This document shows, piece by piece, positions 1 to 64,000 of a DNA stretch of 64,000 nt. Below the pieces are notes generated by a model. That model saw only the letters and a list, made by a program, of their open reading frames with translations, made no database searches and was not told the DNA's origin. How positions within the stretch are numbered: the stretch's first letter is position 1; every line of letters starts with the position of its first letter. The DNA lies in the NCBI RefSeq assembly GCF_000092845.1, contig NC_014150.1:1450919-1514918 (forward strand). The letters run 5' to 3'. A program made the translations under genes and the position numbers. Source of the DNA: Brachyspira murdochii DSM 12563. Its GTDB lineage: Bacteria; Spirochaetota; Brachyspiria; Brachyspirales; Brachyspiraceae.

Positions 1-716
<716 letters not shown>

Positions 717-804
717 TTAAAACTCCTTTAATTTTTATTTTTTTATACCTCAATTTATTTTTTATAGTTATTACTTTTATTTGTTTTATGGCTTTATAGC
801 TTCA

Positions 805-1545
805 TTATTTTTTAGCAAATATTTTTCCTATAGTAAAGTCATAAATAACAGCTCCTAAAACTCCGCCTACTATAGGTCCTACAACTGGAACTATCCATAC
901 ATTAGTGCCGTCTGTAAGTCCGTTATTTTTAAATCCTGCTGCAACAGCAAAAAGTCTAGGTGCTAAATCACGTGCTGGATTAATAGCATAACCATGCATA
1001 AATCCAAATGAAGTACCTATTGCAACTATTATAAGACCAACTATTATAGGTCCTAAATTAGCACCTGCAGGAGTATTATTAGCATCTCCTGTAGCAAGAA
1101 TTAAAAATACCAAAAGAAATGTACCTACTACTTGATCTATAAATCCAGGCCAAAATCCTGGTACGGCTGGGAAAGTTGTAAATACTCCGGCTGTAGTTTC
1201 AAGATTAGGGGCAACTTCTATCCACTTTCCATAATAAACAGCAAATACTATAGCAGCCCCAATAAAGAAGCCTATCATCTGAGCTACAATATAATACCAA
1301 ACTTTAGACCATTGAAAACGTCCTGTAGTAGCTAATGCCAAAGTAACAGCAGGATTAAGATGAGCCCCGCTTATCTTTCCAGAAGCATATATACCAAAAG
1401 TTACAGCTAGCCCCCAAGCTATATGTATATTAATAGCTGTACCGTTATTACCTATAAGTACAGAAGCAACTACTCCGCAGCCAAATAAAGCTATCATCAT
1501 AGAACCTATTATCTCTGCTAAAAACTCTGATTTCTTACTATACAT
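805..1545 (-). CDS. glpF: Glycerol uptake facilitator (aquaglyceroporin)
   Basis: Inner-membrane MIP-family channel that lets glycerol diffuse into the cell. The two NPA boxes are present as GAHLNPAVTLA (about residues 61-71) and INPARDLAP (about residues 188-196); the Asp after the second box is typical of glycerol channels rather than strict water channels. Six hydrophobic segments fit the fold. An in-frame ATG lies 12 bases further upstream, but its own GGGGGT is the ribosome-binding site for the ATG chosen here, so I prefer the shorter 246-residue form. It is followed on the same strand by glpK, which traps the imported glycerol. Confidence 0.95.
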   Translation of the reverse strand: MYSKKSEFLAEIIGSMMIALFGCGVVASVLIGNNGTAINIHIAWGLAVTFGIYASGKISGAHLNPAVTLALATTGRFQWSKVWYYIVAQMIGFFIGAAIVFAVYYGKWIEVAPNLETTAGVFTTFPAVPGFWPGFIDQVVGTFLLVFLILATGDANNTPAGANLGPIIVGLIIVAIGTSFGFMHGYAINPARDLAPRLFAVAAGFKNNGLTDGTNVWIVPVVGPIVGGVLGAVIYDFTIGKIFAKK

Positions 1546-1626
1546 TATTACCCCCATAAATTAATTATTTTTTTAATATAATGTTTTTTTATTTTTTTAT
1601 TTATTTTATTTATTGAAGTTTTTATA

Positions 1627-2124
1627 CTAATTTACTCCTCCAACTCTATATTGCTCACATACTGGACATCTTTTTGGAGCAATGGCATCATTATGCACAT
1701 ATCCGCATTTGCTGCATTGCCATTTGTTTATGCTTTCAACATTTTCTCCTAAATATTTTTCAAACATCTTTTTATGACCTTCTTCTATTTTTCCCACATG
1801 CTCAAAAAGTATAGCTATATCATTAAATCCTTCTTCTCTTGCAGTTTCAGCAAATTTTAAATACATATCTTCAGATTCATAAGTCTCCCCTGCTATAGCG
1901 TCTTTTAAATTCTCATCTTTTGATAGTATACCATGATAGCGTTCAAACCATAACTTACCATGCTCCTGCTCATTTCTGGAGGCTTTCTCATAGGCTAATG
2001 CCAAATTTTCCATACCCTCTTCCCTAGCTTTTTCGGCATAGTACATGTATTTGCACCTTGCCATTGCTTCTCCTATAAAAGCAGTCTTTAAGTTTTCAGC
2101 TGTTTTTGATTTTTTTAAATCCAT
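1627..2124 (-). CDS. rbr: Rubrerythrin
   Basis: Non-haem diiron peroxidase that reduces hydrogen peroxide in anaerobes. The N-terminal ferritin-like four-helix domain has paired Glu motifs (FIGEAMARCKYMYYAEKAREEG, then EQEHG). The C-terminal rubredoxin-like domain has CSKCGYVH and CPVC, the four Cys that bind one iron. The length (165 residues) is slightly short of the classic ~190 form but complete. I chose the ATG at 2124 because GGAGGT lies 6 bases before it; an upstream in-frame TTG has no such signal. It precedes glpF by 81 bases on the same strand. Two copies of a 19-bp near-palindrome lie upstream. Confidence 0.96.
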   Translation of the reverse strand: MDLKKSKTAENLKTAFIGEAMARCKYMYYAEKAREEGMENLALAYEKASRNEQEHGKLWFERYHGILSKDENLKDAIAGETYESEDMYLKFAETAREEGFNDIAILFEHVGKIEEGHKKMFEKYLGENVESINKWQCSKCGYVHNDAIAPKRCPVCEQYRVGGVN

Positions 2125-2287
2125 TATTACCTCCAATCTTTTAATTATTTGTTCTATATTTAACTAGTATAGAAATTTTATTAATGAAATATATATAAAT
2201 GCTCAAAAAAAGGTTATTTTTTAATATTTTTAAGCTAAAAAATAATTGAAATATAATAAAATTTATTTGATTTATATAAATTATACA

Positions 2288-2392
2288 TATACCATGTTAC
2301 GGTATAATTTATATTGTTTTTAATGTGAATTATCCTAACTTTAATAAATAATTAATATACTAGAGAATATACCTATACCATGTAGTTGTATA
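2288..2392. promoter_or_regulatory. Paired 19-bp near-palindromes upstream of rubrerythrin
   Basis: TATACC-ATGTTAC-GGTATA at 2288-2306 and TATACC-ATGTAGT-TGTATA at 2374-2392 share the core TATACCATGT and the same spacing of arms. They sit in the 340-base AT-rich gap upstream of the rubrerythrin gene. They could be operators for a peroxide- or metal-responsive regulator, but no regulator gene is nearby and the assignment is inference. The rest of the gap (2137-2478) shows no gene. Confidence 0.4.
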
Positions 2393-2478
2393 TTAATAGA
2401 AAAAACTAAAAAGTTATTTAATACATTTTATACATTATTTTGCAAAAAATAATAATGTATTAAAATAGTATTTGATTA

Positions 2479-4023
2479 TTATTTTATTTCTTCTTTTTTA
2501 TATACAACATAAATATTATTACTAAATATCATTGGCATATTCATATTTGAATAACTTTTTGTATTATTCACATAATATATAATATTTGAATTTTCTGTTT
2601 CATTCCAATAACCTGTTTTATTAAAAGCTGCTCCCATATCTAAAAACCAATCTTTATTCTCATTAAAATTTACAAATTCCAAACTAAACCCTTCTCCATC
2701 AGCATCTTTAGATATAGCATTAACAACATCAATATAATATTCCCATTTATAAGGTTCTTTATAATATTTAGTATAGATAATATTATTTACACTCATATTA
2801 AAAGTATTAAGTATAAAAAATATAATTATAAAATTAAAAATAGTATAATAAATACATAATAGGGGCAAAAGATAAACCAAAAGCTCCATATTGATAGCGG
2901 AAAAGTCCTGGTATACCATTAGCCAAATTGGTAAATATTACCGTTACAGGCAGATATAATATAAATAATAAAAATGCCTCTCTTACTATAATATAACTCT
3001 TACTATTATCAGAATTATATACATTAATAAATTTATATTCCTTATTAGAAAAATATTTAATAGATGTAAATATAAATGAAAATGCTGCAAATATAATAGA
3101 TAATATTAACATTGTAATAGCAAAATACATCAATGGATTTTTTATATAAAATTCAATTATACGTGATAGGTTATTTCCGCCATACACTGTTGAAAATTCA
3201 TTTGTAGGAAACATAAAAAGAGAATGTACCTGCGGATATATTATAGTTTTATTTATATTTCCTGAAGCCTTGCCTAACATTTTATGAAGATTATCAAAAT
3301 TATTTCTTATTTCATAAACTAAATATGGTAAATATGTTAAAAATGATAAAAACACACCTATCGCAAGAGGAATTATATTTTTCAAAGTTTTTTTATATCT
3401 TATAATCAAATATACAATAACTGTTGGAACAATACCATAATAAACAGCAAAATGTGCTTGTCCCATTAATGCCAAGATGGGAATATAAGCATAGCGGGTA
3501 AAAAAGAATTATCTGATGAAGTATATTCACAAAACATCATGAAAAATAAAAAAGAAAATGAAAGAGTAATACACGGATTATAAAATATCATATTTCTACT
3601 AATATAATATATATTCATTAGCACTAAAGAAGATATAACGGCAAATATTTTTAGAGAAAATCTTTTAAATACCCAATATAAAAATAATAAAACAGGTATT
3701 AGCATAGATATAAGATTATATATGCGAGCTATAAATAAATTACCATTAGCAAGCTTATAACAGATAAGAAAGTGAATATAAAAAAATCCGCCTGGTACTC
3801 TAGGTTCACTATTATCAAATAATGAACCCATTTCAAAACGGGCTCCTAAATGCGGAAATTCATCATTTTCATAATGTATTTTCATATCATAAAAATGAGA
3901 GGAAAAATCTCTATAATATTCCTGACCATCTCTAGGAAATGAATATATTCTCAAAACTACAGAAAATATTATAACAAATATAATTAAAACATATACCAAA
4001 TACCTACTATAACTTTTTAACAT
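2479..4023 (-). pseudogene. Frameshifted polytopic membrane protein, GT-C/GT39-like
   Basis: Three overlapping pieces in successive frames read as one protein: 3466-4023 (185 residues), 2834-3475 (213 residues) and 2479-about 2860 (continuing into a soluble C-terminus). The first piece has an N-terminal membrane helix and a periplasmic loop with RDFSSHFYDMKIHYENDEFPHLG; the remainder has many membrane helices. This architecture resembles GT-C glycosyltransferases that use lipid-linked sugars, but no diagnostic motif is decisive. The frame is lost near 3475 and again near 2850. The reading on either side stays protein-like, so the lesions are recent or are sequencing errors. Confidence 0.6.
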
Positions 4024-4040
4024 AAAACCTCACTATAGTA

Positions 4041-5240
4041 TTATTGATTATTTTTATTATAAAGCATAACTACGCAGAAAAAAGCAAGAACCGATAATAC
4101 AGCACCTCCAAAACCTACAAACCTTACCCCGAAATTATCAAATATACTGCTTCCAACAAAGGACCCCAAAGCTATACCAAAATTAAATGAAAACGAGTTA
4201 TTTGATGAAGCCAATGTAATACATGAAGGATAATCCTTTTCTGTAAAATCAAGTATATTAAGCTGTACAGGTGAGTTCATCAAATACATTAAAAAACCTA
4301 TAATAAGTATTACAATAGCTGCACTTATATAATTAAGCAAAGCAAAAGGAAGAACTATCATGCATAAAAACTGCATTATAAAAATAAATCTTAATCTATA
4401 AACTCCGTTATGCTCTGCTAGTTTACCAGAAAGCAAATTACTGAAAAGAACAGCAACGCCAAAAACAAGCAATGCCGCACTTATATATTTATTTGGTATA
4501 TGAACATAATCAAGAAAAATAGGCTTTAAATAAGTGTATAGTACATATGAAGAAGCAGCTCCGAAAAGTATTGTAAAAGTGCTTAGTATAAATCTTATGT
4601 CTTTAAATAGTACAAATTGGGATAATAGTTTAACCTTATGACTTGCAGTATTTCTTGGAAGAGTTACAAACATTAAGATAGTCATAACGGCACTAAAAAT
4701 AGAAATAAATATAAAAGAAGACCTCCAGCCGAAATTATAGCTTAAAGTTGTTCCTATAGGCACTCCGAAAATAGAAGCTATGCTAAATCCGGAGTATATC
4801 CAAGCTACTACCATAGGTCTTTTTTCTTTTGAGGATACATACGGGCTAAAAGATATAGAAACCGATATCAGAGAACCTGAAATTACAGCAATAAGCATTC
4901 TTAAAATAAGAAGAAATGTATAATTATACGCTAATGAACATAAAAAATTAAGAATGATAAATATTATACTTGCAAATATTATAAAATGAAATCTATTGAA
5001 CTTACCTGCTATAGCAGCTGAAAAAGGAGTACATACAGAATAAGCCAAAGCAAACATAGAAACAAGTCCTCCTGCTTGAACTTCGGTAATATTAAAACTC
5101 TCTGCTATTTCAGTCAAAACACCTATGACTATAAACTCGCTCGTACCTAAGGCAAAACTTAAAAGCACCAATGCTATTATAGCCAATAATTTATTTTCTT
5201 CTTTTTTTACTTCGGATATACCACTTTCTAACACTGACAT
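4041..5240 (-). CDS. MFS transporter, AraJ/SotB-like (DHA1 family)
   Basis: Twelve-helix inner-membrane secondary transporter of 399 residues. The N-terminal stretch FALGTSEFIVIGVLTEIAES followed by VQAGGLVSMFALAYSVCTPF and GKFNR is typical of the AraJ/YdhP/SotB group of sugar or drug efflux proteins. It starts 17 bases beyond the frameshifted membrane gene on the same strand. The ribosome-binding site is weak (AGAGA). The substrate cannot be read from the sequence. A GC-rich dispersed motif lies just upstream near 5408-5424. Confidence 0.85.
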   Translation of the reverse strand: MSVLESGISEVKKEENKLLAIIALVLLSFALGTSEFIVIGVLTEIAESFNITEVQAGGLVSMFALAYSVCTPFSAAIAGKFNRFHFIIFASIIFIILNFLCSLAYNYTFLLILRMLIAVISGSLISVSISFSPYVSSKEKRPMVVAWIYSGFSIASIFGVPIGTTLSYNFGWRSSFIFISIFSAVMTILMFVTLPRNTASHKVKLLSQFVLFKDIRFILSTFTILFGAASSYVLYTYLKPIFLDYVHIPNKYISAALLVFGVAVLFSNLLSGKLAEHNGVYRLRFIFIMQFLCMIVLPFALLNYISAAIVILIIGFLMYLMNSPVQLNILDFTEKDYPSCITLASSNNSFSFNFGIALGSFVGSSIFDNFGVRFVGFGGAVLSVLAFFCVVMLYNKNNQ

Positions 5241-5477
5241 AATTTTTTCTCTAAAAAAATTACTATTAATAATATATTATGTTCAAAAAAATTCAATTAA
5301 GATATATAATTTTTTTTTAATAATTTTGAATATTTTTTATATTAATTTACAGAACGCTTCCAAAAAAAATACAGCTAAATATAAAAATTGTGAGCGTATA
5401 GCAAATTCGCCAAAGGCGGACAGCATCATTTCTATACATTTTTAGCGAACAATTTTTATTAGCAATAATAAAAATTA

Positions 5478-6071
5478 TTAGTATAAAATATCATTAATAT
5501 AATTATAAATTTCAGAAGCAAATACATTATGTCCGTTTTCGCTTAAATGAACTCCGTCAAAAAATATATCATAATAATGATTTTCTTTTAATATTTTATT
5601 CACAAATAAATTATAAACATCTATGCTTTTTATATTATTTGTTTTTGTATATTGATTGATAAAATTAACATACTCTTTTAGAATATTATCAAACTCTTCT
5701 ATGTTATTTGACTCAAAAAAATCAAATGCTTCCTTAATAAAAGCAATCGGAGTAAATACTATTATATCAATATTATTTTCTAAAGATTTATTAACTATGC
5801 TTATTAAATTATTTTCTATTTTTTTTACATGTTTGCATGTAAATATATCATTCACTCCTCCCATCAAAATTACAGTATCAGCATTTACACAGTCTCTGTC
5901 AAAACGAGCAAGCATACCAGATATCATATCACCATTAATGCCTTTATTAATAAAAGTAAAGTCTTTGTTATTATTACTGAATTTATCATTTAATATTTCA
6001 GTCCACACCTTGTCTCTTGATACCATATATCCATAAGTGGTGCTGTCTCCTAAACAAACTATTTTTTTCAT
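5478..6071 (-). CDS. SGNH/GDSL-family hydrolase
   Basis: Predicted esterase or lipase of the SGNH superfamily, 197 residues, apparently cytoplasmic as no signal peptide is seen. Block I is CLGDSTTYGY (nucleophile Ser10), block III is GGVND (residues 71-75), and block V is DGVHLSENGH with Asp172 and His175 completing the triad. The closest functional class is TesA/lysophospholipase-like or acyl-carbohydrate esterase; the substrate is unknown. It stands alone between an MFS gene and an aldo/keto reductase remnant. Confidence 0.88.
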   Translation of the reverse strand: MKKIVCLGDSTTYGYMVSRDKVWTEILNDKFSNNNKDFTFINKGINGDMISGMLARFDRDCVNADTVILMGGVNDIFTCKHVKKIENNLISIVNKSLENNIDIIVFTPIAFIKEAFDFFESNNIEEFDNILKEYVNFINQYTKTNNIKSIDVYNLFVNKILKENHYYDIFFDGVHLSENGHNVFASEIYNYINDILY

Positions 6072-6173
6072 AGCATTATTTTCCTAAAATTTGTATAATA
6101 TTTTATTATATAATAACAATATAAATATTTAAATAAAAAATTATTGTGGAGAATATATAACAATTTTAAAATC

Positions 6174-6627
6174 CTGAAAGATGTATTCACATTAAGCAAC
6201 GGATATAAAATTCCATGCATAGGATTCAACTGCTGTAAATGCTGTAAAAGAAGCTCTAAAATTAGGATACAGGCATATTGATCAGCAGCAATTTACGGTA
6301 ATGAAAAAAGTATTTGAAAAAGCAATCAAAGAAAGCGGTATTAATAGAGATGATCTTTTTATCACAAGAAAAGTGCGGAATAAATAAAGGGGATATAAAA
6401 CAACATTAAAAGCATTTGAAAAAACTCTTAATGATTTGTGCCTGCTTTTCATAATATGGTGTTTGCAAAACAATACTCTTCCTTTGCCTAAATCTGTAAC
6501 CCCATCACGTATAAAAGAAAATACCGACATATTCGATTTTGTAATAAGCGATGAAGATATGAAAAAAATAAACAGTATGCCTTATTTCGGAGGGTATGTA
6601 CATCACCCAGATAAAGTAAATTTCTAA
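6174..6627 (+). pseudogene. Aldo/keto reductase remnant
   Basis: Pieces of an NADPH-dependent aldo/keto reductase can be read in shifting frames: LSNGYKIPCIGF near 6189, AVKEALKLGYRHID near 6240, AAIYGNEKS in another frame near 6286, EKAIKESGINRDDLFIT near 6318, then GYKTTLKAFEKTLNDL near 6392. The middle of the barrel is missing. The C-terminal part LPKSVTPSRIKENTDIFDF with SDEDMKKIN follows at 6486-6627. The expected start ATG is now CTG (6174). Several frameshifts plus an internal deletion make this a clear pseudogene. Confidence 0.85.
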
Positions 6628-6676
6628 AATGGTTTTAATAGAAAAGTAAAGCTATAGATTTAAAGTCTGCAGCTTT

Positions 6677-7441
6677 TTAATTAATAATAGCCTCTTTAAA
6701 TCTGAAATCAATTCTTTTTGTCTGATTGCCCTGATACTGTACAGTCTTTAATACAGCAGCCAAATCAACAAACTTTTCAGCTTTCACATACTTTTCTAAT
6801 ATCACCTGTACATGATATCCCCTAGGGTAAAGTATAAGATCATCTCCGTAAGCATTAATCTCAGATATTAAATTGTATATTTCATTGTGATTCTTTTTAA
6901 GCTCATAAATTACAGATGCTAAATACTTGGCGTACTCATCTTCTATTTTATCACTGTTTTGAGTAATGCTTAAACCAGTGATATAAGGAACATCATAATT
7001 ATAAATATTTCCGTTTTTTATAATATATCCGTCATCTGTTATCTCATATATTCCTCTGCTTGATTCAAGTAAAAATAAAGTGTCTCTTTCATCTACATTG
7101 ATAATAAGCAAATCCGGAAATGAGGTCTTTATATTTTCTACTTTAATTCTTACATTTTTTTCTATATCAGAAGTTATATCTTTTTTTGGTATATTGAATA
7201 GACTTGTATTATTGTATTTTGATAATTCAGCCTCTTCCATTATATCCATAGCATTTAATCTTTTTAATCCCCTTATCTCTACACGAAGAATTCTAGCCTT
7301 ATTTACAATAAGAACTAAGGCTAATATTATAATGATAAGTACAAAAATAGCTATTATTCTTTTTATTAAACTTTTCTGCTTATCGGTAAGCTTATTTTTT
7401 TTTAACTTTCTTTTAAGTCTGCTTTCTTTAGTATCTTTCAT
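6677..7441 (-). CDS. ftsQ: Cell division protein FtsQ/DivIB (POTRA domain)
   Basis: Bitopic inner-membrane divisome protein of 254 residues. A basic cytoplasmic tail (residues 1-26) precedes one membrane helix (about 27-46). A POTRA domain follows, beginning RVEIRGLKRLNAMDIMEEA, with KNVRIKVENIKTSFPDLLIINVDER, the usual FtsQ pattern. A beta domain with DGYIIKNG and a glycine-rich PYITGL follows. It starts 24 bases after the metG stop on the same strand, so the two are probably co-transcribed. The neighbourhood is not a classical dcw cluster. Confidence 0.85.
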   Translation of the reverse strand: MKDTKESRLKRKLKKNKLTDKQKSLIKRIIAIFVLIIIILALVLIVNKARILRVEIRGLKRLNAMDIMEEAELSKYNNTSLFNIPKKDITSDIEKNVRIKVENIKTSFPDLLIINVDERDTLFLLESSRGIYEITDDGYIIKNGNIYNYDVPYITGLSITQNSDKIEDEYAKYLASVIYELKKNHNEIYNLISEINAYGDDLILYPRGYHVQVILEKYVKAEKFVDLAAVLKTVQYQGNQTKRIDFRFKEAIIN

Positions 7442-7465
7442 TATAATATTATTTTGTTTTAATAA

Positions 7466-9421
7466 TTAATTAACTGAACAGCCTGCTCCAAAATCTTTTT
7501 CCGGCTTCATAAGAGAAAGGGTCTCTCCATTATCAGCCAAAAGAAGCATACCATGAGAAGTAACCCCTCTAAACTTTTTAGGCTTTAAATTTGCCAAATA
7601 AAGAACTGTTTTACCAACCATATCTTCAGGCTTATAATACTCTGCTATAGAAGATACAACTACTCTCTGCTCGCCTCCTCCAATATCAAGCACAAATTTT
7701 AAAAGCTTATCAGCATTTTCAACCTTTTCTGCAACTAATATTTTAGCTGTAAGAAGTTCAAGTTTTTCAAAATCTTCTTTTTCTATATTAGCTTTATGTT
7801 TATCTTCTTTAGGAGGATTAATTTGTTTTTTATTATCTTCCATACTTACCCCTATTTCTTTTTCTATGTCGTATCTATTAAATAAAGGCTCTCCCTTTTC
7901 TATTTTTGTTCCAGCTTTTAAAGAACCCCATTTCTTAGCACTTTCCAAAGAAACACTATCTCCTAATCCTAATCTGTTAAATACTTTTTTAGGAGTTTCT
8001 ACAAAGAATATCTGTAAATAAGCCGTTACTATATAGTATACTTGGAAAGATATATACATTACATTAGCTAAATGATCTTTTTTAGCTTCATCTTTAGCCA
8101 AATTCCAAGGAGCACTCTCTTCTACATATTTGTTGGTCATTCTTATAACCTCCCAAATATATGACAATGCCTCATGAAATTTAAAACTATCTAATGCGGA
8201 CTCCACATTGGCATCAAGTGTAAGAACCATTTTTTTAAGCTCTTTTTCTCTATCTCCAAATACACTCTCAGCCTCATCTGGAAGCACCCCATTAAAATAT
8301 TTTCCAAGCATAGTAGTTATTCTATGCCATAAATTACCATAATCATTAGCTAAATCGCTATTTATTCTCTTTAAGAAAAGCTCCTGAGAATAATATCCGT
8401 CAGAACCGAAATTAATCTCTCTCATAAGAAAATATCTTAAAGCATCAACGCCGTATTTATCTATTAAAGTATTAGGATCAACAACATTTCCCCTGCTTTT
8501 ACTCATTTTCTTTCCGTCATCAAAAAGCACCCAGCCATGACCAAATACTTTTTTAGGAAGCGGTATATCAAGCATTTTAAGCATTATAGGCCATATAACA
8601 GCATGGAAACGCACTATTTCCTTTCCTACAAAATGCACATCACAAGACCAATATTTTTTATATAAATCATCTTCTCCGTCTTCCGGATATCCTAAAGCAG
8701 TAATATAATTTGATAAAGCATCAATCCATACATATATACTATGCTCACTGTCAACAGGACAAGGTATTCCCCACTGAAGCCCTTTTCTTGTAACAGCCAA
8801 ATCCTCTAATCCGGGAAGTAAAAAGTTTTTAAGCATTTCATTTTGTCTTTCTTTAGGCTCTAAAAACTCGGGGTGATCTTTATAATAATCTATTAACCAT
8901 TGTCCATATTCTGAAAGTTTAAGATAGTAGCATTCTTCTTCTTTATACTCTAATTCTTTTTCGCAGTCCGGACAATAGAACTTACCATCATCTTTTTTTA
9001 CTACCTGACTTTCTGTAAAAAATGCCTCATCGCTTACACAATAAAGCCCCTTATAAGCCCCTTTATAAATATATCCCTTATCATAAAGTATTTTAAATAT
9101 TTTCTGAACTCTTCTTTCATGATAATCATCAGTAGTTCTTATATAATGACTGTAATCAATATGAAGTCTTTTCCATAACTCTTTGGTGGCATTAACAATA
9201 TTATCAACATAAGCTTTAGGAGTAGTATCTGCTGCTTCAGCTTTTCTTGCAATTTTTTCACCATGTTCATCAGTACCTGTTAAAAAATAAACATCATATC
9301 CCATTATTTTTTTATATCTAGCCATAGTATCTGCTGCTATAGTACAGTAGCAATGACCGATATGCAAATAATCTGAAGGATAGTATATAGGAGTTGTAAT
9401 ATAAAACTTTTTATCTGTCAT
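7466..9421 (-). CDS. metG: Methionyl-tRNA synthetase with C-terminal tRNA-binding domain
   Basis: Class I aminoacyl-tRNA synthetase charging tRNA-Met, 651 residues. The HIGH motif is at residues 20-23 (DYLHIGHCY), the KMSKS loop at 305-309 (GKKMSKSRGNVVD). A zinc knuckle is suggested by Cys128, Cys150, Cys153 and Cys164. VWIDALSNYITALG and the helical anticodon-binding domain follow. The last ~110 residues form an OB-fold tRNA-binding domain (EKLELLTAKILVAEKVENAD, then GVTSHGMLLLAD), as in dimeric MetG. GGAGG lies about 8 bases before the ATG. Confidence 0.98.
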   Translation of the reverse strand: MTDKKFYITTPIYYPSDYLHIGHCYCTIAADTMARYKKIMGYDVYFLTGTDEHGEKIARKAEAADTTPKAYVDNIVNATKELWKRLHIDYSHYIRTTDDYHERRVQKIFKILYDKGYIYKGAYKGLYCVSDEAFFTESQVVKKDDGKFYCPDCEKELEYKEEECYYLKLSEYGQWLIDYYKDHPEFLEPKERQNEMLKNFLLPGLEDLAVTRKGLQWGIPCPVDSEHSIYVWIDALSNYITALGYPEDGEDDLYKKYWSCDVHFVGKEIVRFHAVIWPIMLKMLDIPLPKKVFGHGWVLFDDGKKMSKSRGNVVDPNTLIDKYGVDALRYFLMREINFGSDGYYSQELFLKRINSDLANDYGNLWHRITTMLGKYFNGVLPDEAESVFGDREKELKKMVLTLDANVESALDSFKFHEALSYIWEVIRMTNKYVEESAPWNLAKDEAKKDHLANVMYISFQVYYIVTAYLQIFFVETPKKVFNRLGLGDSVSLESAKKWGSLKAGTKIEKGEPLFNRYDIEKEIGVSMEDNKKQINPPKEDKHKANIEKEDFEKLELLTAKILVAEKVENADKLLKFVLDIGGGEQRVVVSSIAEYYKPEDMVGKTVLYLANLKPKKFRGVTSHGMLLLADNGETLSLMKPEKDFGAGCSVN

Positions 9422-9772
9422 CTGTATGCCTCCATTTTAAGTTATAAAAACAAATCAATTATACTAAAATTAATGTTTTTTGTAAAGATAAAAAATTAAT
9501 ATAGTACTTCATTATTTATATTACCCAAATATTATTTTTTACAATATATCAAATAAATATTAATACATATTTACAAAATACATTGTATATAAATTTTTTG
9601 TAAACAAATAGGAATATTTTATTACATTAACTAGCATTTTTTAGAATATAAAATACTAGTTAATATTACAAAATATCAATTAATATAGTTTTTATTTTAA
9701 CAACAGGAAACATGAAAAAATATATTAGTTTATACATTACATAATTTTTATTTTGAAGGAGCAAAAATTTTT
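9422..9772. other. Gene-free AT-rich gap with a 15-bp inverted repeat
   Basis: This 351-base divergent gap between metG and the chemotaxis receptor gene holds no gene that I can support. It contains an inverted repeat with 15-base arms and one mismatch, ATTAACTAGCATTTT (9626-9640) and AAAATACTAGTTAAT (9650-9664), separated by 9 bases. It lies about 110 bases before the receptor start and could be an operator or a factor-binding site. It is not followed by a T-run that would make it a convincing terminator. Confidence 0.5.
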
Positions 9773-11611
9773 ATGAAGAGGAGACATTCTATAAGATTTA
9801 AAATGCCGCTTATGATAAGTATAATAACTACTATATTTTTAATTATCACTATCACAATACTGTCATATAAATCATTCAATACAGTAAGCAAATCTACTTT
9901 TTCTGGTTTTGAAAACACATTAGAAGGATACAAGTCTATGCTTGACTCTTGGTTTTCAGAAAATAAAACACTTATAAAAACTTATGCTATAACACCTGCT
10001 ATAATAAGCTATTTATCTGGAAATACAAATGAAAATTATCAATTGGCAAAAACACTTAATAACTTTGAATCAATCAATAAATTTTCTTTAAATATAGGAG
10101 TAACAGATACAAATGGTACTATATTGGACAATGCTAAAAAGGCTGAAATAGGAAATAATATACAGGATTTAAGACCAGGCATATGGGATAATTTTGTACA
10201 AAGCGGATATGACACTGCATACGGAACAAAAATAATAAAATCGAGTGCAGACGGTAAATTATCATTAGCATTGATAGCAGGCGTAAGAGATATTAATAAT
10301 AAATTGATAGGCACTATTTACATGATAATTAATTGGGAAGAGGTTGTAAACAGCTTAAAAAAATTAAAACTTGATGAGACTGGAAGATTATTTGCATTAG
10401 ATGATGATGGAATTATAGTAGCTGATACATATGATTATATAAATGAAAAAGCAGGATCATATTTTGATTTGATGAAAAATGAGAAAAGTCAAAAAGGGAT
10501 AATAAAATATAAATTAAATAATAAATCAAGAACTGCTGTATACACTAAAATGAATGAACTTCCTTGGACTTTAAATATGGCTATGGATAATAATATAATA
10601 TATAAAGAAAATATTAATATGCTTAAAATAGCCTTATTAGTATGCATACTTTCTATAATATGTATAAATACTTTTGCACTTTTTTATATAAAGGCTACTA
10701 TGTCTCCATTGGACAGTCTAATGAAGCAGGCACAAAAAATATCTGAAGGACATATAGAAATAAATAATTCAAAAAATACCAGAAAAGATAGAAAAGACGA
10801 ATTTGGAAGGTTAGAATCGGCATTCAATATAATGAGCAGAAAACTTTCAGAAGTTATAAATGAGGTAAATGAAGCTGCAAAAGAAATTATACTTTCATCA
10901 GAAAATATGATGGAAAGCAGCAGCGAATTATCATCAAGAACTGAATCGCAGGCCTCTAGTTTGGAAGAAACTGCTGCTAGTATAGAAGAAATAGTATCAA
11001 CTATACAGTCATCAACTGAAAATGCTGTAAGCGGAAAAGACATTATGAATGAATCAATAAACTATATAGGAGAGGCTGCCAATATTATAACACAGACATC
11101 TTCAAATATAGAAGAGGTTTATCAGTCAAGTGAAAAAATAAAAGATATAACTAAAATGATAGAAAACATAGCTTTCCAGACAAATATACTTGCTCTTAAT
11201 GCCTCTGTAGAAGCAGCACGTGCCGGAGAACAGGGTAAAGGGTTTTCGGTTGTAGCAAGTGAGGTTAGAAATCTGGCACAAACCACTCAGTCATCAGTTA
11301 AAGATATAGCAAGCCTTATAGATAATACAGCCAAAAGAATAAATAATGCCGCACAAACTGCTAGAAAATCTCAGGAATTATTTGAAGAGCTTCAAAGTAA
11401 AGTTAAAGAAACTTCTAATTTAATGGAAAGCATATCAAATACGGCATTAGAACAGCAGTCTGGAGTAAATCAAATAAGCAATGCAGTCAATAGTATGGAA
11501 AGTCTTACCACACAAAATGCCGCTTTAGCTAATGAATCAAGCAGCATTTCAAAGAACTTACTAAGCAGAGCTAAAAAACTAGAGAAATGCATACTGTTTT
11601 TTAAATTTTAA
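9773..11611 (+). CDS. Methyl-accepting chemotaxis protein
   Basis: Transmembrane chemoreceptor of 612 residues that signals through CheA/CheW. The first membrane helix spans about residues 14-35. A periplasmic sensor of the dCache type follows (residues ~40-280; contains DTNGTILDNA and GRLFALDDDGIIVAD). The second helix is near 284-305, then a HAMP domain. The cytoplasmic hairpin tip IENIAFQTNILALNAS followed by EAARAGEQGKGFSVVA is the MCP signature. The start has GGAG 11 bases upstream. The ligand is unknown. It is monocistronic, with a bidirectional terminator downstream. Confidence 0.96.
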   Translation: MKRRHSIRFKMPLMISIITTIFLIITITILSYKSFNTVSKSTFSGFENTLEGYKSMLDSWFSENKTLIKTYAITPAIISYLSGNTNENYQLAKTLNNFESINKFSLNIGVTDTNGTILDNAKKAEIGNNIQDLRPGIWDNFVQSGYDTAYGTKIIKSSADGKLSLALIAGVRDINNKLIGTIYMIINWEEVVNSLKKLKLDETGRLFALDDDGIIVADTYDYINEKAGSYFDLMKNEKSQKGIIKYKLNNKSRTAVYTKMNELPWTLNMAMDNNIIYKENINMLKIALLVCILSIICINTFALFYIKATMSPLDSLMKQAQKISEGHIEINNSKNTRKDRKDEFGRLESAFNIMSRKLSEVINEVNEAAKEIILSSENMMESSSELSSRTESQASSLEETAASIEEIVSTIQSSTENAVSGKDIMNESINYIGEAANIITQTSSNIEEVYQSSEKIKDITKMIENIAFQTNILALNASVEAARAGEQGKGFSVVASEVRNLAQTTQSSVKDIASLIDNTAKRINNAAQTARKSQELFEELQSKVKETSNLMESISNTALEQQSGVNQISNAVNSMESLTTQNAALANESSSISKNLLSRAKKLEKCILFFKF

Positions 11612-11648
11612 GTTATTTTATAAAATATATAATAGGCATTTAATAACA

Positions 11649-11687
11649 AAAAACAATGGACATTATTTATTATAGTCCATTGTTTTT
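11649..11687. terminator. Bidirectional terminator between convergent genes
   Basis: The arms AAAAACAATGGAC and GTCCATTGTTTTT enclose a 13-base AT loop and run into A and T tracts on both sides. It lies between the chemoreceptor gene (plus) and the MBL-fold gene (minus) and can serve both. Confidence 0.9.
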
Positions 11688-11713
11688 ATTTTGTATATAT
11701 CATTTTATAATTA

Positions 11714-12598
11714 TTATATATTAATATAAGAACCCTCTTTGGCAAATGCAAGCTTAATATCTATTTCTTCTTTTTTTAAGAATGCAAGAAGTTTATTATA
11801 TATAAGATCTATCTGAGCATCGGTTCTTTCCTGATTATGATGATGAAGTATCACATAAGGTACATTGGCATCAAGCCCCACCTGTATGGCATCATTCAAA
11901 GTAGAATGCCCCCATCCTACATGTCCGTTATAATATTCGCTTTTTGTATATTCGCCTTCTATAATAAGCACATTAGCTCCGCGTACAAAATCTATTAATC
12001 TGGCATGCAGCAAATCAGCATTATGATTATAATGTGAGAGCGAAGGGTGCTGTGCATGAAGTCGTCTTTTATAAGGTTCATGGTCTGTGAGATATACTAC
12101 AGTTTTATTGCCTGAGGTTATTTTATATGAAAGGGTATGGCAAGGATGATTAACCCACATACTTTCTATAGTCATATTTCCGAAAATAATTTTCTTTCCT
12201 TCGTAAAAGGCTTCAAACTTTAAGTTGGCTGCAAATTGTTCTAAGTTTACAGGAAAATAATCTTTTGCAAGTATATTATTAATAGTGTCATACATCTCTG
12301 TAGAGGAATCTTTAGGACCGTATATTGTAAAGCTGTATTTATTTGAGAAAAAAGGTGCGAAGAAAGGTATTCCTATAATATGATCCCAATGGAAATGAGT
12401 TAAGAGTATAATACTTTCAGTTTTATCAGATTTTAAGGCATAATAGCTAGCATTTTTAAGTCCGCTTCCTGCATCTAATATTAAATAATTGCCGTCATCA
12501 TCAATAACCTGAAGGCATGATGTATTACCGCCATATTCGCTGAAACTATTACCGGGGGTTGGTATAGAACCTCTGCTTCCAAGAAACCTTACTTTCAC
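11714..12598 (-). CDS. MBL-fold metal-dependent hydrolase
   Basis: Metallo-beta-lactamase-fold hydrolase of 294 residues, cytoplasmic. The metal motif THFHWDHIIG gives His68, His70, Asp72 and His73. VRFLGSRGSIPTPG and YGGNTSCLQV at the N-terminus, YLTDHEPY in the middle and YVILHHHNQERTD at the C-terminus resemble the RNase Z/PhnP/cyclic-nucleotide phosphodiesterase branch. The substrate is not defined by the sequence. The start is GTG, with AAGG upstream. No operon partner is evident. Confidence 0.85.
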   Translation of the reverse strand: MKVRFLGSRGSIPTPGNSFSEYGGNTSCLQVIDDDGNYLILDAGSGLKNASYYALKSDKTESIILLTHFHWDHIIGIPFFAPFFSNKYSFTIYGPKDSSTEMYDTINNILAKDYFPVNLEQFAANLKFEAFYEGKKIIFGNMTIESMWVNHPCHTLSYKITSGNKTVVYLTDHEPYKRRLHAQHPSLSHYNHNADLLHARLIDFVRGANVLIIEGEYTKSEYYNGHVGWGHSTLNDAIQVGLDANVPYVILHHHNQERTDAQIDLIYNKLLAFLKKEEIDIKLAFAKEGSYINI

Positions 12599-12783
12599 AA
12601 TTTAGCCTTAAATTATTTTTTATACAATTATATCATAATACAATAATAAAAAAAAATCAATCTGCTTCTTATTTATTTATCATATTTTTTACTTATAGAT
12701 AATTTTTATATAGTTGTATTATTATTATATAGAGTTTATAATAAATACCATTTACAACTATAATAAAAAAGGCTGATTAATTA

Positions 12784-13557
12784 ATGAAAATAATATCTTG
12801 GAATGTAAACGGCATAAGAGCAGCATATAAAAAAGGCTTGGTTGATTTTATAAAAAAAGAAAATCCTGATATAATATGTCTTCAGGAAACTAAGGCTTTT
12901 GAAGAACAGCTGCCTGAAGATTTAAGAAATATAGAAGGATATGAACTTTTTATCAATCCTGCTGACCCTGAAGTAAAAAAAGGATACAGCGGAGTTGCTA
13001 TATACACAAAATTAAAACCTAATAAGGTAATTAAAAATAAATTAGGAAGTAAATTTTCAGACAATGAAGGAAGAATATTATCATTAGAGTTTGATGATTT
13101 TACTATATTTAATGTATATTTCCCAAACGGCGGAAAATCTGAAGAACATTTCAATTATAAACTTTCTTTTTATGATGCTATCACAAAACATTTAACCAAA
13201 TTAAAAAGCAAAACTAATGTTATATTATGCGGCGATATGAATATAGCACATGAAGCTATAGATTTGGCAAGACCTAAAGAAAATGAAAAAAGTATAGGTT
13301 TCTTACCAGAAGAGAGAGAAAAAATAACAGAGTTTTTAAATAAAGGATTTACTGATACATTTAGAATGTTTGTAAAAGAAGGCGGACATTACAGCTGGTG
13401 GGATATGAAAACTAGATCAAGAGAAAAAAATGTGGGCTGGAGAATAGATTATTTCTTTGTTAATAATGAAATAGCTCAGAATATAAAAAGAGCTGACATT
13501 ATGACTGATGTTATGGGAAGCGATCACTGCCCTATACTTATAGAATGGGATAAATAA
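12784..13557 (+). CDS. xth: Exodeoxyribonuclease III (AP endonuclease)
   Basis: Base-excision-repair enzyme of the Xth/ExoA family, 257 residues. WNVNGIRAA at the N-terminus, CLQETKA with catalytic Glu35, YSGVAIYTK, CGDMNIAHEAIDLARP, RIDYFFVNN and the terminal GSDHCPI (catalytic Asp-His) are all in place and in order, so it should be active. It precedes the STAS gene by 80 bases on the same strand and may be co-transcribed with the following group. Confidence 0.97.
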   Translation: MKIISWNVNGIRAAYKKGLVDFIKKENPDIICLQETKAFEEQLPEDLRNIEGYELFINPADPEVKKGYSGVAIYTKLKPNKVIKNKLGSKFSDNEGRILSLEFDDFTIFNVYFPNGGKSEEHFNYKLSFYDAITKHLTKLKSKTNVILCGDMNIAHEAIDLARPKENEKSIGFLPEEREKITEFLNKGFTDTFRMFVKEGGHYSWWDMKTRSREKNVGWRIDYFFVNNEIAQNIKRADIMTDVMGSDHCPILIEWDK

Positions 13558-13637
13558 AAAACTGCTTGATTTTTTACCTTTTTATAATAATATATATTAT
13601 AGTTTGCTTTTTCATTTTTTTATTTAAAGGAGTTATC

Positions 13638-13970
13638 ATGGTTCGTACAATTATTGAAGATAAAACAGCCATAATTAATATAGAAAAAAATATTATCTCT
13701 GAAAATGTAGATATACTAGAAGAAAAATTAAATTATGTAAAAAATGCAGGAGCTTTAAACTTTATATTTGATTTTCACAATATAGAATATATGTGCTCTT
13801 CTGCCTTAGGACTCATAGCCTCTGCCTTGAGAGTATCAGGTGAAAACGGCGGCAGTGTTTATTTCTGTTCTTTAAGTAAAAAATTAAAAGCATTATTTGA
13901 ATCTACTAAATTTTTAACTATAGTAAATACTGCTAATAATGTAGATGAAGCACTTAACAATATTAAATAA
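13638..13970 (+). CDS. STAS-domain protein (anti-sigma factor antagonist-like)
   Basis: Small cytoplasmic STAS protein of 110 residues, of the SpoIIAA/RsbV type. The block FDFHNIEYMCSSALGLIASA contains the conserved D/N-x-x-x-x-SSALG segment, where a Ser is normally phosphorylated by a partner kinase. I use the ATG at 13638 because AAAGGAG lies 6 bases before it; a longer hydrophobic upstream reading from 13566 has no such site. No anti-sigma kinase is adjacent, so the partner is unknown. Confidence 0.88.
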   Translation: MVRTIIEDKTAIINIEKNIISENVDILEEKLNYVKNAGALNFIFDFHNIEYMCSSALGLIASALRVSGENGGSVYFCSLSKKLKALFESTKFLTIVNTANNVDEALNNIK

Positions 13971-13988
13971 TTTTTTTATAGGAAGTTT

Positions 13989-14309
13989 ATGCTGGCAGAA
14001 ATTGTAAGATTTTTATATGTAGTATGTATGCAGGCTTTGAGACTGTATTCTTTTATATGGTTTGTATGGATTATATTAAGCTGGCTTCAGGCTTTCGGAG
14101 CTATGCATTTGGACTATTATAACCCTATAGTAAACTTTTTTTATAAAATAACAGACGGAGTTATAGATAAGATTTTTGGCGGAAGAAGACTTATTGTAGG
14201 AGTACTTGATTTATCTCCTTTAATATTTCTTTTAGTTCTTCAAATAGCAGCTCCTATCATACTGAAAATAATATTTCAGTTTTTACTAAGCCTTGCTGTT
14301 AGGATATAG
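13989..14309 (+). CDS. YggT family membrane protein
   Basis: Small integral membrane protein of 106 residues. Two hydrophobic blocks, near residues 8-36 and 74-100, flank a loop with NPIVNFFYKITDGVIDKIF, the usual YggT pattern. The family is associated with cell division and osmotic phenotypes in some bacteria, but its role is not settled. AGGAAG precedes the ATG. It follows the STAS gene by 18 bases and precedes the TPR gene by 2 bases, so the three are probably one transcript. Confidence 0.85.
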   Translation: MLAEIVRFLYVVCMQALRLYSFIWFVWIILSWLQAFGAMHLDYYNPIVNFFYKITDGVIDKIFGGRRLIVGVLDLSPLIFLLVLQIAAPIILKIIFQFLLSLAVRI

Positions 14310-14311
14310 TT

Positions 14312-16441
14312 ATGAGTTCATTAGATGATATAAGTAAGTATATTGATGACGGCGATTATAAAAAGGCTATAGAAGAGCTTGACATTCTTATATCTAAAGA
14401 ACCATATAATGCCAAAGCATTTTATATGAGAGGCAAATATGCATTTATAGAACTTCAGCAGGAAGAGTTTGACAATACTAAATATGATGCAAGAAGGGCA
14501 TTAATATATTCTACAATAGAATATGACTTAAATAAATCTATAGATATTGACCCTAATATAGCAGATGCATATAGAGGTCTTATGTATTTAAATAGGGATT
14601 TAAAAAATATAGACAAAGAAAGGGAATATGCTCAAATACTTTTCGATAAAGATAATACTGCATATGATGCTCTTTTAATACTTGCAAGCAGCTATCTTAA
14701 TAATGGAGAAAATGAAGCTGACTTTCATCAGGCTATAGGATATTATGATGACTTTATAAAAAATGCTGAAGACAACAGAATAGCAAGATTTGAAAGAGGA
14801 CTTTGCTACTACAATCTTAATATTCTTCCAAAAGCAGATATTGAAGCTAATAAACTTATTTATGATTTTCCTTTTTATGATGATGCATATTTTCTTAAAG
14901 GAATTATACTAGCGAAAAACGGCATAAACTCAGAGTTTTATGATGATGCTGTGTTCTTTTTTGACAGAGCAATAGAACTCAACAGCCTAAACTTCAATGC
15001 CATATATGAAAGAGGGGAATGGTATTTTAATAAAGGCAATTACAGAAAGGCCATAGAAAATTATAATGAACTTCTAAAATATAATAATAAATACAGATTA
15101 AATGCTTTACTTGGTAAGATTCAGGCACTTCATGATCTTATTATAGAAAATGAAGATAAGTTCTATCCAGACAGTCAGGAAGAAGGTAAAGACCTTAAAG
15201 AAGTTTTTTATCTGCTTGACAAAGTGATAAATGTACTTGGAATAAACAGCCTGCAGTACAGATACTACAGGGCTAATTTGTATGCATATCAGGGAGAGAT
15301 AAAAAAAGCTATAGCTGAGTTCAAAAAAATACTGCATGAAAATAATGAGGCTTGGATTTATGAAAAAATAGCAGAGCTTTATCATAATTATGCCCAAAGC
15401 GATGATGATTATAGAGAGGCATTAAAATATTTATATCATATTGATAAAAGCGAATATAAATACTCAACATACTATATAATGATATTCTCTAATTATGAGC
15501 TTAAAAATTATGAGAAAACTGCTGAATTATGCAAAGAGCTTTTTCAATATATTTATGAAGATGATGATGAGGAAATATCTTATATAAGATTTATATATGC
15601 TCATTCTCTTCAAATGATAGGCTCTAATGATTATGAACTTATATTAAATAATCTTCAAAGATGTTTAAATAGCAAATTGGATAAAGCTGCTATATACCGT
15701 TCTATAGCAAAAATAATGCTTTATAATATGCCTAATAAATATAATAATGACGGCATAAATATGTTAAAAAAAGCTATAGGTTTGAATGATGCTTTATCAT
15801 ATTTTATGTACGCCAAGGAATTATTTTACGGAGATATTATAATACCGTATCCTGAACTTGCTATATCTATGGCGGATATGTCTTTTAATATAGATAATAC
15901 TTTGGAATGTGCTTTAACTATTATAGGAAAAGGGTATGAACTAGGACGCGGAATAGAAAAAAATCCTAATAAAGCATTTGAAATGTACTATAAAGCATCT
16001 GAACTTTCTGATATAAACAATTCAAAATGCTCATGTGCTAAAGGGCTTACTGCTCATTGCTATTATAAAGGAATAGGCGTTGAAAAAAATGAGCGTATGG
16101 CTTTTGATATAGTGAATAAAACAGCTATGAGTAAGGGTAAAGATTCACATGATCATATAGCACTTCTTTATTCATACTTTGCTCTCAATAATATAAAAGG
16201 CTTTGATTTGATTACAGCTTTATCATTATTTGACACTATAGAATCTCATGCCAATAATCTTTATATAATAATGACTTTAAAAAGAATATATAAAAAATTA
16301 GGAAGAAAACTTGATGTTAAAAGAATGGAGAAAATGGAGAAGAATGCTTCAGAAGTAACTGGGGAATTAAATATGTCATATCTAAGAAAATACATAAAAA
16401 AGTTTAATGACTTCTACCCTATTTTAACTTTTACACTTTGA
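14312..16441 (+). CDS. TPR/Sel1-repeat protein
   Basis: Soluble 709-residue helical repeat protein without signal peptide. TPR units are seen through residues 1-450 (for example DDGDYKKAIEELDILISKEPYNAKAFYMRG and NFNAIYERGEWYFNKGNYRKAIENYNELL). A Sel1-like part follows near 540-600 (ALTIIGKGYELGRGIEKNPNKAFEMYYKASE and CYYKGIGVEKNERMAFD). Such proteins act as scaffolds; no enzymatic domain is present. Start and stop of neighbouring genes nearly touch (2 bases after yggT). Confidence 0.88.
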   Translation: MSSLDDISKYIDDGDYKKAIEELDILISKEPYNAKAFYMRGKYAFIELQQEEFDNTKYDARRALIYSTIEYDLNKSIDIDPNIADAYRGLMYLNRDLKNIDKEREYAQILFDKDNTAYDALLILASSYLNNGENEADFHQAIGYYDDFIKNAEDNRIARFERGLCYYNLNILPKADIEANKLIYDFPFYDDAYFLKGIILAKNGINSEFYDDAVFFFDRAIELNSLNFNAIYERGEWYFNKGNYRKAIENYNELLKYNNKYRLNALLGKIQALHDLIIENEDKFYPDSQEEGKDLKEVFYLLDKVINVLGINSLQYRYYRANLYAYQGEIKKAIAEFKKILHENNEAWIYEKIAELYHNYAQSDDDYREALKYLYHIDKSEYKYSTYYIMIFSNYELKNYEKTAELCKELFQYIYEDDDEEISYIRFIYAHSLQMIGSNDYELILNNLQRCLNSKLDKAAIYRSIAKIMLYNMPNKYNNDGINMLKKAIGLNDALSYFMYAKELFYGDIIIPYPELAISMADMSFNIDNTLECALTIIGKGYELGRGIEKNPNKAFEMYYKASELSDINNSKCSCAKGLTAHCYYKGIGVEKNERMAFDIVNKTAMSKGKDSHDHIALLYSYFALNNIKGFDLITALSLFDTIESHANNLYIIMTLKRIYKKLGRKLDVKRMEKMEKNASEVTGELNMSYLRKYIKKFNDFYPILTFTL

Positions 16442-16494
16442 CAAAAAAATCATTTATATATATTATAATATAAAATAAATAAGAGGTAACTATT

Positions 16495-16704
16495 ATGATA
16501 AACAAAACTATGAGTATAGGTGAAATTATACAGATATTTCCAGATTCTGTAGAGATAATGATGAATTACGGACTTCATTGCGTTGGCTGTCATGTAGCAA
16601 GCTGGGAAAGTTTGGAAGAAGGATGCCGCGGTCATGGAATGAATGATTCCATCATTGAAGCCTTAGTTAAAGAAATTAATACTAAATATGAAGCAAGCAA
16701 ATAA
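16495..16704 (+). CDS. DUF1858 redox-disulfide domain protein
   Basis: Small 69-residue protein consisting of a single DUF1858 domain, annotated in databases as hybrid-cluster-protein-associated redox disulfide domain. The CVGC pair (Cys29, Cys32) within YGLHCVGCHVASWESLEEGC, followed by HGM, is the family signature. A role in thiol redox or metal-cluster chemistry is plausible, but the partner is not in the window. AGAGGT lies 6 bases before the ATG. Confidence 0.88.
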   Translation: MINKTMSIGEIIQIFPDSVEIMMNYGLHCVGCHVASWESLEEGCRGHGMNDSIIEALVKEINTKYEASK

Positions 16705-16733
16705 TTTTGTTTTTTAGCTTTATATAACATTAA

Positions 16734-16767
16734 AAAAGACAGCATATATTGTTATACGCTGTCTTTT
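16734..16767. terminator. Bidirectional terminator
   Basis: AAAAGACAGCATATA and TATACGCTGTCTTTT form a 15-bp stem with one mismatch around a TTGT loop, with T-runs on both sides. It ends the DUF1858 transcript and, from the other side, the DUF3108 gene. Confidence 0.9.
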
Positions 16768-16836
16768 ATTTTTATAAAATCTTTTAATTATATCAAAAAT
16801 AAATTTATTAATTTTATAAGTTTTGATACAAGTCTA

Positions 16837-17583
16837 TTATTTTCCGTCTTTATATTCTCTTATTATTCCTCTTACCCTTATTGTAAGACCGTAAACTTTC
16901 TGCTCGGCTATGATTACATCAAGAGGAACTTGATTATATTTATCTTTAGAAATCAAGGCATCTGTTCCATATTTATCTTTTTCATAAACTCTTATAGTAG
17001 CAAGTTTATCCCTTTGAAGTTTGGTTTTAAGATCTTCACCGTTTTCTATAGTAAATCTTATATCTCTTTTGATATTCTTTCCTTCAAGCCAATTAACTTT
17101 AAATGTGCCTATATTTTTATCAACAAAACGCATGAAAAATACTAAAGATAAAGCATCATAAGCCATACCGCTGAACTCTATCTTTTCATCAGTTGTTCTT
17201 TTATCATTAAAGAGATAATAGTTTTTATAAAAAGTTAAAGTTTCATTATTTGTCCATTCACCTTCTGAAGTATCTTTTTTAAGAACTAAAGGACTAAAAT
17301 CATTCGTAGAAACCCAAGCCTCAAATACATCGCTTACTTTATAAACCCAATTAGCAGCACCAGTAGTATAAACATGGGCATAAAGATGATAGGCTGGTAT
17401 TCCGTTTACATTGCTTATTGCTAGGACTTTAGCTTCAAGTGTTCCTACCTTGCCGCTTATATTAAATTCCGGAACTTGTGCTAAAACATCATATTTTATA
17501 TATTCGCCTACTTTAAATGTTTGATTGTATCCAAATATCATATTTGAAATTAAAAGGGTAATTATAAAAATATATTTTTTCAT
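16837..17583 (-). CDS. DUF3108-type exported protein
   Basis: Exported protein of 248 residues. Residues 1-18 are a signal peptide (basic MKK, then a hydrophobic core ending IFGYNQ). The mature part begins TFKVGEYIKYDV and contains YHLYAHVYTTG and VSDVFEAWVSTNDFSPLVLKK, the pattern of DUF3108 periplasmic/outer-membrane beta proteins. Function unknown. It is transcribed alone from a clear TTGACA/TATATA promoter and ends at a strong terminator. TATAAAGGAGAT provides the ribosome-binding site. Confidence 0.82.
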   Translation of the reverse strand: MKKYIFIITLLISNMIFGYNQTFKVGEYIKYDVLAQVPEFNISGKVGTLEAKVLAISNVNGIPAYHLYAHVYTTGAANWVYKVSDVFEAWVSTNDFSPLVLKKDTSEGEWTNNETLTFYKNYYLFNDKRTTDEKIEFSGMAYDALSLVFFMRFVDKNIGTFKVNWLEGKNIKRDIRFTIENGEDLKTKLQRDKLATIRVYEKDKYGTDALISKDKYNQVPLDVIIAEQKVYGLTIRVRGIIREYKDGK

Positions 17584-17628
17584 AATAATATAATCTCCTT
17601 TATAAAGATAAAATTATCATCTATATTA

Positions 17629-17657
17629 TATATACTCAAAAAAATAGATTTTGTCAA
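17629..17657 (-). promoter_or_regulatory. Sigma70-type promoter of the DUF3108 gene
   Basis: TTGACA (17652-17657), a 17-base spacer and TATATA (17629-17634) read on the minus strand, about 40 bases before the gene. The 12-mer TTGACAAAATCT is shared with the PepSY-gene promoter at 31.7 kb. Confidence 0.8.
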
Positions 17658-17981
17658 CCGTATACTATAACATCATTTTTTTTGAAATACTTAAATATTT
17701 TATAGATTAAAAAAATATGCACGCAAATACAGCTATAAGATTTGTTAAAAATATAATGATGCATATGCAAAAAATTAAAGCATAAATTTATTTCTCACTT
17801 TCTTAATTATTAAATATTTTATCTTTTAAATATTTTTCTGTGCTGTCATTTTTTTAATCATAATCATTGCTTTGAATGTGTAATGATGCTTTATGAGTAT
17901 AGCATTATAAGTAAAAAACTGCATTAAATTATTAGATTATAAAATTATATAGCTATTAAATAATTAAAATGTCATTATATT

Positions 17982-18009
17982 AAAAAAGCCCATGCATTAT
18001 GCATAGGCT
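17982..18009 (-). terminator. Terminator of the 37-residue peptide gene
   Basis: On the minus strand AGCCTATGCAT and ATGCATGGGCT form a stem with one mismatch, directly followed by six T. It lies about 28 bases after the stop of the small gene at 18037-18150 and supports that it is a real transcription unit. The flanking gap from 17640 to 17980 shows no gene. Confidence 0.88.
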
Positions 18010-18036
18010 AATAAAAAGGAAAAAAAATTAAACTAT

Positions 18037-18150
18037 TTATTCTTCTATACTATCAACTAGTATATCATTATATTCATTAATAAGTAAATTATATTCTTCA
18101 TCATCTATAACTGTGCAGTCATTATTTATGCTGTTTAATAATTTTGTCAT
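18037..18150 (-). CDS. 37-residue acidic peptide, unknown function
   Basis: The reading MTKLLNSINNDCTVIDDEEY continues to a stop after IEE, 37 residues in all, with about ten acidic and few basic residues and one Cys. It has a strong ribosome-binding site (CGGAGGA, 7 bases before the ATG) and its own terminator downstream, so it is better supported than most short frames. It is not hydrophobic and has no signal peptide. I do not recognise a family. It stands alone in an otherwise empty 800-base gap between the DUF3108 gene and rpsT. Confidence 0.6.
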   Translation of the reverse strand: MTKLLNSINNDCTVIDDEEYNLLINEYNDILVDSIEE

Positions 18151-18323
18151 ATGAAAATCCTCCGTTTTTTAATTAATATATCCTAATATTTTATGTGATA
18201 AAATTATTATATATTGTAATAAATAATTACTTTCTTATATTCTTATATTTTTAATATAAGAAATAAGCAAATAAATACAATAACTTTTTACATAAAATTT
18301 AAAAAATACTAAATATGTTAAAA

Positions 18324-18357
18324 TAAAAAGACCTATACACAATCAAGCGTATAGGTC
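18324..18357 (-). terminator. Terminator of rpsT
   Basis: GACCTATAC and GTATAGGTC form a perfect 9-bp stem with a 10-base loop and are followed by TTTTTATTTT on the minus strand, 23 bases after the rpsT stop. Confidence 0.92.
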
Positions 18358-18379
18358 TCATTAAATTCAAAATAAAAAA

Positions 18380-18643
18380 TTAATTCATAGCGTTAATTTT
18401 TTTCATCATATCAGATTTTTTGGCAGCAGCTCTATTAGAGTGTATAACAGATTTTCTAGCAGCTTTATCTAAAGCACTTGCATATTTTTTAAATTCTGTT
18501 ATAGCTGAAGACTTATCATTACTTTCTATAGATTTAACAACTTTCTTTTTTTGAGTATTTAAGAAACTTTTAATTTTTCTATTATAAAGATTTCTAACTT
18601 CGTTTTGTCTTAATCTTTTAGATGCTGAAGCTATATTAGGCAT
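18380..18643 (-). CDS. rpsT: 30S ribosomal protein S20
   Basis: Basic helical ribosomal protein of 87 residues that binds 16S rRNA. PNIASASKRLRQNEVRNLYN at the N-terminus, SAITEFKKYASALDKAARKSV in the middle, and HSNRAAAKKSDMMKKI at the C-terminus are the usual S20 pattern. CGGAGA lies 6 bases before the ATG. It begins 29 bases downstream of tRNA-Asp on the same strand and probably shares its promoter. Confidence 0.96.
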   Translation of the reverse strand: MPNIASASKRLRQNEVRNLYNRKIKSFLNTQKKKVVKSIESNDKSSAITEFKKYASALDKAARKSVIHSNRAAAKKSDMMKKINAMN

Positions 18644-18672
18644 TATATTTCTCCGTGATTTATATAAAAAAG

Positions 18673-18747
18673 CGGAGTTGACGGGGCTCGAACCCGCGGC
18701 CTCCTGCGTGACAGGCAGGCGCTCTAACCAAACTGAGCTACAACTCC
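18673..18747 (-). tRNA. tRNA-Asp (anticodon GTC)
   Basis: A 75-base tRNA on the minus strand. The acceptor arms are GGAGTTG and CAACTCC with discriminator G. The D arm is GCTCAGTTTGGTTAGAGC. The anticodon stem-loop CCTGC-CTGTCAC-GCAGG gives GTC. The T arm contains GGTTCGAGCCCC. The CCA end is not encoded. It is the first gene of a tRNA-rpsT transcript. Confidence 0.97.
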
Positions 18748-18769
18748 AAACTAGTTAATGAATGCTTGT

Positions 18770-18797
18770 ATTATACTACAAAATTATTTTTTGTCAA
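18770..18797 (-). promoter_or_regulatory. Promoter of tRNA-Asp-rpsT
   Basis: TTGACA (18792-18797), a 16-base spacer and a perfect TATAAT (18770-18775) on the minus strand. The predicted transcript start is about 15 bases before the mature tRNA. Confidence 0.9.
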
Positions 18798-18922
18798 GCG
18801 GATAATTTAAAAAAATTAATATTATTTTCTTAATATATAAAAAACCATATATAAAATGTTTATTAAATCATAAAATTAATATATTATTAATCATTATCTT
18901 ATCTATAAAGAAGAATAAAAAC

Positions 18923-19129
18923 ATGAAAAAAATAATAAAACTTATAATAATATTTACTATTCTAATATCTTCCAATATAACAGCCGCAAATATCGTATAT
19001 ATAACTAAAACTGGAAAAAAATACCATATTCAAAATTGCAGAACCATAAAAGGTGAAGCATATAAAATCTCATTATCAGAGGCAAAAAATAAAGGATACA
19101 CTCCTTGTAAGGTATGCAAGCCATACTAA
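18923..19129 (+). CDS. Small exported protein with paired Cys (Ada-like zinc knuckle)
   Basis: A 68-residue protein. Residues 1-22 are a signal peptide (MKK, hydrophobic core, ending ITAANI). The mature part VYITKTGKKYHIQNCRTIKG, then TPCKVCKPY, is a known small module with one Cys after a His and a terminal CKVC pair. It resembles the zinc-binding end domain seen on some secreted nucleases and the Ada N-terminus. Function unknown. AAAGAAG lies before the ATG. No operon partner is evident. Confidence 0.75.
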   Translation: MKKIIKLIIIFTILISSNITAANIVYITKTGKKYHIQNCRTIKGEAYKISLSEAKNKGYTPCKVCKPY

Positions 19130-19136
19130 CTAATAA

Positions 19137-19296
19137 ATGAATAATAAACAATTAGAGATAAATATTAGTGTTTTAAATAGTTATCTGTTTGCTAAAGAAG
19201 GACATGAACCTATTTAAAAAACTTAATTCAGTAAGACATGACTGTAATAAAGAGACTTTTGAATATATTAAAATTCTTAATACTTTTAAGTATTAA
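19137..19296 (+). pseudogene. Possible remnant of a small gene (one frameshift)
   Basis: From the ATG at 19137 a protein-like reading (MNNKQLEINISVLNSYLFAK, then EGHEP) stops after 26 residues. Shifting frame near 19214 it continues as FKKLNSVRHDCNKETFEYIK and ILNTFKY to a stop at 19296. The joined 50-odd residues look like coding sequence, but no family is recognised and there is no clear ribosome-binding site. It may be decay debris. Confidence 0.3.
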
Positions 19297-19342
19297 TGAT
19301 AAACAATAAAACAATCAAATATAAAAATGCATAACAATAAAT

Positions 19343-19381
19343 AAAAAAAGCGAAGCTCAAATATAAATATTCAAACTCCGC
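19343..19381 (-). terminator. Terminator of fabV
   Basis: On the minus strand GCGGAGTTTGAATA and TATTTGAGCTTCGC pair over 14 positions (four of them G-U) and are followed by seven T, 35 bases after the fabV stop. Confidence 0.75.
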
Positions 19382-19415
19382 CAGTAATCTAATTTATTTA
19401 AAATTTATTATAATA

Positions 19416-20594
19416 TCATATCTTAACGTCCAGACTATAATCAATACCCTCTTCATCAAAACCATGCATATTCATATAGTCTTTTCTAAATAATGCTAAA
19501 TCTGCTATTTCTTTTACATTATATTTTGTAAGTTTATTCCACTCATCTAAAACTTCTTTCTGAACATCTTCTCTTAATTCCCAGTCATCTAGTCTTATCC
19601 TGTTATCACTGTCAACTGGTACTTCTTCGCCATTAAAAAGTTTTTCACTTATAAGTCTGTACATCTGCTCTATACAGCCCTCATGAATACCTTTCTTTTG
19701 CATAACCTTAAATAATATACCTATATAAAGAGGAACTGTAGGTATAACAGCAGAAGACCTAGTTACAACAGCCTTATTTACTGATACATAAGCATGACCT
19801 TTTACTTTCTCCTGCATCTCTTTATCTAATTCATGAGCAGTTGCCTCAAGATGATCTTTAGCCTTTCCTATAGTACCGTCTCTGTATACAGCTTTAGTCA
19901 TTTCAGGACCTATATAAGAATATGCTATATTTATGGCATTTTCAGAAAGCATATCGGCATTAAGCAAAGCATCAGTCCATAATTTCCAGTCTTCGCCGCC
20001 CATAACTTTAACAGTAGATTTTATATCGTCTTCATTTGCAGGATCTATTGATACCTCAAGAAGTTCTTCTGTCATAAAATCAACACCTATACCATTATAT
20101 TTTTTTCCTATAGGTTTTAATGATGAACGGTAAACTGTTCCTGTAGCTTCATCAGTTCTTACAGGTGCTGCCAAACTGTATATCACTAAATCTATTTTCT
20201 CTCCGTTAAAAAATGATTTAGCCTCTTTAATTACTTCCTCTTTTGAAGCATTTAAAAAAGCGTCAAGTATCAAGTTTTTATCTTTAACTCCATCTTTTTC
20301 AGCAAATGAAGAAAAAGCCTCATTATTGTACCAGCCCGGCGTAGCAGTTCTTCTTTCTGTAGCAGCCTTCTCAAATGATACACTCAAAGTTTTAGCCCCA
20401 AGTCCGTAGCTTATTGCTATTCTGCTTGCAAGTCCGTATCCGCCTGAAGCTCCCAATATAAGAGCGTTTTTAACATTTGATTTTACTTTAGGTTGTGATT
20501 TCACATAATTTATCTGCTTTTCAACTTCTTTAGCACAGCCTAGAGGGTGGGCAGTGATACATATATTATTTAAAATTTTTGGCTCTACTACCAT
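19416..20594 (-). CDS. fabV: Trans-2-enoyl-CoA / enoyl-ACP reductase (FabV/TER)
   Basis: NADH-dependent reductase of trans-2-enoyl thioesters, 392 residues. In spirochaetes such as Treponema denticola this family (TER) acts in fatty acid or butyrate formation. The Rossmann loop GASGGYG is at residues 48-54. The active-site Tyr-x8-Lys is Tyr237 and Lys246 (YRDGTIGKAK). NICITAHPLGC, TPGWYNN, VIYSLAAPVRTD, KVMGGEDW, AYSYIGPE, NEGCIEQ-like HEGCIEQMYRL and DNRIRLDDWEL match the family throughout. AGGAGA lies 8 bases before the ATG. Monocistronic. Confidence 0.96.
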   Translation of the reverse strand: MVVEPKILNNICITAHPLGCAKEVEKQINYVKSQPKVKSNVKNALILGASGGYGLASRIAISYGLGAKTLSVSFEKAATERRTATPGWYNNEAFSSFAEKDGVKDKNLILDAFLNASKEEVIKEAKSFFNGEKIDLVIYSLAAPVRTDEATGTVYRSSLKPIGKKYNGIGVDFMTEELLEVSIDPANEDDIKSTVKVMGGEDWKLWTDALLNADMLSENAINIAYSYIGPEMTKAVYRDGTIGKAKDHLEATAHELDKEMQEKVKGHAYVSVNKAVVTRSSAVIPTVPLYIGILFKVMQKKGIHEGCIEQMYRLISEKLFNGEEVPVDSDNRIRLDDWELREDVQKEVLDEWNKLTKYNVKEIADLALFRKDYMNMHGFDEEGIDYSLDVKI

Positions 20595-20701
20595 ATATTT
20601 ATTCTCCTATCATTTTTTATTATATTCAACTTAACTTCAATACTTTATAATGAAATTACTTTTTTTTCAATTATTCAATTATTAAAAGATTAGTAATTAT
20701 A

Positions 20702-21811
20702 TCATTTCCAATTTTTCTCTGCAAGCTTATCCAAATTAACTTTTTTATACTTCTCTCTCAAAGTAATAGAAGGTATCCACCAAGCAACATCAAATACTTT
20801 TTTCTTAATAGATTCTATTTTGTCTAAATATACATTATAGTCATCATAAGTTTTCATTATATACATACTATAAGCATAAAAAGCATGTTTTTTTCTGTCG
20901 ATTTCCGGATTAAGACTTTTCATAAGCTCATGACATTTTTTATAAAACTCATTTTTATTATCAGCCTTATAATTATTAAAAGTATGCATTAATGACAAAA
21001 AATTATAATAGTTACAGTCTATTAGTAATTCATTTCTATTTTCTTTATAGTATTCGTATACATTCTTAAAAACCTCCAATATGGCAATAGGTATTTTAGA
21101 AGTATGAGATACATTTCCAGCAAGAGATGTACTTCTTTGCAAATAATAATATTTAGCATTATTGTTATAATACATCTTTGGATTATTGGCTAATATTCTG
21201 TAAAATATATCAATATCTTCAGCAATCCTTACTTTTGAATATACTAATTTATTTTTTTGTAAAAATTCTTTTTTATAGAGTTTATTCCAAGAAACAGCAA
21301 GCGGATATTGCGGAGTATTTTCTTTTTCTGAAGTATTTACATTAAAATAACTAACGCCTTCAAAACAAGTATCATTATAGTCTTTTTTCCATTTTTCTAA
21401 TCTATTATGATAATATGGTTTTATATATCCTTTATTTTCATTAACTGTATATATATTGTTGGTAAAAACTATATCAGCATTATATTTTACCGCTGTATCA
21501 TATAGATACTCTATATAATCATTAGAAATAAAATCATCGGAATCTATAAAAGAAACATATTCTGATTTGCTATCATAAAATCCTGTATTCCTTGAAAATC
21601 CAAGACCTTGATTTTCTTCATGATTAATAAGTTTTATTCTTTTGTCTTTTTGAATATACTCAAGCACTATATCTTTAGAGCCGTCTGTTGAGCAGTCATT
21701 TACACATATTATCTCTATATCTTTTAATGTCTGATTTATTATACTATCTAAACATTTTTTTAAATAATTCTCCACATTGTATATTGGAACAATTACAGAA
21801 ACTTTTATCAT
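20702..21811 (-). CDS. Family 2 glycosyltransferase
   Basis: Cytoplasmic or membrane-associated GT-A glycosyltransferase of 369 residues. The N-terminus VSVIVPIYNVENYLKKCLDS with IICVNDCSTDGS is the GT2 nucleotide-sugar fold. The DxD-like metal motif is FIDSDDF near residues 89-95. FRN-like GFSRNTG lies between them. AEDIDIFYRIL near residue 207 fits the acceptor-base region. Such enzymes build surface polysaccharide or lipooligosaccharide. The sugar cannot be told. It precedes fabV by 107 bases on the same strand. Confidence 0.9.
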   Translation of the reverse strand: MIKVSVIVPIYNVENYLKKCLDSIINQTLKDIEIICVNDCSTDGSKDIVLEYIQKDKRIKLINHEENQGLGFSRNTGFYDSKSEYVSFIDSDDFISNDYIEYLYDTAVKYNADIVFTNNIYTVNENKGYIKPYYHNRLEKWKKDYNDTCFEGVSYFNVNTSEKENTPQYPLAVSWNKLYKKEFLQKNKLVYSKVRIAEDIDIFYRILANNPKMYYNNNAKYYYLQRSTSLAGNVSHTSKIPIAILEVFKNVYEYYKENRNELLIDCNYYNFLSLMHTFNNYKADNKNEFYKKCHELMKSLNPEIDRKKHAFYAYSMYIMKTYDDYNVYLDKIESIKKKVFDVAWWIPSITLREKYKKVNLDKLAEKNWK

Positions 21812-21844
21812 AATAAAAACCTTATAAAAATATAATTATATAAA

Positions 21845-22555
21845 TTATTCCCAAGATATTCTGTACTCTTCATCTTGTTTATTATACTGAGAATATGAAG
21901 TATCTGTGATATTAAAAGTAAGTTTCAAAGCATTGTCAGTAAAAACGACTTTAAGTGTAAAATTATAAACTGTTCCGCTTTCATTGGTAAAACTTTCTGT
22001 TTTTGTAAAAACTGCATCTTCAGTGTATGGATTAGTTATATCAATATATGCATCCGGAAAATAGCTCCAAGATATTCTATCAGAAGTTACAGTTACATTA
22101 TATGATTTATCTTTATTATAATAAACACCTATTCTCTCACTTATTTTTATATTTGTACTATCTGATTTCTTTTGAAAATATACTTCATTTCCTGAATATC
22201 TCAATGTAAAATATAAAAAATCTATAAAATACGTATTAGGTTCTACTCCATTTATAGTCTCTTTTATATCAAATGAAAAAGTTTTATTTGTGCTTTCAGG
22301 GTCTCCCAAAAAATATGTACCTAAATTATTTGCAATATTATTTCTGCTGCCTATGAAATTAATATTTCCAGTATCAAATATTATAAAGTCAAGTTTTATA
22401 TCTTCTTCAAAGTTTACATTAAGAGAATATCTTCCTGCTCTGTCTTTAAGTTTCAGCTTGCTTTTAATACCTGTAGTCAAATTACTGCATGATAAACATG
22501 ATAAAAAAAAGATGAAAAATATAAAAAATACTATAGAATGTTTAATATATTTCAT
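21845..22555 (-). CDS. Predicted lipoprotein, unknown function
   Basis: A 236-residue protein with a lipoprotein signal peptide (MKYIKHSIVFFIFFIFFLSC, with candidate lipobox Cys at 20 and 23). The mature part is rich in aromatic residues and alternating beta-like patterns (NVNFEEDIKLDFIIFDTGNI, DRISWSYFPDAYIDITNPY). No enzyme motif is visible. It starts 33 bases upstream of the GT2 gene on the same strand. A surface or periplasmic role is inferred from the signal only. Confidence 0.7.
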   Translation of the reverse strand: MKYIKHSIVFFIFFIFFLSCLSCSNLTTGIKSKLKLKDRAGRYSLNVNFEEDIKLDFIIFDTGNINFIGSRNNIANNLGTYFLGDPESTNKTFSFDIKETINGVEPNTYFIDFLYFTLRYSGNEVYFQKKSDSTNIKISERIGVYYNKDKSYNVTVTSDRISWSYFPDAYIDITNPYTEDAVFTKTESFTNESGTVYNFTLKVVFTDNALKLTFNITDTSYSQYNKQDEEYRISWE

Positions 22556-22612
22556 AAATACTATCCGAATATTATTATAACAATATTATATCAAAAATAT
22601 AATAAATGTAAA

Positions 22613-23560
22613 TTAATAAACTTTAATATTGTTTTCAAATCTTTTATCTGATATTAGATTATTTAAATAATTTATATCATCATATGTAATAAATATATTT
22701 CTTTTTCTCTTTATAGTTTCCAAAAACAAATCAATTAAGTCATTATTATTTTCTTCTTTTTTTATTTCTTCTTCTAATAATGAAAAATTTTCTATGAATA
22801 TATTAAATGAATTATAATGTTTAAAAAACATTTTTATAAGTTCATATCTGTTTTTTATATTATAATTACTATTTTCTTTATTATTATTTTTATTATTTTC
22901 TTTTAAGTTCATCTCATGAACTTTGTAAATAAAATCTCTAACAGCCATATTCTTTTTAACAGCATAATCAAAATTAAAATCATTATAATCAGCAATATAT
23001 GCATTTCTATATATATTTCCAGTAATAAGTATTTTTATAATATGCTCAATAACAAAAATAAAAATATCTATCTTTCTGCTGAAGAATGCTCTTGAAGAAA
23101 AAGAAAAACTATTATTATAAATAAAAACTATATCTATAATATTACTTTCATCATTAAAAACTGAGTTAATATTTATATTATTATCTGAAGTGCATAATAT
23201 TGATAATTTTTCTATGCTTTTATTTCTATTTTCTGGAAACAACTTATTTAAAATATTATCCTTATTTTTTTCAAGTATATCATTAACAAAGTCAATACAT
23301 TCTATAATCATACTATTATCAATTACAGCCGAATACTCATAATGCTCTATTATACCGCTTATAGTTTTGCTTATAGACATTATCTCATAATCATTAACTT
23401 TATAAAACTCAAAAAAATGAAGATCGCTTATATACCAAATTAAATTAGCCAAGTAATTATATTTATTTGAAATCAAAGTAAGAGGATAAAGAGATATTTC
23501 TTTTTCTTCTTCTACAACATTATTATCAATAATAAAATTTTTTATGTATATTTTTTCCAT
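22613..23560 (-). CDS. Hypothetical protein, possibly a degenerate AAA/SMC-like ATPase
   Basis: A 315-residue soluble protein, very rich in Asn and Ile. The beginning (KIYIKNFIIDNNVVEEEKEI, then LYPLTLISNKYNYLANLIWY) has the layout of RecF/SMC-like AAA proteins, where a Walker A loop would follow PLTLI, but the GxxGxGK loop is absent. The end (KRKRNIFITYDDINYLNNLI) is like the last strand of such domains. This is weak structural reasoning. It lies between MgtC and the lipoprotein gene on the same strand. Confidence 0.6.
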   Translation of the reverse strand: MEKIYIKNFIIDNNVVEEEKEISLYPLTLISNKYNYLANLIWYISDLHFFEFYKVNDYEIMSISKTISGIIEHYEYSAVIDNSMIIECIDFVNDILEKNKDNILNKLFPENRNKSIEKLSILCTSDNNININSVFNDESNIIDIVFIYNNSFSFSSRAFFSRKIDIFIFVIEHIIKILITGNIYRNAYIADYNDFNFDYAVKKNMAVRDFIYKVHEMNLKENNKNNNKENSNYNIKNRYELIKMFFKHYNSFNIFIENFSLLEEEIKKEENNNDLIDLFLETIKRKRNIFITYDDINYLNNLISDKRFENNIKVY

Positions 23561-23595
23561 AAATTAAAACTTTTAATTATATTTTTTGATTTTTT

Positions 23596-24390
23596 CTACT
23601 TTTTTATAGAATGAAAATCAATTTTATCTCTCATACGTTTTAATATTTTTATAGGTTTTATACCCAAACTTTTTAATATATTTTCTATATTAGCATAATC
23701 AAGACTAGGTACAAATATATGAACCTTGCTTATGAGATTTGGAGATAATACAATATTTTTATCATTATTTTCTGCCTCTTTCCAGCCCAATATTTCAAAA
23801 TTAATAAGCTTTATACCGAATCTGTCAAGTTCTGTTTCTATGTCTATTTTGGAAGAGCATTCTACTAGATAAATTATTGACTTCTTCTTATTTGCTATAA
23901 AATACGGAATAAAGAATCTATAAATAGAAGTGCTTAAAAATATACAAATGCATCCTATCGCAGATAATACCCACTGACCAGAGCCTATAACTATTCCAAG
24001 ACATGCAGTAACCCATACTATAGCAGCAGTCGTTATACCATGAAGTTTGCCCCTATTTTGTATAATCATACCAGCACCTAAAAATCCTATACCAGATACA
24101 ATCTGAGCAGATATTCTGTTGTAATCTGGCGTAGTATACAAAAGCTCGCTTCCGATTCTAATAAGCTCCTCATTTTTTAGCATTATAGCATGAGCAAAAA
24201 CATCTTCATAACATGATAAAATAGCAGCCCCCATACATACTATACTTGTAGTTCTGCTTCCTATAGGTTTTTTATGCTGTGCTCTCTCCCAGCCTATAAA
24301 TATACCCATTATATATGCTAATAGTATTCTTACAGTTATCTCTAATATACTGTAGTCCGCTAATACATGTTTGATAGATTCTTTTATCAT
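23596..24390 (-). CDS. MgtC/SapB family membrane protein
   Basis: Inner-membrane protein of 264 residues. The N-terminal membrane part has GIFIGWERAQHKKPIGSRTTSIVCMGAA, then RISAQIVSGIGFLGAGMIIQ and HGITTAAIVWVTACLGIVIG, the signature of the MgtC/SapB family. The last ~100 residues are a soluble ACT-like domain. Family members affect magnesium adaptation and virulence by binding other membrane proteins, not by transport. It follows the EIIA gene by 24 bases, so the two probably form an operon. Confidence 0.93.
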   Translation of the reverse strand: MIKESIKHVLADYSILEITVRILLAYIMGIFIGWERAQHKKPIGSRTTSIVCMGAAILSCYEDVFAHAIMLKNEELIRIGSELLYTTPDYNRISAQIVSGIGFLGAGMIIQNRGKLHGITTAAIVWVTACLGIVIGSGQWVLSAIGCICIFLSTSIYRFFIPYFIANKKKSIIYLVECSSKIDIETELDRFGIKLINFEILGWKEAENNDKNIVLSPNLISKVHIFVPSLDYANIENILKSLGIKPIKILKRMRDKIDFHSIKK

Positions 24391-24414
24391 AAAGTATATT
24401 ATACATCAAAAAAA

Positions 24415-24837
24415 TTAAAAATCTATATCCTTATATATTTCATTTTCATTTTTAGAATATAATGTTATAGAATCTTTAGAAACACTTATAAGCTCATCTA
24501 TAAGTTTTTTTGTATTATCATGCATATCTGAAGAAAAATATTCTATAACCATATCAAGATTCATACCGCTTATAAGACAAATATTATCATTTTTTCTATA
24601 AAATTTGCTCGCTATATTAAAAGGAGTTCCGCCGTATATATCTGTCATTATTAAAATATTTTTATCTTTATGCTTATCTAATACTGATACCAATTTTTCC
24701 TCTACATCATTAAAAGTATCATCAACATGCATGGAAACAATATCATAATCTGATAAATCGCCTAGTATCATTTTTGTAGACTCTATAAGTGCAGATGCCA
24801 AATTACCATGGCTCATTAATATTAAATTGGGCTTCAT
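24415..24837 (-). CDS. PTS EIIA component, mannose/fructose family
   Basis: Phosphocarrier domain of the mannose-type PTS, 140 residues. LILMSHGNLASALIESTKMI places the phosphorylated His at position 10. ILIMTDIYGGTPFNIASKF is the second family signature. There is no EIIB, EIIC or EIID gene nearby, so it may be a regulatory orphan like those of spirochaetes with incomplete PTS systems. This last point is inference. GGAGGATC lies before the ATG. Confidence 0.92.
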   Translation of the reverse strand: MKPNLILMSHGNLASALIESTKMILGDLSDYDIVSMHVDDTFNDVEEKLVSVLDKHKDKNILIMTDIYGGTPFNIASKFYRKNDNICLISGMNLDMVIEYFSSDMHDNTKKLIDELISVSKDSITLYSKNENEIYKDIDF

Positions 24838-24977
24838 AATAAAAGATCCTCCTGTACTTAAAAATCATTCACATACTATAAATATAATAATTGTTTTTAA
24901 TTATTCAATTCAAATGTAAACAAAATTTGTATTTTGTCGTAATATTTTTACAATATATCAGTCTTTAAGAAAAGTGA

Positions 24978-25005
24978 TTGACAAAATAAAACCTTTGATT
25001 ATATT
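24978..25005 (+). promoter_or_regulatory. Promoter of the phosphatase gene
   Basis: TTGACA (24978-24983), a 16-base spacer and TATATT (25000-25005), 21 bases before the ATG. AAGGAG lies between the -10 box and the start, so the leader is very short. Confidence 0.8.
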
Positions 25006-25025
25006 TTTAAAAGGAGTGTAGAGAT

Positions 25026-25478
25026 ATGCAGAAATTATATGATAATCTATATGTAGGCGGCGATAGCGACTGCAGAAAATTTAAAGGTGCTATAGTTCAT
25101 GCCTGTCAAAGTTGTTTTGTTAATGGCGTACATGGTAATATAGGAGATAAAAAAGTTTTTGAAAGTAATAATGATCTTTATTTGAATCTGCTAGATATAT
25201 CAAGTCTTTCATTTGATTATGCTTTTCCAATGATAAAAAGATCCATTGAGTTTATAGATGAACATATAAAAGATATGGAAGTACTAATACACTGTAATTT
25301 CGGAATGTCAAGGTCTCCTTCTATAGCATTATTATATATGGCGAGAAAAGGATATATAAAAAATAATTCTTTTAAAGATGCATTAAATGATTTCCGTAAA
25401 ATATACAAATATTATTCACCCGGTATGGGAATGTATAATTATTTTGACAGATACTGGAAAGAAATTATGACATTTTAA
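25026..25478 (+). CDS. Dual-specificity protein phosphatase
   Basis: Cysteine-dependent protein phosphatase of 150 residues. The P-loop is VLIHCNFGMSRSPSIALLYM with nucleophile Cys90 and Arg96 (HCx5R). LLDISSLSFDYAFPMIKRSIEFIDEHIKD before it fits the DUSP fold and general-acid loop. It is cytoplasmic and transcribed alone from its own promoter. Substrate unknown. Confidence 0.92.
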   Translation: MQKLYDNLYVGGDSDCRKFKGAIVHACQSCFVNGVHGNIGDKKVFESNNDLYLNLLDISSLSFDYAFPMIKRSIEFIDEHIKDMEVLIHCNFGMSRSPSIALLYMARKGYIKNNSFKDALNDFRKIYKYYSPGMGMYNYFDRYWKEIMTF

Positions 25479-25538
25479 AAAATAAATAATAAAGTATTAA
25501 ATATAAAATAAATGAGATTTAAATAAAGTTTAGAACTT

Positions 25539-25640
25539 TACTATCACTCCCCTCCCTTTAAACTTTTTAATAATATCTGTTATTTCGGCATAGTTTTTAT
25601 ATCTTCACTTTTACTGTTATTGGAACACCCACCCAAGCGA
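25539..25640. repeat. Partial copy of the dispersed C-rich element
   Basis: CTCCCCTCCCTTTAAACTTT through CACCCACCCAAGCG repeats the right half of the 211-bp elements at 25774-25984 and 30777-30987, including TTTTACTGTTATT before the end. It lies just before the full copy. Confidence 0.7.
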
Positions 25641-25664
25641 TTTTTTTATTAAAAGTGCCAATCA

Positions 25665-25747
25665 ACGCACGGTTAATTAGTTTTTATATATAAAATAATT
25701 ACTAATTCTAATTTGTATTATATATAAATGTTTTATGCTCCGTGCGT
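25665..25747. repeat. 83-bp element bounded by ACGCACGG/CCGTGCGT
   Basis: An AT-rich core is closed by the inverted repeat ACGCACGG (25665-25672) and CCGTGCGT (25740-25747). A related 82-bp element with the same ends lies at 30668-30749, again directly before a 211-bp element. Confidence 0.7.
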
Positions 25748-25773
25748 GGCAAAAAGTGCAAATATAAATAAAG

Positions 25774-25984
25774 CTAGGGTGGGGTTGCTTTTTATATGAT
25801 GACTTACAAATTTAATTAAAATATAAAAGAAAAAATAAAGCTTTTAAATCTAAAAGGGCGGGGATTAAAACAAAATTTTGAAAATTATTTTAACTCCCAC
25901 CCTCTAAATTCTTTAACTTATACTGTTATTTGTAACTTCTTTTATTTCTTTAGCTTTTACTGTTATTCTGGCTGCCCACCCAAG
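25774..25984. mobile_element. MITE-like 211-bp noncoding element, copy 1
   Basis: Bounded by CTAGGGTGGG and CCCACCCAAG, a near-perfect terminal inverted repeat. It is 211 bases long, exactly as the copy at 30777-30987, and shares blocks such as ACAAATTTAATTAAAA (or ACAGATTTAATTAAAA), AAATAAAGCTTTTAAAT, AAAAGGGCGGGGATT and CACCCTCTAAATTCTTTAA. No coding frame of note. The inner GGGCGGGG and CCCACCCTC blocks can also pair. The rest of the gap 25479-26108 has no gene. Confidence 0.6.
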
Positions 25985-26108
25985 TGCGTTTTAAATTTGT
26001 AATGCTATTACCTAATCTTTATGAGTAATGAAAATTAGAATTATTAATGAATTTTTATTCAAACAATCTACACTACGTGCGTATAAAATAATATATTATT
26101 TGAAATTA

Positions 26109-27221
26109 TTAATTGCTCTCTTTATCAGATGCTTTACCAGATAAAGCTTCTTCTATTGTAGTACCACTCTGACTGCTGTCATCACCTACTATAGATTTAG
26201 CTAAGTTCTTTATTTTATCACTTGCAGAAGATGCAGCTAATGTTTTTATAGCCTCATACATATTTCCAGTAGGAGGAGAGTCTTTATACAAATTAAGTAT
26301 TTCTGTAGTAATAGCCTCAGAATTATCATTTTTAAGTCTGTAAAGCAAAAGCTCCTCAATTTCAGGTTCAGATTTATAATTATTCAAAGCCTTAATAGCG
26401 TATATTCTTACAGAATCGCTGTCATTTTTGGCAGCTTCAATTATATTTTCTTTTACATCTCCATAAGCACTATACTCTGGAAGTATATATATAACTCTTG
26501 CTGTAATTTCTGGTAAATCCTCTGCCAATAGTTTTTGAAGTATTTCATAATTTTCAGCACTAGGATAAGCCCCCAACGCTACAACCCCCATATAACGCAC
26601 CAAAGCAGGCTCTCCAGCATTCTGAGATGCATTACGGCAAATTTCTTCTCCTTTAGGGTTTTTAGTCTCGCTGAAATATCTTAATATTTCAACTTTCGTA
26701 GAAGAGGCAGCTGTATTATTTGTATATTTTTCAAGAAGATAATCAGCAGCAGCTTCCGATTTCATAGCACCTAATGCATTTATCATACTATCTAGTACTA
26801 ATCCTGAAGCATTTGTAATCTCTGCCATTATACCGCTTTCAAACTGAATATCCGGATAAATAGAACATAAATAATAAGCCTCTTTTCTTACATTATCATT
26901 TTCATCTTTTATAGCATATTCTATTATAGTTTTTGCATTATCATTTTTTATTTGTTTAAAGAAATTGATAATTTCGGTTTTTACTCTGCTATTCATCTCT
27001 TCTGGGTAATAATTTGCAAGCATAGCAATATCCGCTTCATTTTTTGTTCTTCTTATTTTACTGATGGTTGATATTTTCTGTGAAGGAGTTCCGTATTTAA
27101 AAGCATTTTCATATTCTGCATTAGGCAGGTAAGATACTGTATTTTCTATTTCATTAGTTTGAGAAAAAGCTGAAAATGATACCGCTATTAAAAATAAAAA
27201 ACTAAAAATAATATTTTTCAT
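26109..27221 (-). CDS. Exported HEAT-repeat protein
   Basis: Exported 370-residue protein. Residues 1-20 are a signal peptide (MKNIIFSFLFLIAVSFSAFS). The body is HEAT-like: ENDNVRKEAYYLCS, SEAAADYLLEKYTN, PALVRYMGVVALGAYPS and SDSVRIYAIKALNNY recur at 30-40 residue intervals. Such repeats form a curved scaffold for protein partners, here in the periplasm. It lies downstream of two OmpA-type lipoprotein genes on the same strand but is separated from them by a terminator. Confidence 0.85.
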   Translation of the reverse strand: MKNIIFSFLFLIAVSFSAFSQTNEIENTVSYLPNAEYENAFKYGTPSQKISTISKIRRTKNEADIAMLANYYPEEMNSRVKTEIINFFKQIKNDNAKTIIEYAIKDENDNVRKEAYYLCSIYPDIQFESGIMAEITNASGLVLDSMINALGAMKSEAAADYLLEKYTNNTAASSTKVEILRYFSETKNPKGEEICRNASQNAGEPALVRYMGVVALGAYPSAENYEILQKLLAEDLPEITARVIYILPEYSAYGDVKENIIEAAKNDSDSVRIYAIKALNNYKSEPEIEELLLYRLKNDNSEAITTEILNLYKDSPPTGNMYEAIKTLAASSASDKIKNLAKSIVGDDSSQSGTTIEEALSGKASDKESN

Positions 27222-27246
27222 AAATAAAAATTTCCTTAAAAGTTTA

Positions 27247-27276
27247 AAACCCCCTTTTATTTCTAAAAGGGGGTTT
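27247..27276 (-). terminator. Terminator after the OmpA-lipoprotein pair
   Basis: AAACCCCCTTTT and AAAAGGGGGTTT form a 12-bp perfect stem with a 6-base loop, 24 bases after the OmpA lipoprotein stop on the minus strand, followed by AAACTTTTAAGG. The T-run on the minus side is weak, so termination may be partial and the HEAT gene may still be reached. Confidence 0.7.
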
Positions 27277-27300
27277 ATTTTTATATTTTAGAAATAAAAA

Positions 27301-27903
27301 TTAATTTCCTTGATATGTGCTTTCTTGTCTTACATCAATCTGAGATATATATGTATTATACTTAACCATATCATCATCATTTTCTATTATGACAAACTCA
27401 TATCTTCTCAAATCATTTTGAGTAGGATATTCCGGAAGTGCTTCGCCCAAAGGACTTTCTATTACTCTCTCAGAAGCAACACCTTTATCTAAAAGGTATT
27501 TTTTTCCGTTTTTAGCCCTTACAACCGATAAATTGTAATTGTAAGGATAAGCTATTCCTCTATTGCTTGTATGTGCTTCCAAAATTATATTTGCATTAGT
27601 ATTTTTATCCAAGAACTCCATTACTTGTGCAAATGTTATATCAGCAGATGCAGGTATATTAGTTTCTACTAATTTAAATATAATTTTCGGATTAGTCTCA
27701 AGTACCCTTCCTCTGTCAGTATCTCTTATATAAGTATTTTCAGGCAAATAAAGCACAGCAGCTTCTTTCTCTTCGTTTTCTTCTTCAACTGCTGGGGTAG
27801 GCTCTTCTGCTATAACGACATCTTCAGGAGTACTGCTTTCAGGGGTACTCTTACAGGCTATGACAAAGATCAATAAAGTAAAAATAAATATGATTTTTTT
27901 CAT
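27301..27903 (-). CDS. OmpA-family lipoprotein (first of two paralogues in the list, second in the operon)
   Basis: Lipoprotein of 200 residues with lipobox VIAC (Cys17). A Glu-rich linker follows. The C-terminal OmpA-like peptidoglycan-binding domain has LEAHTSNRG, YNLSVVRAKNGKKYLLDKGV and RRYEFVI. Such proteins anchor the outer membrane to the cell wall. It is 35% or so similar by eye to the gene upstream (27925-28542), which it follows by 21 bases. The pair is a tandem duplication and probably one operon. Confidence 0.88.
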   Translation of the reverse strand: MKKIIFIFTLLIFVIACKSTPESSTPEDVVIAEEPTPAVEEENEEKEAAVLYLPENTYIRDTDRGRVLETNPKIIFKLVETNIPASADITFAQVMEFLDKNTNANIILEAHTSNRGIAYPYNYNLSVVRAKNGKKYLLDKGVASERVIESPLGEALPEYPTQNDLRRYEFVIIENDDDMVKYNTYISQIDVRQESTYQGN

Positions 27904-27924
27904 TATATTGTTAAAACCTCGGCA

Positions 27925-28542
27925 TTAATTTGTTTCTTTATTAATGTCGACAGTTTTAGCAAAATCGTTATATTTTTTCAAATCATCTTCATCCATTATA
28001 ATGATAAATTCACATCTTCTATTTTCTTTAAGGGTAGGATATTCAGGCAAAGCCTCTCCAAAAGCATTTTTTAATAATCTGCTGTTTTCAGAGCCTAATT
28101 TTATTATATAATTAAAGCTAGTATCTGCCCTTCTTTGAGAAAGCTGATAATTATAAGGTGCAGGGCCCTCTTTGCTGGAATTACCTTCTACCATTATTCT
28201 TATATTTGGATTATTTTTTATTATTTGATAAACTAAATTATAAGCCTCTTTATAGCTTCCTATTTCTACAGTATTATCAAATCCGAATTTTACTTCATAA
28301 GAAGCATTCCCACTTTTGCCTATATCTGTTTTAGATTTAGGATCATGAAGAACTAATACCTTACCTCTTGGTGTTTCTTTAACTGCGGCTCCGTCAGGTA
28401 AGGTATAACCTTTAGCATTTTGATTATTAGCTTCTGTTGTTTTAAATCCGCTTCCTTCTTCCGGACCAGTGGCTACAGGGGCACTTTTACATGCTGCTAT
28501 AGATATAAAGATTAAAGACATAATTAAAATTATTTTTTTCAT
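27925..28542 (-). CDS. OmpA-family lipoprotein (operon leader, paralogue)
   Basis: Lipoprotein of 205 residues with lipobox IAAC (Cys18). The OmpA-like domain has MVEGNSSKEGPAPYNYQLSQ, RRADTSFNYIIKLG, FGEALPEYPTLKENRRCEFI; the EALPEYPT-x4-RR stretch is shared with the downstream paralogue. The Asp/Arg pattern is close to the peptidoglycan (diaminopimelate) site but the Asp of the canonical TD is replaced by Ser, so binding should not be assumed. AAGGAAAAGTA lies before the ATG. Confidence 0.88.
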   Translation of the reverse strand: MKKIILIMSLIFISIAACKSAPVATGPEEGSGFKTTEANNQNAKGYTLPDGAAVKETPRGKVLVLHDPKSKTDIGKSGNASYEVKFGFDNTVEIGSYKEAYNLVYQIIKNNPNIRIMVEGNSSKEGPAPYNYQLSQRRADTSFNYIIKLGSENSRLLKNAFGEALPEYPTLKENRRCEFIIIMDEDDLKKYNDFAKTVDINKETN

Positions 28543-28780
28543 GATTACTTTTCCTTAGTATCATATTTTTATATTGTTACATGAAAGTTAAAACAATTAA
28601 CATAACACATAAATTATAACAAATTCATAATTATATTTGTAAAATATAACTATTATATGTTATAAAACTTTATCGTATTTATATTTAAACATGATAACAA
28701 AAAAATAATTAATACTTTTATATAAATTTAATTAACTTATTATTATAAACAATATATACTTAAATCATAAGATATTATAA

Positions 28781-30499
28781 TCATTTTTTATTATTTTGAT
28801 ATATACACTCGAATGTGTCGCCTAAATTTTTCTTTTTTGCTGAAGCATTATATATTTGGGAAAGTAATTTATTTTTACTGATAAATTTTAAATTAAATAT
28901 ATCACAAAATCTGCTATAATAAATACTTTGATTCTCTAGGCTTATACATTTTAATGAATATTTTGATAAAAATATATCCAAAGATTTAGGATTAGCCTCA
29001 AAAGCATGATCGCTTGGTACTATAGGAAAATAATTTTTATTAAATCTTCCGCTAATACCATAACCATTAGGGGTAGCAAAAGCTAATATACCATCATCTT
29101 TTAGAGAATATAGTATACGTTCTAAAATATTTTCAAAATTATATATATGCTCTATAACATACCAAGCTGTTATTATGTCGTATTCTTTTTCTTTATACTC
29201 AAAATCAAGAAGCGAACAGTTATGAACATTGAGTTTAAGGGTATCTCGGCAGTATGATGAAGCATATTCGCTTATTTCTATACCTTCAGTTTCATAACCG
29301 AATTCTCTTGACTCATTAAGAAAAAAACCCATAGCACTTCCAATATCAAGAACTTTACCCTTTGGCTTTAATTTTTTTATTTTTTCTAAACGTCTTCTTG
29401 CTAATGCTGTTAGATTTTTGCTGTCTTCTTCATAAGTCTTACCATATTGATTTTTATAATCCTCTACAAAATATTTGGAAGAATAATCAGTAAACGGAGA
29501 AAGAAAATATTTTCTAAACAAAGTATGACATTTTAAGCAGCTGTAAAGATTAGACTCTATATTTCTATTTTTCATCTCTATATTGGAACTTCCGCAGAAT
29601 GGACATTTTATATCTTTAAAATCTTTTATATTATCTATTATTGTTTTGATACGCTCGAGAGATTTTTCGGTATTTATAGACTTGCCGTTTTCCAAATACT
29701 TACTTTGAGTATCTTTATTAAATAAAAAATCTTTTAATTTTAAAACTGCTTCGTCAGTATTAACATTTTCAAAAAAACCCAAATTAAAAAATAATTCATC
29801 TTTGCTCATAGCCAAATCATTATGATATTTTGTAGGAGAAAGAAGCACTGTAGGTATTGAAGCTTCTATACATTCAAATGCTGTAAGACCAAAATATGTT
29901 ATAACTGCACTGTAGGGACTTACAAATATATCTGGGCTAAAATCTTTATACTTTATATTACTGTATCCGCTTTCTCCGTCCCTTTCTATAAGAACAAAAT
30001 TTTTATCTTCTATTTTACTTATAATATCTATTGCCTTCTTTTTCAAATCATTATTAAATCCTAAATAAAGAAGAACTGGAGCATTTTCATCATATTTAGG
30101 TTTTATATTAGAATTAAGTATAGTAGCTATAAAAGGTTTTATATTAACTTCTTTAGAACTATCTATATTTGGGAGCATCTCTATTACTATATCAGCAAAA
30201 ACTCTTTCACTTCCTACACTGTCTATTATTATAACATTACTTATGGTTTTTAATTCTTTTATGAACTTAGATTCTACTTCTCGGCTATCTACTATTATCA
30301 AATACGGATTTAATGATTTTATTTCATTATATTTACAGCTTTTAATAGTTTTATCTTTAAATAAATCGCTGTTATCGTTAATAGAAGAAAATATAAAATT
30401 ATAGTATTCTTTAAGCCTGTCCGCAATAAATTTCATACGGGTAATATGTCCAAACCCGTATATTGTACCTATATCTGTTATTATACATATATTCTGCAT
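28781..30499 (-). CDS. PseG-like glycosyl hydrolase/transferase fused to SAM methyltransferase
   Basis: A 572-residue two-part protein. Residues 1-~285 resemble the PseG/SpsG family (GT-B fold): GFGHITR at 15-21, LIIVDSREV, IIIDSVGSER, and the C-terminal site VITYFGLTAFECIEASIPTV with LAMSKDELF. Residues ~295-330 are a zinc ribbon (CPFCGSSN, CLKCH). Residues ~335-572 are a class I methyltransferase: motif I VLDIGSAMGFFLNE, GIEISEYA, and WYVIEHIYNFENIL. PseG enzymes release UDP in nonulosonic acid synthesis; the fusion suggests synthesis and methylation of a surface or flagellar sugar. That role is inference. Confidence 0.8.
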   Translation of the reverse strand: MQNICIITDIGTIYGFGHITRMKFIADRLKEYYNFIFSSINDNSDLFKDKTIKSCKYNEIKSLNPYLIIVDSREVESKFIKELKTISNVIIIDSVGSERVFADIVIEMLPNIDSSKEVNIKPFIATILNSNIKPKYDENAPVLLYLGFNNDLKKKAIDIISKIEDKNFVLIERDGESGYSNIKYKDFSPDIFVSPYSAVITYFGLTAFECIEASIPTVLLSPTKYHNDLAMSKDELFFNLGFFENVNTDEAVLKLKDFLFNKDTQSKYLENGKSINTEKSLERIKTIIDNIKDFKDIKCPFCGSSNIEMKNRNIESNLYSCLKCHTLFRKYFLSPFTDYSSKYFVEDYKNQYGKTYEEDSKNLTALARRRLEKIKKLKPKGKVLDIGSAMGFFLNESREFGYETEGIEISEYASSYCRDTLKLNVHNCSLLDFEYKEKEYDIITAWYVIEHIYNFENILERILYSLKDDGILAFATPNGYGISGRFNKNYFPIVPSDHAFEANPKSLDIFLSKYSLKCISLENQSIYYSRFCDIFNLKFISKNKLLSQIYNASAKKKNLGDTFECIYQNNKK

Positions 30500-30667
30500 G
30501 AAAACTAACTATTTCTAAATTTTTTCATAAAATGATGTTAGATATTATATAATAAAAAAATATAATTACAAACAAATATTTCATTTAGAAAAACTTAAAT
30601 ATTTATACTTGTTTTTACTCTTGATTAGCTCAATTTACAAATGTTTTTAAATTTAAAACATTCTTTA

Positions 30668-30749
30668 ACGCACGTTCAATCGATCACTATATATAAATTG
30701 ATTATTAATTCTAATTCACATAATATATAAAATTTCATGCTGCGTGCGT
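30668..30749. repeat. 82-bp element bounded by ACGCACG/CGTGCGT
   Basis: ACGCACG (30668-30674) and CGTGCGT (30743-30749) enclose an AT-rich core (ATTGATTATTAATTCTAATT) that matches the element at 25665-25747. It again lies directly before a 211-bp element. Confidence 0.7.
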
Positions 30750-30776
30750 GCACTAAAGTCATAAATTTAAATTACA

Positions 30777-30987
30777 CTTGGGCGGGATTGATTTTGATGT
30801 AAAGGTTTACAGATTTAATTAAAACATAACAAAAAAATAAAGCTTTTAAATATAAAAGGGCGGGGATTTAAATAAAGTTTGAAAATTTCTTCTCATTCCC
30901 CACCCTCTAAATTCTTTAATTTTATACTGTTATTAAAAAAAATTTTTTCTTTTTTAGCTTTTACTGTTACTTTAGCACCCACCCAAG
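30777..30987. mobile_element. MITE-like 211-bp noncoding element, copy 2
   Basis: Terminal inverted repeats CTTGGGCGGG (30777-30786) and CCCACCCAAG (30978-30987) bound 211 bases, the same length as copy 1. Blocks of 15-20 identical bases are shared along the whole length. No coding frame. Nothing else of note is visible in the gap 30500-31209 apart from a second C-rich/GTGCGT region around 31078 with partial similarity to the ends. Confidence 0.6.
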
Positions 30988-31209
30988 CGTTTTTTAATTT
31001 TTGTAATATTCTTAACTTTATTCTTATATACATAAAATTAAAATACTAAATTCATTGATATAAAAAATACATTCTGCGTGCATAGAATAAAGTGGGAATT
31101 TAAATAATGCTATGTAAGGGATTACTTTTATTATTTTTTTGAACTGTAACTTTAAATTAAGAGAGAACTATTTTTAGCTCTCCCTTTTTTTAGTAATATA
31201 TATATACTA

Positions 31210-31641
31210 TTAGTCGTCAAATTTTTGTCCCATTAAATGTCCGTCAGAAGTTATAAACAATTCCATAAAATTATTTAATTTCACTTTGTAATTGCCCCAT
31301 TCTTTTTCTGCCTCTATTATTACAGCATTAGGATAAGTATTTTTTATAGTGTTTGCTACAGACTGAGGTAAAGCACTGAAAGGAACTGTGTTGTACTCAC
31401 CGTCTATACTGTTCCACTCTCCATTATACAAAAAGTCTATTTTAGAACCGTTTGATAATTTTACTTCAAATTTTCCGTCATCTCTTTCTTCTTTCCATAT
31501 CTGAGCATTAGGATAAACTTTCTGTATAAAGTTTCTAGCATTCTCTGGAAGTGAAGAAGCGGGAACTATCCAATCAGCAAAAGCACTTGAAGTAGAAATA
31601 ATAGTCAAAGTTATTAATAAAGCAAATAATTTTTTAGTCAT
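31210..31641 (-). CDS. Exported PepSY-like (DUF2874) protein
   Basis: Periplasmic protein of 143 residues with a signal peptide (residues 1-22, ending SSAFA). Two PepSY-like repeats follow: VPASSLPENARNFIQKVYPN with KFEVKLSNGSKIDF, and VPFSALPQSVANTIKNTYPN with NYKVKLNNFMELFI. This is the DUF2874/beta-lactamase-inhibitor-like fold found in Bacteroides and spirochaetes; function unknown. AAAGGAGAT lies before the ATG. It has a strong promoter bordered by a 20-bp palindrome. Confidence 0.88.
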   Translation of the reverse strand: MTKKLFALLITLTIISTSSAFADWIVPASSLPENARNFIQKVYPNAQIWKEERDDGKFEVKLSNGSKIDFLYNGEWNSIDGEYNTVPFSALPQSVANTIKNTYPNAVIIEAEKEWGNYKVKLNNFMELFITSDGHLMGQKFDD

Positions 31642-31699
31642 AGTAAATCTCCTTTTAATTTGTTTTCATATGTTCTTGTAAATTATCTTTACAATTATA

Positions 31700-31727
31700 A
31701 GTATAGCCTAAAAGCAGATTTTGTCAA
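31700..31727 (-). promoter_or_regulatory. Promoter of the PepSY-like gene
   Basis: TTGACA (31722-31727), a 16-base spacer and TATACT (31700-31705) on the minus strand, about 60 bases before the ATG. The 12-mer TTGACAAAATCT is the same as in the DUF3108 promoter at 17.6 kb. Confidence 0.85.
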
Positions 31728-31770
31728 TATATTTTACCTAAATTTTACAAAAAATTTAGGTAAAATATAT
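31727..31770. promoter_or_regulatory. Perfect 20-bp inverted repeat at the -35 box
   Basis: The left arm 31727-31746 and the right arm 31751-31770 are perfect inverse complements of 20 bases around an ACAA loop. The central part of the left arm is TTTTACCTAAATTTT. It abuts the -35 box of the PepSY-gene promoter. It may be an operator or, on the plus strand, a weak terminator; there is no plus-strand gene that it would end. Confidence 0.7.
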
Positions 31771-31873
31771 AATTTTTGTAATTATTTAATACATTTGATA
31801 CATTACTCTATAATTATATATAAAATTATCAAGATAAAGTAAAATTTATTTACTTTAAGGATTGTTATATACA

Positions 31874-31913
31874 AAAAAGCCCGCATTTATAGAAAAATAA
31901 ATACAGGCTTTTT
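31874..31913 (-). terminator. Terminator of purA
   Basis: AAAAAGCC-x2-CATTTAT and ATAAAT-x-C-x-GGCTTTTT form a bulged stem about 20 bases after the purA stop, with T-runs on both sides. Confidence 0.82.
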
Positions 31914-31934
31914 AATATTAAAAATTAATTATAA

Positions 31935-33218
31935 TCAAAAAATCTTCTTAACTATTATAGTCTCTTCTCTGCTGGCACCGACAGACACTATAGATATATC
32001 TGTTTCTATTACTTCGCTTAATCTTTTTAAATACTTTTTAGCATTTTCTGGGAGTTTATCATATTCTCTAATTTCTCTAGTGCTAGTTTTCCAGCCTTCA
32101 AACTCTTCATACACTGGCTCAGCTTTTGAAAGTATATCCAAATCTGCAGGATAACCTTCTAATATCTCACCATTATATTTGTAGGCAACACATATTTTTA
32201 ATTTATCCAAATCATCTAATATATCAAGCCTAGTTACAGCAATAGAATCAAGTCCGTTCACATAGGAAGCATATTTTACAACGCAGGCATCAAGCCAACC
32301 GCATCTTCTTGGTCTTCCAGTAACAGTGCCGTACTCTCCGCCTTTGTCTCTTATAGCCTGTCCTATATCATCATGAAGCTCTGAAGGGAAAGGTCCTTCT
32401 CCCACTCTAGTAGAATAAGCCTTTACAACTCCTATAACATTATCAATCTTTCTAGGTCCCACACCTGAACCAGTACAAGCTCCTCCGGCAGCAGGGTAAG
32501 ATGATGTTACATAAGGATAAGTACCATGGTCTAAGTCAAGCATAGTAGCCTGAGCTCCTTCAAACAATATATTTTTTTTCTCTTTAATAGCTTTATTTAA
32601 TATTGTAGTAGTATCAGCGACATAAGGTTTTAATCTCTCAGCATATTCCAAATACTCTTTTAAAAGTGCATCATAATCAAATCCGTCATGATTATAAACT
32701 TTTTTAAGGAGTTTATTTTTAAGCTCAAGATTAAACTTTAATTTTTTAGCAAAAACTTCTTTATTCATCAAATCAACTATTCTTATACCCAAACGGCTGG
32801 ATTTATCCATATAACAAGGACCTATACCGTTTTTAGTAGTACCTAATTTATTTTCTCCAAGATCCTCTTCCTGAAGTTCATCAAGAAGCCTATGATAAGG
32901 CATTAATACATGAGCCCTGTTAGAAATTTTAAGATTAGATATATTAACTTTCTTCTCAGCAAGAGCGTCTATTTCACCCAAAAAAACTTTAGGTTCTATA
33001 ACAACTCCATTACCTATAACGCAAACTTTATCGTTATAAAGTATACCAGAAGGTAAAAGTCTTAATTTATATTTTACATTATCAACTACAACGGTATGAC
33101 CTGCATTACTTCCGCCCTGAGAACGAACAACATATTCGCAGTTTTCGGCAAGATAATCCACTATTTTACCTTTGCCCTCATCACCCCATTGAGTTCCTAC
33201 TATAATTACTGAAGCCAT
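31935..33218 (-). CDS. purA: Adenylosuccinate synthetase
   Basis: First step from IMP to AMP: IMP + Asp + GTP to adenylosuccinate, cytoplasmic, 427 residues. The P-loop region VGTQWGDEGKGKIVDYLAE at the N-terminus, GGSNAGHTVV, GIGPCYMDK, LFEGAQATMLDLDHGTYPYVTSS, GVGPRKID, GEGPFPSEL, TGRPRRCGWLDACV and RLDILD are all present in order. AAGGAG lies before the ATG. Monocistronic with its own terminator. Confidence 0.98.
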   Translation of the reverse strand: MASVIIVGTQWGDEGKGKIVDYLAENCEYVVRSQGGSNAGHTVVVDNVKYKLRLLPSGILYNDKVCVIGNGVVIEPKVFLGEIDALAEKKVNISNLKISNRAHVLMPYHRLLDELQEEDLGENKLGTTKNGIGPCYMDKSSRLGIRIVDLMNKEVFAKKLKFNLELKNKLLKKVYNHDGFDYDALLKEYLEYAERLKPYVADTTTILNKAIKEKKNILFEGAQATMLDLDHGTYPYVTSSYPAAGGACTGSGVGPRKIDNVIGVVKAYSTRVGEGPFPSELHDDIGQAIRDKGGEYGTVTGRPRRCGWLDACVVKYASYVNGLDSIAVTRLDILDDLDKLKICVAYKYNGEILEGYPADLDILSKAEPVYEEFEGWKTSTREIREYDKLPENAKKYLKRLSEVIETDISIVSVGASREETIIVKKIF

Positions 33219-33468
33219 TTTTCAACTCCTTGTTTTATTATGCTAAAATATAAGATTTAAAAAAACTTATAAAAAACACACGATTGCTATTATATGAATA
33301 TTTTGTAAGAATTTCAAGCTACTTTTAATAGAAATTTCTATTAAAGATAATGTTTTTATTTATAAAGTAATTTTTTAAACATCATTAATATAATTATATA
33401 TTGTTTTAATATTTTTATAATGCTTTATAATAAAGTAGATTTAAAACTTAAAATATTTTGGATTATTT

Positions 33469-35919
33469 ATGACTGAAGAATTAAAAGCAAAAATACAAAA
33501 ATTAATATTAGAAGAAAATTATGAAGAAGCAATAAAGCTATGTGATGAAGCCATTGAAAAAGATGATAAAGATGAGGACGCATATTTCAATATGGCTTTT
33601 GCAAAAATAAATTTGCAGAGATATAAAGAAGCTATAGAGGGCTACAGTAAAGTTATAGAATTAAATAATAAAAATGAAATAGCGTATATAAATAGAAGTG
33701 TATGTTATGAAATTAATAAACAATATAAAGAAGCAATTAGTGATTTGGATAATGTTATTAAATTAAATCAATATAATGAAAAAGCATATTTTTATAGAGG
33801 AATAGATAAAAATTTTATTGGTTTATATGAAGATGCTATAAATGATTTTTCTATAGCTATTTCAATAATCAATTCATATAGAAATAGTTACAGTAATATA
33901 GATTTTTCTAGTATGCTTAAATCATATTCAAATTTAAATAATATTATATTAGATAATAATTTTTTACAAGCACTAGGTGAAAATGCCAAAAAATTTATTT
34001 TTAATAAAATAAATATTTATAATAAATTATTAGATACAAAAAATATATATATTTTATCTTTCTATAATAGAGCTTTAACAAAAATGTTTTTACAATTAAA
34101 TAAGGAAGCATTTGATGATTTTAATATTGTTATACAATTAAATCCTACTTTTTTTGAGGCATATTTTTCAAGAGGATTATTAAAATCTAATTTGGCTATG
34201 GATAAGGAAGCCATAGAAGATTATAAAAAAGTAATAGAATTAAATCCAAAGTATATAGACGCATATATTAATATAGCAATATCAAATTCAATTTTATATG
34301 GATATGATAAAGCTATGGAATATTTTGATAAAGCAATATCTATAAATAAAAATTATTCATCTATATATTTGAATAGGGGAATGATAAAAGCATTTTATAA
34401 TAAATATACAGAATCTATAGAAGACTTTAATACAGCTATACAGATATCAAGTGATAATCCAATAATTTATTTTTATAAATCTAAATCATTATATAATTTA
34501 AGATTATATAATGAATCTATTGAAAATGCTGAAAAAGCTATTAACTTATATAATAAATATATGAATGCACATTATGTAAAAATATTATCAAAAGCTAAAT
34601 TAAAAAAATATATAGAATTTATTGATGATTTAAAGAATGTAGCAGCAATTAACCCTGACTTTTCAAATAATTTTATAACTGATATTATGAATTTACTAGA
34701 AACATATTCAAATATAGAAACAATATTTCAATTGCTAATAGAAAATGAAAATATTATATTATGGAAAAATGAACCTATAACAAATTTAATTTCTCGTTTT
34801 GAAGAGAGTAAAAATTTTGATGATAAACTTAAAGAAAATATAAAATATCTTTTGTTATACGAATATCTTTTACTTAAACTTTTAACTTTTGACACTGAAG
34901 AAGAAAATAATAATATAGAAATATCGCATTATACTTCTTTAGATATTCTTCAATTATTATTAAATGTTAAAGAAAATACAAAAGAAAGCGGAAATATAAG
35001 GATAAATAATATAACAACTGCTAATGATCCTAAAGAAGGTAAAATTTTAGAAAGTATTTTAAATAAAAATAATATATATATAAAAATAGAAAATGATGAA
35101 AAAGCTTTAACTCTTCAGACATCATATTCAAGGAATAAAGATTCTCTTACAATGTTTAGACTATACGGAAAAAAAGAAAATAAAGAAGCTACAGGTGTAT
35201 GCTTAGTTTTAGATAATAAATATTTTAACAATTCATATACTTCTCCTTATTCTTATGAATTTAAGTTAAAAATAGAAAATAATAAAATTTCAATAAATGA
35301 AAAAATTAATAAAGAAAAATTACAAGAAAATAAAAGAAATCTATATTGGGTGCTTTATTATAATGAAAAAGAAAATCAGATTATATACAATAAAGAAAAA
35401 TCTAAATATGCAAGTAATATTATTGATTTGAATGATTTGAATAATGATGATTATAAATTAGAATTAAAAGAAGATGATAAAAAAGAAGATATGATTAAAT
35501 ATGCATTTGCAAAAATATTTTATTATACAAGAGAAATTAAAAAACAAATAGAAAACCAAAAAAATAATGAAATTTATAAAAATATTAAAAGTCAATTATA
35601 CAGCTATTTATTTGAAAACATAAAATACATAATAAAGCATGAAGCATTCTTTGAAGAACAGGAACTTAGAATGCTTGTAACAAATGATTATAAGTCTGAT
35701 GAAATATTAATTGACAATGATAATAAAAAGCTCTATATTGATTATATAAAACTTTTTAATGAAAATACTAATTATATAAAAGAAATAATAATAGGCTCAA
35801 AAGTAGAAAACAATGAGGCAGTTGCCGAATATATAAGAAAATTACTTCACTTAAAAAATACTGAAGATAATAAATTAGATGATATAAAGGTAAGCATATC
35901 AGAAGCCCCTTTAAGATAA
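33469..35919 (+). CDS. TPR protein with C-terminal DUF2971-like domain
   Basis: An 816-residue cytoplasmic protein. TPR units fill residues 1-~390 (for example ENYEEAIKLCDEAIEKDDKD and DAYFNMAFAKINLQRYKEAI). The C-terminal ~330 residues resemble DUF2971: HYTSLDILQLLL, then RINNITTANDPKEGKILESI (the NDPxE core) and a late KHEAFFEEQELRMLV. DUF2971 proteins are often found in defence islands, but their activity is unknown to me. It sits 67 bases before the mcrB gene on the same strand, so it may belong to the same defence locus. GC is unusually low even for this genome. Confidence 0.8.
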   Translation: MTEELKAKIQKLILEENYEEAIKLCDEAIEKDDKDEDAYFNMAFAKINLQRYKEAIEGYSKVIELNNKNEIAYINRSVCYEINKQYKEAISDLDNVIKLNQYNEKAYFYRGIDKNFIGLYEDAINDFSIAISIINSYRNSYSNIDFSSMLKSYSNLNNIILDNNFLQALGENAKKFIFNKINIYNKLLDTKNIYILSFYNRALTKMFLQLNKEAFDDFNIVIQLNPTFFEAYFSRGLLKSNLAMDKEAIEDYKKVIELNPKYIDAYINIAISNSILYGYDKAMEYFDKAISINKNYSSIYLNRGMIKAFYNKYTESIEDFNTAIQISSDNPIIYFYKSKSLYNLRLYNESIENAEKAINLYNKYMNAHYVKILSKAKLKKYIEFIDDLKNVAAINPDFSNNFITDIMNLLETYSNIETIFQLLIENENIILWKNEPITNLISRFEESKNFDDKLKENIKYLLLYEYLLLKLLTFDTEEENNNIEISHYTSLDILQLLLNVKENTKESGNIRINNITTANDPKEGKILESILNKNNIYIKIENDEKALTLQTSYSRNKDSLTMFRLYGKKENKEATGVCLVLDNKYFNNSYTSPYSYEFKLKIENNKISINEKINKEKLQENKRNLYWVLYYNEKENQIIYNKEKSKYASNIIDLNDLNNDDYKLELKEDDKKEDMIKYAFAKIFYYTREIKKQIENQKNNEIYKNIKSQLYSYLFENIKYIIKHEAFFEEQELRMLVTNDYKSDEILIDNDNKKLYIDYIKLFNENTNYIKEIIIGSKVENNEAVAEYIRKLLHLKNTEDNKLDDIKVSISEAPLR

Positions 35920-35986
35920 TTTTTATAATATAATTTTTATTGTAAAATAAAATAGCTAATATATATATCATTTATTTGGAGTAAAT

Positions 35987-37252
35987 ATGAAAGAAGAATT
36001 AAATAATGAACAACTAGAATCAGTATATGATGTAATGGAGCAAATATATAATGGTGAAATTAAAAGAACAGAAGGAATTAATGAATGTTTGAAAATAGAT
36101 GTTAAAGGAATATACAAATATAGTTCATTTAATTTTTTATACGGAATATATAGGTGCATGAGAAAAGGTGTAGGATTTAAAAGAAGTTTTAAATTAAATG
36201 TACTGCAATTTATCATTAAAAAAATAGGAAAACTACATGGTATTAAAGAACTAGAAAAATCATTAATTTCAACAAAAGAATATATAAAATATCATTATCC
36301 ATTTAATAAAGATAAATCTGATAATTTAGTAAAAGTATGTAAAGAAATAATTGAAAAAAATAATATTAAAGATATATCATTTGATAATTTGTTTGAAGAT
36401 GAAAAAACAGATGATGAAGAAATTACACAAACTAATGATAAATCGGATAATTCATATAGTAAAGAAAATTTCCTTAATGAAGTTTTTATATCTGAAGAAA
36501 AGTACGACACTATTTATAATTTATTAAAAAGAAAAAAGAATATTATTTTTCAAGGCTCGCCCGGAGTAGGTAAAACTTTTCTTGCCAAAAAACTTGCTTA
36601 CTCAATAATTGGAGAAGCCGATGACAGTAAAATAAAAATGGTGCAGTTTCATGAAAGCTATTCTTATGAAGATTTTATTATAGGTTATAAGCCTACAGAT
36701 AAAAACTTTGAATTAAAAAATGGTGTGTTTTATGATTTTTGTCAGAAAGCCTCTTCCGATATGGATAATGATTATTTTTTTATAATAGATGAGATTAACC
36801 GCGGAAATATATCTAAAATATTCGGCGAGCTTTTAATGCTTATAGAGGCTGACAATAGAGATGCTGAAATTATACTTCCTTATAATAATGAAAGTTTCAG
36901 CGTGCCTAATAATTTGTATATTATAGGTATGATGAATACTGCAGACAGAAGCATTGCTGTTATTGATTATGCACTGCGAAGAAGATTTTGCTTTGTAGAT
37001 ATTGAGCCTGCTTTCGGAAATGAAAAGTTTATAAACTATTTGAAAGAAAAGAATATAAACGATAATCTTATAAATAAAATAAATACAAAGTTTATTGAGT
37101 TAAATAATATTATAAAAAATGATAAAATACTAGGCAGAGGCTGTACTATAGGTCATAGTTATTTCTGCGATAAAATAGATGAGGAAGAATACAAAAATAT
37201 TATAGAATATGAAGTAGCTCCTACATTAAGAGAGTATTGGTTTGATAATTAA
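35987..37252 (+). CDS. mcrB: McrB-like AAA+ GTPase of a modification-dependent restriction system
   Basis: Motor subunit of McrBC-type restriction, 421 residues. Walker A is GSPGVGKT (190-197), Walker B FIIDEINRGN (265-274), the sensor loop is MMNTADRSI (315-323), followed by ALRRRFCFVD. The QFHESYSYEDFIIGYKP stretch is diagnostic of McrB. The N-terminal ~165 residues are a helical domain I do not recognise; it is neither DUF3578 nor the E. coli McrB DNA-binding fold as far as I can see. TTGGAG lies 7 bases before the ATG. mcrC follows after an unusual 218-base gap. Confidence 0.93.
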   Translation: MKEELNNEQLESVYDVMEQIYNGEIKRTEGINECLKIDVKGIYKYSSFNFLYGIYRCMRKGVGFKRSFKLNVLQFIIKKIGKLHGIKELEKSLISTKEYIKYHYPFNKDKSDNLVKVCKEIIEKNNIKDISFDNLFEDEKTDDEEITQTNDKSDNSYSKENFLNEVFISEEKYDTIYNLLKRKKNIIFQGSPGVGKTFLAKKLAYSIIGEADDSKIKMVQFHESYSYEDFIIGYKPTDKNFELKNGVFYDFCQKASSDMDNDYFFIIDEINRGNISKIFGELLMLIEADNRDAEIILPYNNESFSVPNNLYIIGMMNTADRSIAVIDYALRRRFCFVDIEPAFGNEKFINYLKEKNINDNLINKINTKFIELNNIIKNDKILGRGCTIGHSYFCDKIDEEEYKNIIEYEVAPTLREYWFDN

Positions 37253-37470
37253 GAGAGAGCAGAGAAGGAAATAAAAAAGTTATTGGATATATAATAATAC
37301 TGTTATTTTTAAATCATAATTATAATTTTTTTATATATTAATAACTCATAATTTTAGATTTGTAAAATTGCAGTCTTTTTGGTTCTCGCCGTAGGCGGGC
37401 TTCGCCTGTGCTACAAAAAGAACTTAGGTGCGTGCTAAAGCCCTGCAAATAAAAAATTACTTTTTGATAA
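37253..37470. repeat. mcrB-mcrC spacer with GC-rich hairpin motif
   Basis: The 218-base gap contains TCGCCGTAGGCGGGCTTCGC at 37386-37405, GC-rich in an AT-rich setting and able to fold (AGGCG with CGCCT). A related motif, TCGCCACAGGCGGACTTCGT, is at 42815-42834 and a partial one, TTCGCCAAAGGCGGAC, near 5407. There is no gene in the gap. mcrB and mcrC are usually adjacent or overlapping, so this looks like an insertion. Confidence 0.6.
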
Positions 37471-38523
37471 ATGAATAATAATATAAAAATACCTATTAAA
37501 AATATATACTACATGCTCTCTTATGCTTGGAATATTTGGAATATCATCAATGAAGATAATGATAAAAAAGAAATATTCGGTGATGAAAAGTTTGATAATA
37601 TTTATAATGTTATGGGATATATTCTTAATATCTTTTTAGAAAAATTAATTAAAAGAGGTTTTTATAGAGGCTATATTACTTTGGAAGAGGATTTATCAGT
37701 ATTAAAAGGAAAAATTAACTTCTCAGAATCTGTAAAAAGAAATACTCATAAAAAGCTGGTATGCAGTTATAATATACTCTCTAATGATATACTCTTTAAC
37801 CAAATAATAAAATACACTTTAAATAAACTTATTAATTACAAAAATATAGATAATGATATTAAAGAAAAATTAATAAAATTAAATCATTACTTTATAAAGA
37901 TAAAAAATATAAATGTTAATAACAGAACTTTCAAATTATTAAAATATAATAAAAACAATATGCATTACAAGATTATAATTAATATTTGTAAATTTGTACA
38001 TAAAAATTTATTAGTTAATAAAAACAGCAGTGAATATTCGTTTATAGATTTTAATGAAGAAAAAAGAATGCATATGCTCTATGAGAAATTTGTTTTAAAC
38101 TTTTATAAAATATATTTTTTTCATAATAAAAATATAAAAGTAAAAAACAAAACTATAAAATGGAATATTAATGATAATGAATATATACCTATAATGAAAA
38201 CAGATATTATGATTTACAATAAAGAGAAATGTTTAATAATAGATACAAAGTTTTATAAAAATATATTAATAAAAAATAATGATAAAGTTTCTTTAAGGAG
38301 CAGTCATTTATATCAAATATTTTCTTATATGTCTAATATTAATAATTCCTATAAAAGGTTTAAAACTATCAAAGGTATTTTACTTTATCCATTATGTAAT
38401 GATAATCTTAATAAAGAATACAAGATAAATGATAAATATTTTGCAGTTAATACAATAGATTTAAACTCTGATTTTAATATTATAAAATCAGAGTTAATAA
38501 ATATTATAAAAAATTATTTTTAA
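37471..38523 (+). CDS. mcrC: McrC-like nuclease subunit
   Basis: Nuclease partner of McrB, 350 residues. IPIKNIYYMLSYAWN at the N-terminus is the McrC family signature. NVMGYILNIFLEKLIKRGFYRGYI and EDLSVLKGKINFSESVKRN follow. The PD-(D/E)xK nuclease core is near the C-terminus: MKTDIMIYNKEKCLIIDTKFYK gives Asp and D-x-K. The start lacks a clear ribosome-binding site (TTTTTGATAAATG), which is odd for a subunit usually coupled to mcrB. It converges with the TPR gene at 38529. Confidence 0.9.
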   Translation: MNNNIKIPIKNIYYMLSYAWNIWNIINEDNDKKEIFGDEKFDNIYNVMGYILNIFLEKLIKRGFYRGYITLEEDLSVLKGKINFSESVKRNTHKKLVCSYNILSNDILFNQIIKYTLNKLINYKNIDNDIKEKLIKLNHYFIKIKNINVNNRTFKLLKYNKNNMHYKIIINICKFVHKNLLVNKNSSEYSFIDFNEEKRMHMLYEKFVLNFYKIYFFHNKNIKVKNKTIKWNINDNEYIPIMKTDIMIYNKEKCLIIDTKFYKNILIKNNDKVSLRSSHLYQIFSYMSNINNSYKRFKTIKGILLYPLCNDNLNKEYKINDKYFAVNTIDLNSDFNIIKSELINIIKNYF

Positions 38524-38528
38524 TCATA

Positions 38529-41500
38529 TTAAAATGCGGAAGGAGGAAGTCTTTTTATTATCTGAAGATATTTGATAAATCTTTTTATTTTTATGCTTTT
38601 ATTATTTATGTTCAATGCTTTTTTGTAATACTCAAATGAATTATCATAATACTCTTCAATATTCTTATGCTCTTTATATTTTAGATAATAGCAAATCCCC
38701 AAAGAAAAGTAAACCTCATATTCATTTTTTCCATAGTATTTATTTTCTAGAGACAAATTATAATTGTTAATTGCTTTATCTAAATACTCTTCATCTCTTT
38801 TATATTTTTTATACATACTTAAATAAATATCTCCTATCAAACTATATGCTTTTATATTTCTAAGCTTTACAGACTGATTTAAATTATCAAATGCATTTTC
38901 TATATAATCTATTTTCAAAGTCTTATCATATAAATGCTTTAATATAAGAGCCTTATAATAATTGCATTCAGGATACACTTTATTAATATCCAAAACTCTG
39001 CTGAAAGAGTGAAAAGAATGTATAATATATTCGTAGTTTTTAGTTTTTAAATATACTTTGTAGTAAAGAAGCCCAATCTCAAAATAATAATCTATATTGC
39101 TTCTTTCAATACCTGATATATACTCCAAATAAAATAAAGTAAGCAAAGCATATCTAGTATTTTTTGTAACATAAAATAAATATCTAAAAAACTCTATGCA
39201 TAGCCTTATAGAAAATATATCAGTCTCTAAACTGCTTAAACATTTTCCTGCTTTAATTAAATATTTATTTTGTTTATAAATATCATACATAACATTATTG
39301 AGTATAAATAAATGCTTATTAGCCAAACTTCTGTTTACAGGTAAAAGAGAATTATATTTATCAAAATAATCATCTATAAAAGCAGTATCTCCATATTCAT
39401 TAAATAATATAAAATACATACTCTCTAATTTTTTATAAATAGTATCAATTCCTATACCAAGAGACAAAGCTCTTTCATAATATTCTATACTTTTTAATAT
39501 ATATTCATATTTAGTTATATTATCTAAATTATTATTTGTAATTTTTAAGCTGTATAAATCGCCAATACCTTCTAAAGCTATTAATGAAGTTTCATTATAT
39601 AGAAGAACATTTTCAAAACAAGTCAAAGAATTATTGAATATTCCATTAACATTATAAACACTATATACTATATAATATAAAAATGCTAAATTCTCAATAG
39701 CCTTTAAATATGAGCTGTCTAACTCTATAGCTTTAAGATAATTCTTTTCAGCCTCCTTATAATCTTCAAATCTGCTTTCTGTAATTCTATAATGATAAAG
39801 AAGTGCCGAATTATAATATAAAGTCTTATCGTATTTATTTATATCATAAGCATAATCAAAATATTCCAAAGAACTTTCAAAATATTTTATGTCATTTGAT
39901 ATTTTGTATTTCTCATAATAAATTATAGCTCTCTGTAAAAAATTATGTATATCATATCTAAATAAATCAGCATTCTTATCAACATATGACAATGCCAAAT
40001 CAAAATATCTGTCGTCATTATGTTCATCTATATATTTAAGCCTGTATAAATCACTTATAGCAATAAATGATTTTGAAGATTCAAAAAATACTAAAGCCTT
40101 ATTAAAAAACTCATCTTTAAAATTATATTTAGCACATATATTTTTATCTTCCAAACATTCAGCATATAGATTATAATAAAAAGAGCCTATATTATGATTA
40201 ATATAGTATGCAAGCATTTTATCATTATTAAGCTCTCCCTCATTAAATAAAGTCTCATAATCATTAATAATCAAATTAAAATAATTGCTGTCATCAAAAT
40301 AATGAAATGCCAGTCTGTAAAGTTCAAATCTATTAATATATGTATATAAATAATCTCTGTCTATTGCTATTGCTCTGTTATAATAATATATAGCCTCATC
40401 AAAATCTTCTTTATGCTTTGTAATTTTAAATTTGCATTCATGAAGATATGCTAAAGAGTTTAATATATCAGTTTCATCTGTATCCAAATGATTAAATGAA
40501 GAGAGAGAAGCATTGAAATACAAATTATCTTTTGTATAATCATAGCATATTAAGTACAAATGCCCCATAAAATAATACTTATTATTATTATCTATATTGT
40601 TATAATAATTCAAAGCAAGTTCAAAATCTATTTTAGTTCTTGTAAATCTGTATTTAATTGTGTATAAATATCCTAGTAAATTATATAAAATAATATCATT
40701 CTCTTTGGCTTCTTGTGTTTGTTTATATAATGAAACAGCCTCTTCATAAAAATTAAAATCACTGCTGTATTTAAACATCAAAGTATATAAAAAACCCAAA
40801 TTAAGCATAATATTAACATCTCTGCTTATATATGATATTTCCATATAATAATTGACAGCTTTCAAATAATAATCAGAATTTTTTGTAAGTATAAATTTAT
40901 CTCTATAAAGTTTTGCTAAATCGCATAATGCAAATATATTTTCATTATCTATATTGAGTATTTCAGTATATGCTTCTGCTGCTATATCAAAATATTTTTC
41001 TTTTTCTATATTTTGAAATTTGGCTTTATATAACAGATAAATATTGAAGCTTAAATTTATATCATTACCGTTTGATTTTATTACTTCTTTGTATGCATAA
41101 AGAGCATTTTTAAAAAATTGATTATCTTTAGTGTTTAAATATTTAAATTGATATAAAAGAGCCAAAATAAAATAAGTAATATCATTCTCATAATGAAGTA
41201 TTTTATTTATATTCTCCATTGCTATATCATAATAAATATCATCAGAATCATAAATATATCTAGTATAGTATAAAAATGCTGCTTTATTTCTTGCATATAT
41301 ATTAAAGCTGTCTTTAATCATAACAGCATTAAGACTTCCTATAACATTTTCAAAGCTCTCATTATCTCCAGTATAAGCACATTCATCTATATAAGAATCT
41401 ATAATCTTTTGCAAAACTGCGGTATTATATTTTATATTTAAGCCTTTATCACTATTTTTTAACTTATCTATATAATCATAATAAAAATAAGTATTATCTT

Positions 41501-41582
41501 CAAAAGTTTCAAAGTTAAATTTTTTAAGAAATGCAAACTCAATATCAGCTTTCATATTATGAATAAAATTATAACAATTCAT
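38529..41582 (-). CDS. Large TPR-like repeat protein (1017 residues)
   Basis: Long soluble helical repeat protein without signal peptide. Units with the pattern DYYxxAxxxYxxxLxID recur about every 35-40 residues from residue ~90 to the end (for example EKYFDIAAEAYTEILNIDNE, EDFDEAIYYYNRAIAIDRDY, ESRFEDYKEAEKNYLKAIEL). No enzyme domain. I use the ATG at 41582; an upstream in-frame TTG is less likely. It converges with mcrC (5 bases apart) and is not obviously part of the restriction locus. Large TPR families are common in Brachyspira. Confidence 0.85.
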   Translation of the reverse strand: MNCYNFIHNMKADIEFAFLKKFNFETFEDNTYFYYDYIDKLKNSDKGLNIKYNTAVLQKIIDSYIDECAYTGDNESFENVIGSLNAVMIKDSFNIYARNKAAFLYYTRYIYDSDDIYYDIAMENINKILHYENDITYFILALLYQFKYLNTKDNQFFKNALYAYKEVIKSNGNDINLSFNIYLLYKAKFQNIEKEKYFDIAAEAYTEILNIDNENIFALCDLAKLYRDKFILTKNSDYYLKAVNYYMEISYISRDVNIMLNLGFLYTLMFKYSSDFNFYEEAVSLYKQTQEAKENDIILYNLLGYLYTIKYRFTRTKIDFELALNYYNNIDNNNKYYFMGHLYLICYDYTKDNLYFNASLSSFNHLDTDETDILNSLAYLHECKFKITKHKEDFDEAIYYYNRAIAIDRDYLYTYINRFELYRLAFHYFDDSNYFNLIINDYETLFNEGELNNDKMLAYYINHNIGSFYYNLYAECLEDKNICAKYNFKDEFFNKALVFFESSKSFIAISDLYRLKYIDEHNDDRYFDLALSYVDKNADLFRYDIHNFLQRAIIYYEKYKISNDIKYFESSLEYFDYAYDINKYDKTLYYNSALLYHYRITESRFEDYKEAEKNYLKAIELDSSYLKAIENLAFLYYIVYSVYNVNGIFNNSLTCFENVLLYNETSLIALEGIGDLYSLKITNNNLDNITKYEYILKSIEYYERALSLGIGIDTIYKKLESMYFILFNEYGDTAFIDDYFDKYNSLLPVNRSLANKHLFILNNVMYDIYKQNKYLIKAGKCLSSLETDIFSIRLCIEFFRYLFYVTKNTRYALLTLFYLEYISGIERSNIDYYFEIGLLYYKVYLKTKNYEYIIHSFHSFSRVLDINKVYPECNYYKALILKHLYDKTLKIDYIENAFDNLNQSVKLRNIKAYSLIGDIYLSMYKKYKRDEEYLDKAINNYNLSLENKYYGKNEYEVYFSLGICYYLKYKEHKNIEEYYDNSFEYYKKALNINNKSIKIKRFIKYLQIIKRLPPSAF

Positions 41583-41739
41583 AATCAATCAACTCAATAA
41601 TCTCTCATTAGTTTTATAAAAAATATTATACATAAAAATAATAAAAAATACAGCAATTTAAATTATAATTCTATTATATTTATAGCTTTAATATATAAAC
41701 TATTATATAATAATACAAGCTCATCAAATAGGAGTAAAC

Positions 41740-42690
41740 ATGAAAATACTTATAGTATCAGGATTTCTTGGTGCAGGTAAGACAACACTTATCAAAGAAA
41801 TGGCAAATAAAACTAAAAAAGATTTTGTAGTTATGGAAAATGAATACGGTGATGTTGATATAGATTCCAATATACTTAAAGATGAAGGTATGAATATTTG
41901 GGAGCTTACAGAAGGCTGTGTATGCTGCACTATGAAAAAAGATTTTGCCTCTTCAATACTTACTATAGCAAACTCACTTGACCCTGAATATTTAATTGTT
42001 GAACCAACTGGCGTTGCCAAATTAAGCAATATTATTAATAATATAAAACAAATTCAGTATGATAGAATAGTTCTTCTAAAACCTATTACAATTATAGATG
42101 CAAATGCTTTTGACAGTTTTTTAAGTTCATATGATGATATATACGCTGACCAGATTTTAAATACTTCCAAAATTATTATTTCAAAAATAGAATCCAAAGA
42201 AAAATATGAAATAGATGACCTTATAAACAAAATAAAATCATTAATAATAAAAAATAATGTATCATTAGATAATATAGAAATACTTAAAGAGCATTATTCT
42301 AATAAAAATAAAGAATGGTGGGATAGCATTTTACAATCATTTTTAGATGATAAGTATAAGGCTAAAGAATTAGAAAACAAGAAAAATGAAGAGATGCCGG
42401 ATTCTATAAGTATGAAAGGCTGTCAAGTGATAAATGAAAATAAATTTATTCTTCTTCTTGAAGATATTATACATGGCAGATTCGGACATATCGCTAGGTC
42501 TAAGGGTGTTATAAAATGCGGTAATAATTATTTAAGATACGATGTTGTAGACGGAAGATATGCTGTTACCGGAGCAAGCGAGAATGATGAACTTGAGATT
42601 GTATTTATAGGTAAAGATTTAAATAGAAAACTTCTTCGTGAAGAGTTTCAGCCTGTTTATAGAGAGAATATAAAACATAATCATGATTGA
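41740..42690 (+). CDS. CobW/COG0523-family GTPase (metallochaperone)
   Basis: G3E-family P-loop GTPase of 316 residues. Walker A is GFLGAGKTT (8-16), the metal site is Cys60-Val-Cys62-Cys63 (EGCVCC), and LIVEPTG is the switch/Walker B region. The C-terminal CobW_C domain ends with VFIGKDLNRKLLREEF. The family delivers zinc, cobalt or other metals to client enzymes; the client is not apparent here. AGGAG lies 7 bases before the ATG. Monocistronic. Confidence 0.93.
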   Translation: MKILIVSGFLGAGKTTLIKEMANKTKKDFVVMENEYGDVDIDSNILKDEGMNIWELTEGCVCCTMKKDFASSILTIANSLDPEYLIVEPTGVAKLSNIINNIKQIQYDRIVLLKPITIIDANAFDSFLSSYDDIYADQILNTSKIIISKIESKEKYEIDDLINKIKSLIIKNNVSLDNIEILKEHYSNKNKEWWDSILQSFLDDKYKAKELENKKNEEMPDSISMKGCQVINENKFILLLEDIIHGRFGHIARSKGVIKCGNNYLRYDVVDGRYAVTGASENDELEIVFIGKDLNRKLLREEFQPVYRENIKHNHD

Positions 42691-43310
42691 ATAAAATTAT
42701 AATTTTTAGGATATATCTAAACAATTATAATATATTTGTTAATCAATAAAATATGTTTTATATGTATAGTAAATTACTTGTTTTGTATAATAGTAGGTAA
42801 TCAGCCGCATACCATCGCCACAGGCGGACTTCGTCTCGGGTACGCGTTGACATTTTATATAGAGTAGATAATACCGTGCGGGAAGGTTCCCCGAACGAAG
42901 ATGAGGGAGAGCTCGCTGTTGACAAACTTAAAAGTTTAACGAATTTTTTAAAATCTATAAGAAAGCGGTACAAGGCTTTATTTTTATTGACCATTAAAAT
43001 ACAAGCAGGACATAAACTATTTGAGAGATAGTTTTTCACACTTGTACCGCATTTCGAGCTTATTAAAATTAAAGAACTATTACTTTTATTTTTCTTCTGA
43101 GCATACAACTCTTTAGAAGATAGTATTATACCTCTATCATCTTTCATTTTTATGTCCTTATAATGCTTACAAAAGTTTCTCAGGCTTTTGTTTTTGATGC
43201 ATTTTTTAATTTTAATGGTCATTAACTAATATACACAAAATAATTTTAAAGTCAACAAAATAAAAAAAATTTTTAAAACTAATTTTTTAATAAAATAAAT
43301 TTGATTTTTT
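42691..43310. other. Gene-poor region with GC-rich stretch
   Basis: Between the CobW gene and the repeats at 43.3 kb I find no gene I can support. A minus-strand open frame (42758-43222, 154 codons) has no ribosome-binding site, no family resemblance and a mixed composition. Positions 42805-42920 are much richer in G and C than the surroundings, contain a copy of the GC-rich hairpin motif (42815-42834) and a plus-strand promoter-like pair TTGACA (42847-42852) and TAATAC (42869-42874). Confidence 0.4.
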
Positions 43311-43385
43311 AGTAGGTAGGTGGGTAGGTTTGTATGCAGTTTTTGGCACATTTCTTGCAGTAGGTTAACTACTTACCTACCTACT
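43311..43385. repeat. Inverted repeat of GTAG tetramers
   Basis: AGTAGGTAGGT (43311-43321) and ACCTACCTACT (43375-43385) are perfect 11-base arms. Inner bases (GGGTAGGTTTG, then GTTAACTACTT) extend the pairing imperfectly. The 53-base interior has no gene. It could extrude as a long hairpin. It sits just outside the prophage. Confidence 0.75.
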
Positions 43386-43663
43386 TTTTAACTTTCTTTT
43401 TAATTTAAAGATTTTAAAAATAAAAAACTAAAAAACATAGTTATCTGGTATTTATAAAAAAAGCCCTGTTTTTGAAGTTTTTTAATCTGGCATACATAAA
43501 TCTATATTAAACCTAAAAAAGCCCTAAAAACAAGCCTCTACGCTTCAAATAAAGCCCTTCAAATAAAAAATCAAAACTCAATTTTTTATGATGTTATCGC
43601 AACAGCATAAATCAGCATTACAAAACGCCTTTTATAGAAAAAATATCATAAAAAAATTATACA

Positions 43664-43840
43664 GTAAACGGCTATTCTTTAAACTTAACAAAATGACCGT
43701 TTGCGACTGTAAACGGCTATTCTTTGAACTTAACAAAATGACCGTTTGCGACTGTAAACGGCTATTCTTTGAACTTAACAAAATGACCGTTTGCGACTGT
43801 AAACGGCTATTCTTTGAACTTAACAAAATGACCGTTTGCG
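43664..43840. repeat. Four tandem copies of a 45-bp unit
   Basis: Units start at 43664, 43709, 43754 and 43799; the last ends at 43840. The unit reads GTAAACGGCTATTCTTTGAA, then CTTAACAAAATGACCGTTTG and CGACT, with one A/G difference in unit 1. Each unit contains an inverted pair AAACGG and CCGTTT. As 45 is a multiple of 3, both strands stay open, but neither frame has a ribosome-binding site, and I read the array as noncoding. Confidence 0.9.
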
Positions 43841-44078
43841 AAAAATCACCAAATCAATGATAAAAAGTTAAATCAAAAAGTTTTGAGTTAATTTTTAATG
43901 AGCTTATATTCTCTAATGATTTTTGATATTGATATATATTTTGATTTTTTAATCAGAATCAATTATTAATAAAATATTTATGATGAGGGTTAAAAAAGAA
44001 TCTGCCTTATCTAATATGCAATGCAGTTTTTTGTATTTATCTTTATTGATTATTTTGATGAAAAAAGTTAAAATGTAC

Positions 44079-44107
44079 TTTACTATTTTTAAAAACAGTA
44101 ATATAAT
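44079..44107 (+). promoter_or_regulatory. Promoter with palindromic operator, copy 1
   Basis: TTTACT (44079-44084), a 17-base spacer and TATAAT (44102-44107). The near-palindrome TACTATTTTTAAAAACAGTA (44081-44100) fills the spacer, so a bound dimer would block polymerase. The same layout occurs at 44473-44501. Confidence 0.65.
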
Positions 44108-44113
44108 TTTGAT

Positions 44114-44190
44114 GTTAATATAGGACATTGTTTTATATCTCCATTTAAAATGATGTTTTTTAGGGTAAGGTTTTCCTAGAACCTTACCCT
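44114..44190 (+). ncRNA. Candidate small RNA 1
   Basis: Predicted from the promoter at 44079-44107 and the hairpin AGGGTAAGGTT/AACCTTACCCT at 44162-44190. The T-run after the stem is interrupted, so reading through into 44200-44212 is likely, and would make the RNA antisense to the 3' end of the hydrophobic peptide gene. It is paralogous to the candidate RNA at 44508-44586. Confidence 0.45.
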
Positions 44191-44199
44191 GTATATTGC

Positions 44200-44268
44200 T
44201 TATTTTTTTATTTCTTGTATAAGCAATATTAATGCTATTATGATGATGAATATTTCACCAGTACTCAT
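44200..44268 (-). CDS. 22-residue hydrophobic peptide, candidate type I toxin
   Basis: The peptide MSTGEIFIIIIALILLIQEI ends with two Lys: a single short membrane helix with a polar start and a basic tail, the form of type I toxins and holin-like toxin peptides. The ribosome-binding site AAGGAGGTGAT matches the 16S anti-SD over 11 bases, but AAGGA can pair with TCCTT directly before the ATG (AAGGA-GGTGAT-TCCTT), hiding the site. An antisense promoter inside the gene and a terminator beyond its start predict an RNA that covers the ribosome-binding site. Toxin activity is inference. Confidence 0.65.
   Translation of the reverse strand: MSTGEIFIIIIALILLIQEIKK
44233..44241 (+). promoter_or_regulatory. 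Extended -10 promoter for antisense RNA
   Basis: TGC-TATTAT, an extended -10 element (TATTAT at 44236-44241) on the plus strand inside the peptide gene. The -35 region is weak (TTGTAT, 15 bases upstream). Transcripts would start near 44248. Confidence 0.45.
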
Positions 44269-44337
44269 AAGGAATCACCTCCTTTTAATGTGAAGTATTC
44301 AGGGCTGGAACTTTGCAGAGTTTCAGCCCTATTTTTT
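44248..44337 (+). ncRNA. Candidate antisense RNA over the toxin start
   Basis: About 90 bases from the predicted start near 44248 to the strong terminator at 44301-44337. It would be complementary to the start codon and the ribosome-binding site of the 22-residue peptide gene, the usual layout of a type I antitoxin RNA. No expression data are available to me. Confidence 0.5.
44301..44337 (+). terminator. Terminator of the antisense RNA
   Basis: AGGGCTGGAAC and GTTTCAGCCCT form an 11-bp stem (one G-U) with an 8-base loop, followed by ATTTTTT on the plus strand. On the minus strand it would be a 5' leader hairpin of the peptide mRNA. Confidence 0.9.
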
Positions 44338-44342
44338 AAGTC

Positions 44343-44577
44343 TTAATCAAAATGAAATATTGATAAAATATTTATAATCAATGTTAATATAAGATTGCTC
44401 TTTTTTAATATTGAGTATAATTTTTGATATTTATTTTGATTAATAATTTCAAATAAAATTAATAGAATGCTATTTACTATTTTTAAAAATAGTATTAGAA
44501 TATAGCTATTACGCATAGTTTGAATCCTTTATTTAAATTATGTTTCAAGGGTAAGGTTTTCGCAGAACCTTACCCTC
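44343..44577 (+). repeat. Duplicated noncoding unit, copy 2
   Basis: Second copy of the ~235-base unit at 43950-44190, with the same order of palindromic promoter and terminator. The two copies differ enough (about a third of positions) to show that the duplication is not recent, while the palindrome and the terminator arms are almost unchanged. Confidence 0.65.
44473..44501 (+). promoter_or_regulatory. Promoter with palindromic operator, copy 2
   Basis: TTTACT (44473-44478), a 17-base spacer and TAGAAT (44496-44501). The perfect 20-bp palindrome TACTATTTTTAAAAATAGTA (44475-44494) fills the spacer. Confidence 0.65.
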
Positions 44578-44586
44578 TTTTTTTAT
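44508..44586 (+). ncRNA. Candidate small RNA 2
   Basis: About 79 bases from the predicted start to a strong terminator (AGGGTAAGGTT at 44548-44558, AACCTTACCCT at 44566-44576, then C and seven T). It runs towards the 3' end of the small ribbon-helix-helix gene at 44596-44769 on the other strand. Paralogue of candidate small RNA 1. Confidence 0.5.
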
Positions 44587-44595
44587 TTAGGCTGA

Positions 44596-44769
44596 TTACT
44601 TTTTATTTACTTCATTGATATACATTTTATGCAGTTCTAATAAATACTTGCTTACTCTCATATTCAAACTGTCAGCCTCTTTCTTCATCTCTTGAAATGC
44701 TGTCTTTGTAACTCTCAAAGTTATCCCTATATTTTTTTCTTCTTTGATAACAGGTTTTAATTTTTGCAT
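44596..44769 (-). CDS. Small ribbon-helix-helix-like DNA-binding protein
   Basis: A 57-residue protein (MQKLKPVIKEEKNIGITLRV, then TKTAFQEMKKEADSLNMRVS, then KYLLELHKMYINEVNKK). The beta strand NIGITLRVT, a helix, and a second helix beginning after SLNMRVSKYL are the pattern of MetJ/Arc and omega-like repressors. GGAG lies 8 bases before the ATG. It resembles the protein at 46463-46648. It is a candidate for binding the palindromes at 44081-44100 and 44475-44494, since these lie next to it. This is inference. Confidence 0.7.
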   Translation of the reverse strand: MQKLKPVIKEEKNIGITLRVTKTAFQEMKKEADSLNMRVSKYLLELHKMYINEVNKK

Positions 44770-44902
44770 ACCGCACTCCTTATAAATTTATTTTTTTAAA
44801 AAATTTATACTGACATCATTTTTTTAAAAAAGCGTCTGTAAATATAAATTTGTTTATATTTTATTATACAGTAGTATGGTATAGTATAAATATATAGTTT
44901 AG

Positions 44903-46051
44903 CTATACATTTTTTGTACTCAGTTTATCAATCCTGTTACTAAGCTCATTCATTTTTAGAACTATTGTATTAAGCGTATTTGTTATATTTTCCTGAAAGT
45001 CATTTTTTATATTTTTGATTTCATTATCTCTATTTATTTTTTCTGTATTTGCTTTATTGAATGGGTGATTACTCATTGCATTTTTTATCATATTCATAAG
45101 CACATAAATATATCTGCTTGTTGTTGTGTTAATATTTGAATGTCCCATCATCTTGCTTATTAAATAAGTTTCTGTTCCGCTCTCTGCCATATCAGTTGCA
45201 AACCCACGTCTAAAAGAATGGCAGGTTATTTTTACCTTATTTCTTTTTGATATTACTCTCATAATCATAGTCATAGTTTCTATTGCTAAATCCTGACCAT
45301 TATTTTTTATAAAAAGATTATTCTGTTCTTTAATTTTATTTTTTCTTAATATCTCATCACGCTCTGCTATATAATCAATTAATACATCTTTAATCATATC
45401 AGAAAAAACAACTATGCGAGGCTTACTTCCTTTGGTTTTATAAATAGTTATAGTTTTGTTTTCAAGATTAATATTTCTAATATCTATGCCTGCAGTTTCC
45501 TTTCTGCGAATGCCTGTGTTTGACATTAAAAGCATCATTAAAATATTTCTTTGATTTGTGAAACTTTCTTTTGAAGTTCTTTCTATTTTTTTTATAATAT
45601 CTAAAGTTTGATTTGCTTTTACTACCAACTGCTCTTTTATTATTGGCTTTGGTCTTTTTATATCATCAAAAGTATCTATCAATATTTTAGCTTCTATTAT
45701 TTTTTTCTTATGCAAAAACTTTAAATAACTTTTAACAACATTTATTCTGCAGTTAATAATATCAGATGATAATTGATGTTCTGTTTGATATGATATATAT
45801 TTTTCTAATAATTCTTTATTTATATTTTTGTATAAGACTTCAGTGTTGCAAATATAGTGATAGTCTTTTTCAGAGAAAATAGAATAATCATTATCTTGTT
45901 TTATTATGAACTTAAAAAAATATATAATATTATTTTTATATGTTTTTACAGTTGATGGGCTTTTATCTATAGAAAGATAATCAGCAAATTGAAGGATAAA
46001 ATTGACATCTTTGGAATAATCATAAAGATTATATTTTTCAGCATTAAGCAT
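44903..46051 (-). CDS. int: Phage tyrosine integrase
   Basis: Site-specific recombinase of 382 residues. An N-terminal SAM-like core-binding domain (residues ~15-115; SPSTVKTYKNNIIYFFKFI) precedes the catalytic domain: Arg182 (TGIRRKE), Lys207 (KTKGSKPR), His278-x-x-Arg281 (CHSFRRG), His304 (MMGHSN) and nucleophile Tyr314 (TSRYIYV). All catalytic residues are present. It marks the left end of the prophage. GGAG is 11 bases before the ATG and can be hidden in a leader hairpin. Confidence 0.95.
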   Translation of the reverse strand: MLNAEKYNLYDYSKDVNFILQFADYLSIDKSPSTVKTYKNNIIYFFKFIIKQDNDYSIFSEKDYHYICNTEVLYKNINKELLEKYISYQTEHQLSSDIINCRINVVKSYLKFLHKKKIIEAKILIDTFDDIKRPKPIIKEQLVVKANQTLDIIKKIERTSKESFTNQRNILMMLLMSNTGIRRKETAGIDIRNINLENKTITIYKTKGSKPRIVVFSDMIKDVLIDYIAERDEILRKNKIKEQNNLFIKNNGQDLAIETMTMIMRVISKRNKVKITCHSFRRGFATDMAESGTETYLISKMMGHSNINTTTSRYIYVLMNMIKNAMSNHPFNKANTEKINRDNEIKNIKNDFQENITNTLNTIVLKMNELSNRIDKLSTKNV

Positions 46052-46055
46052 AAAA

Positions 46056-46116
46056 AAACAACTCCATTTTTATTCTAAAAAATTTGCTTGACTTTTGAAA
46101 AAGAATAGAGTTGTTT
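46056..46116 (-). promoter_or_regulatory. Integrase leader hairpin covering the ribosome-binding site
   Basis: AAACAACTC (46056-46064) with GAGTTGTTT (46108-46116), and TATTCT (46071-46076) with AGAATA (46102-46107), give a 15-bp pairing with a 6-base bulge. The GAG of the integrase ribosome-binding site GGAG lies in the pairing, so the folded mRNA would translate poorly. Confidence 0.55.
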
Positions 46117-46284
46117 TCTTAGATATAATTATTATCGTCTTAAATAATTTTTCATTAAATATTTTTTAGATTTCATTTTATACCTCTATCGATATTTCCT
46201 TATATTTTTTTATATATCTATATAAAAAATATTTTTTTAATATCTTAAAAAATTATTTTTACTAAATAAAAGAGGAGGTGAATT

Positions 46285-46371
46285 ATGTCTTTTAATTTAG
46301 AAAAAGCTATTAGAGCAATATTTGTTATAGCCAATACCGTAATTGCTCTAATAGACATATTCAAAGATTAA
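46285..46371 (+). CDS. 28-residue hydrophobic peptide
   Basis: MSFNLEKAIRAIFVIANTVI, then ALIDIFKD: an amphipathic to hydrophobic helix with charged ends. GAGGAGGTGAATT gives a near-perfect ribosome-binding site 5 bases before the ATG. A perfect 13-base inverted repeat lies in the coding sequence, CTATTAGAGCAAT (46307-46319) and ATTGCTCTAATAG (46342-46354), so the mRNA is strongly structured. A hairpin follows the stop. Its size, strong signal and structure recall type I toxins or small holins. No family is recognised. Confidence 0.6.
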   Translation: MSFNLEKAIRAIFVIANTVIALIDIFKD

Positions 46372-46391
46372 GGTTAATACCTTATTAAAAG

Positions 46392-46419
46392 CACCAAATA
46401 TATTACTGTATATTTGGTG
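46392..46419 (+). terminator. Hairpin after the 28-residue peptide gene
   Basis: CACCAAATATA and TATATTTGGTG form an 11-bp perfect stem with a 6-base loop, 20 bases after the stop. The following TTAAAATT is only weakly T-rich. Confidence 0.65.
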
Positions 46420-46462
46420 TTAAAATTATAATATTAAAATAAATAATATCAAGGAGTTGTAT

Positions 46463-46648
46463 ATGACTAATGAATTAGAAAAAAAAGAAGAGTTAAAAAA
46501 AGCACCAAAAAAATTACACTGGGCTTTTACAGCTTCAGAAGAGTGTATTAATGAAATGAAAGACTATGCAAGAAAGTACAATATGTCTTTAGGCGAATAT
46601 ATAGAGGCTATTCATAAAAGATATTTAGAAAGCATACAAAAAAAATAA
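46463..46648 (+). CDS. Small ribbon-helix-helix-like protein
   Basis: A 61-residue basic/acidic protein. The strand-helix-helix pattern KKLHWAFTASEECINEMKDY, then ARKYNMSLGEYIEAIHKRYL fits the ribbon-helix-helix fold and is similar in layout to the protein at 44596-44769 (KYNMSLGEYIEAIHKRY beside SLNMRVSKYLLELHKMY). AAGGAG lies 8 bases before the ATG at 46463; an upstream in-frame TTG is less likely. It follows the 28-residue peptide gene and could regulate it. This role is inference. Confidence 0.65.
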   Translation: MTNELEKKEELKKAPKKLHWAFTASEECINEMKDYARKYNMSLGEYIEAIHKRYLESIQKK

Positions 46649-46657
46649 TAAAAAATA

Positions 46658-46684
46658 GGGCAGAACTTTAAAAAAGCTCTGCCC
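46658..46684 (+). terminator. Terminator after the ribbon-helix-helix gene
   Basis: GGGCAGA and TCTGCCC enclose ACTTTAAAAAAGC, in which CTTT and AAAG can also pair. It lies 10 bases after the stop and between convergent genes. Confidence 0.75.
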
Positions 46685-46748
46685 ATAAAACATTTTATTA
46701 TAATTTAGGAGAAAAAAATGGTAGATGAATAGTAATATTGATTATTTA

Positions 46749-46973
46749 TTATTTATCGCCTTCAAACTTTGACTGATAGCTTTTAAATCCAGCAAGTCCA
46801 AGCAAACCTCCCATCAAAAATGGAAGAGCTTCACCAAGCCTAACATCTTTAGAAAAAACTAAAAACGCTATACAAACAAGCATAACCGCTGAACCTAATA
46901 AACTTATTAAACGCATAGATGATAAATGCCCAGTCTTTGAACATAGAAGTAAATCTTTAAAGGTATTAAACAT
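46749..46973 (-). CDS. Small two-helix membrane protein, possible holin
   Basis: A 74-residue phage protein. Two hydrophobic segments (LISLLGSAVMLVCIAFLVFS near 23-42, and ALPFLMGGLLGLAGF near 49-63) have a short loop between them, and the C-terminus is polar. This is the size and layout of class II holins. It is the last gene of the late operon, some kilobases from the endolysin, so other functions remain possible. AGAGGT lies before the ATG. Confidence 0.55.
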   Translation of the reverse strand: MFNTFKDLLLCSKTGHLSSMRLISLLGSAVMLVCIAFLVFSKDVRLGEALPFLMGGLLGLAGFKSYQSKFEGDK

Positions 46974-47031
46974 AAATAACCTCTGTAATAATTTTTTAAT
47001 ATAAAAAACTTAAAAATAAAAAATTGGGAGC

Positions 47032-47055
47032 ATCTGCTTGATTTATCAAGCAGAT
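47032..47055 (-). terminator. Hairpin between small membrane genes
   Basis: ATCTGCTTGA and TCAAGCAGAT form a perfect 10-bp stem with a TTTA loop, between the genes at 47123 and 46973. T-rich sequence follows only after seven bases on the minus strand. Confidence 0.6.
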
Positions 47056-47122
47056 ACTTAAAGCGGACAATTTTTTATATATAAAATAAAAAGTAAATCT
47101 TTTAATACGTTCATAATGCGTC

Positions 47123-47332
47123 CTACGAAATTACAGCTATAAAAAACATCACACATCCGTAAGTTAATTTAATAAAATAATATATTGATGTCTTCTCTTT
47201 AATGAGAGCTTTTAATCTCTCTTTAAATGTTCCTTCTTTTTCATTCATAAACTTATTATAGTATTTTACTATTCCAATGAAAGTAAAAACTACCATAGCA
47301 CCTATTAAAAAAATTAATATTAATTTAAACAT
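47123..47332 (-). CDS. Small phage membrane protein
   Basis: A 69-residue protein with two hydrophobic segments (about 3-24 and 50-68) and a basic loop with EGTFKERLKALIKEK between them. It follows the fibre-like gene by 14 bases on the same strand. It has a possible ribosome-binding site AAGGAGT. It might be a second holin or a pinholin-like protein. There is no decisive motif. Confidence 0.55.
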   Translation of the reverse strand: MFKLILIFLIGAMVVFTFIGIVKYYNKFMNEKEGTFKERLKALIKEKTSIYYFIKLTYGCVMFFIAVIS

Positions 47333-47346
47333 GTTTACTCCTTAAT

Positions 47347-49230
47347 TTATATTTGTTTAGGCAATATCCAATCTATATTATATGCAGTTCCAGCAGTTCC
47401 TCTAAACTCTAAACTGCACATGAAACCATTATTATGATGATAAACAGCTTTTAAGCTGCCTTCATTTGTACTGATATCATATTCTGTATTATCTTCAAAG
47501 AAATCAATGATACCGCTGTTTGTATAAAAACTAAAATTACTTTCTCCGCTTGCAAATATTAACTGACCTTTTATTTTATATTTTCCTTCTTCATAAACTA
47601 TTCCAAAATCTTCGCTTACTTTAGTAGGAGACATTTTATTTATTATTTCATTATTAAATAATACTATTTTGCTGTCTATCAATTTAATATTATCAAAATG
47701 TTCATTAGTTACAGCAGTTTCAGAACTTTTTTGCATATTAATATATAAATAATTTTCAAATACTAAAATCATAATGATAAAATTATCTGTCATTATAACA
47801 GGTACAATATTTTTAATATCTGCTTCTATCTCTTTTGCTGTTTTTATAATCATTTTAGAACTTGTATTTGCATCTTCATATATTTCTATATTTCCTTTTA
47901 AGCTGTAAGAATTATCTGCATTTTTTACTAGAGATAAATTACTGCAGTCTTTTACTTTATTATCAAGAATTGGCGATCCCAAAATGGAGGAGGCTATTTC
48001 AAAATTAGAGTTATTAATTCCTAACAATATTATTAAACTGTTAAATTTATCATTTAATATTTCTATAGCATTTTGAAGATTTTTCTCTTTTTCTATTTTT
48101 TCAACATCAACATTTTTCTGAGCTGTTAAATTAAAAGAAAGTATTTCATCTTTTTCTATATCAGTATCATCAGTATGCTTTATTTCTAAATAACCCAAAG
48201 TCATATTGATATTAGAATATTTCTCTGATAATTCTGTTCCATCAATAACAGATTTTCTTATATAATATTTTATAGGCTTATTTTTATTAGAAGTAATCAT
48301 ATCATTTGCTTCTATATAATAGCTGTCATTTTTATCAGTTTTTATATCAAGATAATTTTCTAGCATAAAAATATTAAAAATAATAAATATTGTATTTCCA
48401 ACTTTTGACTTCGTATTTCCTTGAAATACTATTTTTTCATTTTTATTATTTGCTTTTATGAAAGAAACTGTATCATTAGTACCTTGAATAAATATAAAAT
48501 CTTGATAATTTCGTATATTATTTACTGATATTTCTATATTAATATTTATAGTATATTCTTTAGCTTCAAAACTACTAGAATCTTGTTTTCCTATAACAAA
48601 CATAGGACTTCCAAAAACTAAAGCAAAATTATATTTAAGTTTTTCTTCTCCTTCTATAACTATTTCATTATCTGATGCATTTGCATATTGATAAATAAAC
48701 TGTGATAATTCATTTGTTATATATATAATATCTTTATTTTTTTCTTCACCTTTTTTTTGTATAGATATTATGTTAAAGATAAGATTAGAAGAAGTATTAT
48801 TATTATTATTATATATTAAAGTACCTTTCAAAACATATTTATCAGTACTCTTTTCTAATACTAGATCATAAACTTCTTCTGCATTATCTATATGAGATAA
48901 ACTATTTAAATAATAATCAGTTACTAAACTGATATTATAATTATCACTTAGTTGATTTTTTATTGGCGGAAAATCGTATCCGTCTGAAAAATCTAAATTG
49001 GCATTATCATTATTAAAAGCTATTTTATCAGCTGATGATGTACTTCCGTTTGTTAAACCATCAACTCTTTCTTTTAATTCTTTTATATTAGAAATAGGAG
49101 CTTCGTTAGCTTGTCCTCCTTTTATTTTTTCTATATTTGATATTATTTGATTAATATCTTCTGCATATACAGTTTCTTCACTCTGCCTTGCAGATACTTC
49201 TTTATATTCGTTAGGTTTACTTAAAGCCAT
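47347..49230 (-). CDS. Predicted phage fibre or appendage protein
   Basis: A 627-residue protein with a short conserved-looking N-terminus (ALSKPNEYKEVSARQSEETV, then YAEDINQIISNIEKIKGG), like the attachment region of tail appendages. The rest is beta-rich and repetitive in style: two blocks begin LSLVKNADNSYSLKGN and related DLVLEKSTDKYVLKGTLIY, suggesting an internal duplication of a receptor-binding or stalk domain. GGAG precedes the ATG. It lies downstream of the lysis genes. Confidence 0.6.
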   Translation of the reverse strand: MALSKPNEYKEVSARQSEETVYAEDINQIISNIEKIKGGQANEAPISNIKELKERVDGLTNGSTSSADKIAFNNDNANLDFSDGYDFPPIKNQLSDNYNISLVTDYYLNSLSHIDNAEEVYDLVLEKSTDKYVLKGTLIYNNNNNTSSNLIFNIISIQKKGEEKNKDIIYITNELSQFIYQYANASDNEIVIEGEEKLKYNFALVFGSPMFVIGKQDSSSFEAKEYTININIEISVNNIRNYQDFIFIQGTNDTVSFIKANNKNEKIVFQGNTKSKVGNTIFIIFNIFMLENYLDIKTDKNDSYYIEANDMITSNKNKPIKYYIRKSVIDGTELSEKYSNINMTLGYLEIKHTDDTDIEKDEILSFNLTAQKNVDVEKIEKEKNLQNAIEILNDKFNSLIILLGINNSNFEIASSILGSPILDNKVKDCSNLSLVKNADNSYSLKGNIEIYEDANTSSKMIIKTAKEIEADIKNIVPVIMTDNFIIMILVFENYLYINMQKSSETAVTNEHFDNIKLIDSKIVLFNNEIINKMSPTKVSEDFGIVYEEGKYKIKGQLIFASGESNFSFYTNSGIIDFFEDNTEYDISTNEGSLKAVYHHNNGFMCSLEFRGTAGTAYNIDWILPKQI

Positions 49231-49304
49231 ATAAAACTCCTAAAAACATGGATGTTTTTTATACAGCTGCTACACGGAGGTAAAAGCAGCTGTATACATA
49301 TTAT

Positions 49305-49550
49305 TTATTTTTTATATAAGTAATAATTCGTTCCTACTTGTATGTTGTACCATAGCTGCCATTCGCCAATCTTTATAATACTTTCTTGGTATCTTCTCAT
49401 TAAATCTTGCCGATTTGTTACGGACTTGATTATAAATATTTCTGGCGGTGTAGAAAGCGGTACTTTGACATATTTTGTTTTTGTACTGCATGAAGTTAAT
49501 ATCATTAAAATACTTATAAAAATTATTAGATATATTATTAAATGTTTCAT
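49305..49550 (-). CDS. Outer-membrane spanin lipoprotein (Rz1-like), nested in Rz
   Basis: An 81-residue lipoprotein. The lipobox ILTSC puts the lipid on Cys21. The mature part has the short Pro-rich VPLSTPPE and then TNRQDLMRRYQESIIKIGEW, the pattern of phage Rz1 proteins. It is encoded in another frame within the 3' half of the Rz-like gene and ends 7 bases beyond it. It has its own ribosome-binding site AAGGA 6 bases before the ATG. With Rz it should join inner and outer membrane at lysis. Confidence 0.85.
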   Translation of the reverse strand: MKHLIIYLIIFISILMILTSCSTKTKYVKVPLSTPPEIFIIKSVTNRQDLMRRYQESIIKIGEWQLWYNIQVGTNYYLYKK

Positions 49551-49851
49551 GTTCTGTCCTTGTCAGTAATTCTTCATCTATATTTTTTATCATTAAACTA
49601 GAATTACTAAAACTATTTTGAAACTTCTCATTTTCTTTAATAAATAATATTTCATTTTGAAGCGTTTGATTATTAAGCTCCAAGCCCTTAATATCTTCCT
49701 GATACTGTGCAATCTCTTTTTCTTTTTTATGTATTTCACTGTCTTTAGCAGCTATTAATACTATAAAAATAGAAACTATTAAAACCATTATGACTGCTAT
49801 AATGATTTTTTTGTTTATTTTTGACAAAAAGCCCGTTATTATTGGTATCAT
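49312..49851 (-). CDS. Inner-membrane spanin (Rz-like)
   Basis: A 179-residue protein with one N-terminal membrane helix (about 15-35) and a periplasmic coiled coil (SEIHKKEKEIAQYQEDIKGL, then ELNNQTLQNEILFIKENEKF). This is the form of i-spanins. The last 79 codons overlap the Rz1-like lipoprotein gene in another frame. GGAG is 7 bases before the ATG. It stands behind the endolysin and the coiled-coil membrane protein, as expected for a lysis cassette of a phage of a diderm host. Confidence 0.85.
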   Translation of the reverse strand: MIPIITGFLSKINKKIIIAVIMVLIVSIFIVLIAAKDSEIHKKEKEIAQYQEDIKGLELNNQTLQNEILFIKENEKFQNSFSNSSLMIKNIDEELLTRTEHETFNNISNNFYKYFNDINFMQYKNKICQSTAFYTARNIYNQVRNKSARFNEKIPRKYYKDWRMAAMVQHTSRNELLLI

Positions 49852-49923
49852 ATATACTCCTATTATTATATTTTTTAATCTTTTTTATTTAGTAAAATAA
49901 AGAACAGCTTTTATTATTGCTAT

Positions 49924-49980
49924 GCTCAAAAAAGCCTATAAGTAAATCGATAATAAATTATCGATTTGGCTTTTTTTTCG
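49924..49980. repeat. Repeated hairpin element, copy 1
   Basis: GCTCAAAAAAGCC, then a perfect 11-bp stem AAATCGATAAT/ATTATCGATTT (49944-49967), then GGCTTTTTTTTCG. AAAAAAGCC and GGCTTTTTT can form an outer stem. On the minus strand it ends in T-rich sequence and can terminate. The same element lies at 59943-59996. Confidence 0.9.
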
Positions 49981-49988
49981 CTTTTTTC

Positions 49989-50426
49989 TTATTTAGTAAA
50001 ATAAAAAATAGCTCCAACTATAGTACCTATTGCTGTAAGAAGTCCTGCTATACCCACAACCGCTTTTTGAAACTTATGCAAAGTATCAACAGTAATATTA
50101 CCTTCTAAACTTTTCTTTATTTCTTTTAATTCATTTTCTTTTTTATCTTTATCTTCTTTCATTTTCTGTAAAAAATCCTGTATCTGATTTTCAAGCTTTT
50201 CTATTCTTAAATCTATTTTGATAAAATCTTCTGATAGATTATCTAAATATGTATCATAGCTTTTTATATCATTTCTAAGATTTTTAATTTCTTCTTTTAC
50301 TTCTTCCATTTTATGAATAAGTCCGTTTCCGTTTTTTGTACCGTCTTCATTAAGACCGACTGTATTTTCTATACGCATTAATCTTTTTTCCAATACAGCA
50401 GTTCTGCTTTCTTTTGATGCAGGCAT
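49989..50426 (-). CDS. Coiled-coil protein with C-terminal membrane helix (XhlA/holin-associated-like)
   Basis: A 145-residue protein. Residues ~20-100 form a long coiled coil (HKMEEVKEEIKNLRNDIKSY, DLRIEKLENQIQDFLQKMKE), and residues ~122-143 are a membrane helix (AVVGIAGLLTAIGTIVGAIF). This resembles XhlA-type proteins that work beside a holin. The ATG at 50426 has GGAG 6 bases before it and overlaps the end of the endolysin gene; a longer frame from 50438 is less likely. Confidence 0.7.
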   Translation of the reverse strand: MPASKESRTAVLEKRLMRIENTVGLNEDGTKNGNGLIHKMEEVKEEIKNLRNDIKSYDTYLDNLSEDFIKIDLRIEKLENQIQDFLQKMKEDKDKKENELKEIKKSLEGNITVDTLHKFQKAVVGIAGLLTAIGTIVGAIFYFTK

Positions 50427-50427
50427 A

Positions 50428-51021
50428 TTAAACTCCAAGTATATTTAATATATTTTTATATCTTTCTTCTCTGTCTTCAAGTCCATTGTATCCGCCGTTA
50501 ATAAGTTTAGTAACTCCTTTTACATCTCCTTTACGTGCTAGCAAACCGCAGCCTTTTTCTTTCCAAAATAATAATGCAATCTCTATAGCATTATTAGGCT
50601 CTTTGGCAAGGTCTGGATTATTAACTAAGTCAGCATTTATTTTTTTACCATAGTTTTTATAATTATTTTTTCCAGTAAGCTGTATTATTCCTCTTCCTCT
50701 ATATTTATAGCCTTCGTTTTCAGCATTACCTAAACGACCGCCATAAACAAAGTTGCCAATAGCCTCAGCTCCCTGAATACATAACTTTTTAGCATTTTCC
50801 AAACTTCCAACCCTTTTTTTGAAAACTTCAAAAAGCCTTTGAGGTGCATATCTGAAGCTCTCTTCAAGTCTTTTATAATCATTGCTTTCATGTGTTGTTT
50901 GTGCCAAGAACATAGCAGCTTCTTTTATGTTTGTAATGTTATGTTTTTGAAAAGCATTATTTAATGGTAAAAGCCATTTCTTATTTATACCGATTTTATT
51001 TAATGTATTTTCATTTAGCAT
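50428..51021 (-). CDS. Endolysin, glycoside hydrolase family 19
   Basis: Peptidoglycan-degrading lysozyme of the GH19 fold, 197 residues, without signal peptide. FLAQTTHESNDYKRLEESFR holds the catalytic Glu45 and Glu53 or Glu54. YRGRGIIQLTGKNNYKNYG and LINGGYNGLEDREERY are the family signatures. It must be released by a holin. GAGG lies 8 bases before the ATG. It overlaps the next gene slightly, which suggests translational coupling within the lysis cassette. Confidence 0.95.
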   Translation of the reverse strand: MLNENTLNKIGINKKWLLPLNNAFQKHNITNIKEAAMFLAQTTHESNDYKRLEESFRYAPQRLFEVFKKRVGSLENAKKLCIQGAEAIGNFVYGGRLGNAENEGYKYRGRGIIQLTGKNNYKNYGKKINADLVNNPDLAKEPNNAIEIALLFWKEKGCGLLARKGDVKGVTKLINGGYNGLEDREERYKNILNILGV

Positions 51022-51024
51022 AGA

Positions 51025-51369
51025 TTAAGCCTCTTTATTTTTGTTTTGTAATTCATATACTTTTATATATTCAGTTTTTTGTTTCTCTTTTGCTATTTGG
51101 AGTGTTACTTCTCTTTGCTTTAAGACTTTAATCTCTGTTTCTATATTCACTATAGCTTCACTGTATTGATATGATGTATTTTCATGCATTGATATGTTAT
51201 ATCCGTTATGAACTACTTTGCCTTCATGTTCTTTTAATAATGCAAGAACATCATCTTTTAAAGCCTCAATATTTTCTTTATTTTTTTTCTCTTCATTTTT
51301 CAGTTTTATATATTTTTCTATTAATGAAGTTTCTTTTTTATTTAATTCTGTTATACTTTCTTTTGCCAT
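51025..51369 (-). CDS. Phage coiled-coil protein, unknown function
   Basis: A 114-residue, highly charged protein, almost entirely helical and heptad-like (KYIKLKNEEKKNKENIEALK; EAIVNIETEIKVLKQREVTL). The interior HEGKVVHNGYNISMHENTSY may be a beta turn. No family is recognised. It ends 3 bases before the endolysin start and is part of the late operon. AAGGAT is a plausible ribosome-binding site. Confidence 0.65.
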   Translation of the reverse strand: MAKESITELNKKETSLIEKYIKLKNEEKKNKENIEALKDDVLALLKEHEGKVVHNGYNISMHENTSYQYSEAIVNIETEIKVLKQREVTLQIAKEKQKTEYIKVYELQNKNKEA

Positions 51370-51442
51370 GTTTTATCCTTATATCTATATTCATACACTT
51401 ATATAAAAAAATATAAGGATAATTCATTGCCTAAAGAAAAAA

Positions 51443-51832
51443 TTATAAAATATACGGCATTATCTGTATCATTGAATCCTGAAGTTCTTTCTTTATACTA
51501 TTTAATTTTTGAGATACATTACTTTGAGACATTTTTAATTTTTCTGCTATTTCTTTTTGTGTATATCCTTTTGCAAGCAGTTCCAGCATTTCCCTTTGGT
51601 CTTTTTTTAGTAATGCTATTATTATTCTTTTACTGTCTCTATCTTCTACTTTTGAAAGTCCAAAAGTATATATAACTTTAGAAATATCTGTTTCAAATAC
51701 ATTAAATGTAGCGTCAGAATAAATATCATTGTTATTTTTTTTATTTCTTATTGCTTTTTTCATATCATCACATAACTCTCTGCATTTATCTCTCTTATGA
51801 CATAAATTGCAGGTATTAGTATTTTTTTTCAT
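51443..51832 (-). CDS. Sigma-like HTH regulator with N-terminal Cys cluster
   Basis: A 129-residue protein. The N-terminus CNLCHKRDKCRELC has four Cys spaced like a zinc knuckle. The C-terminus has a sigma region 4-like helix-turn-helix, LLAKGYTQKEIAEKLKMSQS with NVSQKLNSIKKEL. This form fits phage late regulators. Its place inside the structural operon suggests feedback on late transcription, which is inference. AGGAG 6-7 bases before the ATG lies within the upstream gene, and stop and start overlap. Confidence 0.75.
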   Translation of the reverse strand: MKKNTNTCNLCHKRDKCRELCDDMKKAIRNKKNNNDIYSDATFNVFETDISKVIYTFGLSKVEDRDSKRIIIALLKKDQREMLELLAKGYTQKEIAEKLKMSQSNVSQKLNSIKKELQDSMIQIMPYIL

Positions 51833-52029
51833 TTTTTATCTCCTAAATTATTTATATACTCTGCTATTTTTAAAGCATCATAAGTATTGCAAATATTTTT
51901 AATCTTTAATTTTTTCTTAGCCGAATCTATATCATTTTTCAGCTCAATATACTCAGTGTAATTATTGCTGTATGCTATATCTTCTAAAGACATATTATCT
52001 ATTGTAATAACTCCTAAACTCGTAATCAT
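51829..52029 (-). CDS. Small phage protein, unknown function
   Basis: A 66-residue acidic protein (SLGVITIDNMSLEDIAYSNN, then YTEYIELKNDIDSAKKKLKI) with a helical C-terminal half. GGGGGT is 5 bases before the ATG. It overlaps the HTH gene by 4 bases, which suggests translational coupling. No family is recognised. Confidence 0.65.
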   Translation of the reverse strand: MITSLGVITIDNMSLEDIAYSNNYTEYIELKNDIDSAKKKLKIKNICNTYDALKIAEYINNLGDKK

Positions 52030-52039
52030 AATCTACCCC

Positions 52040-53983
52040 CTATAATTGTCTTAATTTTATAATATTGTCAAATATATTAAGTTTAAGTATTTCACACTTA
52101 CAAGGCTTTATATAATAACTTCCATCTTCTCTTTTATATTCTATCTCTACTATATCAAATAGCTTTAGAAAATCTAAAGTTTCATAATATTCAAATGTAT
52201 AATACTCTTTTAATAAATATCTGCTTTTCATTATTTCATTAGATAAGCTCACTGCATCTTCTTTTCTTTTTAATAAAGTTTCAAACTCTTCATGAGCATT
52301 TATTCTATGTCTTTTTTTAGCTTCCTCTTCAAAGTCAGTATTTTTGTATGTTGACTTTAATAAATCATATTTAATACTTAAGCTTGATAAATACTCATCA
52401 CTTTCTACTGTTTTATCAACTCTGCCCATGCAGTACTGTTTTATTTTATATTTAGCTTCATTGCTGCGAAATCTTGTACTGATAAAATCTATTTTATTGT
52501 TGTCTATTTCTAATCTTCCTTGTTCTAAAAAAGAAAGTTCTCCTATTAAATCAAGTGTAGTCTTTTTATTATCATTATCAAGAAGAACTGTTATTTCTCT
52601 TGAACGTTCTTCTTCAATCTGCCAATTTTCTATATTATAATTTTCTTTTATGTATGCTATGTTTTCATAATCTTCTAAAATCTCACGCATTAAAGTTAAA
52701 GATTTATAAGGAGGTATATCTATTTCTGCATATATCTCATATAAATTATCATTAGTATCTGTTATAGAATGTACTTGGTTTTTTCCTCTAAAAATTAACT
52801 GTCCTCTTTCTTTATCTAAAGTCCATACTCTTTGCTCTCCGTTTCCGTCTTGATAATCTTTAAACTCTGGAATAAATATCTCCAATTCTCCGCTTATAAT
52901 AGTACCATTTTCACGTTCTATTATTTCATTTTCACTCTCTGGTGTTTCTATAAAATATATATGAGGTTTTAATTTATTGTCATCAAGCGGATCATTTCTA
53001 TTAACAATACTTTCTATAGCATTCCTTGAAGTGTCGCATATTTCAAAAACTACTTCAGGAATCAAATCAGGATTTAGTATGCTTGGAGTATAATATTTTA
53101 TAGGCTTTAATTTTACTGTAATACCATGTCCTGCTGCTAAAGTTCTGCATGTGTCAATAATATCTTCTCCGCTTTGCACATTCTCAGGGAAGTTCTTTAA
53201 ATCTGAATATTCTTTTTCACTGAAAACATTTTTAGGAAGCTCAGTAGAAAAAGAAGCTCTTATATCAGATGCTGTTATCGTTATAGTTTCTAAAAAAGAA
53301 TATTCAGGTTTTTGAATAAAACCAGAGAATATAATTTTGGAATCTAAAAAATCACTTCCATCAAATATTTGTCTTACCAAAAATCTATTGCCGTATAAAT
53401 TAGAAAAATCATCAAAAAGTCCGTCATCATTTCTTAAAGTAACAGACATTTCATTTGTTTGAATAGTATCAAATGCAAGTGAATCGCCTTCTATATCCGC
53501 TGTATCTATTTCCTCCACTCTAGGCTCTACATACATATTATTTAATTCAGTAATTAAACTATTATTACTATCAAGCACCGAAGGTGGGCAGGTGTCCCAT
53601 TCACGTGTGGAGAATAATTTTTTAATATTTATAATAATATTCTTTTTACTGTAAGGAGTTTCAAAGTTATTAAAATGCACGGCTATATAATTAATATTAT
53701 CTTTTTTATATTGATAATAAGATTTATTCTGTTTATAAAGAGCTTCTAAAGAAAATACTTCTATATATCCTCTGTCATTATCCACACTTACAGAGCCAAT
53801 ATTATATAAATTATATAATTCATCTTCTTGAATATTAAATAATTCATTAAAATAAGAACTGCTGTATAATGAGTATATTTCATTAATACTTGCAGTCCAT
53901 ACACCTCCGAAAGGTGCAAATATTAATCTAGTATCAGGACTAGAAATATCAAGCTCTATAATATTAGCAAAACTCTTAAGCAT
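52040..53983 (-). CDS. Predicted tail or baseplate protein
   Basis: A 647-residue late protein without membrane segments. FAPFGGVWTASINEIYSLYS lies near the N-terminus, and MSVTLRNDDGLFDDFSNLYG with KIIFSGFIQKPEYSFLETIT near residue 190-250. These recall tail proteins of the kind that carry a field of repeated beta domains and are found between tail and fibre genes. The C-terminal part (YYIKPCKCEILKLNIFDNII) is like baseplate hubs. Assignment to a baseplate is inference from order and length. Confidence 0.6.
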   Translation of the reverse strand: MLKSFANIIELDISSPDTRLIFAPFGGVWTASINEIYSLYSSSYFNELFNIQEDELYNLYNIGSVSVDNDRGYIEVFSLEALYKQNKSYYQYKKDNINYIAVHFNNFETPYSKKNIIINIKKLFSTREWDTCPPSVLDSNNSLITELNNMYVEPRVEEIDTADIEGDSLAFDTIQTNEMSVTLRNDDGLFDDFSNLYGNRFLVRQIFDGSDFLDSKIIFSGFIQKPEYSFLETITITASDIRASFSTELPKNVFSEKEYSDLKNFPENVQSGEDIIDTCRTLAAGHGITVKLKPIKYYTPSILNPDLIPEVVFEICDTSRNAIESIVNRNDPLDDNKLKPHIYFIETPESENEIIERENGTIISGELEIFIPEFKDYQDGNGEQRVWTLDKERGQLIFRGKNQVHSITDTNDNLYEIYAEIDIPPYKSLTLMREILEDYENIAYIKENYNIENWQIEEERSREITVLLDNDNKKTTLDLIGELSFLEQGRLEIDNNKIDFISTRFRSNEAKYKIKQYCMGRVDKTVESDEYLSSLSIKYDLLKSTYKNTDFEEEAKKRHRINAHEEFETLLKRKEDAVSLSNEIMKSRYLLKEYYTFEYYETLDFLKLFDIVEIEYKREDGSYYIKPCKCEILKLNIFDNIIKLRQL

Positions 53984-53995
53984 TTTATAAACCTA

Positions 53996-55114
53996 CTATT
54001 TCTGCATATACTCTATAACTGCTGAACCATTTTCGCCATTATTCATTCTTGTTGGATTACCATCCATATATCCGCTAACACCTCCAGATCCTACAATAAT
54101 TTTAATTTTAGAATAAGCTCCTATCATATCTCTATTTATATCTACTGTAGCAGCTGAACCAGAACCGCCTCCTATTGACCCATTGTTACCTACATTATGT
54201 ACTATCCCATTACCGCCATTTCCTCCGCTTGCTAAACATTGACTTTTTAAAATACCGCCTTGACCAGGTTTTCCATTATTACCATTTGATCCTTGATATA
54301 ATTTACCTTGTCCGCTAGATTGACCTGCTAATCCTGAACCTTGAGTTAATCCTGTCATTTTTCCGCCGCCTCCTCCTGTGCAGGTTGTTATTGCTATATC
54401 ATTTATTAATACTTGAGAATTGCCCCCATTTGTAGCATTATGATAACCATTATCGCCTGTTTCTAATATTGTCATACCAGCACCTCCTCCGCCTGAACAT
54501 ATATGCACAGTAATACTATTAACATCGCTTGGAAAGTCAAACTCATGTTCTCCTGCTCCAAAGCTCACTGTTTTTCTTTTTAATGTCAATCCTTTTCTTT
54601 GAAAGTCATTAATATTCCAATATTTCTTTTCAACATATCCGCCTAAACTAGTATCATATTTCATTGATAATCTTAAATATTTTGATGTTACAATATTATT
54701 ATTATCTTTGACATAAAAACCTCTGTTTTCATAATCATAAGCTGGAAAATCTTCACTTTCTTTACTGCTTCCTGATGCTATTTCTGCTGTTAAATAATCA
54801 TTATTACTATCTTCATTATCTCTATGAATAACAAGTTTTATATATCTTAAATCTTTATTACTATCAGTTGTATTATCAGATAATTGTATATTTTCAATTG
54901 TTTCAAATAATCTGCCTTCAAACTCGCAAATGCTTCCTGCTAAAATGTCAGGCAATTCTCTGTCTGTATCATTCCAATGATTTAATTTTATGCCGTCAAA
55001 AGCAGTATGAAGAATACGCATTTTCTGCATAATAATATTCTGCTGTCTATAGCTGTCTAGTAAATTACTTGGATTTTCTTCAGGTTCTTTTATAAGTGTA
55101 AAAATATTACTCAT
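53996..55114 (-). CDS. Tail fibre protein with glycine-rich tip
   Basis: A 372-residue protein. Residues 1-~100 share an N-terminal region with the next gene (RILHTAFDGIKLNHWN versus RFLHTAFEGTKIDFSN). Residues ~205-372 are glycine-rich (HICSGGGGAGMTILETGDNG, CTGGGGGKMTGLTQGSGLAG, IIVGSGGVSG), the polyglycine style of receptor-binding tips. It probably forms a trimer at the tail end. Start and stop abut the neighbouring genes closely. Confidence 0.75.
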   Translation of the reverse strand: MSNIFTLIKEPEENPSNLLDSYRQQNIIMQKMRILHTAFDGIKLNHWNDTDRELPDILAGSICEFEGRLFETIENIQLSDNTTDSNKDLRYIKLVIHRDNEDSNNDYLTAEIASGSSKESEDFPAYDYENRGFYVKDNNNIVTSKYLRLSMKYDTSLGGYVEKKYWNINDFQRKGLTLKRKTVSFGAGEHEFDFPSDVNSITVHICSGGGGAGMTILETGDNGYHNATNGGNSQVLINDIAITTCTGGGGGKMTGLTQGSGLAGQSSGQGKLYQGSNGNNGKPGQGGILKSQCLASGGNGGNGIVHNVGNNGSIGGGSGSAATVDINRDMIGAYSKIKIIVGSGGVSGYMDGNPTRMNNGENGSAVIEYMQK

Positions 55115-55116
55115 GA

Positions 55117-55569
55117 CTAATATACCTCATTATTATACATATCAAAATAATCTATTTCATAAGTTCCATTTTTTGTTATTACTAATGGAATATATTTACT
55201 TATTCCTTCATTATTGATTAAATAAAAACCGCCAAGCTCTTCATTATAATAGCAGTCTAAACTGCTTACTATTTGTGCATCTAAGTTTTTACCATTATTA
55301 ATTAATTTTAATAATATATATTTATTACTGTCATTATTTGTATTGTCTTTCAATATAATATGCTTTTTAGCTTCATATATTGAATAGCAAAACATACATA
55401 CAGAACCTTTCCGTATAAACGGCATACTGCTTTTATTAGAGAAATCTATTTTTGTACCCTCAAATGCAGTATGCAGAAATCTTGTATGTTTTAATAATTC
55501 ATTCTGTCTTTTATATCCATCTTCAATAGTAAGAGGTATGCTAGAAGGCTCATAAACAAGTTCAAACAT
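55117..55569 (-). CDS. Short tail fibre paralogue
   Basis: A 150-residue protein matching the N-terminal domain of the gene at 53996-55114 (GYKRQNELLKHTRFLHTAFE; GSVCMFCYSIYEA versus GSICEFEGRLFET; ILKDNTNNDSNKYILLKLI versus QLSDNTTDSNKDLRYIKLVI) but lacking the glycine-rich tip. It may be an adaptor for the longer fibre or a trimmed duplicate. It starts in TAATG overlap with the upstream gene. Confidence 0.7.
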   Translation of the reverse strand: MFELVYEPSSIPLTIEDGYKRQNELLKHTRFLHTAFEGTKIDFSNKSSMPFIRKGSVCMFCYSIYEAKKHIILKDNTNNDSNKYILLKLINNGKNLDAQIVSSLDCYYNEELGGFYLINNEGISKYIPLVITKNGTYEIDYFDMYNNEVY

Positions 55570-56465
55570 TATTTCACCTCTCTAAATGTAAGCTCTGTAG
55601 AATACTGATATAAATCATTCTTTCCTTTCTTAAAAGCTATCTCTTCATTAGTACATACATAAAGTCCAGACTTCATATAATATTTAACTTTAGATGATGT
55701 ATTATCTTTTATAATAGTTGTATGCTTAGATGTATTTTGATTTTCTATTGTTTTTGTAATAGTGTTTGTTTTACTTGCATATTTAGATAATCCATATTTG
55801 CTTATATTATATTTTGCTGTTTCTATTTCTGATTCTAAAATCTCATCAGGACTTATTGTTTCTTCTATCCATACTTGAAGTACAAAAGGTTCAAAATTAC
55901 TAATATCAAAAAAGTTAATGATTTTTTCTCTGTCATCATTAGTCAGATATGGAAAAGATACTTTCCAAGTATCATAGCTTTTAACAGGTAGTTTTCTATA
56001 AAAATAATGACCTGTTAAAGAAAAATATTGATTACGAGTATAATTTATAGTATGCGTTTTACTTTTATCATGAGGAGGAAAATCTACTCCTTCACCTATT
56101 ATTAAATATCCGCATTCAATCATATTGCCATCTTCATCTTTGATAAAAGTTATTTTGACTTTTATAAACTCTACAGCAGCTATATTATGAATAGCTTGTT
56201 TATTTATTATATTAATATTATATGTAAGCAGATCATTATTAATATTTGTTATTTCTAATTTTATTTTTTGAGCATTTGTATTAAATACTGCTATTTCATT
56301 TATAATGCCGTTTCCTGATAGTGTTAAACTTCCTTCGCTTTCACTTGCAAACTTTCCAACTTCAAGAGTTTGATAATTAAACATATTAGAAATAGGGAAA
56401 AAATCATATTCACTAGAGAAAGTATATTCAAAATTATTAAAAATATTATTCCATAATAGCCTCAT
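55569..56465 (-). CDS. Predicted tail protein
   Basis: A 298-residue late protein without membrane segments. YRKLPVKSYDTWKVSFPYLT followed by DDREKIINFFDISNFEPFVL resembles tail proteins that follow the tape measure gene, such as distal tail or DUF2460-like proteins. The assignment is not certain. It overlaps the tape measure gene by 4 bases (ATGA), which suggests translational coupling. Confidence 0.6.
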   Translation of the reverse strand: MRLLWNNIFNNFEYTFSSEYDFFPISNMFNYQTLEVGKFASESEGSLTLSGNGIINEIAVFNTNAQKIKLEITNINNDLLTYNINIINKQAIHNIAAVEFIKVKITFIKDEDGNMIECGYLIIGEGVDFPPHDKSKTHTINYTRNQYFSLTGHYFYRKLPVKSYDTWKVSFPYLTNDDREKIINFFDISNFEPFVLQVWIEETISPDEILESEIETAKYNISKYGLSKYASKTNTITKTIENQNTSKHTTIIKDNTSSKVKYYMKSGLYVCTNEEIAFKKGKNDLYQYSTELTFREVK

Positions 56466-59400
56466 AATATTCCCCTTTGTGATACTACCTTAACGCCTCG
56501 TTTACTTAAATTGAGCATAGTGCTTGCAACTATCTTTCCGTCAAGCATTAAATAAACAGGCTGATTGAATATAGTTTCTGACTGTGTATTTACTTCATAT
56601 ATTCCATCATTATTTTTAGCAGCTTCAAAAATCTGACTTCCTATTTTTGATAGTATTCTATCTTCAAGAGGTATAACCGCTTCATCGTTTGCACCCTCTC
56701 CGATTACAGCATTAATTCCTCCGTTTCTTCTCTCTACAAGTCCGCCTTTTGCCAAGTATTTAGGTTCACTCGGTTTAGCTTGAGATAATGTCGCCAAATT
56801 AACAGCACCGCCTGCAATAATTCCTGCTAAAGTTGCATAGGCTATTAAAGGCATTGGAAAAGGACCAGCACTCATAGCTGATGCCAATGCACTTATGGCT
56901 GCCTGTGCCATAGAAGCTGACGCCTGAACTAAAGACATTTTCCAGCTTTCCATTTGCGAATTATATTCTAGCTTCATCTTATCATTATTATAGTTTTTCT
57001 CTACTTCCATCTGCTTAGCTTTGGCTTCTTCTTCTATTTGTATTTTAGCTAGTTCTTTTTGTTTCTCTTCAAGTTCAGCTTTTATTCTCTCCTGCTCATA
57101 AAGTCCTAAAGCAACTTTTTGCCTATTCTGTAATTGTTTTATTTCATTTAATAAACTCTGCTTTTGCGAGTCCTCCATTATTCCTATAGCTTCAAGCCTT
57201 GCATTTTTTTCTTCTTCTATCGCTTCTAATGCTGCCTCTTTTCTTTCCTCATTTTTTTCTATTTCAAACTCTATAGCCTGTATTTGCATTTCCTGTATAG
57301 CAGAATAAAAATCATTTGTATATCCTATAGTGTCATTAAGCATTTGAAGCCAATTCGCACTAAAATAATCTGAAAAACTTTGAGTAGGTGTTTTCCAAAG
57401 TTCGCCGAACTTCTCTTTTAATATTTCTACCTGTTCAGTTGTAAGTTCTAATTCATTAGTTATGCTTTCTATTCCGCTTCTTACTATTTCACTTTTCTGT
57501 CCCTGCTGTTCAGCTTCGCTTACTTTATCGCCGAACTCTTCAGCAACAGAAACGCCTCTTTCATAAGCGGATATACTATTTTCTATTTCTTTTACTAATT
57601 CAGAAAATCTGTCAGTTTTGATACTGTCTAATGCGTAGCCGTAATTATCACTTAAATATTTTATTTGATTAGCATTTAAGTTTAGTACCGTACTCATTTC
57701 TGTGAGTATAGCACCTACTTTGTCTTTTTTAGCTTCTAAAGCCTCAGCATCACTGATTTCAGCTCCCATATTACGAAGATTGCTTACTCTGCGATTTTCC
57801 TCTGCCTCTGCTTTTTTTAGTAAAGCTAAATAATCTTCATAAGTTTTTGTTTTATCTTTTACAGCATCAGATTTACCTTTTATTGCATTAATGCTCTTTT
57901 CATTAGCTTCTTTTTCTTTAGTCTCTAAATCTATTCCATCTCTAGTTAGAGACTGTCTTAAATGCATGCTTTGATTTAAGTCATTTCTTTGTTTTTCTAA
58001 TGTATTTAATGTATTTTCTACTTCTGATAATTTTTCATAATCAGAACTCTTTAATATCTCATCATTGGCTTGGCTTTCTCCCATACCAGATGCATATAAA
58101 GAACTTCTTAAGTTTTCAACAGCAGTATTATATATTTTGCTCTTTTCTTCTAATTCTTTTATTTTTGTTTCTATAGTTTGTATTTGTATACTTTCTTCTG
58201 CCGTTCTATAGTCTTCTAACTTCATAGTAGCAGAATCTATATATGTAATTCCGTCTAAAACTACAGTTTTTAAATTAGGATATAGTCTAGTAAGTTTATC
58301 AGTTACTTGGTTTAATCTTTCAGTAGCTGCTGCATCTAACTCTTTGGCACTAGCTAGTTTTTGATACTCTTCAAATAAACCTACATCTTTAAAAGAATTA
58401 TCATTTAATTCTTTTGTGCTGTTAGCTAATTGGTTTGAAGTATCTATTAATGCTTTATATTCCTGATTTAATTTATATGCTTTTACTGCTAAAGCACCAA
58501 GTCCTACGGTTAAAGCTGTTATAATACCAACAGGACTTGCAATCATTACTGTATTTAATGCTTTCCAAGCTGTACTTAATCCTTGAATAGAGCTTGCGGC
58601 TGTCTTTAATGTAGATACCGCATTTTTAAAATCTTTTATAGTTTTCTTAGCTTCTGTTATTCCTTTTGAAAGTCCTACTATACCTTTTAATGCAGGACCA
58701 AAGCCTGCTGCTAAAGCAACAAAGCCTACACTTACTGCCTGCAAAGGTGCTGGCAAGTCGCTGAATGTTTTTATTAAAGATATAATAGTAAGAATCATTT
58801 TTTCAGCTATAGGTACTATTTTATCTTGCATAACAGGAAGTAAATCTTCATTAACAACAGGAAGTAAACTATTTCCAAGCTCTACTACTAAAGCACTAAG
58901 CTCTGCTTTCATTTTTTCAAACTGTCTTGCTGGACCGTCATCTATTTTTTTGAATGCCTCAGCTGTAGCTCCTGCCGAATTATTCATCTGATCTAAAGCA
59001 TCTTTAAACTTATCTGCATTCTTTCCAGATAAAGCTAAACCAGCATTTGCTGCCTCAACACTGCTGAACATACTAGAAATATCTTTTCCGCTTTTATCAG
59101 CTTTTTCAGCAAGCATTTGAAGAGCTTCCTGTAAAGTTCCTCCTTGCTCTATAAACTCTTTAAAGCTTTTTCCTGCTATTTCTCTAAATGCTATATCTGT
59201 AATGCTTCCTTCTTTATTAAGTTCTACTAAAGCCTGACGAATCTGTGTTGTTGCAACAGAAGTAGGAGTTCCTTGTGCAGTCATTACAGCAATAGCAGCT
59301 CCTATATCTTCAAACTTCACTCCTAAAGCTGAAGCGGTAGGAATAACATTAAATAAAGATTTTGATAACTGAGTAAAGTCTGTTTTTCCTAGCTTCAGTG

Positions 59401-59932
59401 TTTGAAACATTATGTCTGAAGCTCTATTAGTATTAAGAACTTCTGTTCCATAAGCATTAGTAACAGAAGTAAGTCCGTCAACTGAAGTTTCTAATTCAGC
59501 AACACCTGCAATAGCAGCTTCGCCTGCCGTTTTTAAGAACTCAAATACATTTTCACGTGGAACTCCTGCAGAAAGTGCTTGATAAAGAGCTTTAGTTGTT
59601 TCTTCTGGAAGTTTGCCTATTTCTTTACTAAACGCTAAAGTTTCATTTTTTAATTTTTCAAAACCTTCATTGCTTAATTTAGGAAGAAGAGTAAGAACCT
59701 CACGCATTCCATTATCAAAATCAGTAGCTTTTTTAGTAGCTAATGCAAAAGCTGTTGTCCCTGCTGCTATTGGCACAGTTAAACTTTTAGTAGCTAAAGA
59801 ACCGAACTTGTCAAAAGATTTTCCTATTTTATCAAAGCCTTTTTCTAAGTCTGTTGTTTTATCTTTAAGTTTTCCAAATGCCTCAATAGCTTGAGAAGCA
59901 TCTGCATTAATATATACATTTAATTTACTCAT
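56462..59932 (-). CDS. Tail tape measure protein (TP901 family core)
   Basis: A 1156-residue protein that sets tail length. Residues ~60-330 are the TP901 core (FDNGMREVLTLLPKLSNEGF, EETTKALYQALSAGVPRENV, GTPTSVATTQIRQALVELNK, MFSSVEAANAGLALSGKNAD). Hydrophobic segments near 385-480 and 1045-1090, and long coiled coils between 580 and 1040, fit the family. I use the ATG at 59932 (MSKLNVYINADA). A repeated hairpin lies just before it. The ribosome-binding site is weak (GAG, 12 bases upstream). Confidence 0.95.
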   Translation of the reverse strand: MSKLNVYINADASQAIEAFGKLKDKTTDLEKGFDKIGKSFDKFGSLATKSLTVPIAAGTTAFALATKKATDFDNGMREVLTLLPKLSNEGFEKLKNETLAFSKEIGKLPEETTKALYQALSAGVPRENVFEFLKTAGEAAIAGVAELETSVDGLTSVTNAYGTEVLNTNRASDIMFQTLKLGKTDFTQLSKSLFNVIPTASALGVKFEDIGAAIAVMTAQGTPTSVATTQIRQALVELNKEGSITDIAFREIAGKSFKEFIEQGGTLQEALQMLAEKADKSGKDISSMFSSVEAANAGLALSGKNADKFKDALDQMNNSAGATAEAFKKIDDGPARQFEKMKAELSALVVELGNSLLPVVNEDLLPVMQDKIVPIAEKMILTIISLIKTFSDLPAPLQAVSVGFVALAAGFGPALKGIVGLSKGITEAKKTIKDFKNAVSTLKTAASSIQGLSTAWKALNTVMIASPVGIITALTVGLGALAVKAYKLNQEYKALIDTSNQLANSTKELNDNSFKDVGLFEEYQKLASAKELDAAATERLNQVTDKLTRLYPNLKTVVLDGITYIDSATMKLEDYRTAEESIQIQTIETKIKELEEKSKIYNTAVENLRSSLYASGMGESQANDEILKSSDYEKLSEVENTLNTLEKQRNDLNQSMHLRQSLTRDGIDLETKEKEANEKSINAIKGKSDAVKDKTKTYEDYLALLKKAEAEENRRVSNLRNMGAEISDAEALEAKKDKVGAILTEMSTVLNLNANQIKYLSDNYGYALDSIKTDRFSELVKEIENSISAYERGVSVAEEFGDKVSEAEQQGQKSEIVRSGIESITNELELTTEQVEILKEKFGELWKTPTQSFSDYFSANWLQMLNDTIGYTNDFYSAIQEMQIQAIEFEIEKNEERKEAALEAIEEEKNARLEAIGIMEDSQKQSLLNEIKQLQNRQKVALGLYEQERIKAELEEKQKELAKIQIEEEAKAKQMEVEKNYNNDKMKLEYNSQMESWKMSLVQASASMAQAAISALASAMSAGPFPMPLIAYATLAGIIAGGAVNLATLSQAKPSEPKYLAKGGLVERRNGGINAVIGEGANDEAVIPLEDRILSKIGSQIFEAAKNNDGIYEVNTQSETIFNQPVYLMLDGKIVASTMLNLSKRGVKVVSQRGIL

Positions 59933-59942
59933 TATTGCTAAA

Positions 59943-59996
59943 CTCAAAAAAGCCTTTGAGAAAATCGATAATAAATTATCGATTTGGCTTTTTTTC
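59943..59996. repeat. Repeated hairpin element, copy 2
   Basis: CTCAAAAAAGCC, the 11-bp stem AAATCGATAAT/ATTATCGATTT (59962-59985) and GGCTTTTTTTCG, almost identical to 49924-49980. It lies between the tail-assembly chaperone and the tape measure start and may lower read-through or protect the message. Confidence 0.9.
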
Positions 59997-60021
59997 GTTT
60001 TTTATTCCTTTTTTATTATTG

Positions 60022-60623
60022 CTAATTATTTACCGTAATAGTTTCTATTTCCCATAAACCTTGTCTTTCTTTTTTTATAGTTTTATTTCCCTGTTTTATT
60101 TCAGATGAAGAATTGTTTGATTTAGTTTTCTCTTCTACTTCTATAATATAAGGCAAATTTAAAGAAGCTGTATAATAGAGCAGAAGTCTTTGCAAACTCA
60201 TCTCCATCATACAGTCTTCTGTCCACCCATAGCTATTAGCTAAATGTGCAAATAACTTTATTAATTCTATTTTTATTAGTTTTCTTTTTTTTTATCCTCA
60301 TTAGGAGCATCAATTCCTGCTTTATAAAAGCCGTCCATTATCATTCTGAATATTTTTATAAGCTGATCATAATTAAAATCTTCTAATATATCTTCTCGGC
60401 AGGTATTTTTATCCTGTCTTTGTATAAGAGGAATTACTATATCTTCTATCACAGTCTGTGAATCAAGAAAACCTTTCTCTGCTATAGACTGGCTATAATC
60501 ACTTATTTTTAATGCCAAGCCCACAGGTATATCATTAACATTTATCTTGTATTTGCCAAGTTTGGCATAAACTGCTTTTTTATTACTAAACTCTTCTAAA
60601 TCTACAATTTCTATATCTGCCAT
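60022..60623 (-). CDS. Tail assembly chaperone, -1 frameshift product (gpGT-like)
   Basis: Reading the first frame to the nine-A run at 60285-60293 and slipping back one base gives KKKRKLIKIELIKLFAHLAN, then SYGWTEDCMMEMSLQRLLLY, and an open frame to the stop at 60022: about 200 residues. GWTEDCMMEMSLQRLLLYYT is typical of the T part of siphovirus GT chaperones. The stretch between 60276 and 60210 has no start of its own and is read only by slippage. The fusion should bind the tape measure protein during tail assembly. Confidence 0.8.
60276..60623 (-). CDS. Tail assembly chaperone, unshifted product (gpG-like)
   Basis: A 115-residue acidic protein (IEIVDLEEFSNKKAVYAKLG; then LIQRQDKNTCREDILEDFNY) that lies between tail tube and tape measure, the fixed place of gpG. 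It ends PNEDKKKEN, and the Lys codons are the A9 slip site. In known phages a few percent of ribosomes shift here. AAGGATC lies 8-10 bases before the ATG. Confidence 0.8.
   Translation of the reverse strand: MADIEIVDLEEFSNKKAVYAKLGKYKINVNDIPVGLALKISDYSQSIAEKGFLDSQTVIEDIVIPLIQRQDKNTCREDILEDFNYDQLIKIFRMIMDGFYKAGIDAPNEDKKKEN
60285..60293 (-). promoter_or_regulatory. Slippery A-run for -1 frameshifting
   Basis: On the minus strand GAT is followed by nine A and then GAAAACTAA. The zero-frame codons AAA-AAA-AAA-GAA allow a tandem slip on A-AAA-AAA into the -1 frame, four codons before the zero-frame stop. This is the classical position for gpG/gpGT. Confidence 0.75.
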
Positions 60624-60634
60624 ATTTCAGATCC

Positions 60635-62039
60635 TTATATATTTGCATTTATATTTACTTCTATATCTTTTACAATATCTTCACTGCCTGTTTTTTTAGC
60701 TGTGATTTTTAATGTAGCTGTACCTTCTGCCTTTCCTGTGATAGTGAAAGTTTTAGTTTCAGCTTCATAGCTCACATCAAAAAACTGCTGGTCTGGAGGC
60801 TCTACTGTATGTGTTATCTCGTCAGCATTTGAAGTTAATACTACAGTATCATTTTCATCTGCTCTTATATCTACATTTGGTTTATCACTTTCTAAAGTTA
60901 AAGCTTCTGGAACCGCTTGTATATTAATAGATATATCTTTAGTAATATCTTCACTGCCTGCTTTTTTAGCTGTGATTTTTAATGTAGCTGTACCTTCTGC
61001 CTTTCCTGTAATAGTGAAAGTTTTAGTTTCAGCTTCATAGCTCACATCAAAAAACTGCTGATCTGGAGGCTCTACTGTATGTGTTATCTCGTCAGCATTT
61101 GAAGTTAATGCTACAGTATCATTTCCATCTGCTCTTATATCTACATTTGGTTTATCACTTTCTAAAGTTAATGGAACATTAGGTTCACTTTCTGTATCTG
61201 ATGTTTCCTCTTCTGTATCTTTTATTTCTTCTTCATCTTTACCTACAGACTGTTCATCTTCATACCATGCAAGCTGCTCTCCGCTTTGCTGACTGCCTGC
61301 TAAAGTCGCTGAGAAACTTAATTTCCCTACCAACACATCCTGTGCTTTATCAGAAGGGAAGCTAAACTCTAAGCCGCCTGCTATTGAAGCCTGCGGTAAA
61401 TATATTCTTAATTCTTTACTCTCAGCATTAGTATTAACTATCATTATGCATTTAGGTTTGATTGTAGAACTTTTTCCTCCTGTTGCCATGCGTACCATTT
61501 TAGGCATAGTTCTAGTATATGTAATAATTAAAGTATCTGTGCTAGGAGATATTTTAGTATCTGTAATTTTTATTCCATTAGTTCCTATTTTTTCGTAGCT
61601 TGATTCTTCTATGCGAATATTTCCCATAGAGTTTTTCTTTTCTACTTTAGTTATTGTTACTTCGCTTCCGTCTGCATTTCTAAATGGAACTTTTATTTCT
61701 TCACCTCTTTTATATGTATCTGATTCTACTATATACTGTTTTGTAACTTCTGTTTTACCATCATAGCTGTCTATATTATCTATACCGCCTCTTGCCTCAG
61801 CATAGTTTTTGAAATTAATTTCTAAACTGTCAAGAGTTAATTCCATTTTATGTTCTGTCACTAAAGTAGCTATAGTTCCTGCATTGTCGCTTTCTATATC
61901 TGATGTAGTTATAGTTTCTTTTACAGCAACACTGCGTGCTGCTCCTATATTTATAAGTTTATCAAATCTATCTCCTATCAAAACTTTGGCACTTCCGTAT
62001 CTTATTGTTTTTTTTTTCTTGCACACTTGTTTGACTCAT
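60635..62039 (-). CDS. Major tail (tube) protein with two Ig-like repeats; start region frameshifted
   Basis: About 467 residues. Residues to ~265 are the tail-tube part (RYGSAKVLIGDRFDKLINIG, ETITTSDIESDNAGTIATLV, KIYLPQASIAGGLEFSFPSD-like). An acidic linker leads to two near-identical bacterial Ig-like (Big2-type) repeats of ~88-90 residues (60638-60901 and 60902-61171; each starts LTLESDKPNVDIRAD). The ATG at 62039 has AAGGAG 6 bases before it, but a ten-A run at 62008-62017 breaks the frame; nine A would restore MSQTSVQEKKTIRYGSAKVL. The alternative is a GTG at 62026 without a good signal. Confidence 0.85.
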
Positions 62040-62119
62040 AATATCTCCTTATTGTTATTATGCTAGCTTTATATTAATATTTATATAATATTTCTATTAT
62101 TGTCATTGTCTGATATGCA

Positions 62120-62446
62120 TTATCTATACGAGAATGGGCTTTCATTGCTTATATCACAGCCGCATATCTCAATATTATCTATCTTTTTTTTCAAACTATT
62201 AAAATACTTACCTATTTTTTTCTGAAGAGTTAATGCATGTTCTAAACTTGTAGAATAAACACTAACTTGATAAATATCTCTTGAATATTCAAACTCATAT
62301 TTAGGATTTGAACTTTGAAGAGAATAAACTATATAGCTTTTATCATTATCTACATTGCTGTCCTCAACAAAATCCAAATAAACACCTGCCGTTTTTTTAT
62401 CTTCTTGAGTAAGACTTTTTAATAATTGATAAATTACTCTATGCAT
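62120..62446 (-). CDS. Predicted tail terminator/completion protein
   Basis: A 108-residue protein (IYQLLKSLTQEDKKTAGVYL; SRDIYQVSVYSTSLEHALTL) that resembles DUF3168/gpU-like proteins, which close the tail tube. The order gp10-like, this gene, tail tube fits. A short gap and a possible promoter-poor AT stretch separate it from the tail tube gene. Confidence 0.65.
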   Translation of the reverse strand: MHRVIYQLLKSLTQEDKKTAGVYLDFVEDSNVDNDKSYIVYSLQSSNPKYEFEYSRDIYQVSVYSTSLEHALTLQKKIGKYFNSLKKKIDNIEICGCDISNESPFSYR

Positions 62447-62457
62447 ATTTATAAACT

Positions 62458-62916
62458 CTATTTATTATTAGCTTTTTGTATTACTATATTCAAAGCACTT
62501 TTGACTGCCTCTTCTATATTCTCTCTGTTTGATTCAAATAGAGGTATTAACAAAGGCACTTCATTTTTATATTTATTTCCATATTCATTAAAAAAAGCAT
62601 AATACCTATCGCCTTGCTCTTTATACCATTTTATTTTATTTTTCTCAGGTGCTGTGCCTCTTTTTCCGCTAATTGTAGTAATCTTAACATTGCTTTCAGT
62701 ATTACTCTTTTTGTTTATTCTTGTTTCTTTTACAGTAAAATATTTATCAAAAGTCCAGCCTCTGCTTTTTGCTTTTGCATTAGCTTCTTTTGCTATTCTT
62801 CTAGCTTCTTTTAATGAGGCTTTTTTTACTTCATTCTTAAAATCAATTCCTAACTCTTCTAAAGTTTTCCTGAACTCATCAAACCCTGTAAGAGTTACTT
62901 TATTTTTTTCAGACAT
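62458..62916 (-). CDS. HK97 gp10-like head-tail protein
   Basis: A 152-residue basic protein (TGFDEFRKTLEELGIDFKNE, ARRIAKEANAKAKSRG, YYAFFNEYGNKYKNEVPLLI). The FxEYGt-like motif near the C-terminal third and basic central region are typical of the HK97 gp10 family. It lies in the head-tail joining cluster with closely spaced neighbours. Confidence 0.8.
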   Translation of the reverse strand: MSEKNKVTLTGFDEFRKTLEELGIDFKNEVKKASLKEARRIAKEANAKAKSRGWTFDKYFTVKETRINKKSNTESNVKITTISGKRGTAPEKNKIKWYKEQGDRYYAFFNEYGNKYKNEVPLLIPLFESNRENIEEAVKSALNIVIQKANNK

Positions 62917-62917
62917 A

Positions 62918-63271
62918 TTACTCTCTATTGTCAGCTTTTTTATTATTTACTAATTTCTTTATTGTAAATATGCATTCTATATTTTTATATGAAACATTCT
63001 CCATATTAATGACTTCATAGATATCATTTTCACGGTTTATTTTGGCCATCATTCCTTTGGTATCAAACTCTTTGAAATAATGAGTATGTACTTTCAAAGT
63101 TCTTGTTAAATCTTTTCTTTTACCCTGCTGTATATCTTTATATGTTATATCTTCAATAGAGCATTTTACTTTTCTTAATTCTATTAATTCATTACTTCCT
63201 GTTCCGTTTCCATTATCTATATACTTTGTTCTATAAAAAGTTATAGTATGAATTAATTTTCCAACTTTCAT
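62918..63271 (-). CDS. Head closure / head-tail adaptor protein
   Basis: A 117-residue beta-rich protein (KVGKLIHTITFYRTKYIDNG, NELIELRKVKCSIEDITYKD, MAKINRENDIYEVINMENVS). It has the usual size and start of SPP1 gp16-like head closure proteins. It overlaps or abuts the gp10-like gene (1 base between), so the two are coupled. Confidence 0.75.
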   Translation of the reverse strand: MKVGKLIHTITFYRTKYIDNGNGTGSNELIELRKVKCSIEDITYKDIQQGKRKDLTRTLKVHTHYFKEFDTKGMMAKINRENDIYEVINMENVSYKNIECIFTIKKLVNNKKADNRE

Positions 63272-63300
63272 TATTGTTATATTCGCCTCGCCTAATAAAA

Positions 63301-63322
63301 GCGAATAAGTAAACTTATTCGC
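63301..63322. terminator. Hairpin between connector and head closure genes
   Basis: GCGAATAAGT and ACTTATTCGC form a perfect 10-bp stem with a 2-base loop. On the minus strand it is followed by TTTTATTAGG, so it may act as a partial terminator or a processing site within the late operon. Confidence 0.6.
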
Positions 63323-63338
63323 TGGCTTGGCTCATCTC

Positions 63339-63779
63339 CTATAGAGTAAACTTTTCCCTTGCAATGGCCAATAATCTATGAACACCTTTCAAAGCAACTT
63401 CCTCACTTTGACTGGCTTCTCCTGTTTTGCTTTCAAAATAATGAGCAGCAAGTCCAAGAATAGCATACCTAACTTCAGGAGGACAATCGGCTCTTTTGTA
63501 TTCTATTTCATTAGCTTTATTACAATAGCCGATTGCACTGTCTAAAGTCAGATGCAGTATATCATCATCATAGTCAATGCCTTCTAAGTTTAGAAACTTT
63601 TTGAACTCTGACAAAGTAACTACTTTATTATCTTCGCTCGCTACAAGCCCCGACAATCCCGAGTGATTAGTATCACTCGGCGGGCTTTCCGCTTGCTTTT
63701 CTTCGTCATCATCACCTTCTTCGACTACTTTTCTGACATCAATGTCTATACTATTAATATCTTCAGTATCACTGCTCAT
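63339..63779 (-). CDS. Head-tail connector protein (gp6-like)
   Basis: A 146-residue protein. The N-terminal ~50 residues are acidic and unusual (KVVEEGDDDEEKQAESPPSD). The rest is helical (TLSEFKKFLNLEGIDYDDDI, LHLTLDSAIGYCNKANEIEY, CPPEVRYAILGLAAHYFESK), matching gp6-like connectors. A GC-rich palindrome (63645-63687) lies in the linker. It follows the capsid gene by 24 bases on the minus strand. Confidence 0.85.
   Translation of the reverse strand: MSSDTEDINSIDIDVRKVVEEGDDDEEKQAESPPSDTNHSGLSGLVASEDNKVVTLSEFKKFLNLEGIDYDDDILHLTLDSAIGYCNKANEIEYKRADCPPEVRYAILGLAAHYFESKTGEASQSEEVALKGVHRLLAIAREKFTL
63645..63687. repeat. GC-rich palindrome inside the connector gene
   Basis: CCGAGTGAT (63659-63667) and ATCACTCGG (63672-63680) form a 9-bp stem, and AAGCCC (63645-63650) with GGGCTT (63682-63687) an outer 6-bp stem. 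It encodes the linker PPSDTNHSGLSG. It is far richer in G and C than the gene around it and may be an in-frame insertion. Confidence 0.7.
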
Positions 63780-63803
63780 ATATAAAAGCCTTATTAAAAA
63801 TTA

Positions 63804-64000
63804 TTAAGCTGCATACGCTTGATCATTTGGAAGTAATCTTACAAATGCTGATTTTTGAATAGGGGCACCGTCTCCCCAATATCCTACTTGGAAACCTACC
63901 TGATTTGTTTTGCTGTATAACTCATGCAAAACTTGAAGTTCCATAGACAAGCTGTCAAAAATCCAATAATATTTTAAGTTTGCTAAGAACCCAAAATATT
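63804..64000 (-). CDS. Major capsid protein, C-terminal part (cut by window edge)
   Basis: Reading the minus strand from the edge gives YFGFLANLKYYWIFDSLSME, then LQVLHELYSKTNQVGFQVGY, then WGDGAPIQKSAFVRLLPNDQ and a stop after AYAA. The YWIFDSLSMELQVLHELYSKTNQVGF stretch is typical of the C-terminal A domain of HK97-fold capsid proteins. Only 65 residues are in the window. Confidence 0.8.
   Translation of the reverse strand, partial: YFGFLANLKYYWIFDSLSMELQVLHELYSKTNQVGFQVGYWGDGAPIQKSAFVRLLPNDQAYAA

Follow-up and report, generated by a model that had tools for sequence, protein, structure and literature searches.

What is the noncoding composite that occurs twice in the 64,000-nucleotide stretch of Brachyspira murdochii DSM 12563 analysed here (the window)? 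A sequence-only reading had described, at both loci, an element of 82 or 83 bp followed by one of 211 bp, and had suggested a non-autonomous mobile element (MITE) or, alternatively, a structured RNA. Both composites are present where that reading placed them (Table 1), and mapping of all copies in the genome shows that the two elements are modules of a larger repeat unit, a non-coding near-palindrome of about 350 bp. From left to right, a unit consists of CTCCCCACCC, about 70 nt with two copies of ACTGTTATT, CCCACCCAAG, about 27 nt, the core (ACGCACG, 68 nt, CGTGCGT), again about 27 nt, CTTGGGCGGG, about 75 nt and GGGCGGGG. The 82-bp piece forms the core of this unit. The 211-bp module spans the junction of two neighbouring units and is made up of the right half of the first and the left half of the second. 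Both composites extend further than originally described, into a second, decayed core, and the partial copy reported at 25539-25640 is real, being the left half-unit of copy 1.

Table 1. Parts of the two repeat copies, in window coordinates.
Feature	Positions	Strand	Composition	Basis
Copy 1, whole	25522-26084	+	full unit 25522-25894 and most of a head-to-tail second unit 25874-26084	profile matches, 308 and 98 bits
Copy 1, setting	between 25026-25478 (+) and 26109-27221 (-)		gap between convergent genes	gene calls
Copy 1, unit 1 outer left box	25547-25556		CTCCCCTCCC	sequence and alignment of 33 copies
Copy 1, unit 1 inner left box	25628-25637		CCCACCCAAG; part of the earlier partial copy	
Copy 1, core (83 bp)	25665-25747		ACGCACG 25665-25671, CGTGCGT 25741-25747	
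Copy 1, 211-bp module	25774-25984		unit 1 right half: CTAGGGTGGG ... GGGCGGGG 25856-25863	
Copy 1, 211-bp module, unit 2 left half			CTCCCACCC 25894-25902 ... CCCACCCAAG 25975-25984	
Copy 1, second core, decayed	26005-26082		left ACGCACG lost, right CGTGCGT 26076-26082 kept	
Copy 2, whole	30644-31128	+	core and right half 30644-30888, second unit without right end 30874-31128	profile matches, 160 and 120 bits
Copy 2, setting	between 28781-30499 and 31210-31641		gap between minus-strand genes	gene calls
Copy 2, core (82 bp)	30668-30749		ACGCACG ... CGTGCGT	
Copy 2, 211-bp module	30777-30987		CTTGGGCGGG 30777-30786, GGGCGGGG 30858-30865, TCCCCACCC 30897-30905, CCCACCCAAG 30978-30987	
Copy 2, second core, decayed	31000-31083		ends in TGCGTGCAT 31075-31083	

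Each unit contains three nested GC boxes that are mirrored throughout, the inverted repeats expected of a MITE (box positions were taken from the sequence and an alignment of 33 copies, and pairing was analysed on 88 aligned units). The ends that had been proposed as terminal inverted repeats are nevertheless internal box boundaries of the longer unit, and the 211-bp module of copy 1 begins with CTAGGGTGGG and not with CTTGGG. Copies occur as single units, half-units or head-to-tail tandems with a period of about 350 bp; they end either at the core or halfway along the 211-bp module, and truncation of the mirrored modules occurs at several points, not at a single end. The box set and its spacing are the same in the genus-wide consensus. 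The left boxes (CCCACCC) and the right boxes (GGGCGGG) face each other with a central A/C mismatch that is kept across the genus (for example at 30897-30905 and 30858-30865). The possibility that the 82-bp core is an invertible segment was set aside, the two core types resembling opposite arms of the central palindrome.

Copies are abundant in this genome and in the genus, which disposes of the concern, raised along with the mobile-element proposal, that there might be no others. BLAST returned 52 matches in the 3,241,804-bp B. murdochii genome (best paralogue, E = 5e-98), well above what chance would give, and a profile search of genome stretches resolved 37 clusters, or about 44 when weak places seen by BLAST only are included. 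All 26 Brachyspira genomes gave matches, most of them 20-90, with one or two weak matches each in G001, G003 and G019. Beyond the genus, no convincing copy emerged when 84,980 species genomes were scanned for the repeat pattern (13 non-Brachyspira pattern records and one viral-contig hit do not match the unit profile), and the plasmids and phages searched contained no match to the repeat. In two species, 52 of 53 clusters are strictly intergenic; 14 of the 53 lie in convergent gaps, which make up about 13% of intergenic bases, while tandem and divergent gaps are occupied as well and the clusters have no fixed orientation relative to genes. At HEAT and glycosyltransferase loci, presence is patchy across species. 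The composite belongs to a family of non-coding near-palindromes that lie almost exclusively between genes and occur throughout the genus Brachyspira.

The distribution of this family along the chromosome is far from uniform, and its description depends on where replication starts. According to a published GC-skew analysis (PMC3163572), the origin of Brachyspira lies at a distance from dnaA. We found parS-like sites as a tight pair in each of six genomes tested; in B. murdochii (contig C1), the 1.1-kb divergent gap at C1:1592403-1593535 holds TGTTTCACGTGAAAAA, TTGTTTCACGTGAAAAC and TGTTTCACATGAAACA, the third matched by eye. Coding bias and GC skew, the latter computed like synteny on genome stretches, flip from minus to plus at this gap, which we regard as the putative origin/centromere, about half a chromosome from dnaA in this genome. 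Together, the parS-like sites and the skew flip provide independent sequence support for a Brachyspira origin far from dnaA. Clustering at the terminus, suggested by the position of the copies opposite dnaA, was dropped as an interpretation because GC skew, the parS-like sites and the published analysis all place the origin there.

In four genomes the mean direction of the elements deviates from parS by +80, -75, -9 and +102 kb (p values of the V-test toward parS, 8e-13, 2e-11, 5e-7 and 0.03); these tests are not independent because the genomes share ancestry, and the element lists for three of them (G004, G009 and G010) are best matches rather than full censuses. In B. murdochii, density in successive distance bins outward from parS is 60, 55, 20, 14 and 1.2 per Mb, and both measures confine the family to one chromosome domain. 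The half of the chromosome opposite dnaA contains 98%, 93%, 75% and 52% of the copies in the four genomes (with the same three best-match lists), where the dnaA-to-parS distance is 0.49, 0.40, 0.40 and 0.26 of the circle. Since the mean directions stay near parS while the distance to dnaA varies, the element centre follows parS and not the antipode of dnaA, although the clustering in the B. pilosicoli-like G010 is only weak. A control family of 25 Rpn genes is spread evenly over the B. murdochii chromosome, and clustering is therefore not a general property of multicopy families. In the literature searched, on Brachyspira or other organisms, we found no description of large palindromic repeats marking the origin half of a chromosome.

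We compared 464 kb around the B. murdochii origin (C1:1391001-1855000) with a 780-kb stretch from Brachyspira sp. G79 (G015 C8:1845001-2625000); the two species are about 92% identical. Gene order is broken 62 times around the origin versus four times in about 145 kb beside dnaA; the origin flanks have been reshuffled in blocks of a few kb, whereas gene order around dnaA is collinear, which is the opposite of what would normally be expected. Of the 19 collinear element sites, 18 are occupied in both species, and 73 of 88 mapped flanks adjoin an element in the other species as well, compared with 3-5% of random windows; where the two flanks of an element lie apart in the other species, an element is found at both in 11 of 20 cases. 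The copies are thus often joints at which gene blocks were exchanged, and since flanks keep their elements and collinear sites are shared, they act as exchange points and not as fresh insertions. The flank table contains one closed alternating exchange cycle, linking 1580, 1695, 1476 and 1694 kb in B. murdochii with 2340, 2542, 2544 and 2295 kb in G79, in which the 1476-kb joint is copy 1 of the window and the 2295-kb joint of G79 is a short core remnant. At the G79 counterpart of copy 1 an Rpn gene lies between two elements, as the same gene does at 1694.6-1695.6 kb in B. murdochii. Several exchange partners mirror each other about parS (-190/-186 and +159 kb; -116 and +102 kb). How far a block lies from parS in one species correlates with its distance in the other (Spearman 0.40), most strongly near the parS centre. 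At the 1399-kb locus, the number of units differs by exactly one.

Synteny is broken in 15 of the 25 gaps with an element and in 51 of the 225 without one (odds ratio 5.1, p 2e-4), an enrichment that falls to 3.4 (p 0.014) when only gaps of at least 300 bp are considered and is not clearly significant when counted by HSP junction (14/62 versus 9/66). No element was detected at 48 of the region's 62 breaks, so the repeats are one substrate among others for the shuffling. Other G+C-rich repeats (e.g. GCCAGTAACTTTAGTTGCTGGC) occur at breaks that lack elements of the 350-bp family, at C1:1551303-1551542 and 1659444-1660867.

How, then, should the family be explained? That it is an active MITE with a preference for origin-proximal DNA seems improbable. 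Inverted repeats dispersed between genes are what such an element would leave, and the patchy presence across species is compatible with past dispersal; recent mobility is unsupported, given that all but one of the collinear sites are shared by species about 8% apart and that the comparison with G79 yielded neither a clean empty site nor a target-site duplication, to which the truncation of modules at several points can be added. Two candidate mobilisers were examined. For a RAYT/IS200-type transposase, PF01797 (Y1) had no match in the B. murdochii genome while the controls were positive. The Rpn family (PDDEXK_2, TIGR01784), with 24 loci in B. murdochii (e.g. C1:1694623-1695531) and 0-40 copies per Brachyspira genome, was rejected in this role because its genes are evenly spread and their counts are uncorrelated with element copy number; a single Rpn gene lies between copies in B. 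murdochii and 24 others do not. Integron attC cassettes were likewise discarded, as neither an array nor an IntI was seen and the copies extend across a region of more than 1 Mb about the origin. By length and sequence, judged by eye, the two strongest tyrosine recombinases resemble XerC/D. Three integrase genes (C1:1525184, 1963067 and 2587752) have identical profile scores and 319-aa frames and are probably copies of one insertion sequence. A structured RNA, or a two-way transcription terminator in 3' regions, is slightly less probable still. In its favour, both strands are predicted to fold better than shuffled sequence (z of -5.0 for the minus and -3.7 for the plus strand), the A/C mismatch at the box centre would be a G-U pair in minus-strand RNA, and there is some excess of clusters in convergent gaps. 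Mirrored GC boxes in AT-rich DNA, though, would fold better than shuffles regardless, and the AT-rich arms lose their pairing: over the 88 aligned units it is kept in around half of the cells, covariation analysis revealed no compensatory excess (the boxes, being invariant, are uninformative here), and A-C and G-T mismatches outside the boxes are equally common (330 versus 302), with no strand bias. The repeat had no Rfam match, it also occupies tandem and divergent gaps without fixed gene orientation, and an RNA would leave the origin centring unexplained.

A role for the DNA itself deserves more weight, even if we think it rather unlikely. The repeats would be candidate functional sites that organise or segregate the origin domain through a dedicated protein on the mirrored GC boxes, many of them together gathering or condensing the region much as matS marks the E. 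coli terminus domain. In the same tentative vein, they can be seen as a candidate centromere- or macrodomain-like set of sites that defines an origin domain, with the origin detached from dnaA and recombination reshuffling the domain. Several observations favour such a function: in three genomes the copies thin out steadily away from parS, an evenly spread multicopy family provides the contrast, boxes and spacing are kept across the genus, and elements persist at most mapped flanks. Between orthologous copies the boxes differ at 18% of positions versus 45% of other G/C positions, a comparison of only eight loci with poor alignments; it counts against regarding the repeats as pure passengers, which need not show box conservation. 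On the other hand, the GC boxes have no known binding protein, the copies are very uneven in completeness, with many half-units among them, the B. pilosicoli-like genome is weakly clustered, and copies are all but absent from three Brachyspira genomes.

To the remaining explanation we give roughly even chances: an old repeat family supplies scattered homology for exchange, exchanges symmetric about the origin are tolerated, and the family is thereby centred on it. The family would have dispersed long ago by some route and would now survive as scattered tracts of homology. When two copies recombine, often across the origin from each other, the DNA between them would be inverted or swapped, and because the units are near-palindromic the copies could pair in either direction; the same process would duplicate, shorten and homogenise units. 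Exchanges near the origin would be tolerated, being symmetric for replication, and this tolerance would in turn keep the family origin-centred. We infer that the exchange proceeds by homologous recombination, although a site-specific process could also produce it. Against the exchange reading, copies are 70-90% alike and hence poor RecA substrates, and crossover mapping inside rearranged elements did not resolve them into clear mosaics of the two partner copies. Should the centring be functional, the repeats would represent a DNA-encoded origin-domain marker in spirochaetes; should it be a by-product, it would explain why blocks of a few kb have been reshuffled in the Brachyspira origin region and not in the dnaA region.

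Intergenic repeats of comparable design are known from other bacteria. ERIC/IRU and BIME in enterobacteria and BOX in streptococci are intergenic imperfect palindromes or module mosaics with variable module number, and ERIC is not known to have a transposase of its own. The Brachyspira repeat resembles them in being an intergenic palindrome built as a mosaic with a variable number of modules, but it shares no sequence with them and is set apart by a larger unit, three nested GC boxes, origin centring and exchange joints. REPINs are described as scattered at random through extragenic space (Bertels and Rainey 2011, PMC3116915). The likeness to REPINs and REP doublets with RAYT transposases lies in intergenic, hairpin-capable inverted-repeat doublets with many copies and tandem groups, whereas the Brachyspira unit is about ten times longer, is origin-centred and is not accompanied by a Y1/RAYT family in the B. 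murdochii genome. Near the origin and in the terminus domain, respectively, parS and matS are protein-binding sites of 13-16 bp with known binders. The Brachyspira unit, about 350 bp long and without a known binder, differs from them in these respects and is like them in being a repeated site confined to one domain of the chromosome.
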